Source: Hymenobacteraceae bacterium (GTDB taxonomy: Bacteria > Bacteroidota > Bacteroidia > Cytophagales > Flexibacteraceae). Taken from it: DNA of 33,616 nucleotides. Under the pieces are notes generated by a model. That model was not told the DNA's origin and did not search any database. It worked only from the letters and a program-made list of their open reading frames with translations. The translations under genes were made by a program, and so were the position numbers. Below, one piece after another: positions 1-33,616 of this stretch. Position 1 is the stretch's first letter, and every line of letters begins with the position of its first letter. The stretch is from contig CANHCT010000015.1 in the NCBI GenBank assembly GCA_947459175.1, positions 1 to 33,616 on the forward strand, read 5' to 3'.

Positions 1-1
1 G

Positions 2-457
2 CGGTCAGGGCTGTTGTTAAGCGGAGCCGCCAAAACGCTTCGGGAAGGCCACCGGGGCGAAGGTGAAGACGGCATCCTCACGGCCTACGAGGCGATGAAC
101 CTGAATCTGGACAACACGGAGTTGGTGGTACTCTCGGCCTGTGAAACGGGCTTGGGGGAAATCAAAAACGGGGAGGGCGTGTACGGCTTGCAACGGGCCT
201 TTCAGGTGGCGGGAGCCCGCAACCTGATCATGAGTTTGTGGAAAGTAGATGATGCAGTCACCAAAGACCTGATGGTGGCTTTTTTCCGGAACTGGCTGGG
301 GGCTGAGGCGGCGGTCGGTACTTCCGGTCAGACCGCCGGTCGTATGGCCAAAGGCCCCGACGACCTACGAACCGCCTTCCGCAAAGCCCAGCTGGAAATC
401 CGCAAAAAACACCCCGAGCCCTATTACTGGGGTGCATTTGTGATGCTGGGAAGGTAG
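2..457 (+). CDS. CHAT-domain protein, C-terminal part (5' truncated by window)
   Basis: The reading frame is open from base 2, so the gene begins before the window and only its last 151 residues are seen. CHAT domains are caspase-like cysteine protease folds, often fused to TPR repeats. The visible part carries the block [12 protein letters not shown], with the presumed catalytic Cys, followed by [16 protein letters not shown], a SLWKVDD stretch and a C-terminal [10 protein letters not shown]. The catalytic His lies upstream and is not in view. About 20 Gly/Ala/Thr-rich residues (near residues 100-119 of the visible part) interrupt the usual junction between the NWL helix and the LRTAFRKAQ helix. 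They are encoded by a GC-rich segment containing a 7-bp inverted repeat. The family call is secure. The substrate, any TPR portion and the cellular role cannot be judged from this fragment. Confidence 0.9.
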
Positions 458-526
458 AAGAAAAGACAATGGCCCAGGTGAAATCCTGCTGCTACACTTT
501 TAAAAAAGATTGAGGCAAGTGGAGAA

Positions 527-554
527 AATCCCTTGTTCGGACGGTCAAGGGATT
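527..554 (+). other. 9-bp inverted repeat downstream of the CHAT gene
   Basis: Arms AATCCCTTG (527-535) and CAAGGGATT (546-554) are perfect complements around a 10-base loop. The repeat lies 70 bases after the CHAT stop codon. No U-run follows, so it is not a standard intrinsic terminator. It could be a factor-assisted 3' end structure or the first of the stem-loop series that continues to 1022. Confidence 0.55.
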
Positions 555-682
555 GCCAGGAAAGGTAAAATGCCTCAGACCTTCCGGTTTCCTTTTAAAT
601 TGTTTTTTCTGCAAAAACCCCGTATTGGACGAATCATGGGCCTGAGCTCGAAAAAAAATTTCCCCGGAATATTTTTTGCCCT

Positions 683-690
683 TACCTTTG
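683..690 (+). promoter_or_regulatory. Candidate Bacteroidota -7 box TACCTTTG
   Basis: TACCTTTG matches the TAnnTTTG -7 consensus of the Bacteroidota primary sigma factor. Transcription would start near 697 and leave an unusually long leader of about 360 bases before the ATG at 1059. No clear -33 TTTG is visible at the usual distance, so the call is moderate. Confidence 0.45.
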
Positions 691-772
691 TCGCACAAAG
701 CATCAGGAATCTTTCAATAGATGCCAACCGAGTCGCGAGACCACGGTGGTAAAATGATGCGGGCAGAACGCC

Positions 773-842
773 AAAAATAAAGTGCTCAAGCTCCGCTTAT
801 TTTTCTGATGTAATGGCTTAAAGTTTCACCTTTAATCATTAC
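773..842 (+). other. Two adjacent stem-loops in candidate leader/ncRNA
   Basis: The first hairpin pairs 773-780 (AAAAATAA) with 797-804 (TTATTTTT) and is extended inward by 782-784/794-796 past a bulged A. The second pairs 810-815 (GTAATG) with 837-842 (CATTAC), then 818-823 (TTAAAG) with 830-835 (CTTTAA), around the loop TTTCAC. Both are perfect apart from small internal loops. They lie within 100 bases of the predicted start of transcription. Confidence 0.55.
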
Positions 843-863
843 GAACATGCGTTTATGCATTGC

Positions 864-1022
864 TCCGGACCCGCGGGAATTCCGATTTCAGAATCCCTTT
901 ACCCGGAAAACTATTCTTCGCCGGCAGGCAGTAAGAAACAAATCTCCCTGAGATTTTTGATTCAGCCATCCGGCTGCGGGTTTAGATATCCCGGCCGGAA
1001 AACAAACGGAATGCACATTCCG
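864..1022 (+). other. Four further stem-loops before the gene at 1059
   Basis: Nested arms 864-868/903-907 and 875-882/891-897 (one bulged A) form a two-tier hairpin. Then 940-946/950-956 pairs AAATCTC with GAGATTT around CCT, 963-967/972-976 pairs CAGCC with GGCTG around ATCC, and 1007-1013/1016-1022 pairs CGGAATG with CATTCCG. The density of complementary arms is much higher than in other intergenic regions of this window. Confidence 0.55.
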
Positions 1023-1058
1023 GAAATCAATTTTCAGAAATTTTAAACTTTAACAATT

Positions 1059-1880
1059 ATGTCAGAATTGGAAAATGAAAATATGGGCTGGGTTTGTGAT
1101 GAAAATGGAAAATATACCTTCAACTGGTCTGAAGTTCCATTTCAAAAAAAAGTAAGCATTCGCTGGCGGGGATTGGAAATCCATTTGAAGCTTGAATCAT
1201 ATAAAAAATCAGGGTATTCCGACTATGGTGGTGATTTTGTTACCTATCCTACTGCGGGATTCATCCTTAATCACTTCAATAGGATTCACTGGTGGGGATA
1301 TGGCCATCCTAAAATCAAATACGGAGCTGTGGAAACAGGTCCCCACTGCAGCCCACCAAAAATCCTCTCGGGAAATTATCAGCTAAAAATTCGTACACAT
1401 CTGAATTTTGGAAGGGGACCATATATGATTTCTCTGGAAGAAGTAAAAAAGAATCCTGAAAAGGGCGATGGAGCAGCATCAACGGGAATAGAGTTCTTTG
1501 AAACGCCAGAAAGCATCAATTTGGAAATTCCAGAAACCCCATATAGAAACGATACACCTTCGATTATTGTTAATACCACCGAAATCGAACTCTACAATTT
1601 CCGGGACGCCAATACCGCAGCCGATGTGGTGGCACAGTTCCATAAAGATCGGCTGGTATTGAACACCTGGCGCCTGGGTTCAGGTGAAGATGAGTATTAC
1701 TACATCGTTCCCGGTGATGAGCTCCGCAAGTTATATGCTGAATTTAATCTGCAGGAGCATCAGAAAGCTGAGCTGCTCGTAGGTCTGCACAATGCCTTTG
1801 CCGGTAAAGACTGTATCGAAAAGTTCACAAAATATCTGGATTACAAAAAAATCACATATTCCCATCAGTTTTGCCTGTGA
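1059..1880 (+). CDS. Hypothetical protein, 273 residues, no recognised domain
   Basis: I do not recognise this protein. It starts at an ATG after an A/T-rich stretch and ends in TGA just before a strong terminator, so it is probably a monocistronic gene. There is no signal peptide or membrane segment. The N-terminal two thirds look like beta-rich, aromatic-rich soluble sequence (for example HWWGYGHPKIKYG near residues 76-88). The last 75 or so residues look more helical, with a DEYYYIVPGDELRKLYAEF stretch and a cysteine-containing end. Its first 500 bases look more A+T-rich than neighbouring genes, which may hint at transfer. It follows a CHAT gene on the same strand, but 600 bases and a possible own promoter separate the two, so a functional link is only a possibility. 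Confidence 0.75.
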   Translation: MSELENENMGWVCDENGKYTFNWSEVPFQKKVSIRWRGLEIHLKLESYKKSGYSDYGGDFVTYPTAGFILNHFNRIHWWGYGHPKIKYGAVETGPHCSPPKILSGNYQLKIRTHLNFGRGPYMISLEEVKKNPEKGDGAASTGIEFFETPESINLEIPETPYRNDTPSIIVNTTEIELYNFRDANTAADVVAQFHKDRLVLNTWRLGSGEDEYYYIVPGDELRKLYAEFNLQEHQKAELLVGLHNAFAGKDCIEKFTKYLDYKKITYSHQFCL

Positions 1881-1886
1881 GAGACC

Positions 1887-1919
1887 AAGAGGGCTGCGGA
1901 TATCCGGCAGCCCTCTTTT
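1887..1919 (+). terminator. Intrinsic terminator after the orphan gene
   Basis: An 11-bp stem pairs 1887-1897 with 1907-1917 (AAGAGGGCTGC against GCAGCCCTCTT) around a GATATCC-containing loop, and ends in a short U-run. It lies 6 bases after the stop codon of the 1059-1880 gene. The opposite orientation has no good U-run, so it mainly serves the plus strand. Confidence 0.85.
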
Positions 1920-2013
1920 CAAAAATCAATTGGTGCTGAAATTTTTTGAGTATCCGTGCTTAGGAATCATAAAGGCGGCCATTTTCAGAGTTTTGGCCAT
2001 TTTACACGGGCTC

Positions 2014-2907
2014 TTACATAAAATCCTGTTTGGATAACTCCGTACGGGTTTTGAGGACCGGAATCAGGTTTTGACAACCGGCAAAATGCAGGAAACCGGC
2101 ATTGGAATAGGCGGTCACGATTGCTTTTTCCAGATAGTTTTCCTGCCATACTTTAATATTGCTTACCTTCAAATAGTTCATCAAACGGAGAAGGTAGTTT
2201 TCCGTTTTCGAAAGGGTTGCAATCCGTTGGGCTTCAGGGTAAAAAGCAGTGAGGTAGTTACTTACCAGGAAATTGTATCGGTCGTCGACCTCGTGGAAAA
2301 GGCCTGATTTCATTATTTCGTAGGAAAGGGGTCGCATTTCATAATTCCAGGCAGAAGATCCCTTGTCTTCATATTGGTAATATGCCCGTTCGAAAATTTC
2401 GTTGTGCAAATCAGGTTCCATAAGAAAAACACCGCATTGGATTACTTCGTTCAGGTCTGTTTCAATTCCGAAATTCCGGTAAAACTCATTTCCCGTGAGA
2501 TTGTGAATGTACTGAATACCTTGCTTTTCCCAGTAATTAAACATTTCTGAGAGTATAAATCGATAAAAAGGTTTATTAAAAAAAGTAAAAGCTTCGCTGC
2601 CACCTATTTTTCCCTGAGGGACTATGTCGAACAGGTTTTCAGCATTGGCATTGTTCACCACTATATCAGAATCCATCCACAACAACCGATTCAGATTTTT
2701 CGTTTCCGGGAGATTTCCAATCAGACATTTTTGCCAGGAGGAAGAACGGGCATTTGCCCTTTCGGAGGAGTCTGGTACTTGGGTAATCAATACCAGTTCA
2801 AGATTGAATCTATCGCAATATTTTTCAACAGAGGCCTTGGAATACACCTTCCACTTGTTAAGGTAATCATCGCCAATTGCCATTATCACGATGCCGTTCT
2901 TTTTCAT
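2014..2907 (-). CDS. Glycosyltransferase (GT-A fold, DxD motif)
   Basis: This 297-residue cytoplasmic protein looks like a nucleotide-sugar transferase. The N-terminus has an IVIMAIGDDYLNKWK strand-loop, and residues 77-84 read WMDSDIVV, whose DSD is a metal-binding DxD motif as in GT8/GT34-like enzymes. The following sequence (IGGSEAF, then a C-terminal region with LHFAGCQN) fits enzymes that read hexose donors. The ATG overlaps the stop codon of the upstream transferase gene as ATGA, indicating translational coupling. It is the last gene of a four-gene minus-strand operon with the Wzm/Wzt exporter, so it probably adds a sugar to the exported glycan or its carrier. Donor and acceptor cannot be read from sequence. 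Confidence 0.8.
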   Translation of the reverse strand: MKKNGIVIMAIGDDYLNKWKVYSKASVEKYCDRFNLELVLITQVPDSSERANARSSSWQKCLIGNLPETKNLNRLLWMDSDIVVNNANAENLFDIVPQGKIGGSEAFTFFNKPFYRFILSEMFNYWEKQGIQYIHNLTGNEFYRNFGIETDLNEVIQCGVFLMEPDLHNEIFERAYYQYEDKGSSAWNYEMRPLSYEIMKSGLFHEVDDRYNFLVSNYLTAFYPEAQRIATLSKTENYLLRLMNYLKVSNIKVWQENYLEKAIVTAYSNAGFLHFAGCQNLIPVLKTRTELSKQDFM

Positions 2908-3875
2908 TTTCCCAAGACAGATTTAACAATGGATTTTAGTTTGTTTTTTAAGGTCGGAGAACCCGGAGCCGAAGCTAATTGCGGTGCGGGTACTGTATCA
3001 TACACCCAGGGATATGCCATTTCAATCACTTTCCGGTCATACTCCATATCAGGAATCATCCGGGGGTTCTCCCTGAAATTCTTCGGAAAAGGGAATGACT
3101 GAAGCCGGTCGAAAGGGGTATCTCCCGTCATGTGTACTGCATCTTCCCGCCCTGTTCCGATATTGGTGATAAGGTTCCGGCTTGGCACAATGGATAAAGC
3201 ATTATTCAGAAAATGGGCAAAAGTCCATTGGTAGTCCCAGGAACTATTCAGCCCGGCAAGCAGGTGGTCCCACTCCAGTGTCCGGATTTTAAAGTACTCT
3301 TTATGGTTGATAAGATTTCCGATCAGTCGCCTTACATCCGGCTCTTTCCATTGGGGCATGGTCACATCATAATGTTTCCAAGCCCTTCTCCATGAGGCCC
3401 ACCCCCAGAAACTGCCGTAAAAGGCAAAGTGATAATCCTGAATATCCTCTTTCCAGTTATTTATCTGGTTGCATCCGGTAATGGTAAAAATCCGGTTATC
3501 GTTCCTGTATTTTTCGAGCATTTGCTGGCAATACATAAAAAAATCCGGATGCGGATAGGTGTCGTCTTCTAAAACAATACCCTCTTCTTCGTTGTCGAAC
3601 AGCCAGTGCATGGCGGTGGATTCGCCCATTTTAATCCCCAGATTCTGTTCTTCAAACCGAGTAAACAGTTGCCCCTTAAAATCCAGATTCTTGGCCATGG
3701 CCCTGACTTCCAATGTTTTTACCTGGTCATTTTCATTTCCGGGCCGTGCACCGTCGTTAAAAAAATAGATCCGGGGGGGACTCATTTCTAAGACCCGGTC
3801 CAAAATTTTCCGGGTCAGGTCGGGCCGGTTGAAGGAAATGATGAGAACGGGCAGGTTGAATTTCTGATTTTCCAT
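2904..3875 (-). CDS. GT2-like glycosyltransferase (HlpA-like)
   Basis: Starting at the ATG at 3875 the protein has 323 residues; a TTG at 3896 is the alternative but overlaps the preceding gene. The N-terminus PVLIISFNRPDLTRKIL (residues 9-25) is the usual first strand and helix of GT-A nucleotide-diphospho-sugar transferases. Residues 101-105 (VLEDD) supply the acidic metal/donor site, followed by PHPDFF. A WGWASWRRAW block is typical of the group often annotated as hemolytic protein HlpA-like in Bacteroidota. There is no signal peptide. It lies 7 bases after the Wzt-like ATPase gene and overlaps the next transferase by 4 bases, so it belongs to the export operon. The sugar specificity is unknown. 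Confidence 0.8.
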   Translation of the reverse strand: MENQKFNLPVLIISFNRPDLTRKILDRVLEMSPPRIYFFNDGARPGNENDQVKTLEVRAMAKNLDFKGQLFTRFEEQNLGIKMGESTAMHWLFDNEEEGIVLEDDTYPHPDFFMYCQQMLEKYRNDNRIFTITGCNQINNWKEDIQDYHFAFYGSFWGWASWRRAWKHYDVTMPQWKEPDVRRLIGNLINHKEYFKIRTLEWDHLLAGLNSSWDYQWTFAHFLNNALSIVPSRNLITNIGTGREDAVHMTGDTPFDRLQSFPFPKNFRENPRMIPDMEYDRKVIEMAYPWVYDTVPAPQLASAPGSPTLKNKLKSIVKSVLGK

Positions 3876-3882
3876 AAGCCCG

Positions 3883-5130
3883 TTAATTTCGCTCAATATG
3901 CCACCTTCCCAGATAATTGGTCATGTAGTGTTTGGAAAATCCGGGACTACCGGTTCCGAAAAAGTCGCCGTTCTCCACCCGCACAAATGCAGCACCTGCC
4001 AAAAGCCAATCTGCCTCTTCGTTATTTACCACGATTCGTACCCCCAATCGGTAGGTTCCGATAGTAAATGGAAAACCCGGAATCACACAACGGACTGAAA
4101 AAATTTCATGGGGTTCGGCATCGAAATAGACTTTTTGATATGAGCTGTAAAGCGTTCCCATATTTCGTTCTTCGGGGTCATAGAAATTTAGTCCCAGATC
4201 GATGTTGCGGGCTTTTTCATTGCCGCATTTCAAAGTGAAACAAAACTCAATATCCTCGCCCGTCAGGATAGTATCAATTTGATTTCCAGCCATATCACGA
4301 AGAAAAAAGTCGACCAATTGAACCGCTCCGGAGCCCGTCCGATCGGTGCGCAGAGCCAACTCAGTACTTTCTACAAATCCCCGGTTAGAAGATATGTAGG
4401 CATCGCTGATTTCCTGTACGGTTCCTGCTAGCCTGAGCTGTCCGGATTCCAGAAATAGTCCGTAATTACAAAGAGCCTTTACTGATGCGATGTTGTGGCT
4501 TACAAAAAGTACCGTACGACCTTCGTTGCCGGTTACTTGTTTCATTTTGTCCACACATTTTTTCTGAAATTCCACATCACCAACCGCCAGAACCTCATCG
4601 ATAATCATGATCTCTGTTTCAAGGTGAGCCGCTACCGCAAAGGCAAGTCGTACATACATCCCGGAACTGTATCGCTTAACGGGAGTGTCAAGAAAACGTG
4701 AAACCCCCGAAAACTCTACAATTTCATCGAATTTCGAACGAATATCAGTCTTGGTCATTCCCATTATGGCCCCGTTGAGAAATACATTTTCCCTGCCGGT
4801 AAGTTCGGGGTGAAAACCGGTTCCCACCTCCAGGAGAGAGGAAATTTTTCCAAGAATTTTGATAGACCCCGTTGTGGGGGCTGTGGTTCGGGAAAGCAAC
4901 TTCAGCAAGGTCGATTTGCCGGCCCCGTTTTTGCCCACAACACCTACTGCACTTCCCCGTTCAATTTCAAAATTTATATTCCGTAGAGCCCAATGAGTAT
5001 TCTCCTTATGCTTAACCGATTTTTGTCCTGAAAACCAATTTATTATATCTTCCTTTAAAGATTGGGTTCCCAGTGTTCCCAAACGGTAGGATTTGCCCAG
5101 ATTCTCAACTTTTATCGCTATTTGACTCAT
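3883..5130 (-). CDS. wzt: Wzt-type ABC transporter ATPase with C-terminal cargo domain
   Basis: This is the nucleotide-binding subunit of a polysaccharide ABC exporter. Residues 66-74 form Walker A (GKNGAGKST), 154-158 the signature YSSGM, 174-179 Walker B (IMIIDE) and His212 the switch histidine. At 415 residues it is longer than a bare TagH/Wzt ATPase. The extra C-terminal part (about residues 260-415) is beta-rich and matches the layout of the Wzt C-terminal domain, which in known systems recognises the modified end of the glycan before export. It lies 5 bases after the permease gene and upstream of two glycosyltransferases. The symbol denotes family membership; the exported polymer is unknown. 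Confidence 0.92.
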   Translation of the reverse strand: MSQIAIKVENLGKSYRLGTLGTQSLKEDIINWFSGQKSVKHKENTHWALRNINFEIERGSAVGVVGKNGAGKSTLLKLLSRTTAPTTGSIKILGKISSLLEVGTGFHPELTGRENVFLNGAIMGMTKTDIRSKFDEIVEFSGVSRFLDTPVKRYSSGMYVRLAFAVAAHLETEIMIIDEVLAVGDVEFQKKCVDKMKQVTGNEGRTVLFVSHNIASVKALCNYGLFLESGQLRLAGTVQEISDAYISSNRGFVESTELALRTDRTGSGAVQLVDFFLRDMAGNQIDTILTGEDIEFCFTLKCGNEKARNIDLGLNFYDPEERNMGTLYSSYQKVYFDAEPHEIFSVRCVIPGFPFTIGTYRLGVRIVVNNEEADWLLAGAAFVRVENGDFFGTGSPGFSKHYMTNYLGRWHIERN

Positions 5131-5135
5131 CGTTG

Positions 5136-5984
5136 CTATATCGTGTCAATGGAGGTTCTTTCAGCCTTGTTGAAAACAACAAGACCAAGAAGAAATACAA
5201 AAATTCCAGCTATAAAACTGATTACCAGCCTTGTCACCAGAAACTGGCCTACCCCCAGAAAAGAATACCGGAAGGCTTCAAAAACGGGGGAAAGCGGATT
5301 GATCAGACTTACCCATTTGAACTTTTCGGGGACTATGGATGCCGGATAAATAATCGGAGTTGCATACATCAGCAATTGGCTGCCAAAAGCCAGCAAATGC
5401 GAAAGGTCTTTATACCGGGTGGTAAATGCAGAAATAATCAAGCCGACTCCAAGTGAATACAGGCTCACAATCAGAAGAATAACCGGACTTAAAAGCAGAT
5501 GCCAACCCGGTGTAATGGTTGTGCCTGATATTTTATAGAACAATAAAATGACAATAAAAAGGCCCAGCTGAATTCCAAAATTAACCAAACTGGCAAGTAG
5601 TCCCGATACAGGGAGAATCAACCGGGGAAAGTATACTTTTCCGAAAATGTGAGAATTGGCATTGAAGGTGCCAGAACTTTTCATAAAGGCAGAATTAAAA
5701 AAATTCCACAACACAATGCCGGGCATGTAAAACAGAAGTTGCGGAAGGCCGTCAGTAGGAATGCGGGCTACCACACCGAAAATGATAGAATAAACAAAAG
5801 TGGTAAGCAGGGGCTGCAGTACAAACCATAGGGGACCCAATATGGTTTGCTTGTAGGTGGGTACCAGTTCTCTTTTCACAAAAAGGAGAATCAGATCACG
5901 ATATTTCCAGAACTCCCCGAGCTTAAGGTCAAGCAATGATGCCTTAGGCAGAATTTCAATTGACCAGTTGTCTTTTTTTTCCAA
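5136..5984 (-). CDS. wzm: Wzm-type polysaccharide ABC transporter permease
   Basis: This 282-residue inner-membrane protein shows about six membrane segments and the ABC-2/Wzm hallmark near the N-terminus, YKQTILGPLWFVLQPLLTT. Further features are the IIFGVVARI segment, an internal amphipathic region before YFPRLILPVSG, and the PLSPVFEAFRYSFLG stretch before the last membrane helix. The start is a TTG, with no in-frame ATG nearby; the next residues (DNWSIEILPKASLLDLKLGE) align with the usual Wzm N-terminus, which supports it. It pairs with the ATPase immediately downstream to move lipid-linked glycan across the inner membrane. Confidence 0.92.
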   Translation of the reverse strand: MEKKDNWSIEILPKASLLDLKLGEFWKYRDLILLFVKRELVPTYKQTILGPLWFVLQPLLTTFVYSIIFGVVARIPTDGLPQLLFYMPGIVLWNFFNSAFMKSSGTFNANSHIFGKVYFPRLILPVSGLLASLVNFGIQLGLFIVILLFYKISGTTITPGWHLLLSPVILLIVSLYSLGVGLIISAFTTRYKDLSHLLAFGSQLLMYATPIIYPASIVPEKFKWVSLINPLSPVFEAFRYSFLGVGQFLVTRLVISFIAGIFVFLLGLVVFNKAERTSIDTI

Positions 5985-6091
5985 ATTGTTTTGGCTGTCA
6001 GCGTTTGGTTTTTTCCGAAAAAAAATTCCGGATTTTAGTCTGCAATAATAGAGGTAAAATTACTTTCCCGTAACAGAAATCGACGGACCTG

Positions 6092-6129
6092 GGTTTGCCA
6101 AACCGTATTTCCCCTTTCAGGAAATACGG
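6092..6129. other. Two overlapping inverted repeats between divergent genes
   Basis: GGTTT (6092-6096) pairs with AAACC (6100-6104). A perfect 10-bp stem pairs 6103-6112 (CCGTATTTCC) with 6120-6129 (GGAAATACGG) around a 7-base loop. The two share bases 6103-6104, so as RNA they exclude each other. The site lies between the minus-strand exporter operon and rpe. It could be an operator for either direction or a leader structure. No U-run follows on either strand. Confidence 0.5.
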
Positions 6130-6190
6130 GTAAAATTTGATTTTGAGCCCAAATTTTGTCTGGTTTGTCTTTCGAAATTTTTTCCATCCG

Positions 6191-6844
6191 ATGATTAAAC
6201 TGGCACCATCCATACTTTCTGCCGACTTCGGAAAGCTCCGCGAAACCGTGGAAATCCTTAATGAAAGTCCTGCCGATGTTTTGCATGTGGATGTGATGGA
6301 TGGGCGTTTTGTACCCAACATTTCCTTTGGATTTCCTGTGCTGGAGGTTCTGGCCAGGCACAGCAAAAAGCCTCTCGATGTCCATCTGATGATAGAAGAG
6401 CCGGAAAAATTTGCTGAGCGGTTCATAAAATCGGGCGCTTCCTGGCTTTCATTCCATTTGGAAGCATGCGCCCACACACACCGGCTTTTAGAGGCCGTTC
6501 AAGGTTGGGGTGCCCGGCCGGGCCTGGCCATCAATCCTCAGACCGGATTAGATGGTATGGAATATCTGGTTGATTGTTTGGGATTTGTCAATGTGATGAC
6601 CGTAAATCCGGGATTTGGGGGACAGAAATTTATTCAAGCCATGTTCCATAAAATCAAGGCTCTGGATGAATTACGCAAGAAAACCGGTTCTCATTTTGAA
6701 ATAGAGATCGACGGTGGTGTGAACATGGGAAATGCAGTGGCCCTGAAAGAAGCCGGTGCTGATATCCTGGTGGCAGGCAATGCCCTCTTTTCTGAACCTC
6801 AGCTCTCTGAAGGTGTATTGAAATTCAAGCATTTGCTGGTGTAA
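6191..6844 (+). CDS. rpe: Ribulose-phosphate 3-epimerase
   Basis: The enzyme interconverts ribulose 5-phosphate and xylulose 5-phosphate in the pentose phosphate pathway. From the ATG at 6191 the protein has 217 residues, the normal family length, and begins MIKLAPSILSADFGKL as expected; an in-frame ATG at 6137 would add 18 unrelated residues. The metal ligands and catalytic acids are all present: His32 and Asp34 in HVDVMDG, His65 in DVHLM, and Asp174 in EIDGGVN. The phosphate-binding VNPGFGGQ loop is near residues 138-145. It is followed after one base by a GT9 gene that starts at GTG, suggesting one transcript. Confidence 0.97.
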   Translation: MIKLAPSILSADFGKLRETVEILNESPADVLHVDVMDGRFVPNISFGFPVLEVLARHSKKPLDVHLMIEEPEKFAERFIKSGASWLSFHLEACAHTHRLLEAVQGWGARPGLAINPQTGLDGMEYLVDCLGFVNVMTVNPGFGGQKFIQAMFHKIKALDELRKKTGSHFEIEIDGGVNMGNAVALKEAGADILVAGNALFSEPQLSEGVLKFKHLLV

Positions 6845-6845
6845 A

Positions 6846-8069
6846 GTGAACAAGAGACCGACCGATTTTATTTCCCGGTTTTTTATTCGTTTTCCCTGGA
6901 TTTCCTGGTTTTTTCTGGATAATTTTCTTTTCAGGAATAACATTTTCAAAAAGTTAATTCTTTTCCGCCCGGAATTTTTCAGGGCTTATTTCTGTTGGAA
7001 ACCCGCTTGGTTTCCCCGAAAAGCCATATTAATTATAAAGACCGATGCCATAGGCGATTACATGCTCTTTCGCCATACGCTTAAGGCCATCTGCAGCAGC
7101 AAAAAATACAGGGGATACCAAATCTATTTTTTGGGCAACGAGATTTGGGCCGATCTGAGCAACGACCTGGATGGAGAATTTGTAAACGGATATTTTTGGT
7201 TGAACAGGCAGGCCTGCAAAAATCCGGCAGACCCCTTTTACAGGCAGCAACTTGTTTTCCAAATCAACCAAATGGTTTTTGAAAAGCTGATTTATTTTTC
7301 CTTTTCCCGTGAAAACCTGGTAGGCGATTGGCTTGCCGGACACATCACAGCCAAAGAAAAAATCAGCACTGAGGGCGATCTGCTCTGTCAGACAGCAGAG
7401 GAAAGACAATGTGGAAATGTTTGCTACTCATCTCTTTTTCCTCTCCCAAATCAGGTATATTTTGAATTGGAGAAAAACAGGCTGTTTGTGGAATGGCTTC
7501 TTGATGAGAAAATAGCCGGAGATTTTATTTCAGTTCCGAAAACGGGCTCTTTGACAAACAAAATCGTCTTTTTCCCTGGTGCCAGTGCTGCGTTTCGTCA
7601 GTGGCCGGTAGATTCCTTTGTTTCCCTTGGCCGGATTATCCTCGAAAAAACGGATTTCAGTATTCTGATTGCAGGCGGAAGCGAAGACAGAAATAAAGCC
7701 GGGCAAATTCTCGAATCACTTGGAGATGAACGGGTTGCCTCCATTTGCGGAACGGCCTCCTTATCAGAATTTTTTCATTTGCTTGGTGATGCGAGTCTTT
7801 TGATTTCCAACGAAACCAGCGGGGTTCATATGGCGGTGGCGCTGGGTATCCCCACCCTTTGTATCAGCAACGGAAACCATTACGGACGCTTCAATCCCTA
7901 CGAGCAGCATGGGTTTGCGTTTGTCAAAACGATGTATCCGAATCAGGTTCAGCAAAAAACCGAAGCCGAAAGGCTGAAATTATGGAAAGATGGCTCCGTT
8001 TTGCCCATTTCCGAAATCGGGGTTTCGGAGGTTTGGGTTGAGGTTGAAAGATTGCTGCCGAAGGACTAA
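6846..8069 (+). CDS. Glycosyltransferase family 9 (heptosyltransferase-like)
   Basis: This 407-residue protein has the two-domain GT-B layout of ADP-heptose:LPS heptosyltransferases. The first Rossmann strand ILIIKTDAIGD is at residues 61-71. The C-terminal domain has a KIVFFPGASAAFRQWP block (about 239-254), FSILIAGGSEDR and the donor-site stretch ISNETSGVHMAVALGIP. About 55 extra, hydrophobic, basic N-terminal residues precede the first strand. The start is GTG, one base after the rpe stop codon, so translation is probably coupled. It likely adds a sugar to lipopolysaccharide core or another envelope glycan. The donor need not be heptose in Bacteroidota. Confidence 0.88.
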   Translation: MNKRPTDFISRFFIRFPWISWFFLDNFLFRNNIFKKLILFRPEFFRAYFCWKPAWFPRKAILIIKTDAIGDYMLFRHTLKAICSSKKYRGYQIYFLGNEIWADLSNDLDGEFVNGYFWLNRQACKNPADPFYRQQLVFQINQMVFEKLIYFSFSRENLVGDWLAGHITAKEKISTEGDLLCQTAEERQCGNVCYSSLFPLPNQVYFELEKNRLFVEWLLDEKIAGDFISVPKTGSLTNKIVFFPGASAAFRQWPVDSFVSLGRIILEKTDFSILIAGGSEDRNKAGQILESLGDERVASICGTASLSEFFHLLGDASLLISNETSGVHMAVALGIPTLCISNGNHYGRFNPYEQHGFAFVKTMYPNQVQQKTEAERLKLWKDGSVLPISEIGVSEVWVEVERLLPKD

Positions 8070-8092
8070 GGTCTCTTTTCGCCATAGTGCAT

Positions 8093-8126
8093 AAAAAAAA
8101 GGCTGCCTTTTCAGACAGCCTTTTTT
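8093..8126. terminator. Bidirectional intrinsic terminator
   Basis: GGCTG (8101-8105) pairs with CAGCC (8116-8120), with a further CT/AG pair inside. The stem is flanked by eight A on the left and six T on the right, so it ends transcripts from both the GT9 gene (plus) and the secreted-protein gene (minus). Confidence 0.88.
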
Positions 8127-8140
8127 ATCCCGTGCGGGAT
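8127..8140 (-). other. Small hairpin directly after the T9SS-cargo stop codon
   Basis: ATCCCG (8127-8132) and CGGGAT (8135-8140) are complementary around two bases. On the minus strand the hairpin follows the stop codon at once and precedes the main terminator. It may add to termination or protect the 3' end. Confidence 0.45.
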
Positions 8141-8141
8141 T

Positions 8142-10199
8142 TTATTTTACAATCAGCTTCTTTGTGGCCACTCCCGAAGCATGGCGAACGGTGTAGAAGT
8201 AGATTTGAGGATCAAGACCTTTGATGTTCAGCTGGATTTCCTGGCGGCCTTTTTTGCCTTCAAAAGATTGAACCAGTACTTCTCTGCCGGTAATGTCACG
8301 GACAGAAATGCTTCCTTTTCCGGCAACCGGAAGGTTGATTCCGATGCGGGTGGTTTCATTGGCAGGATTGGGAATGTTTTGTTCCATATCCAGCTGCTGA
8401 GCCCTTACATAAGGATTAACACCCACCGCCAGCGGATCGCCAATCAAACCGAGGGCCACATCCAATGAATCTTTTCCGCGGTTTTCGCCCCATACACCTG
8501 CGGTAATTTCCAGACAACGGCCGGAGGCTGGTGTTCCGGGTGCATACACTTCCATGTAAGGTGCATTCCATACAAAACGGGTGGGCTGGTCGTGGATGGC
8601 ACCTACATAGATCCGGATGTTTTCATTGTACCAGCTGTAGGGAACGGGCATGGTTCTTTTGAAGCGCAGCACATGGTTGGCCACAACCCCGCTGACCAGT
8701 TCTTCTCCCACGGTGTCGATTTCCAGACCCGGCTGGGGAGTGGCACTTGAAATGACAAAGCTGTCCAGCAGGGTACCCAGAGAACCACCGGGTCCGTCGC
8801 CCAAATAAACCTTGATGTTGGTATTGGTAAGGGAATCTTGTGCATTGGGAATGTTCAGACCTGCCCAGGCTTCCGCATCGGGCCACATCAGGTCGGCAGA
8901 AATTTTGGAAACTACCATTGGAAGATAGGGCGCATCAAACACCATCCCCGCATTGGGTCCCTGACGGGCATCTACAACTCCCGGTTTGGCTTTCGTAAAT
9001 TTCAAATCAACAGAGCCTTGTGTAGAGTCGAGCACAATGAGCTTGGATAAAACCTCGTTGTTTCCGGCAAACTGGTCTCCGGTTAGCGTTGATCGCAGGA
9101 GAACTTTATAGCTTGCGGCAGTATCTCCCGGATTCAGTTGAACCGGATAATCCAATATTCTTTCTTCCTGAGTCTGAAGAGAGTCAATAACGACCGACTG
9201 ATTGTAAATGGCATTGTCCTGATTGTCGTATACAATAATGCGGGTAGTAACAGGATTGGAAATTTTTACTGTTCCGGCATTCCGCACAAATGCCCGCATG
9301 GTTTTGGGAATATTGGTGAATGCCGCACCTCCCTTGTTGTCGAAGGTAAAAAGCGCTTTGGACTGCACATCATTGAAAACATAGGTTGAATTTGTAGGAT
9401 AATCTACTCTTACGGCTGAGTTGGCAGGAGGAAGAGGAATCGCATTGGCATTTTTCCTTCTCCATCTCAGTCCAAGCCCGCCGGTCACATTTTCCATACC
9501 GCAGACAAGAGGAAGATTGCCGGCCTGAGTAAACCAAGGGCCGGTGGAAGTTTTGTAGTTCATTTGAATGGCTTTGGTAGCAGGGTCCAGAACAATCTGA
9601 AAAGTGTTGATTCCAGACGCCTGATCAACACCCGCAGCAGGAGCATTGTTCCAGAAGCGAACACTGTCGTATGTAATTACAAATTTATTGTTCACCGTTT
9701 GATAATATACCTTTGCACCTTTCAGCGGTTGACCGGTTGCACTGCTCACAAAGGTTAAATCTGCCAGAAACGGCGCAATGAAATTTCCTTTGTTGTCGGT
9801 TTGCAGAGGTATGTTAGGCATTCCTCCTCCGCCCTGAGCTATCAGGGAACTACCCCCAAACATAATGTAGCCGTTGCTTCCCACATAGCAATCGGTGTAA
9901 TCGTTCCACCAGAAGCGGAAGTTTATTCCCAAAGGAATAGGGCCCACAACATTGTCGTCACCGAGCCCGGTAACGCGTGTACCGGTTTGGGAGATTTCAA
10001 TCCAGTCATAAACCGCAGGATTGGATGCTGCTGCGCCTGAGGCCCAGTTGGTGGATCCGCTGTATTTGTAGCCAAACCCCCCGTTTGGGGCAGCCTGTCC
10101 GTTGGGCTGGGTTTCAACACCCGAATTGGCAACCTGTGCCAATGCAGAAGTGCCTAAAGCCAGAATGAAAATGGAAATCTGGTATAAAACTTTTTTCAT
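8142..10199 (-). CDS. Secreted protein with type IX secretion C-terminal sorting domain
   Basis: The 685-residue product begins with a Sec signal peptide (about residues 1-21, ending ALGTSALA). The last 75 or so residues form a type A T9SS sorting domain: NIPNPANETTRIGINLP, then VRDITGREV, and the end KKLIVK. Such proteins cross the outer membrane through T9SS and are released or anchored to the surface. The N-terminal part (about 30-265) has a DWIEIS...LGINFRFWW...CYVGSNGYIMFGG region, like the nidogen-like domains in surface proteins. A CARDB-like beta-sandwich follows at about 280-390. No catalytic residues are evident, so an adhesive or structural role is possible. It is monocistronic, with a strong terminator downstream. 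Confidence 0.9.
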   Translation of the reverse strand: MKKVLYQISIFILALGTSALAQVANSGVETQPNGQAAPNGGFGYKYSGSTNWASGAAASNPAVYDWIEISQTGTRVTGLGDDNVVGPIPLGINFRFWWNDYTDCYVGSNGYIMFGGSSLIAQGGGGMPNIPLQTDNKGNFIAPFLADLTFVSSATGQPLKGAKVYYQTVNNKFVITYDSVRFWNNAPAAGVDQASGINTFQIVLDPATKAIQMNYKTSTGPWFTQAGNLPLVCGMENVTGGLGLRWRRKNANAIPLPPANSAVRVDYPTNSTYVFNDVQSKALFTFDNKGGAAFTNIPKTMRAFVRNAGTVKISNPVTTRIIVYDNQDNAIYNQSVVIDSLQTQEERILDYPVQLNPGDTAASYKVLLRSTLTGDQFAGNNEVLSKLIVLDSTQGSVDLKFTKAKPGVVDARQGPNAGMVFDAPYLPMVVSKISADLMWPDAEAWAGLNIPNAQDSLTNTNIKVYLGDGPGGSLGTLLDSFVISSATPQPGLEIDTVGEELVSGVVANHVLRFKRTMPVPYSWYNENIRIYVGAIHDQPTRFVWNAPYMEVYAPGTPASGRCLEITAGVWGENRGKDSLDVALGLIGDPLAVGVNPYVRAQQLDMEQNIPNPANETTRIGINLPVAGKGSISVRDITGREVLVQSFEGKKGRQEIQLNIKGLDPQIYFYTVRHASGVATKKLIVK

Positions 10200-10251
10200 G
10201 GTTGTATTATTAAATCTTGCGGCCGCAATATAAGCAGAGAATCTTTATCGG

Positions 10252-10273
10252 AGGATTTTGAACAAAAAATCCT
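10252..10273 (+). other. 8-bp inverted repeat between scpB and the T9SS-cargo gene
   Basis: AGGATTTT (10252-10259) pairs with AAAATCCT (10266-10273) around GAACAA. A T-rich run follows on the plus strand, where no gene reads. Both neighbours are on the minus strand and that orientation has no U-run. It may simply separate the two minus-strand units. Confidence 0.35.
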
Positions 10274-10313
10274 TTTTATTTCAATGGGCTGTGATAAATA
10301 AAATCAAGAAAAA

Positions 10314-10877
10314 TCAGGCTTCGGCATTTTCGCCGATGCTGTTTTCTTCGGGTTGAAATTCTTTTAAATCAGGCAATTGATTGATGTGATTCAGCCCAAA
10401 GTAGTCCATAAACTTTCTGCTGGTGCGGTAGAGTCCGGGCCGGCCGGGTGTGTCGGCTTTTCCCCCCAGTTCTATCAGCTCTTTTTCCAACAGTTTCTGG
10501 ATGGCATAATCGCAATTTACACCCCTTATTTTTTCTATTTCAGGTTTGGAAACCGGTTGTTTGTACGCAATGATGGCCAGGGTTTCCATGGCAGAAGCCG
10601 AAAGGCGTTTTTTCACCTTTTGCTTTAGAATGGCCCCTACAGAAGATTGAAATGCCGGTTTGGTCAAAAACTGAAATCCACCGCCCGTAGATACCATTTC
10701 AAAAGCAAATTCCGGCGAACGGTATTTCTCTGAAATTAAGTTCAGCGAGTTTTCAATCAATTCGGGTGAAACCGGGGTTTGATAGTATTCTTCCAGCCCC
10801 GCCTGAATTTCGGCTGTCGAAATAGGTTCAGAGGCGCAAAATACTATGGCCTCGATGTGCAGGTCGGCTTGTTCCAG
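10314..10877 (-). CDS. scpB: Segregation and condensation protein B (non-canonical start)
   Basis: ScpB is the winged-helix dimer that works with ScpA and SMC in chromosome condensation. The core is clear: LSASAMETLAIIAYKQPVSKPEIEKIRGV, then a second winged helix with LIELGGKADTPGRPGLYRTS and FMDYFGLNHINQLP. The first ATG, GTG or TTG in frame is the TTG at 10760, but the conserved N-terminal helix (LHIEAIVFCASEPIS) is encoded upstream of it in the same open frame. That frame is closed by a TAA at 10892-10890. The start must therefore lie between 10889 and about 10860, and the only candidates are CTG at 10877 (given here, 187 residues) or ATC at 10883. The preceding gene ends at 10898, so initiation by coupling is plausible. 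Confidence 0.85.
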   Translation of the reverse strand: MEQADLHIEAIVFCASEPISTAEIQAGLEEYYQTPVSPELIENSLNLISEKYRSPEFAFEMVSTGGGFQFLTKPAFQSSVGAILKQKVKKRLSASAMETLAIIAYKQPVSKPEIEKIRGVNCDYAIQKLLEKELIELGGKADTPGRPGLYRTSRKFMDYFGLNHINQLPDLKEFQPEENSIGENAEA

Positions 10878-10897
10878 GGTGATTGAAGTTTATTGGA

Positions 10898-11281
10898 TTA
10901 TTTGGCCAGTTTGGCTTCTATGCTGTGCTGGGTGTGGGGAACGGCCCTCAGTCTTTCTTTCGGAATCAATTTACCGGTTTCGATACAAACGCCGTAGGTT
11001 CCGTTCTTAATCCGGATTTGTGCCAACTCCAGCTGCCCGGTAAATTTTTGAAGCCTCGAAGCCATTTGATTGAGGTGCTCTTTTTCGGCCGTTTCGGCCC
11101 CGTCTTCCAGCGAAAGGTAGCCGCTTCCGGTCAGGTCGGTGCCCTGATCGTTTTTTCTGCTCAATGATTCTCTGATGTAGGCGAGCTCCTTTTTTGCATT
11201 GGCCAGCTTTTCTGATATCAGGGATTCAAATTCTGTCAGTTCTTCTTCGCTGTAACGGAGCTGAGGTTCAATTGCAGGCAT
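10898..11281 (-). CDS. TraR/DksA-family protein with degenerate zinc finger
   Basis: These 127 residues begin at the ATG at 11281. An upstream in-frame start at 11341 is unlikely because a candidate promoter lies between. The protein has an N-terminal coiled coil (about 10-90) and a C-terminal GTYGVCIETGKLIPKERLRAVP region typical of DksA/TraR proteins, which bind the secondary channel of RNA polymerase. Only one of the four zinc-ligand cysteines remains (Cys99); the distal pair reads SIEAK. This matches a common Bacteroidota variant, so it is probably functional without zinc. It is followed closely by scpB. A general transcription-modulating role is inferred from the family. Confidence 0.88.
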   Translation of the reverse strand: MPAIEPQLRYSEEELTEFESLISEKLANAKKELAYIRESLSRKNDQGTDLTGSGYLSLEDGAETAEKEHLNQMASRLQKFTGQLELAQIRIKNGTYGVCIETGKLIPKERLRAVPHTQHSIEAKLAK

Positions 11282-11308
11282 GATGGTATTGGTTTTTAAA
11301 AAGTGGCG

Positions 11309-11316
11309 CAAAATTA
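11309..11316 (-). promoter_or_regulatory. Candidate -7 box TAATTTTG for the TraR/DksA gene
   Basis: On the minus strand TAATTTTG fits TAnnTTTG and lies 28 bases before the ATG at 11281, giving a short leader of about 20 bases. The position supports the shorter start. No clear -33 element is seen. Confidence 0.5.
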
Positions 11317-11457
11317 AAAAAATGATTTCTAAAAAAACCACCTCATTGCAGTAAGATTAAAGGCCTCAGTTTTTGGTTATTGGCATCCGGATTATTCCTG
11401 CCAATTTTGAGGCGCAAAAAATTTTAACAGAATCTATTCGTTAATTCTCTTCATCCG

Positions 11458-11691
11458 ATGATTATTAAGCCCCCGGGCCGAACGCATACCGTAAAATGGA
11501 TCAGGCTGGGTTTGAATGCTGCCATGGCTCTAGCTTACGCAGGATTAGGATTGTTTTTATTTTTCAGTCCTGCGGCTTCAACCATTCTATCTGCGGAGTA
11601 CCGTACCCCAGTTGCCCTAGCCCTGATTCTGTATGGAGTTTTCCGGGGCTTCAGGGCTTGGTTTCAATATAAAAACAACCGGATATTGTAA
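11458..11691 (+). CDS. Small inner-membrane protein, 77 residues
   Basis: The protein has a short basic N-terminus and two hydrophobic segments (about residues 16-37 and 50-64) joined by a short loop, ending in a basic tail. This predicts a two-helix membrane hairpin. I recognise no named family. The gene ends 2 bases before the ATG of the PstS-like lipoprotein, so the two are almost certainly co-transcribed and may act together. No clear promoter is visible; a CAATTTTG sequence at 11402-11409 is one base off the -7 consensus. Confidence 0.8.
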   Translation: MIIKPPGRTHTVKWIRLGLNAAMALAYAGLGLFLFFSPAASTILSAEYRTPVALALILYGVFRGFRAWFQYKNNRIL

Positions 11692-11693
11692 AC

Positions 11694-12689
11694 ATGAAAA
11701 GCAATCGTTTTCTCTCTTTTTTCCTTCCGGCAGCCTGGTTGGTTTTGGTTTCCTGCCAAACAGATTCCAAAAAGAAATCACCTACCGATACCCCTGTCAG
11801 CGGCACCATTCAAATTGCTGTTGACGAGGCGTTTACTCCAATTATGCTTCCGGAGATTACGGCATTTCAAGGCCATTATCCCAAAGCCAGAATCGTTGCC
11901 CGGTATGTTTCTCAGGAAAAAGCATTCGATTTGCTGCTCAAGGATTCCGTTCGGATGGTGGTGGCCAGCCGCAGTTTCAACCAGGCCGAAAAAGATTATT
12001 TCAAATCCATTACCATCAGCCCCAAAAGTCTGAAAATTGCCACCGATGCCATCGGGGTTGTGCTCCACAAAAGCAATTCCGATACCCTGTTCACCCTGAA
12101 CCGGCTCCGGGATATTTTGACTCGCCCGGGCCTCAACTGGAAATCCCTCAGCGGCAAGGGAAAAGAAACCATGCCCGAATTGGTATTGGACAAAGAAGGC
12201 AGCAGCAATTTTTCCTCGCTGTTGCAGCAATTGAACATGAAGGAATCAGACATCAAGATTAAAAAAGTATTTACCGGCGGCGACCGGGAGGTCATCAATT
12301 ATGTGAACCAGCACCCGGAAGCCATTGGGTTTATGGGGGTAGGTTGGATAAGCGACCCGGACGATCCCACCCAAACCCGTTTTCGAAACGGCATCCGTGT
12401 GGCCCACCTCATGTCGGACTCTGTAGCGGCTCTCATGGCCAAAGACCCGGCACTTTTTGATGAATCGTATTTTCAACCCCTTCAGGCCTATCTGGCCCAG
12501 GGTTTTTATCCCCTTGTCCGCGATGTGTATGTCTCGAGCCGGGAAGCCCGAAGCGGTTTGGCCACCGGCTTCACCGCCTGGCTGGCATCCGACAAAGGTC
12601 AACGGATCATACTGAAAGCCGGCCTGCTTCCGGCCACGATGCCCGTGAGGATTGTAAAAATTAAAAAAGACAACGACCTCACCGATTAA
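11694..12689 (+). CDS. PstS-like periplasmic-binding-fold lipoprotein
   Basis: The 331-residue product has a lipoprotein signal with lipobox VLVSC, so Cys21 would be lipidated. The mature part has the PstS-type binding-protein fold: GTIQIAVDEAFTPIM near the start, VVASRSFNQAEKDY, a DAIGVVLHKSN stretch in the middle of the lobes, and a DKEGSSN loop where PstS proteins contact phosphate. There is no pstC, pstA or pstB nearby, so it need not feed a Pst transporter. In other Bacteroidota, as I recall, similar genes lie in exbB-exbD-tonB-pstS-TPR clusters. Here only the TPR partner follows. The ligand is unproven. Confidence 0.82.
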   Translation: MKSNRFLSFFLPAAWLVLVSCQTDSKKKSPTDTPVSGTIQIAVDEAFTPIMLPEITAFQGHYPKARIVARYVSQEKAFDLLLKDSVRMVVASRSFNQAEKDYFKSITISPKSLKIATDAIGVVLHKSNSDTLFTLNRLRDILTRPGLNWKSLSGKGKETMPELVLDKEGSSNFSSLLQQLNMKESDIKIKKVFTGGDREVINYVNQHPEAIGFMGVGWISDPDDPTQTRFRNGIRVAHLMSDSVAALMAKDPALFDESYFQPLQAYLAQGFYPLVRDVYVSSREARSGLATGFTAWLASDKGQRIILKAGLLPATMPVRIVKIKKDNDLTD

Positions 12690-12720
12690 AAGCCGGTCTT
12701 CCAAATTCATTCTTCTGCAT

Positions 12721-12728
12721 TAGTTTTG
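12721..12728 (+). promoter_or_regulatory. Candidate -7 box TAGTTTTG before the TPR gene
   Basis: TAGTTTTG fits TAnnTTTG and lies 24 bases before the ATG at 12752. It suggests the TPR gene can be transcribed separately from the PstS-like gene, which ends 62 bases upstream. Confidence 0.45.
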
Positions 12729-12751
12729 CACCTCTTTTCCACATTTTTAAG

Positions 12752-14362
12752 ATGATATTCCGACTGATTTCCAAGCTGAGCATTCCGGGTTTTTTTGCTA
12801 TCCTTTTTTTGCAACCAGCTCAAAGCCAAACCATTGCCGATGGCCTTCGGTTTCTGGACAATGAACAATTCATCAACGCCGGGAAAATTTTTAAGACCCT
12901 GGCCGCAAAACAACCGTCTGCTGCCCACCACTATTATCTTGGTTTATATTTCCTCAACCTCGAAAGAAGGGATTCGGTAAACGGACTCTATGCCGATTCG
13001 GCCAAAATGTCCTTCGAAAAAGGGGTAATGACTGACCCGAAATTCAACCTTAACTATGTTGGACTCGGTACTTATGAAATCTCCAGAGGCCAGTTTGGAA
13101 CAGGTAAAATGCTCATAGACAAAGGCGTTCAGTCTTCGAAAGGAAAGGATGCCGAATTGCTGTACCGGGCAGCCGAAGCCTATGTGTATTATGCCAACCA
13201 CGATGCCCTCGAAGCCAATCGCCTGTTGGATATGGCCATCCGGATTAACTCAAAAAATGCAGATTATTTCAATCTCAAGGGTGATGCTTTTATGCTGAAA
13301 AACGACGGTTCGATGGCTGCCAACAATTACGATCAGGCCAAAAGAATTGCCCCCAATTCGGCCAAGGCCTACATCAATTACGGCAACATCCTCATCCGGG
13401 CCAAGAGCTACCAGAAGGCCCTGGAGTCTTATCTGGAAGGAATGGCCAAAGATTCGCTCTATGCCCCCGGATACCGGCAACTGGGTGAGCTGTATTTCAA
13501 AGCCGGAAAATATGAGAACGCAGTAAATGCCTATCGCAAGTATGTGAGTATGACCGATTCAAGGCCGGAAAATCAATATCGCTACGGTGCTTTTCTGTTT
13601 TTATCCAAAGCCTATGACGAGGCCATTGCCGTGCTCAACAACCTGCCGGCCAACTTCAACAATGCATTCCGCTACCGCCTGCTGGCCTATTGCCAGGCAG
13701 AAAAAATGATGGCAGCGGAGGGCATCGCCAATATGGAATTGTTTATGGGCCGGATGGACAGCACCAAATACCTGGCTTCTGATTATTACTACTACGGCAA
13801 ACTCCTGCTCGAAAGCGGAAAGGACACCCTGAAAGGACTGAATTTTCTTGCCAAGGCCGCTGATAAGGATTCGTCCCGATTGGTTTCCTTATCTGATTAT
13901 GGTAAAAAGTGTTTCGAGGCCAAGCGTTATCAGCGGGCAGCAGAAGCCTATGCCATTGTTTTGGGGAAAGGCAAAAAAGCCAACCAAGATTATTTCAATC
14001 TCGGCAATGCCTACTTCTTCGGCAAGGAATATGTGAAAGCCGATACCGTTTACAGCCAACTGCTTCGGCTTCAGCCCAAGTCCATTCTGGCCAATCTTTT
14101 CAAGGCACGATGCATCAACTTCCAAAAACTCGATCCCGATCAGAGCAAAGGGTTGGCGAAGCCCTATTATGAAACCTTTACGCTGCTCTTAACGCCTGAA
14201 AATCAGGATAAATACAAGAAACAAGCGATTGAAGCGTATAGCTATCTGGGTGGATATTATGCTTTGATGAAAGATGTTCCTCAGGCACATGCCGCCTGGA
14301 AAAAAGTGCTGGACCTGGAACCCGACAACAAAAAAGCCAAAGACGGGTTGTTGATTAAATAA
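12752..14362 (+). CDS. Secreted tetratricopeptide-repeat protein
   Basis: The 536-residue protein has a signal peptide (about residues 1-26, ending PAQSQ) and is then almost entirely helical TPR repeats. Recognisable units include AKAYINYGNILIRAKSYQKAL, APGYRQLGELYFKAGKYENAV, DYFNLGNAYFFGKEYVKAD and a final ALMKDVPQAHAAWKKVLDLEP. There is no catalytic domain, so it is likely a periplasmic scaffold. It follows the PstS-like lipoprotein with 62 bases between and probably its own promoter. The pairing of a PstS-like protein with a TPR protein recurs in the phylum, which suggests a shared complex, but this is inference. Confidence 0.87.
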   Translation: MIFRLISKLSIPGFFAILFLQPAQSQTIADGLRFLDNEQFINAGKIFKTLAAKQPSAAHHYYLGLYFLNLERRDSVNGLYADSAKMSFEKGVMTDPKFNLNYVGLGTYEISRGQFGTGKMLIDKGVQSSKGKDAELLYRAAEAYVYYANHDALEANRLLDMAIRINSKNADYFNLKGDAFMLKNDGSMAANNYDQAKRIAPNSAKAYINYGNILIRAKSYQKALESYLEGMAKDSLYAPGYRQLGELYFKAGKYENAVNAYRKYVSMTDSRPENQYRYGAFLFLSKAYDEAIAVLNNLPANFNNAFRYRLLAYCQAEKMMAAEGIANMELFMGRMDSTKYLASDYYYYGKLLLESGKDTLKGLNFLAKAADKDSSRLVSLSDYGKKCFEAKRYQRAAEAYAIVLGKGKKANQDYFNLGNAYFFGKEYVKADTVYSQLLRLQPKSILANLFKARCINFQKLDPDQSKGLAKPYYETFTLLLTPENQDKYKKQAIEAYSYLGGYYALMKDVPQAHAAWKKVLDLEPDNKKAKDGLLIK

Positions 14363-14407
14363 GATTTGGCCTCATTATTAAGTCATTAAAAAGAAAATCT
14401 GAAAAAT

Positions 14408-15016
14408 ATGTCATTCGAACTTCCCCCGCTCCCTTATGCAAACAATGCATTGGAGCCGCATTTTGATGCCCTCACCATGGAAATCCATCACGACCGGCAC
14501 CATGGCGCTTATGTTACCAATCTGAACAATGCCATTGCAGCCGACGCTGCCCTTGCCGGCAAATCGCTGGAAGAGCTTATGGCCAATGCCGGTAAATATG
14601 CCCCTGCTGTCAGAAACAATGGTGGCGGACACTTCAACCATTCTATGTTCTGGAAATTGCTGAAGCCCAACGGAGGCGGCAATCCTACCGGACCCCTTGC
14701 AGAAGCAATCGATTCGGCTTTTGGTTCTTTCGATAAGTTCAAGGAAGAATTTGCCAAAGCAGGCATGGGACGCTTCGGTTCCGGCTGGGCATGGTTGTTG
14801 GTATCGGGAGGAAAACTGGTGATTTCTTCTACCCCCAATCAGGACAATCCCCTCATGGATGTGGCCGAAGTAAAGGGCAGTCCGGTGCTGGCCATCGATG
14901 TTTGGGAGCATGCCTACTACCTGAAATACCAAAACAAGAGAGCCGACTATATCAATGCTTTCTGGAATCTGGTAAACTGGGACGAAGCCAACCGGCTTTT
15001 TGCTGCTGCCAAATAA
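14408..15016 (+). CDS. sodA: Superoxide dismutase, Mn/Fe type
   Basis: This cytoplasmic antioxidant enzyme dismutates superoxide to peroxide and oxygen. All four metal ligands are in place in the 202-residue protein: His27 in EIHHDRHH, His78 in FNHSMFW, and Asp164 and His168 in DVWEHAYY. The second-sphere Gln145 in NQDNPLM, together with GGGHFNH rather than the Fe-type Gln before the second histidine, points to a Mn-type or cambialistic enzyme. Fe use cannot be ruled out. It is a single gene closed by a strong terminator. Confidence 0.96.
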
Positions 15017-15036
15017 AATATACTGATTTACAGGAG

Positions 15037-15060
15037 AAAAGGCGGTCCGACCGCCTTTTT
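15037..15060. terminator. Bidirectional intrinsic terminator between sodA and phr
   Basis: AAAAGGCGGT (15037-15046) and ACCGCCTTTT (15050-15059) form a perfect 10-bp stem around CCG, with further T after it. It serves both converging genes, and its right edge touches the photolyase stop codon. Confidence 0.92.
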
Positions 15061-16383
15061 TTATTCCCCTGGTTTCAGGGCACATTTATAAGTATCGAGG
15101 GCCCTTTTCCGGGCAAATTCATGGTTCACCACCTGGTTTTGCAGATAGCCTGGCTGGTTCCATTCCGGTACCCATTTTTTAATGTAGCGCCAGTCTTTAT
15201 CAAATTTTTCTGTTTGCAGGGTCGGATTAAAAACACGGAAATAGGGTGCGGCATCACAGCCCGAACCCGAGGCCCACTGCCAGCCGCCGTTGTTGGCCGA
15301 TAAATCAAAATCCAGGAGTTTTTTGGCGAAATAGGCTTCTCCCAAACGCCAGTCAATCAGCAGGTGTTTCACCAGAAAAGAAGCCGTAATCATCCTCACC
15401 CTATTGTGCATAAATCCGGTGGCATTCAGTTCCCGCATGCCCGCATCCACGATGGGATAGCCGGTTTTGCCTTCACACCACTTCTGAAAATTTTCGGGAT
15501 CATTTCGCCAGGCAATCTTGTCATAGGCAGGCTTAAACGATTTCCCCTCGCCCACTCTGGGAAAATGCCAGAGTATGTTCATGTAAAACTCCCGCCAGAT
15601 CAGTTCGTTCAGCCAGGATTCGCTGTGTTGGATTCCCAAAGTCACCAAAGCACGGATGCTCACGGTGCCAAACCGAAGGTGAACACTGAGCCGGGAGGTT
15701 GCCGGCAGGGCGGGAAAATTTCGCTTTTCTCCATAGTTTTTCAGCAGCTCGGCCGTGACAGCCGCATCTGGAAAAGCTCCTTCGGCTTTTTCGAAGCCCA
15801 TTTCCTTTAATGGGATGATATCGGGGGCCTGCCAGCGGAGGAAATTGCCAAAGAGCGGTTTTGTTTGGTAAGGCCTGGTCATTTCAATCGAAAACCGGCT
15901 TTTCCATTTTTTGCTGTACGGGGTAAAAACAGTGTAGGGCATTCCCGAATCAGACAAAATTTCATCTTTTTCAAAAATCACCTGGTCTTTAAACGATTGA
16001 AAACCAATGCCTTTTTCCGCAAGCCATGATTCAATTTCCTGATCCCTTTTTATGGCATAGGGTTCATAATCGTGGTTGGTGTACACCTTTTTTACCTCGA
16101 ATTGAGCGCTCAGAGCAGAAAAAGCATCGGACGGTTTCCCGTAAAAAAAGAACAAACCCGAGCCGAGGGTCCTCAGGTGTTGGTGCATTTTTTCCAGATA
16201 GTGATGGATAAACGAAACGCGCCGGTCTTTTTTATCTTCCAGCAAGTCAAGGATTTGTCTGTCGAAAATGAAAAGAGGTAAAACCGGTAAAGGCCCCGAG
16301 AGTGCATGAAAAAGGCCTGCATTGTCCTCCAGCCTAAGGTCTCTTCTGAACCAGAAAAGGGCAATTTCTTGTTTGGATGGCAT
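15061..16383 (-). CDS. phr: Deoxyribodipyrimidine photolyase
   Basis: The flavoenzyme repairs cyclobutane pyrimidine dimers with light. The N-terminal antenna-binding Rossmann domain starts ALFWFRRDLRLEDN. The C-terminal FAD domain has SRLSVHLRFGTVS, ELIWREFYMNILW, the signature stretch VDAGMRELNATGFMHNRVRM, and NGGWQWASGSGCDAAPYFRVFNP. The ATG at 16383 gives 440 residues; a TTG at 16392 would add only three. It is divergent from holA with about 60 bases between. The WQWASGSGCDAAPYFR part matches class I CPD photolyases rather than cryptochromes, but the repair substrate is inferred from the family. Confidence 0.95.
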   Translation of the reverse strand: MPSKQEIALFWFRRDLRLEDNAGLFHALSGPLPVLPLFIFDRQILDLLEDKKDRRVSFIHHYLEKMHQHLRTLGSGLFFFYGKPSDAFSALSAQFEVKKVYTNHDYEPYAIKRDQEIESWLAEKGIGFQSFKDQVIFEKDEILSDSGMPYTVFTPYSKKWKSRFSIEMTRPYQTKPLFGNFLRWQAPDIIPLKEMGFEKAEGAFPDAAVTAELLKNYGEKRNFPALPATSRLSVHLRFGTVSIRALVTLGIQHSESWLNELIWREFYMNILWHFPRVGEGKSFKPAYDKIAWRNDPENFQKWCEGKTGYPIVDAGMRELNATGFMHNRVRMITASFLVKHLLIDWRLGEAYFAKKLLDFDLSANNGGWQWASGSGCDAAPYFRVFNPTLQTEKFDKDWRYIKKWVPEWNQPGYLQNQVVNHEFARKRALDTYKCALKPGE

Positions 16384-16444
16384 AAAAGTCAAACCCGGTT
16401 CATTTCCTTTTTGTTTTGCCTTTCTATTTCCTCATTTTTGCTGA

Positions 16445-17473
16445 ATGCCCCAAAAACCGGATGTCATTCTTCAGGAGTTGAAAAAAGGCGTTTTCCGCCC
16501 TATTTATTTTTTGCAGGGCGAAGAGCCGTTTTTTATTGATCAGATTACCGATTACATTGAAAATCATGCCCTTGAGCCGGCAGAAAGAAGTTTCAATCAG
16601 TTGGTGATGTATGGAAAAGATACCAGCATTGGCAATGTCATCGTGCAGGCAAGGCGGTTTCCGATGATGTCCCAAAGGCAGCTGGTGCTGGTAAAAGAGG
16701 CCCAGGAAATTACCGCACTGAACAACAAGGAAGGTCAGGAACTGCTCATCAAGTACATTAACAATCCGGTGGAAACCACCATTCTGGTGTTTGCCTATAA
16801 ATACAAAAAACTGGATGGCCGCAAGGAATTGCCCAAAGTGCTGGACAAAAAGGCCACTCTGGTAGAATCTGAAAAAATACCCGATTACAAGCTCAGGGAC
16901 TGGATTATGGGCTACATCACCTCACAGAAATATTTTGCCAATGCCTCGGCGGCCGAGTTGCTGGCCGATCACCTGGGCAACGACCTGAGCCGGATAGCCA
17001 AAGAACTTGAGAAGCTCAAAATCACCCTGCCCGAAGGTTCCGAAATCACCAAAAACATCATCCACGAAAAAATCGGCATCAGCAAGGAGTTCAACGCCAT
17101 TGAATTTCAGCAGGCCCTTGCCACCCGCAATACGGCCAAAGCCCTGCAGATTGCCAATTATTTTGTGGCCAACCCCAAAGCTTCCCATCTGATTCCCAAT
17201 CTCTCTCTGCTTTTCAATTTCTTTATGAAGGTGTTGATTATGCACTCGAATCCGAGGGCGGGAAATGATGAACTGCTGCGTTTGATGGGCTTGCGGAGTG
17301 AGTTTTTTCTTAAAGATTACCGGGCTGCAAAGAACCTGTTTTCCTACACACAGGTATTGCATGTGCTGCATCAGATTCGTCTGGCCGACGGGTATGCCAA
17401 AGGATTGGATGTCGGTGACCGGGACGAGGAGGCGATTTACAAAGACCTGATTCTGCAGATAGTACGCTGCTGA
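16445..17473 (+). CDS. holA: DNA polymerase III subunit delta
   Basis: Delta opens the sliding clamp as part of the clamp loader. The 342-residue protein has the usual N-terminus VFRPIYFLQGEEPFFIDQI, which resembles a Walker A region but lacks a P-loop, as normal for delta. A LVLVKEAQEI strand and the conserved KLDGRKELPKVLDK and LADHLGNDLSRIAKELEKL stretches follow. The C-terminal helical domain has FNAIEFQQALATRN and ends with VGDRDEEAIYKDLILQIV. The length is typical. It ends 11 bases before the convergent comF gene, with no room for a terminator. Confidence 0.95.
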   Translation: MPQKPDVILQELKKGVFRPIYFLQGEEPFFIDQITDYIENHALEPAERSFNQLVMYGKDTSIGNVIVQARRFPMMSQRQLVLVKEAQEITALNNKEGQELLIKYINNPVETTILVFAYKYKKLDGRKELPKVLDKKATLVESEKIPDYKLRDWIMGYITSQKYFANASAAELLADHLGNDLSRIAKELEKLKITLPEGSEITKNIIHEKIGISKEFNAIEFQQALATRNTAKALQIANYFVANPKASHLIPNLSLLFNFFMKVLIMHSNPRAGNDELLRLMGLRSEFFLKDYRAAKNLFSYTQVLHVLHQIRLADGYAKGLDVGDRDEEAIYKDLILQIVRC

Positions 17474-17484
17474 AGAGCTTCGCT

Positions 17485-18177
17485 TCAGGCAATGGCCAGG
17501 GTGGCCACGCTCAGGCCGGCAACGGGCTCCTGTATGAGCAGCCGGGCGCAGGCCTCCATGGTAGAGCCGGTGGTGATGACATCATCCACGAGTAAAATTT
17601 GCTTACCATGCAGCAGGTTTTTGTGCTCCGGGTCCAGCGCAAATACTTCGCCTACATTCAGGATTCGTTCCAGTTTTCCCTTTTTGGTCTGCGTTTCGGT
17701 GGCCCTGGCCCGAATCAGAATCTGGTCGTTGGCTTCAGATTCCAGCCCTTCTGCCATTCCCCTGGCAATGGCCATAGCTTGGTTGTAACCCCTTTTTTTC
17801 AGTTTTGAAGAATGCAGCGGTATAGGAAGAATGTAGTCAAACCGAGTTGTTAATCCATTGAATTTCAGTTCTTCTGCAAACAATCTGCCCAAAATTTCAC
17901 CCACATCAGGTTGATTTTGGTATTTCAGGGCATGCAGTAGCCTCTGGGTGATACCGCCCTTCTGAAACTTCAGAAATGCCAGACAATGGAGGAGGGGAAG
18001 GAGCCCAAGAAACTTTTTTTCCAATGGAGCATGGTTGCCAACCGGCCGGCTCACAATGGCCGGAAGTGAAGTGCGGCAGCTGTAGCAGATGGGTTTTTCG
18101 TTTTGCCCCACATCACCGAAACACCCGGCACAACTGTCGGGGAAAAGCAGGTTGACCACATCTTGCAGCAGGTCCAT
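17485..18177 (-). CDS. comF: ComF-family phosphoribosyltransferase-like protein
   Basis: The 230-residue protein has an N-terminal zinc finger (Cys16, Cys19, Cys31, Cys34), then the family block PIPLHSSKLKKRGYNQA (119-135) and the PRPP-binding loop ILLVDDVITTGST (194-206). ComF proteins take part in natural DNA uptake in competent bacteria, and many non-competent species keep them for unknown reasons. It starts 3 bases after the GNAT-like gene ends, so they form an operon. YifB/ComM, also linked to transformation, is encoded at 22074-23609, but no DNA-uptake pilus or ComEC gene is in view. Confidence 0.93.
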   Translation of the reverse strand: MDLLQDVVNLLFPDSCAGCFGDVGQNEKPICYSCRTSLPAIVSRPVGNHAPLEKKFLGLLPLLHCLAFLKFQKGGITQRLLHALKYQNQPDVGEILGRLFAEELKFNGLTTRFDYILPIPLHSSKLKKRGYNQAMAIARGMAEGLESEANDQILIRARATETQTKKGKLERILNVGEVFALDPEHKNLLHGKQILLVDDVITTGSTMEACARLLIQEPVAGLSVATLAIA

Positions 18178-18180
18178 GGC

Positions 18181-19350
18181 TCAAATGGGTTTTTCTCTTT
18201 CAAAAGGATGGTTGCGGTCGAAAAATATGCGGTAGGTGGCATGTCGTTTCACCTCCTTTGCACCCAGGGTTTCCATCAGATGAATCATTTTGGGATTGAA
18301 ATCGCCGATCCAATTCATTTCCAGTTTCCGGTACCGGGTTTTTACTATGGTAGGCCGGCAGGCAACAATCAAGGCGCCTTCCAGTCCTTTTCCCTGAAAA
18401 TCAGGCACTACCCCAAAAATAACGCCGAACATTTTATCGGTTCCCACCACATACCGGTACCAGGCAAACTTGATTTTTCCCCAAAGGTCCAGTTTACCGT
18501 TCACATGCTTAAAAAACTGGTTCAGCTCGGGCAGCATGAGGAAAAAGCTAACCGGCCTTTCTCCGTGAAACCCGAACCAGAGCAATCTTTTATCCATAAC
18601 CGGGGCGAGTTTTTTAAACAGAGCGCTTACATGGGCTTTCTGCATTTCCGGCACACCTGCGTGTTTCGACCAGGCCTGATTGTAAATTTCAGTAAAGGCA
18701 TTCACATATTTTTCTGCCTTGCTGGTCTGAAAATGCTCAAACCGAAACGATTTGTCCTGGCTGATGCGGTCGTATTTTTCCTGCAGCCTTGGGGAAAGCG
18801 GATTCAGTACCTCCCGAAAGAAAGTGAGCTGATAGAAATATACCTGGAAACCATAGTTTTCGAAAAGGGGGATAAAATACGGATGCGTGTAGGGCATGCC
18901 ATAATTTGGTTCCTTATCAAAACCATCCGTCAGCAGGCCCCAATGTTTATCCCGGTCGCCGAAGTTCACGGGCCCGTCCATGCCTTCTAGACCCTCCGCA
19001 TTTAGCCAGTTTTCGGCGGCAGAAAAAAGCAAATGAGCCGCCTGCTGATTGTTGATACATTCAAAAAAACCAAAGGCCCCGACTTTTGGTTTGCCGGGTT
19101 TGAAGAGCCGCCGGTCATAGAAAGCGGCAATGCGCCCGATGGTCTTTCCCTGGCTGTCTTTCAGAATCCATCTCCGGCAGTCGCCGTGCCGGAATTTCTT
19201 GTTTGTTTCACGGTTAAAAACTTCTTCTACATCTGAGTCCAAGGGACGAATCCAACGGGGTGAATTTTTGTAGAGCCTGGCAGGCAATTCAATAAACTCC
19301 CTTACAAAGTCCGGCTGCCCGCTTTCTTCTGTCAATTGAAATTCGTCCAT
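18181..19350 (-). CDS. GNAT-fold acyltransferase-like protein
   Basis: These 389 residues belong to a family common in Bacteroidota and usually annotated as hypothetical or N-acetyltransferase. The C-terminal half has the acyl-CoA loop of GNAT enzymes, FGVVPDFQGKGLEGALI (residues 312-328), with the Q-x-x-G-x-G/A pattern, followed by NPKMIHLMETLGAK. The N-terminal half (about 20-175) has MDGPVNFGDRDKHWGLL, then YTHPYFIPLFENYGF, which resembles a second GNAT-like repeat. There is no signal peptide. It is the first gene of a two-gene unit with comF. The substrate is unknown. Confidence 0.82.
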   Translation of the reverse strand: MDEFQLTEESGQPDFVREFIELPARLYKNSPRWIRPLDSDVEEVFNRETNKKFRHGDCRRWILKDSQGKTIGRIAAFYDRRLFKPGKPKVGAFGFFECINNQQAAHLLFSAAENWLNAEGLEGMDGPVNFGDRDKHWGLLTDGFDKEPNYGMPYTHPYFIPLFENYGFQVYFYQLTFFREVLNPLSPRLQEKYDRISQDKSFRFEHFQTSKAEKYVNAFTEIYNQAWSKHAGVPEMQKAHVSALFKKLAPVMDKRLLWFGFHGERPVSFFLMLPELNQFFKHVNGKLDLWGKIKFAWYRYVVGTDKMFGVIFGVVPDFQGKGLEGALIVACRPTIVKTRYRKLEMNWIGDFNPKMIHLMETLGAKEVKRHATYRIFFDRNHPFEREKPI

Positions 19351-19377
19351 GGCAGTTCAGTTTTCAGCTAAAGTATT

Positions 19378-19400
19378 CATTTTGAAATGCTGAACAGCAT
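19378..19400 (-). promoter_or_regulatory. Overlapping dyads upstream of the GNAT-like gene
   Basis: CATTT-TG-AAATG (19378-19389) overlaps ATGCTG-AA-CAGCAT (19387-19400). The dyads lie 28-50 bases before the ATG at 19350. The position and symmetry suit a repressor operator, but no regulator is identified. Confidence 0.3.
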
Positions 19401-19488
19401 GAGAATTTTTATTCCATGCATTTCTGCATTACCAAAGGCATTTGTTGAAAAGGCTTGGTATTACCCGAAAAATCAATACTTGCAGCCA

Positions 19489-20949
19489 TCATTCCCGTAC
19501 TGCACCACCCAGTTTATCCCTGAAGTAATTATCAAAAAAATCAGGCAATTGCTCCACTCCGATGCGCTTGGCCAGTATCTTTTTGTTTTCATCCAGAATG
19601 TACATCACCGGTGTGGAATAGATGTCATACACATTTTTGAAATCGGTTACCACCTGGCTGTCCCAGACATTGGTCCATTTCAGGCCTTTTTCTCTGACAA
19701 ACTTTTTCCAGTCGTCGGGCTTGCGGTCAATGGAAACCGCATAAACGCCGATGCCCTTTTGCTTATTTTTTTCCCAATACTCATGCAGTTTGGGGGTTTC
19801 CTTCTGGCAGTGTCCGCAGTTGGGGTCCCAGAAATAGAGGACGGTGCATTTGGATTTGAATCCGTACAAGGGGCTCAGCTTTCCCGATGAATCGGTCAGG
19901 TACATGTTGGGGGCGGTTTTTCCAATGAGAATGGGCTCCAGAATTTTGGCCCTGTCCCTGATTTTGGTGACTGTTGAAGAGTCTACCCAAAATGCTTTTC
20001 CGTTGAGGTAGTAGTTTTTGGCCATGTGCACAAAAACGGCATCCATGCCCATGATCTGGCTTTTTTCATAGTGATTGGTAACCCACCACACCACATACTT
20101 GAAGATTTCCTTGCTTTTGGCCCTGTTGAGGATGTAGTCTGCCGCCGTATTGATGGAATCGGGAATCTGCAGGGTCATTTTGGTAACATATTGCTCAATC
20201 TTATTGTGGAATACCGGTGTGCGGATCATACGGTCGTCCGTAAGGTCCAGATTATCAAAGAAATGGGCCTTATAGAAACGAAACTGGAACAGGGAATCTT
20301 TGCGGCCGTTTGACAAAACCGGGGCGTCGGGAACATCGGGGTCCAATGCAGTTTTGAACAGCTTGACTGCAAAGCTCTTTGGGTTTTCAGCAAACAACTT
20401 GTCCCGGAATGATTTTACCTCTTTGTCCAGTTGTTCCAGTTTTGTTTTCAATGCAGCAACGGAGTCGGGGTTTTTGGTTTTGTTCAGGGCCTGCCGGAGA
20501 GGGCCTGCTTCCTTGCTTTTGGAAGCCATCAGTTTTTGGTAGTCGTAAAAGATTTGGTTTTCCTTTCCTTCCTTGATTTTCATGGTGGAAATGGCATCGC
20601 TGCTGTCGAATTCCATAGACTGGAACTGCTCACCAATCAAAAATTCCACATAGCGGTTTTTGGGCAATACCAGAAGATATACGCCTTCGGGCAGGTCTTT
20701 ATTCCCTTTAAATCGAAGATTTCCCTTGCTGTCAAATTTTGCAGTATCTTTTGGAATGTATTGATTGTCACCATAATAGTGGGCAATGATGGCGCTGGAG
20801 TCTTTGTATCCGTTGATTTTGAATCGGATATCGTGCCCTTTGGATTCGGGATTTGCCTGTTTTTGGGCCATAGAAACCGGACCCCGGCAGTACAGACCGG
20901 TCAGCAAACCCAGGAGGAAAAAACTTTTCAGAAAAAAATTCGACTTCAT
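19489..20949 (-). CDS. TlpA-type thiol-disulfide oxidoreductase with DUF4369-like N-terminus
   Basis: The 486-residue protein has a signal peptide (about residues 1-29). It then has a beta-rich region of the DUF4369 kind (HDIRFKINGYKDSSAIIAHYYG, KGNLRFKG), a helical middle with a DUF5106-like layout (about 150-340), and a C-terminal thioredoxin fold. The fold shows TVLYFWDPNCGHCQKETPKL with active-site Cys378 and Cys381, and the cis-proline motif STPVMYILDE. Such periplasmic redox proteins keep or reduce disulfides in envelope proteins. It is probably monocistronic. No partner is encoded next to it. The specific substrate is unknown. Confidence 0.9.
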   Translation of the reverse strand: MKSNFFLKSFFLLGLLTGLYCRGPVSMAQKQANPESKGHDIRFKINGYKDSSAIIAHYYGDNQYIPKDTAKFDSKGNLRFKGNKDLPEGVYLLVLPKNRYVEFLIGEQFQSMEFDSSDAISTMKIKEGKENQIFYDYQKLMASKSKEAGPLRQALNKTKNPDSVAALKTKLEQLDKEVKSFRDKLFAENPKSFAVKLFKTALDPDVPDAPVLSNGRKDSLFQFRFYKAHFFDNLDLTDDRMIRTPVFHNKIEQYVTKMTLQIPDSINTAADYILNRAKSKEIFKYVVWWVTNHYEKSQIMGMDAVFVHMAKNYYLNGKAFWVDSSTVTKIRDRAKILEPILIGKTAPNMYLTDSSGKLSPLYGFKSKCTVLYFWDPNCGHCQKETPKLHEYWEKNKQKGIGVYAVSIDRKPDDWKKFVREKGLKWTNVWDSQVVTDFKNVYDIYSTPVMYILDENKKILAKRIGVEQLPDFFDNYFRDKLGGAVRE

Positions 20950-20973
20950 TTCAGCAGTTGTTCAACAATTTCA

Positions 20974-21010
20974 GGGTTGCAAATATGCCAAAAATGCGGG
21001 TTGCAACATA
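20974..21010 (-). repeat. Direct repeat GGGTTGCAA-n-ATA upstream of the TlpA-type gene
   Basis: GGGTTGCAAATA (20974-20985) recurs as GGGTTGCAACATA (20998-21010), 24 bases apart, roughly two and a half helical turns. A short palindrome TTGTTCAACAA lies at 20958-20968, between the repeats and the ATG at 20949. The set may be a regulator-binding region. Confidence 0.4.
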
Positions 21011-21045
21011 TTCCAATTCCATAGATGGCCATCAATCGACAGGTA

Positions 21046-22005
21046 TTAACCCTTAATTTTTGCGGCAATGCTTGCCAGCCACCACCCCAGCCGGCGGGAG
21101 ATAAATTGATCCAGGGGCCCCAGGGTTTTTTTTACCAAAGCGGAATACATGGCAAGAAAAGCATGGTATTTGAATCGTTTTTGCCTTTCAAAAAGCTCCT
21201 GAGTGCTTAAAAAGCCGGACAATGGCTCAAAGTTCAGCGACTTTTGATTGATTATTTTTTCGCAGGCTTTTATAAAACCTGCCGGCAACCGGGATTGCAT
21301 AAATAATAATATTTCTCCACGGTGGGCAAGGAGTTTCTTCGTTTCAGTAGGTTGAATACCTCCATCCCAATACACCTCATTTTCCCAAATATGAATTCCT
21401 ACCGGAACATGAATGTAGCCCAGTTTTTCTCTGGCCATGGCCATAAACATCATGCTGGGATACAGGTTGAGAATTTGTTCATCGTACAGCGAAAGGTCTA
21501 TTTTATCCTTTCTGATACAGGTGGTGGTTAAAATATGGGCATTCCAGAATATAGAGGCCTGACTTTCATAATCCTCTTTTTCGGCCACGAATGTCTGTTT
21601 AAACGGGCTGTACAGATAGGATGCATGGTTCAGGATTTGATGAACAATCAAACCACATTTGAAGCCAAAAGGCTCATACTTATTGATGAAACCGAGAACC
21701 TCCTCAAGACCACCCGGAATAAAATAATCATCATCGGTGATAAAAAAAAGATACTCGCCCCGGGCCTGCTCTACCAAAAACCGGACATTCTTTACAGCGC
21801 CAATATTCTCCGCATGCCGGAAATACCGGATTCTAGGGTCCTGAAATTGGGCCACCACTTCATCGGTATGGTCGGGAGAGCCATTGTTTGCGATAATGAT
21901 CTCCAGGTCCTTTGAGGCACATGCTACTACAGAGGAAATGCACTTTTTCAGCAAGTCGGCCCTTTTGTAGGTAGGAATCAGAACAGAAATAATCAATGAA
22001 CTCAA
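21046..22005 (-). CDS. Glycosyltransferase family 2
   Basis: The protein is about 319 residues and has the GT2 N-terminus ISVLIPTYKRADLLKKCI, the donor-site IIIANNGSPDHTDEV, and the acidic metal site FFITDDDYF. The rest is less conserved, with an aromatic C-terminal region. No ATG is available; TTG codons at 22005 and 21996 are the possible starts, and the second gives the more usual IISVLIPTYKR beginning. A -7 box at 22047-22054 fits either. It is likely to act in surface glycan assembly. It stands alone here, apart from the exporter operon at 2014-5984. Confidence 0.88.
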   Translation of the reverse strand: MSSLIISVLIPTYKRADLLKKCISSVVACASKDLEIIIANNGSPDHTDEVVAQFQDPRIRYFRHAENIGAVKNVRFLVEQARGEYLFFITDDDYFIPGGLEEVLGFINKYEPFGFKCGLIVHQILNHASYLYSPFKQTFVAEKEDYESQASIFWNAHILTTTCIRKDKIDLSLYDEQILNLYPSMMFMAMAREKLGYIHVPVGIHIWENEVYWDGGIQPTETKKLLAHRGEILLFMQSRLPAGFIKACEKIINQKSLNFEPLSGFLSTQELFERQKRFKYHAFLAMYSALVKKTLGPLDQFISRRLGWWLASIAAKIKG

Positions 22006-22046
22006 GGCAAAAAAGAAAAGGCCGGTTGGCTGAAAGTTTTCAGGCC

Positions 22047-22054
22047 CAAAGGTA
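22047..22054 (-). promoter_or_regulatory. Candidate -7 box TACCTTTG for the GT2 gene
   Basis: TACCTTTG on the minus strand fits TAnnTTTG and lies 42 bases before the TTG start at 22005. It lies just inside the gap after yifB, so the GT2 gene probably has its own transcript. Confidence 0.45.
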
Positions 22055-22073
22055 AAGCAGAAAAATGCTCAAT

Positions 22074-23609
22074 TCAGCCTGCCCAGTTTTCCCGGTCCAG
22101 GCTGCGGTATTGAATGGCCTCGGCAAGATGCTCTGTTTTAATGTCTTCGCTTCCGGCAAGGTCGGCAATGGTTCTGCTTACTTTCAATATGCGGTCGTAG
22201 GCTCTTGCTGAAAGTCCAAGGCGCTCCATGGCAATTTTGAGCAGGTTTTTTCCTGCCTCGCTGATGATACAGATTTCGTTTACCATAGGACTGGGCATCA
22301 TCGCATTGCTGAAAATGTTTTCCTGATTTTCAAAACGACTGGTTTGAATTTCACGGGCTTTAACCACCCTTTCCCTTATGCTTTCAGAAGTCTCGGTTCT
22401 TTGCTGATTGGCAATCTTTTCAAAGGAAACAGGGGTAACTTCCACATGCAAATCAATCCGGTCGAGCAAGGGGCCCGAAATTTTGTTCAGGTAACGCTGC
22501 ACCGCTCCAGGAGGACAGACACATTCCTTATCCGGGTGGTTGTAATATCCGCATGGACAGGGGTTCATGCTGGCTATCAGCATAAAATTGGCTGGAAAAT
22601 CTACTGCAAACCTTGCCCGGGAAATAGAAATTTTCCGCTCCTCCAACGGCTGACGCAAAACCTCCAGCACCGATCTTTTAAATTCAGGCAGCTCGTCCAG
22701 AAACAAAACCCCGTTGTGGGCAAGGGAAATTTCCCCGGGTTGCGGTATGTTTCCTCCCCCCACGAGGGCCACATCGCTTACCGTATGGTGCGGGGAGCGA
22801 AATGGCCGGGTGGTAATCAAACCTTCGGTTTTGCTGAGTTTTCCGGCTACCGAATGGATCTTGGTGGTTTCCAGGGCTTCGCGGAGGTCAAGCGGCGGAA
22901 GGATGCCCGGAAGGCGTTTGGCCAGCATGGTTTTGCCGGCGCCCGGTGGACCAATCATAATGACATTGTGACCTCCTGCAGCGGCAATTTCAAGTGCGCG
23001 TTTAATATTTTCCTGACCCTGCACATGGCTGAAATCAGCATCGTAGCTGTTCAGGTTGTTGAAAAACAATTCCTTGGTATCCTTAATTAAAGGCTCGATC
23101 CAGATTCTGCCTTCCAGAAAATCAACGGCTTCCTGTAAACTCTCTACCCCGATTACATCCAGATTGGAAACGATGGCTGCTTCATTGGCATTCTCTTTGG
23201 GCAGGATAAAGCCCTTGAATTTTCCTCTGGCTTCTATGGCAATGGGCAAAACACCTTTGATGGGGCGCAGACTGCCATCCAGAGAAAGTTCACCCATAAT
23301 GACATATTGCTCCAGAGCAGGTGCCAGAATTTGTCCCGAAGCCCCCAAAACCCCCAGAGCAATGGGCAGGTCATAAGCGGAGCCTTCTTTTTTTATGTCC
23401 GCCGGAGCAAGATTCACCACCACCTTTTGCCGGGGCATCTGAAATCGTGCCACCTTGATGGCAGATTCTACGCGGTGTACGCTCTCCTTGACGGCTGCAT
23501 CGGGCAGCCCTACGATGTACATTTCAGTTCCCTGCCCGACGCTCACCTCTATGGTGATGGGATAGGCTTTAACTCCCTGAACGGCAGAGCCGTATACTTT
23601 TGATAACAT
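22074..23609 (-). CDS. comM: YifB/ComM-family AAA ATPase (Mg-chelatase-like)
   Basis: The 511-residue protein starts at the ATG at 23609 (MLSKVYGSAVQGVKAY), the family norm. A longer in-frame start at 23711 would lie upstream of the likely promoter. An N-terminal ChlI-like domain has GLPDAAVKESVHRVESAI. The AAA core has Walker A GPPGAGKT (220-227), Walker B LFLDE (302-306) and a SMNPCPCGYY insert with cysteines 351, 353, 363 and 365, then GPLLDRIDLHVEV. The C-terminal lid has RAYDRILKVSRTIADL. In Vibrio and Haemophilus the homologue ComM drives branch migration during transformation. Most bacteria carry it, so competence is not implied. Confidence 0.95.
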   Translation of the reverse strand: MLSKVYGSAVQGVKAYPITIEVSVGQGTEMYIVGLPDAAVKESVHRVESAIKVARFQMPRQKVVVNLAPADIKKEGSAYDLPIALGVLGASGQILAPALEQYVIMGELSLDGSLRPIKGVLPIAIEARGKFKGFILPKENANEAAIVSNLDVIGVESLQEAVDFLEGRIWIEPLIKDTKELFFNNLNSYDADFSHVQGQENIKRALEIAAAGGHNVIMIGPPGAGKTMLAKRLPGILPPLDLREALETTKIHSVAGKLSKTEGLITTRPFRSPHHTVSDVALVGGGNIPQPGEISLAHNGVLFLDELPEFKRSVLEVLRQPLEERKISISRARFAVDFPANFMLIASMNPCPCGYYNHPDKECVCPPGAVQRYLNKISGPLLDRIDLHVEVTPVSFEKIANQQRTETSESIRERVVKAREIQTSRFENQENIFSNAMMPSPMVNEICIISEAGKNLLKIAMERLGLSARAYDRILKVSRTIADLAGSEDIKTEHLAEAIQYRSLDRENWAG

Positions 23610-23697
23610 GCTTGGCGTGATTGCAGATTCCGGTTTAGCCGGTGTATTTTTTTCTGGATTCCGTACGAAATGAGACCAGTTTTTACCCGCTTGAGCA

Positions 23698-23705
23698 CAA
23701 AGGTA
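23698..23705 (-). promoter_or_regulatory. Candidate -7 box TACCTTTG for yifB/comM
   Basis: TACCTTTG on the minus strand fits TAnnTTTG. It lies about 90 bases before the ATG at 23609 and downstream of the alternative start at 23711, which argues for the shorter protein. Confidence 0.5.
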
Positions 23706-23897
23706 AACCAATGCCCGTATTTATTGCACTGGTATTCCCCGGGAAAAAAAACGGCAGAAGACGGACCGCCCGAAAATTGCCTTTCCCGAACCCTGTAATG
23801 GGTTTAAAATCGAAAATTTTTGGTCGGTTTTGAAATAAGGGTTTTATTGTGTTGATTTTGGGCATGGAATTGAAAAATAATTGCCAAAATTTGCAGG

Positions 23898-24755
23898 ATG
23901 AAGGACAACAAAGGCTTCTATAATTTTTCCATTACTTCTTTCGGAAAAGCAATCCGGATTTTCCTTGTTTTTATGACATTGTCCGGACTGGCAGCGGATG
24001 GTTTTGCCGGTACGGAAGTAAATAAAAAAAGGAGGCCCCCAAACCGAAAAAGAGGAAAAGGAAACGACCGCGAAATACAATATGTACATGGCGATTTGTT
24101 TGTCGGTCTTGGGGTTAACTTTGCTTCAGGTGAATATTTCGATTACCAGAAGGGGTATTACAACACCACTAATCCCAATTTTTTATACAACGGAGAGTTC
24201 ACGCAAAATTCGGTACAAATGAATTTTGGAGGACAAGTCCGCATCAACCCCTTAAAAACCATTGAAGGTCCGCTGTCTTTGCTGGGCGTAGTCATTGGAG
24301 GAAGTTTTTTACAAAGGTCATTTAGTCACAAATTTGTGTTGTTCAACGATGCGTTTTCCAACAAGGATTACAATGATCAAAGTACCATTACCGAGTCATT
24401 CCATTCTTCGCATTTTTTGGGGCAGTTTATGCTTCGCTATGGCTACCGCTTGTTTGGTGAAGTAGGGATATCAAGCAACATGTTCCTTGCCGGATACAGG
24501 AAGCAGGATTTGAACCGTTTTACCTCTGGTGCGGATGTTTTCGGTTCCGAATTTGAAGTCAACTCCAGCAACAACTTCAACCTCACAAGCGATGTAATGG
24601 CCTCGGGCAATCTGGGCTGGTGCTTCGGCATCGGATACCAGATTCACAAATACGCCGGGATTCGGCTGTTCAGCTACTTCGACAAGCGTTACTTCAAAGA
24701 AGAACCGGATTTGTCTCATTTTCAACCCTCTGTACAAGTATTAGTTTCTTATTGA
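23898..24755 (+). CDS. Predicted outer-membrane beta-barrel protein
   Basis: The 285-residue product has a signal peptide (hydrophobic core about 19-35, cleaved near GFAG) followed by a basic linker KKRRPPNRKRGKG. The mature part is a series of alternating-pattern strands rich in Tyr, Phe and Gly (LFVGLGVNFASGEYFDY, LGQFMLRYGYRLFGEVGISS, GWCFGIGYQIHKYAGIRLFSYFD). It ends in an aromatic residue (QVLVSY), as barrels recognised by the BAM machinery do. No TonB box or plug domain is seen, so it is a porin-like candidate, not a TonB receptor. It starts a five-gene run with 1, 6, 0 and 24 bases between genes. It has no recognised family. A role in letting nicotinamide riboside through is inferred only from its neighbours. 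Confidence 0.75.
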   Translation: MKDNKGFYNFSITSFGKAIRIFLVFMTLSGLAADGFAGTEVNKKRRPPNRKRGKGNDREIQYVHGDLFVGLGVNFASGEYFDYQKGYYNTTNPNFLYNGEFTQNSVQMNFGGQVRINPLKTIEGPLSLLGVVIGGSFLQRSFSHKFVLFNDAFSNKDYNDQSTITESFHSSHFLGQFMLRYGYRLFGEVGISSNMFLAGYRKQDLNRFTSGADVFGSEFEVNSSNNFNLTSDVMASGNLGWCFGIGYQIHKYAGIRLFSYFDKRYFKEEPDLSHFQPSVQVLVSY

Positions 24756-24756
24756 A

Positions 24757-25653
24757 ATGAAAAAAATAGTTCAAAGCTTCCTGCCTGTATTGGTATTTTC
24801 CATATTCCTGTTTGGCTGCAAAAAGGGTGATATCGATTTGAAATCTACCGAAATCGGCATAGACCCGGCAGTAAACATCGACATGGTAAACCAACTGCTT
24901 CAATTGGAGGGCACTTTGGTGGTTGGAGACCTGCCCGCCAAAAGGAAGGGCGGCCTTGGCCAAATATATCCCATCAGGCTCCGGGACGGAACGGCTAAAG
25001 CAGACTCTGTTTTCTATGCTTATGACGATTCCATTTTTGTAACATTCAAAATACCTTCTCTGCAAGGTTTCTATAAAATCAGATCCCTCCAGTTTAAACT
25101 CCAGGGTGCCAAAGCATATTGGAAAGTACCGGTAATCAATAACAATTCAGGCGAATATGCCTTTGTGTTTTCCATTCCCCGGCTGATCAGGCAATCGGAT
25201 TTGAGGATTGATTTCAATGCAGAGGTTTTTGCCTCGCAGGCAGGCCGAAGAGACTCTGCAGTCACTGATTCTGGTACGGTATATCTCAAGGTTCCCAAAC
25301 CCAAAAAATGCGGAGAGCTAATCAAAGGAAAAGCCGGAATTACCCGGTGGCAATACATTTTGGGAGATAAAGCCGGTAAGGCCAAAATATTGCTGAATAC
25401 CGGAGGAATTGGAGACCGGATGGATGCCCGCTACAATGGCCGCTATGTGGTGAGTACTTGTCCTTCTTTGCTCGAACCCTGGCAGTTTCCCAAATGCGAT
25501 TCCCCGGCAGAGTGTTTTCCAAGGAACGGGAGTTTGTTTACAGAATATACTTTTGACTATGACCCGGCTGTCAGCAAGACACTGGAGATATTTGTAACCG
25601 GTTATTGCTCTGACCCTCAAACATTGTGGGACCTGAAAGTTGAGTGTCCATAA
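24757..25653 (+). CDS. Hypothetical lipoprotein, 298 residues
   Basis: A lipoprotein signal is present, with FLFGC giving Cys21 as the lipidation site, followed by KKGD. The mature protein is beta-rich and has six more cysteines in its C-terminal 120 residues (in KKCGE, STCPS, PKCDS, AECFP, GYCSD and VECP), which suggests disulfide pairs. I recognise no domain. The ATG lies one base after the stop of the barrel gene, so the two are coupled and may form an outer-membrane pair. The signal of export is clear. The function is not. Confidence 0.78.
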   Translation: MKKIVQSFLPVLVFSIFLFGCKKGDIDLKSTEIGIDPAVNIDMVNQLLQLEGTLVVGDLPAKRKGGLGQIYPIRLRDGTAKADSVFYAYDDSIFVTFKIPSLQGFYKIRSLQFKLQGAKAYWKVPVINNNSGEYAFVFSIPRLIRQSDLRIDFNAEVFASQAGRRDSAVTDSGTVYLKVPKPKKCGELIKGKAGITRWQYILGDKAGKAKILLNTGGIGDRMDARYNGRYVVSTCPSLLEPWQFPKCDSPAECFPRNGSLFTEYTFDYDPAVSKTLEIFVTGYCSDPQTLWDLKVECP

Positions 25654-25659
25654 AAATGA

Positions 25660-26241
25660 ATGGATTGGAGTCTTCCCGGTTGGTTTGAGCTGATTTCGTC
25701 TGTTGCCGGCCTTGCCGGCGTCTGGCTCAACACCCGGGTTTCGGTCTGGGGTTGGCCTGTGGGGATTTTCTCCGTAGTTCTTGCTGCCATAGTTTATTTT
25801 CAAAACCACCTTTTTGCTGAGTTCGGGCTGCAGATTTTCTATGCCGCATCCGGTTTTTATGGCTGGATGTTGTGGAAAAACCCCAAAAATGGTTCATCTG
25901 CGGGCATTAAGCAAATAAGCAAAAATCTCCTGCTGCTCAGCCTTTTTGCAGGCACTGCCTTCGGGCTGGCTCTGGCCTGGTTATTGGATCATTACACCCA
26001 CGCAGACTTCCCTTATCCCGATTCTTTAATTACGGGCTTCAGTCTGGTGGGGCAAATGTGGCTCGCACGAAAATATCTGGAAAACTGGATTTTATGGATT
26101 TTGGTCAATGTGGCATCTGTGTTGCTGTACATTCAAAAAGAACTGTGGTTTTTTTCCTGTCTTTACCTTGTGTTGTTGTTTCTGGCAGTAAAGGGATATC
26201 TGGATTGGAAAAAGAAATTGCTGACCCATTCTGCCAACTGA
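25660..26241 (+). CDS. pnuC: PnuC-family nicotinamide riboside transporter
   Basis: This 193-residue inner-membrane protein has about seven hydrophobic segments and the family marks WFELISSVAGLAGVWLNTR near the start, the VWGWPVGI-type turn, and a FYGWMLWKN block. A later part reads GQMWLARKYLENWILWILVNV. PnuC proteins let nicotinamide riboside diffuse in, and trapping depends on phosphorylation inside. Some Bacteroidota relatives carry thiamine instead. The NadR-type kinase that starts directly after the stop codon favours nicotinamide riboside, and no TPP riboswitch is seen upstream. Confidence 0.9.
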   Translation: MDWSLPGWFELISSVAGLAGVWLNTRVSVWGWPVGIFSVVLAAIVYFQNHLFAEFGLQIFYAASGFYGWMLWKNPKNGSSAGIKQISKNLLLLSLFAGTAFGLALAWLLDHYTHADFPYPDSLITGFSLVGQMWLARKYLENWILWILVNVASVLLYIQKELWFFSCLYLVLLFLAVKGYLDWKKKLLTHSAN

Positions 26242-26772
26242 ATGCCGAAAAAAGTTGTTCTCACCGGTCCCGAATCCACGGGAAAAAGCTTCCTGACCCA
26301 TCAGCTTGCAGTGCATTTTCAATGTCCTCAGGTGCCCGAAATGGCCCGGGCATATCTTGGAAATCTGGACCGCCCCTACACCTTTGAGGATGTGGAAGCC
26401 ATTGCCCGCCAACAACTTATGGCCGAGGAAAAAGCTATGAGCGAAAACGCACCCCTCATTTTCTGCGATACCAATCTGCTGGTCATCAAAATCTGGATGC
26501 TCCATTCCTGGGGACATTGTCCGCAGTGGATTTTGCAGAGCCTCAAATTCAACCCCGGCGATCTTACCCTTCTTTGCGACATCGATATGCCCTGGCAGCC
26601 GGACCCGCTGCGGGAACATCCCCATTTGCGGCAATATTTTGCAGACTGGTACCGCAGGGAGCTGGAACAATCGGGTACCATCTGGCAATGGGTAAAAGGC
26701 ACCGGCGAGGACCGGACTGCACTGGCCATTTCTCATGTCCGGCATCATTTTCAATCTGTTTTGGAAGAATAA
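26242..26772 (+). CDS. NadR-type ribosylnicotinamide kinase
   Basis: The 176-residue ATPase corresponds to the C-terminal kinase domain of NadR. The P-loop GPESTGKS is at residues 9-16, followed by VPEMARAYL, a FEDVEAIARQQL helix and PLIFCDTNLLVIKIW, all in the order expected. It would phosphorylate nicotinamide riboside to NMN. The NadR adenylyltransferase and DNA-binding domains are absent, so NMN must be converted to NAD by an enzyme encoded elsewhere. The ATG follows the pnuC stop codon directly, which fits uptake and trapping as one unit. Confidence 0.88.
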   Translation: MPKKVVLTGPESTGKSFLTHQLAVHFQCPQVPEMARAYLGNLDRPYTFEDVEAIARQQLMAEEKAMSENAPLIFCDTNLLVIKIWMLHSWGHCPQWILQSLKFNPGDLTLLCDIDMPWQPDPLREHPHLRQYFADWYRRELEQSGTIWQWVKGTGEDRTALAISHVRHHFQSVLEE

Positions 26773-26796
26773 TCCGAAAAGCCCCAAATTTGTCCC

Positions 26797-27996
26797 GTGA
26801 CAATATCCGCAGATTCCCGGGAGCCATTTTCTCTCCGCAATACCAAAACCGCTTTTGCATCGCGTACCGACGCAGAATTGCAAAAAATGGAGTGGCTCTT
26901 TTCGCTGATGAACCAACCGGTTCTCAATAAAATGGCCATCTCGCTGATGATGAAGGCGATACAATGGCATCTGCCGGTCAAATACCTCATTAAAAAATCC
27001 ATTTTCAATCATTTTTGCGGTGGTGAAACCGGGGAAGAATGTGCCCTAACCATGAAAAAACTGGCCGATTTTGGAATCGGCACCATCCTCGATTATTCGG
27101 TAGAGGGTGAAAAAACGGAGACCGCCTTCGACCATGTTCTCCATGAAACCATCGGCACCATCCGCATTGCCTCAGCAAATCCCATGGTTCCATTTGCCGT
27201 TTTCAAAACCTCCGGAATCTGTGCGTTCGATATCATGGAAAAGGCGCAGGCGGGGCAGTCGCTTTCAACAGAAGAGCAGGAATCCCTGGCAAAGGGAAGA
27301 GCCCGTTTTGCGGCCATTTGCAAGGAAGCGGGTTTGCTGGGAGTCCGGCTTTTTGTAGATGCGGAAGAGTCCTGGATTCAGACTTTGATAGACACCTGGG
27401 CTTACGAGGAGATGGAGAAGTATAATTCGGACAAGGCATTGATTTTCAATACATATCAGATGTATCGTTCGGATATGCTGGAGAATCTGAAATCAGCCCA
27501 CCGGCGTGCGCAGGAAAAAGGATATGTATTGGGAGGAAAGCTGGTGAGGGGAGCTTACATGGAAAAAGAGGCCAACTATGCCGAATCAAAAGGGCTTCCC
27601 AATCCGATTCAGCCCGATAAGGAAAGTTGCGACCGGGATTTCAATCTGGCATGGCAGTATTGTCTGGACAACATCGGTAAAATCCATTTTTGCTCAGGCT
27701 CGCACAACGAAAGCAGCAACGAAGAGCTGGCCAAAGCAATGGAGTCGGGGGGTATCCAACGAAATGATACCCGTATATGGTTTGCTCAGCTTTACGGAAT
27801 GAGCGATAACATTAGTTATGCTTTGGCAAAAGCGGGATTCAATGTGGCCAAGTATGTTCCTTATGGTCCGGTTTATTCTGTAATGCCCTATCTGGTGCGT
27901 CGTGCAGCCGAAAATACTTCTGTGGCAGGTCAGACAAGCCGGGAGCTTAAGCTGATTCAGGAAGAAAGAAAGAGAAGAAGAATGAAAAAATCCTGA
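26797..27996 (+). CDS. putA: Proline dehydrogenase
   Basis: The 399-residue monofunctional enzyme oxidises proline to pyrroline-5-carboxylate with FAD and passes electrons to quinone. The start is GTG. Then the Bacteroidota-style TKTAFASRTDAELQKMEWLFSLMN, the LVRGAYMEKE strand of the barrel and the substrate-site YLVRRAAEN are visible. There is no aldehyde dehydrogenase domain, so it is the split form; the symbol marks the PRODH part only. It lies 24 bases after the kinase gene and may be co-transcribed. The link to NAD supply is indirect, since the next enzyme of proline breakdown uses NAD. It ends 2 bases before siaC on the opposite strand. Confidence 0.93.
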   Translation: MTISADSREPFSLRNTKTAFASRTDAELQKMEWLFSLMNQPVLNKMAISLMMKAIQWHLPVKYLIKKSIFNHFCGGETGEECALTMKKLADFGIGTILDYSVEGEKTETAFDHVLHETIGTIRIASANPMVPFAVFKTSGICAFDIMEKAQAGQSLSTEEQESLAKGRARFAAICKEAGLLGVRLFVDAEESWIQTLIDTWAYEEMEKYNSDKALIFNTYQMYRSDMLENLKSAHRRAQEKGYVLGGKLVRGAYMEKEANYAESKGLPNPIQPDKESCDRDFNLAWQYCLDNIGKIHFCSGSHNESSNEELAKAMESGGIQRNDTRIWFAQLYGMSDNISYALAKAGFNVAKYVPYGPVYSVMPYLVRRAAENTSVAGQTSRELKLIQEERKRRRMKKS

Positions 27997-27998
27997 AA

Positions 27999-28382
27999 TT
28001 ACTCCAGGTGTGCTCCCATAATTTTTATCGGTAGTTTGGACAGCACTTTAAAATCTTCTCCGGCATCCCTCATGTCATCGTCTTCAAAATCATGATACCA
28101 GGACACTCTGGCATCTTTACCATCTTCCAGAATTTTCTCAAATTTTTTTACCATTCTGAGAAAATGTGAGGTTGAACTGGTATTGAAATACTGGAGTTTG
28201 AAAACAAGCAAGGTACTGGGAGCAGGGTCTTCGGCATAAGCTTCCATAAAATCGAGAAGGGGCTTGTAGAATTCAAAAGAATTCTCGGGCAGGGATTTGC
28301 CGGAAACTTCAAAATATCCTTCGTCCGGCCGGAAAATAATCCGTGGAGTTGTGGAGGTAGGTTCTATTTCAATTCTTTCCAT
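27999..28382 (-). CDS. siaC: SiaC-family phosphoprotein (DUF1987)
   Basis: This 127-residue protein belongs to the SiaC family. In Pseudomonas aeruginosa SiaC is phosphorylated by the kinase SiaB on Thr68, and the unphosphorylated form activates the diguanylate cyclase SiaD. The same residue, Thr68 in YFNTSST, is present here. The flanking LLVFKLQYFNTSSTSHFLRMVKK and SWYHDFEDDDMRDAGED are the family hallmarks. It follows siaB with 35 bases between, as one transcript. No siaA or siaD gene is nearby. The target it controls in this organism is unknown. Confidence 0.9.
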   Translation of the reverse strand: MERIEIEPTSTTPRIIFRPDEGYFEVSGKSLPENSFEFYKPLLDFMEAYAEDPAPSTLLVFKLQYFNTSSTSHFLRMVKKFEKILEDGKDARVSWYHDFEDDDMRDAGEDFKVLSKLPIKIMGAHLE

Positions 28383-28417
28383 TTTTCAATTAGGTTTTTC
28401 CTGGATTCAGATTGCCC

Positions 28418-28954
28418 TCACATAGATATTTTAATTTCCATACAAAAGAAAGACTGCCGTTCGTCTACCGGAACAAAAGAGAAATCCATGGTTCGGCCGG
28501 AGTCCCGGATTACCCTCAGGATTCCCAGACCGGCGCCGCCCTTGTCGGTGATTTCTCCTTTCTCCAAAATATCGAGATACAGTTTTTGCACCTGGTCCTG
28601 CTTTAAAGAGTTAAAGTAACTCAGTTTTTTACTTAAAGCCGAAACATGCGAATTACTTATAAAATTTCCAAACTGAATAAAGTATTCATTTGTTCTTTGG
28701 CCCATCAAAAAAATACAATGATGGCCCAGAACACCATTCTCTTCCACAGCTTCTCCGTGATACAGAATGTTTTGTAAACCCTCAATGATGATGTTGATGA
28801 TCGATTTTTTCTTTTTGAAAGGACCGGGCAAGTCCCTGAGCTTTGATTCTGTAAGAGTAAGAATAGAGGCAATCAGTTCATTGGTTAAAAATCCCCGGTA
28901 CCCAAAAATCAAATGATGGGAACGCATCATCCGGTATTGGTCGAAAGCGGTCAT
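28418..28954 (-). CDS. siaB: SiaB-family protein kinase
   Basis: The 178-residue protein resembles SiaB, an HATPase-fold Ser/Thr kinase of the anti-sigma-factor type. An N-box-like IIEGLQNILYHGEAVE with Asn and His is near residues 57-72, and a G-box-like DKGGAGLGILRVI is near 137-149. It would phosphorylate SiaC, encoded next in the operon. In Pseudomonas the phosphatase SiaA reverses this in response to a signal; here no PP2C-like gene is adjacent. The start ATG is followed by TAFDQYRMM. Upstream lies a 197-base gap shared with the divergent helicase gene. Confidence 0.87.
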   Translation of the reverse strand: MTAFDQYRMMRSHHLIFGYRGFLTNELIASILTLTESKLRDLPGPFKKKKSIINIIIEGLQNILYHGEAVEENGVLGHHCIFLMGQRTNEYFIQFGNFISNSHVSALSKKLSYFNSLKQDQVQKLYLDILEKGEITDKGGAGLGILRVIRDSGRTMDFSFVPVDERQSFFCMEIKISM

Positions 28955-28994
28955 TTGGATATTTTTTTAAGTTAGTTTTTTGATGACTCAGGGC

Positions 28995-29053
28995 AATTCT
29001 GATTTCGGAAAGTACTGCTCCGCAACCTGTCTGCCGTTTGAATTCTGATTCAA
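28995..29053. repeat. 10-bp direct repeat with an overlapping dyad, siaB-helicase gap
   Basis: AATTCTGATT occurs at 28995-29004 and again at 29041-29050, 46 bases apart. The second copy sits inside the dyad TTGAAT-tctg-ATTCAA (29038-29053). The position between two divergent genes suits a shared regulator site, but this is only suggestive. Confidence 0.3.
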
Positions 29054-29123
29054 TTATATAACCTTAATGCAGGATTGCGCATTGGATAAATATTTCCCGT
29101 TAAAATCCGGTGTAGGATTTCAC

Positions 29124-29131
29124 TAGTTTTG
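29124..29131 (+). promoter_or_regulatory. Candidate -7 box TAGTTTTG for the DEAD-box gene
   Basis: TAGTTTTG fits TAnnTTTG and lies 21 bases before the ATG at 29152, with an AAGAAGG stretch just before the start codon. Confidence 0.5.
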
Positions 29132-29151
29132 TCAGTTTTCAGGTAAGAAGG

Positions 29152-30516
29152 ATGGAAAATTCAGATGGATTTGGCTTTGGTATTTTTGGGTTCAACAAAC
29201 AACTGGAAACGGCCATCCGCTCCAAGGGCTGGGACCAACCCACACCCATCCAAAAAAAGGTCATTCCGCTGGTTAAATCGGGAAAAGACATCATTGGCAT
29301 TGCCCAAACCGGCACAGGAAAATCAGCTGCATTTCTCTTGCCCATCATCAGCAAACTGCATTTTCCGCAAGGCGAAAACACTCGTGCACTGGTGCTTGCC
29401 CCTTCAAAAGAACTGGTTATCCAACTGGGTCAGCATTTTGAGGAATTAAACCAAAATGTGAATCTCCGTTCCTGCCTTTTGGTGGGTGGGATCGGTATTT
29501 CTGCCCAACTGGATGCGCTGAAAAGAGGCAATGATATTGTGTTTGCCACACCCGGCAGATTTTGGGAAATGTACCAAACCAATCAGTGGAAGCTGAAAGA
29601 CATCAGGATCCTTGTGGTGGATGAGGCAGACCGGATGATGGATATGGGATTTATGCCCCAGCTGAGGCGCATTTTGGAAGTATTGCCCCGAAAAAGGCAA
29701 AATCTTCTCTTTTCGGCCACCTTTCCTCCGGCGGTAGAAAAAATGGCGGCCGAATTTCTGGAATTTCCCGAGCGGGCAGAGGTCAGTGAACAGGCAACCG
29801 TGGCCGGCAATATTGAGCAGGTGGTGTATAAAACACCCAATTTTCAGACCAAACTCAACCTGCTTCTGCATCTGCTCAGCCGTCTGCAGGAAGACCAAAC
29901 GGCTATGGTATTTGTAAAAACCAGGGTACACGCCACAGAGATAGGCAAGTTTCTCAACCGTAAACTGGAAATTAGATCCGGTTTTTTGCATGCCAACAAA
30001 GGCACCAACACCCGCCTTGCCGCCTTGCAGGCCCTGCACGAGGGGGAAATCCGGATTTTGGTATCTACCGATGTGGCTGCAAGAGGCCTCGATATTCCAT
30101 CCGTGGCCCTGGTAATCCATTTTGATTTGCCGGTGAAATATGAAGAATATGTCCACCGAAGCGGACGCACCGGCAGGGCCAGCAGGACGGGAACGGCCAT
30201 TGCCTTTGCGGACCCATCAGAAGAACTGCATTTGCAAAGGATTGAGGCCATGATAAAAAGCAAAATTCAGGAAGCGCCTGTTTCTGAAAATCTGATCGCT
30301 GCCCACACGCCTTTCGAAGAAAAACAAAACATCCTGCGCAAGCTCGACGAGCAGAAAAGGAAGGCCGACCCGGCGTTTCGCGGGGCATTTCACGAAAAAA
30401 AGGCGAAAAACAAACCATCAAGGCCACAGGCAAAAGCCGCCTCAGGAAAGAAAACCAACGCCCCGAAGCAGGAAAAAAAGAAAACCGGAAAGGCCTTTAA
30501 GAAACCTCGTGTATAA
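29152..30516 (+). CDS. DEAD-box RNA helicase (RhlE-like)
   Basis: All core motifs are present in this 454-residue ATP-dependent RNA helicase: Q motif PTPIQ (30-34), motif I AQTGTGKS (51-58), motif II DEAD (157-160), SAT (188-190), TDVAARGLD (306-314) and HRSGRTGR (335-342). A Lys-rich, disordered tail of about 90 residues follows the core and probably binds RNA. Such proteins help ribosome assembly and cold growth in other bacteria. It overlaps the end of the convergent alpha/beta-hydrolase gene by 20 bases. Confidence 0.95.
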   Translation: MENSDGFGFGIFGFNKQLETAIRSKGWDQPTPIQKKVIPLVKSGKDIIGIAQTGTGKSAAFLLPIISKLHFPQGENTRALVLAPSKELVIQLGQHFEELNQNVNLRSCLLVGGIGISAQLDALKRGNDIVFATPGRFWEMYQTNQWKLKDIRILVVDEADRMMDMGFMPQLRRILEVLPRKRQNLLFSATFPPAVEKMAAEFLEFPERAEVSEQATVAGNIEQVVYKTPNFQTKLNLLLHLLSRLQEDQTAMVFVKTRVHATEIGKFLNRKLEIRSGFLHANKGTNTRLAALQALHEGEIRILVSTDVAARGLDIPSVALVIHFDLPVKYEEYVHRSGRTGRASRTGTAIAFADPSEELHLQRIEAMIKSKIQEAPVSENLIAAHTPFEEKQNILRKLDEQKRKADPAFRGAFHEKKAKNKPSRPQAKAASGKKTNAPKQEKKKTGKAFKKPRV

Positions 30517-31270
30517 ACCCGATGGAGGTTTTATTAAAAAACTCGGGCTGGTCTACATTGCAAACATGGCCCGAATCGGGCACCACCACCAGGCGGGACG
30601 ATGGCTGCCCGGGAACCAGTTTTTTAATGAAGGGCAAAAACATATGGTCTTCGTCTCCCATCAGGTATAAGGCCGGAACCGGAATGGGCTTTTCGGAGAA
30701 GTATTTCAGCAGCGGATTTACCTCATACACAAGTCGATACCAATATACAAACTCTTTCTGACAAAGCTTGCGGGCTTCGTTTACAAACAGCAGGCGGCTT
30801 TGTTTGTGTCGTTTTTTTGGCATGATGATCCAGGCAAAAAAACTGTAGAGCCACAGGTAGGGCATCAGTGTTTTAAACCAATCGCCAAAGGCCGACAGTA
30901 CCTTGGCCCTCAGGTTCATGCGCATGATGGCACCTCCCAAAACCATGGATTTTACCCGGTGGGGCACCATTTCATACAGGTTGCGAATCAGAATGGTGCC
31001 CAGAGAAATGCCGACAAAATGGGCAGCCTCTATGCGGGCATCGTCCAGTACTTCGATGATATCGCAGCAAATTTCACGAAACGTATACTGCTCATATGGC
31101 TTGTCGCCTTTGGAGCGGCCATGGCCCCGCAGGTCCACCATCAACACATTGAAATTGAGGCAGTAATCCTTGATTTGTTTAAACCAGATGGAGGAACTTC
31201 CGCCGGCTCCATGCACAAATACCACCCACTCGGCAGAGGAAGCATGCGGATAGGTTTTGTAATACAGCAT
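30497..31270 (-). CDS. Alpha/beta-hydrolase-fold protein
   Basis: The 257-residue protein has the oxyanion loop HGAGG (20-24), the nucleophile elbow GISLGT with Ser89, an acid site GDEDHMF and the catalytic histidine in PDSGHVCN. A cap region with LMPYLWLYSFFAWIIMP may touch the membrane or bind an acyl chain. The substrate (ester, lipid or other) cannot be told. The last 20 bases overlap the helicase gene on the other strand, so the transcripts must run into each other. Confidence 0.9.
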   Translation of the reverse strand: MLYYKTYPHASSAEWVVFVHGAGGSSSIWFKQIKDYCLNFNVLMVDLRGHGRSKGDKPYEQYTFREICCDIIEVLDDARIEAAHFVGISLGTILIRNLYEMVPHRVKSMVLGGAIMRMNLRAKVLSAFGDWFKTLMPYLWLYSFFAWIIMPKKRHKQSRLLFVNEARKLCQKEFVYWYRLVYEVNPLLKYFSEKPIPVPALYLMGDEDHMFLPFIKKLVPGQPSSRLVVVPDSGHVCNVDQPEFFNKTSIGFIHEVS

Positions 31271-31320
31271 AGGTGAAAACCGGTAGTATGTACCCTTTTC
31301 GGGTTTCCAAAAGTAGGTTT

Positions 31321-32349
31321 TTATCCTTTCAGTTGGTGTAAAATTCTTTTTATCAGCGCAGGTCCCTGGTACACCAATCCTGTGTAAATCTGAATGGCCG
31401 AGGCCCCGTCCTGTAATCTTTGAAGGGCAATTTGCTCGTCCATTATTCCACCAGATGACATCAGAATCAGCCCGGAGTCCGGTTGCCGAAGGGCTTTCAG
31501 CACGCGGCAGGAAGCGGTGGCCAGGGGTCTTCCGCTCAGCCCGCCCGAACCCAGCCGGCCAAGCAGTTCCGGGGTCGTTTTTAATCCTTCATGCGAAATG
31601 GTGGTGTTGGTGGCCACAATGCCGCTCAGCCCGAAAGTTTTGCAAACCTCAGCCACCTGAGGAATCTGTTCGGCGGCCATGTCGGGGGAAATTTTTAAAA
31701 AAACCGGTTTGGGTTTATATAATTTAAAATTCTGATTTTGAACCGGTTCTAATATTTTTTGAAGGGGTTCTTTTTCCAGCAGGCTGCGCAGGCCGGGGGT
31801 ATTGGGTGAGCTCAGGTTGATGGTAAAATAATCCACATGCTCCTGCAGGGAAATGAAGCAGGACAGATAGTCTGCGGCTGCCGCTTCGTTGGGTGTATCT
31901 TTGTTTTTACCAATGTTTCCTCCTACAACAAAATCACGGTTTTTTCTTTTCGCCAACCTTCGGGCGATCACCTGCAGCCCATCGTTGTTGAAGCCCATGC
32001 GGTTCAGAATGGCTTCATCTTCGGGCAGGCGGAAAAGTCGGGGTCTGGGATTGCCCGCCTGTGGCCGGGGGGTAACCGTTCCGATTTCGGCGAAACCGAA
32101 TCCAAGCTGCGGCCACAAATCTGCCAGAACCCCATTTTTATCCATACCTGCTGCCAGTCCGATTGGGTTGGGAAAGCGGATTCCTGCTATGTCGGTGCTG
32201 AAATCCTGCCGGGGCAGAGATCCGGTAATCCATTCATAGAAAGGCAGTTTCATGCCCCATTTCATCAAAAAGAAAGTGAGGTAGTGGGCCTGTTCCGCAT
32301 CGAGCGAAAACAAAAAAGGCTTGAGAAACTGCTTATAAAAATCTGCCAT
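31321..32349 (-). CDS. pyrD: Dihydroorotate dehydrogenase (quinone, class 2)
   Basis: The FMN enzyme oxidises dihydroorotate to orotate in pyrimidine synthesis, at the inner membrane with quinone. The 342-residue length and N-terminal helices (about 1-45) that form the quinone tunnel mark class 2. The core shows NPIGLAAGMDKNG, EIGTVTPRPQAGN, the catalytic-loop NLSSPNTPGLR with Ser181 as the base, ATNTT and SSGGI. Its ATG shares one base with the stop of the small upstream ORF (TGATG), so translation is probably coupled. Confidence 0.97.
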   Translation of the reverse strand: MADFYKQFLKPFLFSLDAEQAHYLTFFLMKWGMKLPFYEWITGSLPRQDFSTDIAGIRFPNPIGLAAGMDKNGVLADLWPQLGFGFAEIGTVTPRPQAGNPRPRLFRLPEDEAILNRMGFNNDGLQVIARRLAKRKNRDFVVGGNIGKNKDTPNEAAAADYLSCFISLQEHVDYFTINLSSPNTPGLRSLLEKEPLQKILEPVQNQNFKLYKPKPVFLKISPDMAAEQIPQVAEVCKTFGLSGIVATNTTISHEGLKTTPELLGRLGSGGLSGRPLATASCRVLKALRQPDSGLILMSSGGIMDEQIALQRLQDGASAIQIYTGLVYQGPALIKRILHQLKG

Positions 32350-32591
32350 CAGGCCTGATTTCCCGTTTTCTTTTTTCCGGCTTTTTTCAATTTAAACCGC
32401 AATTCTTCCGTTTTTCCCTTTTCGGATTGAATCAGGATAACTGCACCCTCTGACGATTTTTTGTACAGGCCGGCGGTGAGCTGCAGGGCGGTTTCCAGCA
32501 GAAATACATCCTCAACTCCCGGCAGGAGGGCATTGAGAATCCCGAGGTTTTCTTTGGAAGACTCGGTCAAAAATATCTGGTCGGGTTTCAT
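32349..32591 (-). CDS. Small hypothetical protein, 80 residues
   Basis: I do not recognise this protein. It has an acidic first half with an LLPGVEDVFLLETALQL stretch, then a strand EGAVILIQSEKG and a Lys-rich tail. There is no signal peptide or membrane segment. The one-base overlap with pyrD and the 12-base gap after the flippase gene support a real translated ORF within an operon. The codon pattern resembles that of its neighbours. Confidence 0.7.
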   Translation of the reverse strand: MKPDQIFLTESSKENLGILNALLPGVEDVFLLETALQLTAGLYKKSSEGAVILIQSEKGKTEELRFKLKKAGKKKTGNQA

Positions 32592-32603
32592 AATATCAAC
32601 AAG

Positions 32604-33614
32604 CTATCTGACTACAAACCAACTGAATCTGAAGTTACTTTCCCTGCTTTTTTCTTTCATGAAGGAGTAAAATTGCGGAATGGCGATGAGGCCTACCAGC
32701 AACTGGGATCCGCACATGGCCAGGGCAATGCCTTCCAGTCCCAGATTTTTACTCATCAGCCAGGCAAACAAAAGGGAAACCGGAGCAAAAATCATGGCCA
32801 GAATCGAGGAGCGTTCGTGCATGCCCATGCTGATGAGGAAGAGCGCAGGAATATGCATGAGGCACTGGGTGAGCATATTAAGGGAAAAAATGAGCAATAG
32901 CCCGTAGTGCAGTTCGAAATCGGGGCCCATCCAGAGGGCAATGAGGGCCGGACCCATGCTCAGCAGAGCGAGGGTAATCAAACCCGCCGCTCCGAAGGTA
33001 ATCCAGAACAGGCGGTTGTGCAGCATCCAGAGCTGGGCCCAGTTTTTTTGGCTGAAAAGCGTGGTGATTTTGGGGGTTTTTACATCGGCAATTTTAAAAA
33101 TAAGACGCATGCTGGTATCGGGTATGCGCAGGGCTACGGTATACAGGGCCACAAGGGCGGCACTTTTCAGAGAAGACACCAGCAAGCCGTCGGAGTACAC
33201 AATGATATACATGGCCACTCCCAACAGAAAAAAGTGAAAACTCGGCCGAAGGAATTTTTGAAATTGTTTTTTTGAAAAATGCTGAAAATGAAGATGATAG
33301 CTCATGTTTTTTCCTGAATAGAAAAACAGCAACAGCACATACAAAAGGGTAATCAGCAGGGTGGCAGCCGAAATCTGCAGCAAGCCCCCGCCCGTGTACA
33401 ACACCCAAAGCGAAGCCAAAAAACTGAGTCCTGTCCGTACCATTTCAATGCCGTTTCTCAGCGACAACTTGTGGCGGGCAAACAGGATGTTGTAGGGTAC
33501 CTGTCCAATAAAATTGAGAAAGAAAATCAGGTAAACCAGAAAAAAACTCCGGCTGGCCTCCGGCAACAGGCCCGGAGAAATTTTGACTACCGGACCCAGC
33601 AGGAAAAACTGAAA
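32604..33614 (-). CDS. Oligosaccharide flippase family protein (5' end beyond window)
   Basis: The frame is open to the window edge, so the start lies outside and at least 337 residues are encoded here. The protein is almost entirely membrane-spanning, with eight or more hydrophobic helices separated by short basic loops (for example HFSKKQFQKFLRP). This is the pattern of MOP-superfamily polysaccharide flippases (Wzx-like). It would move lipid-linked sugar units across the inner membrane, a route different from the ABC exporter at 3883-5984. It is followed by the small ORF and pyrD on one probable transcript. Confidence 0.8.
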   Translation of the reverse strand, partial: FQFFLLGPVVKISPGLLPEASRSFFLVYLIFFLNFIGQVPYNILFARHKLSLRNGIEMVRTGLSFLASLWVLYTGGGLLQISAATLLITLLYVLLLFFYSGKNMSYHLHFQHFSKKQFQKFLRPSFHFFLLGVAMYIIVYSDGLLVSSLKSAALVALYTVALRIPDTSMRLIFKIADVKTPKITTLFSQKNWAQLWMLHNRLFWITFGAAGLITLALLSMGPALIALWMGPDFELHYGLLLIFSLNMLTQCLMHIPALFLISMGMHERSSILAMIFAPVSLLFAWLMSKNLGLEGIALAMCGSQLLVGLIAIPQFYSFMKEKSRESNFRFSWFVVR

Positions 33615-33616
33615 GA

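Follow-up and report, generated by a model that had tools for sequence, protein, structure and literature searches.

The leader of the orphan gene P0001 carries a riboswitch aptamer of the SAM-I/IV class which, in the reading we favour with some reserve, would be a translational OFF switch on a short ORF, the orphan gene being the second cistron. As read from the DNA, this is backed by the family match, a conserved promoter, a covarying anti-P1 helix, a conserved hairpin, the distance to the start codon and the linkage of the genes. The features are collected in Table 1; the window is the whole stretch of DNA that was analysed (33,616 nucleotides).

Table 1. Features of the riboswitch locus, in window positions
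Feature	Position	Strand	Remark
-7 promoter box TACCTTTG (Bacteroidota TAnnTTTG)	683..690	+	Conserved in 5 genus loci
SAM-I/IV riboswitch aptamer	695..789	+	Rfam RF01725; P1 = 700-704 with 756-760
P1 5' strand and J1/2, segment able to pair with anti-P1	700..709	+	
Anti-P1 strand TTTCTGATGT	802..811	+	10 pairs with 700-709
Hairpin before start codon, GTAATG..TTAAAG / CTTTAA.CATTAC	810..842	+	Conserved in genus
Short ORF, 34 codons, MRLCIAP...NKSP, probable direct target	847..951	+	Open in four loci
Structured spacer, short ORF to orphan gene	952..1058	+	z = -3.4
Orphan gene (P0001), 273 aa, probable second cistron	1059..1880	+	Riboswitch-linked in 4/5 genus genomes
Terminator-like hairpin GAGGGCTGC/GCAGCCCTC, then TTTT	1889..1919	+	Read directly from sequence

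The aptamer matches RF01725 with 58.6 bits (E = 2.3e-7, curated cutoff 41.1), and the match is full length (model positions 1-99). In the cmscan alignment, the pairing of P1-P3 and P5 is present together with the conserved core CCAACC ... GGUGG, and the core is unvaried across the five loci of the genus. It is a single aptamer in a 5' leader position and the only RF01725 copy in the genome. The RNA at 695-789 thus shows what the definition of SAM-I/IV ('SAM-I-IV-variant' in PMC2864571) allows to be tested, with SAM as the putative ligand. The earlier note had supposed an unreported RNA class; the structured RNA is genuine but belongs to a known one, which the covariance-model search with Rfam recovered. 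Its author had been unable to match tmRNA, RNase P RNA or SRP RNA by eye, and these are ruled out: SAM-I-IV is the only Rfam family found in the whole window, it alone matched when 450-1100 was searched down to E ≤ 5, and ARAGORN finds none. The genome also has an RF00162 SAM riboswitch (L049, contig C11:40548-40656, at the contig end). The ORF behind it starts MIEKILQERILILDGAMGTMIQRYDL and, read by eye, is presumably metH-like.

The promoter box suggested in the earlier note holds up. The motif TAnnTTTG occurs only once in the first 2000 bases, at this position, and is kept in the congeners. Of the 38 SAM-I/IV loci read in the order, 18 have such a box right at the aptamer; in 30-nt background windows the rate is 1.8%. 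In F. johnsoniae promoters, the G of the -7 box is at -5 (PMC6847099). Applied to this box, that spacing predicts transcription to start at 695, the first base of the aptamer and five bases 5' of P1.

A run of stem-loops had been described over 527-1022. The inverted repeats are present (18 arm pairs within 458-1058), and 690-1058 folds better than dinucleotide shuffles, at -105.6 kcal/mol versus -86.0 ± 4.7 (z = -4.2), none of 100 shuffles being as stable. The parts of the run that stand are the aptamer with its platform (695-846, z = -2.9) and the spacer at 952-1058; the short-ORF stretch 847-951 (z = -0.2) and the upstream part 527-690 (z = -0.4) are shuffle-like and drop out. In G002, the nearest relative, the 9-bp hairpin of 527-554 is disrupted, and it is therefore not counted as part of the element; with their shuffle-level energy, the stem-loops of 527-690 were ruled out as a whole. 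When the window was tiled (110 tiles of 152 nt), z was -3 or lower in only one tile, and the tile from 901 came second. In the spacer, a small hairpin (1007-1022) seems retained in G002 and, with different bases, in G001.

Relatives were searched for in 59 related genomes, including four congeners. Aptamer and P0001 homologue occur together in three of the four congeners, with search identities of 94, 50 and 38% for the protein; the fourth lacks both. Riboswitch, short ORF and orphan gene are kept in the same order in all three, although the orphan proteins of two are 33-50% identical, and in all four loci 267-275 nt separate the aptamer from the start of the homologue. A scan of GTDB species genomes returned the same three relatives only. 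All three are metagenome-assembled genomes, and their labels read Cytophagaceae bacterium or Spirosoma fluviale; the orphan gene is known from only a few freshwater bacteria. G001 has two aptamers; the second carries the same platform, which here sits immediately in front of the ATG of a 481-codon ORF that is unrelated. This ORF (L013, contig C159) has repeated internal segments, and its first 250 residues have no Pfam match. Over the order, metK-like genes (recognised by eye) follow the aptamer at 7 of 38 loci. Often the first ORF after the aptamer encodes an unannotated protein of 70-110 residues (L005, L027, L029, L035, L036; L014, L021, L024, L026, L038). These proteins include at least two recurrent families, PFDL..ECY.IL... 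and L..DELI..FN.EVGN..., and a Pfam scan of two representatives gave nothing above the family cutoff.

The candidate expression platform has counterparts in most SAM-I/IV loci of the order. All 38 loci were read and 36 tested for an anti-P1 strand; 27 of the 36 have a leader strand complementary to the P1 5' strand and J1/2 (p ≤ 0.05 versus base-shuffled leaders). Although the SAM-bound aptamer leaves the J1/2 bases unpaired, these bases covary over the order with the anti-P1 strand. One J1/2 base has 31 A-T, 2 C-G and 1 T-A pairs, the next 27 A-T, 4 G-C and 2 C-G pairs with 1 mismatch. As the anti-P1 segment is selected for pairing, a swap control was run: the loci's own platforms total 630, compared with 557 ± 10 for platforms taken from other loci (0/5000). 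Within the genus, the P1 and anti-P1 helices both hold, with one compensatory pair each, modest evidence from five sequences only. Many loci of the order have a start-abutting hairpin just 3' of anti-P1. Folding was modelled with either P1 or anti-P1 forced, by energies that leave out tertiary contacts and the ligand. In 15 of 16 loci, not all of them independent, forcing anti-P1 makes the start region more accessible. Accessibility rises from bound to free in G002 (0.20 to 0.31), G001 (0.21 to 0.53) and G003 (0.64 to 0.80), the anti-P1 helix of G003 carrying a mismatch. The window's own copy is the sole exception (0.36 bound, 0.34 free).

Four bases lie between the end of the platform hairpin and ATG 847. 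Since the platform abuts this codon, the switch would act on the short ORF, which by position is probably the direct target rather than the orphan gene. The distance from anti-P1 to the start is 35 nt here, in G002 and in G001, and 38 nt in G003, where the start codon is TTG; it is mostly 23-37 nt in hairpin-platform loci before evident ORFs. ATG 847 has A at -3 and -6; in Bacteroidetes, an A at -3 acts as a positive determinant (PMC6847099). The ORF is open at all four orphan-gene loci with a joint chance of about 0.006, a figure that overstates the evidence, given the closeness of G000 to G002 and a start chosen with the hairpin already in view. The four C-termini before the stop are NKSP, NKSP, NNSP and SKPP. 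The middle is unconserved: even G000 and G002, at 94% identity in the orphan protein, do not share it, and coding is for this reason rated as likely but unproven. A longer ORF in another frame (854-1045) was rejected; its KQISL-like stretch also occurs in G002 and G003, but stops interrupt it in G002 and G001.

The orphan gene starts 107 nt after the short ORF and has its own A/T-rich start region. The absence of a TAnnTTTG box between the two suggests that they are co-transcribed. P0001 has no convincing relative in Pfam, NCBIfam or the PDB, and the mean pLDDT of its AlphaFold model is 36. It is not a known methionine gene. The last ~105 residues resemble ~110-residue proteins of other Bacteroidota (E 1e-5 to 1e-7). 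Stand-alone proteins of this kind are found at L046, L047 and L048, and those at L046 and L047 adjoin a predicted lipoprotein. The 9-base loop and 4 T of the terminator-like hairpin behind the gene lie outside the limits of our terminator scan. A CHAT-domain protein (window 2-457) ends just upstream of the locus, and downstream, at window 2014-8069, lies a convergent polysaccharide cluster that includes glycosyltransferases and an ABC exporter carrying a Wzt C-terminal domain.

In the proposed mechanism, transcription would begin at about 695. When SAM is absent, anti-P1 would pair with the P1 5' strand and J1/2, loosening the base of the hairpin before ATG 847 and allowing ribosomes to start the 34-codon ORF. 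With SAM, P1 would close, the hairpin base would form and the start at 847 would be blocked. The orphan gene would follow, since translating the short ORF would relieve polarity or support coupled initiation. SAM as ligand, the direction of switching, translation of the short ORF and the effect on the orphan gene are what we infer. A cis-regulator of the orphan gene had been suggested earlier; a regulatory leader it is, probably acting on the short ORF first and not on the gene directly. More tentatively, a SAM-family switch may govern a genus-specific small protein and P0001 through uORF coupling, in a function other than methionine metabolism and possibly with an altered ligand.

Some observations stand against the OFF switch, namely the equal accessibility of the window's own copy in both states, the mismatch and TTG start of G003, the lack of conservation in the middle of the short ORF, and the fact that the orphan gene is not a known methionine gene. 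Others argue for it: the Rfam match, the frequency of anti-P1 strands in the order, the hairpins that abut start codons, the compensatory changes at J1/2, the swap control, the accessibility trend, the second copy of G001 before its long ORF, and an element order kept in three congeners despite diverged proteins, with both riboswitch and gene absent in the fourth. It is rather doubtful that the same riboswitch leaves the short ORF untranslated and controls the orphan gene directly through its long leader, by transcription (Rho-dependent termination, for example) or long-range folding. Conservation at the protein level does sit in the orphan gene and not in the middle of the short ORF, and the spacer is strongly folded; however, the hairpin is placed before ATG 847 as it is before real starts elsewhere in the order. 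A scan of the + strand found no intrinsic terminator between aptamer and gene, which also speaks against direct control and rules out a platform of the intrinsic-terminator type.

A changed ligand in this genus, bound by an aptamer derived from SAM-I/IV, is improbable. The J1/2 base after the A, usually A, is G in the four orphan-gene loci, the targets are not methionine genes, and spermidine switches arose from SAM-I by changes in J1/2 and P3 (PMC10853860). The following J1/2 base, however, is an invariant G in all aligned loci, the P3 core is intact and metK-like genes follow the aptamer at related loci; as for A to G, anti-P1 carries the matching U to C, so that the alternative helix accounts for the change. 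That the riboswitch at this locus is a functionless relic would agree with energy models in which its own copy does not switch, but aptamer, platform and promoter are conserved across congeners whose proteins have strongly diverged, and we regard this as very improbable.

The OFF-switch reading assigns a ligand family to a leader that had lacked an explanation. The family of the orphan protein, together with several small, unannotated proteins of the order, would probably belong to SAM regulons. From the covariation comes a testable model for SAM-I/IV control of translation in bacteria without Shine-Dalgarno sequences. Compared with SAM-I/IV (RF01725) elsewhere, the order of the elements is the same as at loci before metK-like genes, but a short ORF and an orphan gene lie downstream instead of a methionine or SAM gene, and a G occupies the usually-A J1/2 base. 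The orphan target and the probable uORF set this locus apart from a routine riboswitch hit.

The spermidine riboswitch, a SAM-I variant, likewise has a SAM-family fold, a J1/2 change and genes not evidently of methionine metabolism, but it precedes polyamine genes and occurs in Gram-positive bacteria (PMC10853860). That class was ruled out because its J1/2 and its P3 internal loop are both changed, whereas the P3 core here is as in other loci and one J1/2 base alone has changed. Among known switches, the ppe2 B12 riboswitch of Mycobacterium tuberculosis comes nearest to the proposed mode of action and is a precedent for riboswitch control of a uORF (PMC11260477). In it, as proposed here, the start of a short ORF is masked in the ligand form, the anti-anti-start strand lies within the aptamer and a main gene of uncertain function follows. 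The aptamer and ligand are different, the ppe2 uORF overlaps the gene start (AUGA) where ours is separated from it, and the ppe2 switch has been tested experimentally while the present one is known from sequence. Judged as a ppe2-type switch, the short ORF fits by the position of its start behind the hairpin, but the modelled accessibility of the window's own copy is unchanged. If the reading is true, ppe2 would have a counterpart in another phylum, with a riboswitch acting on a short ORF that precedes the main gene.
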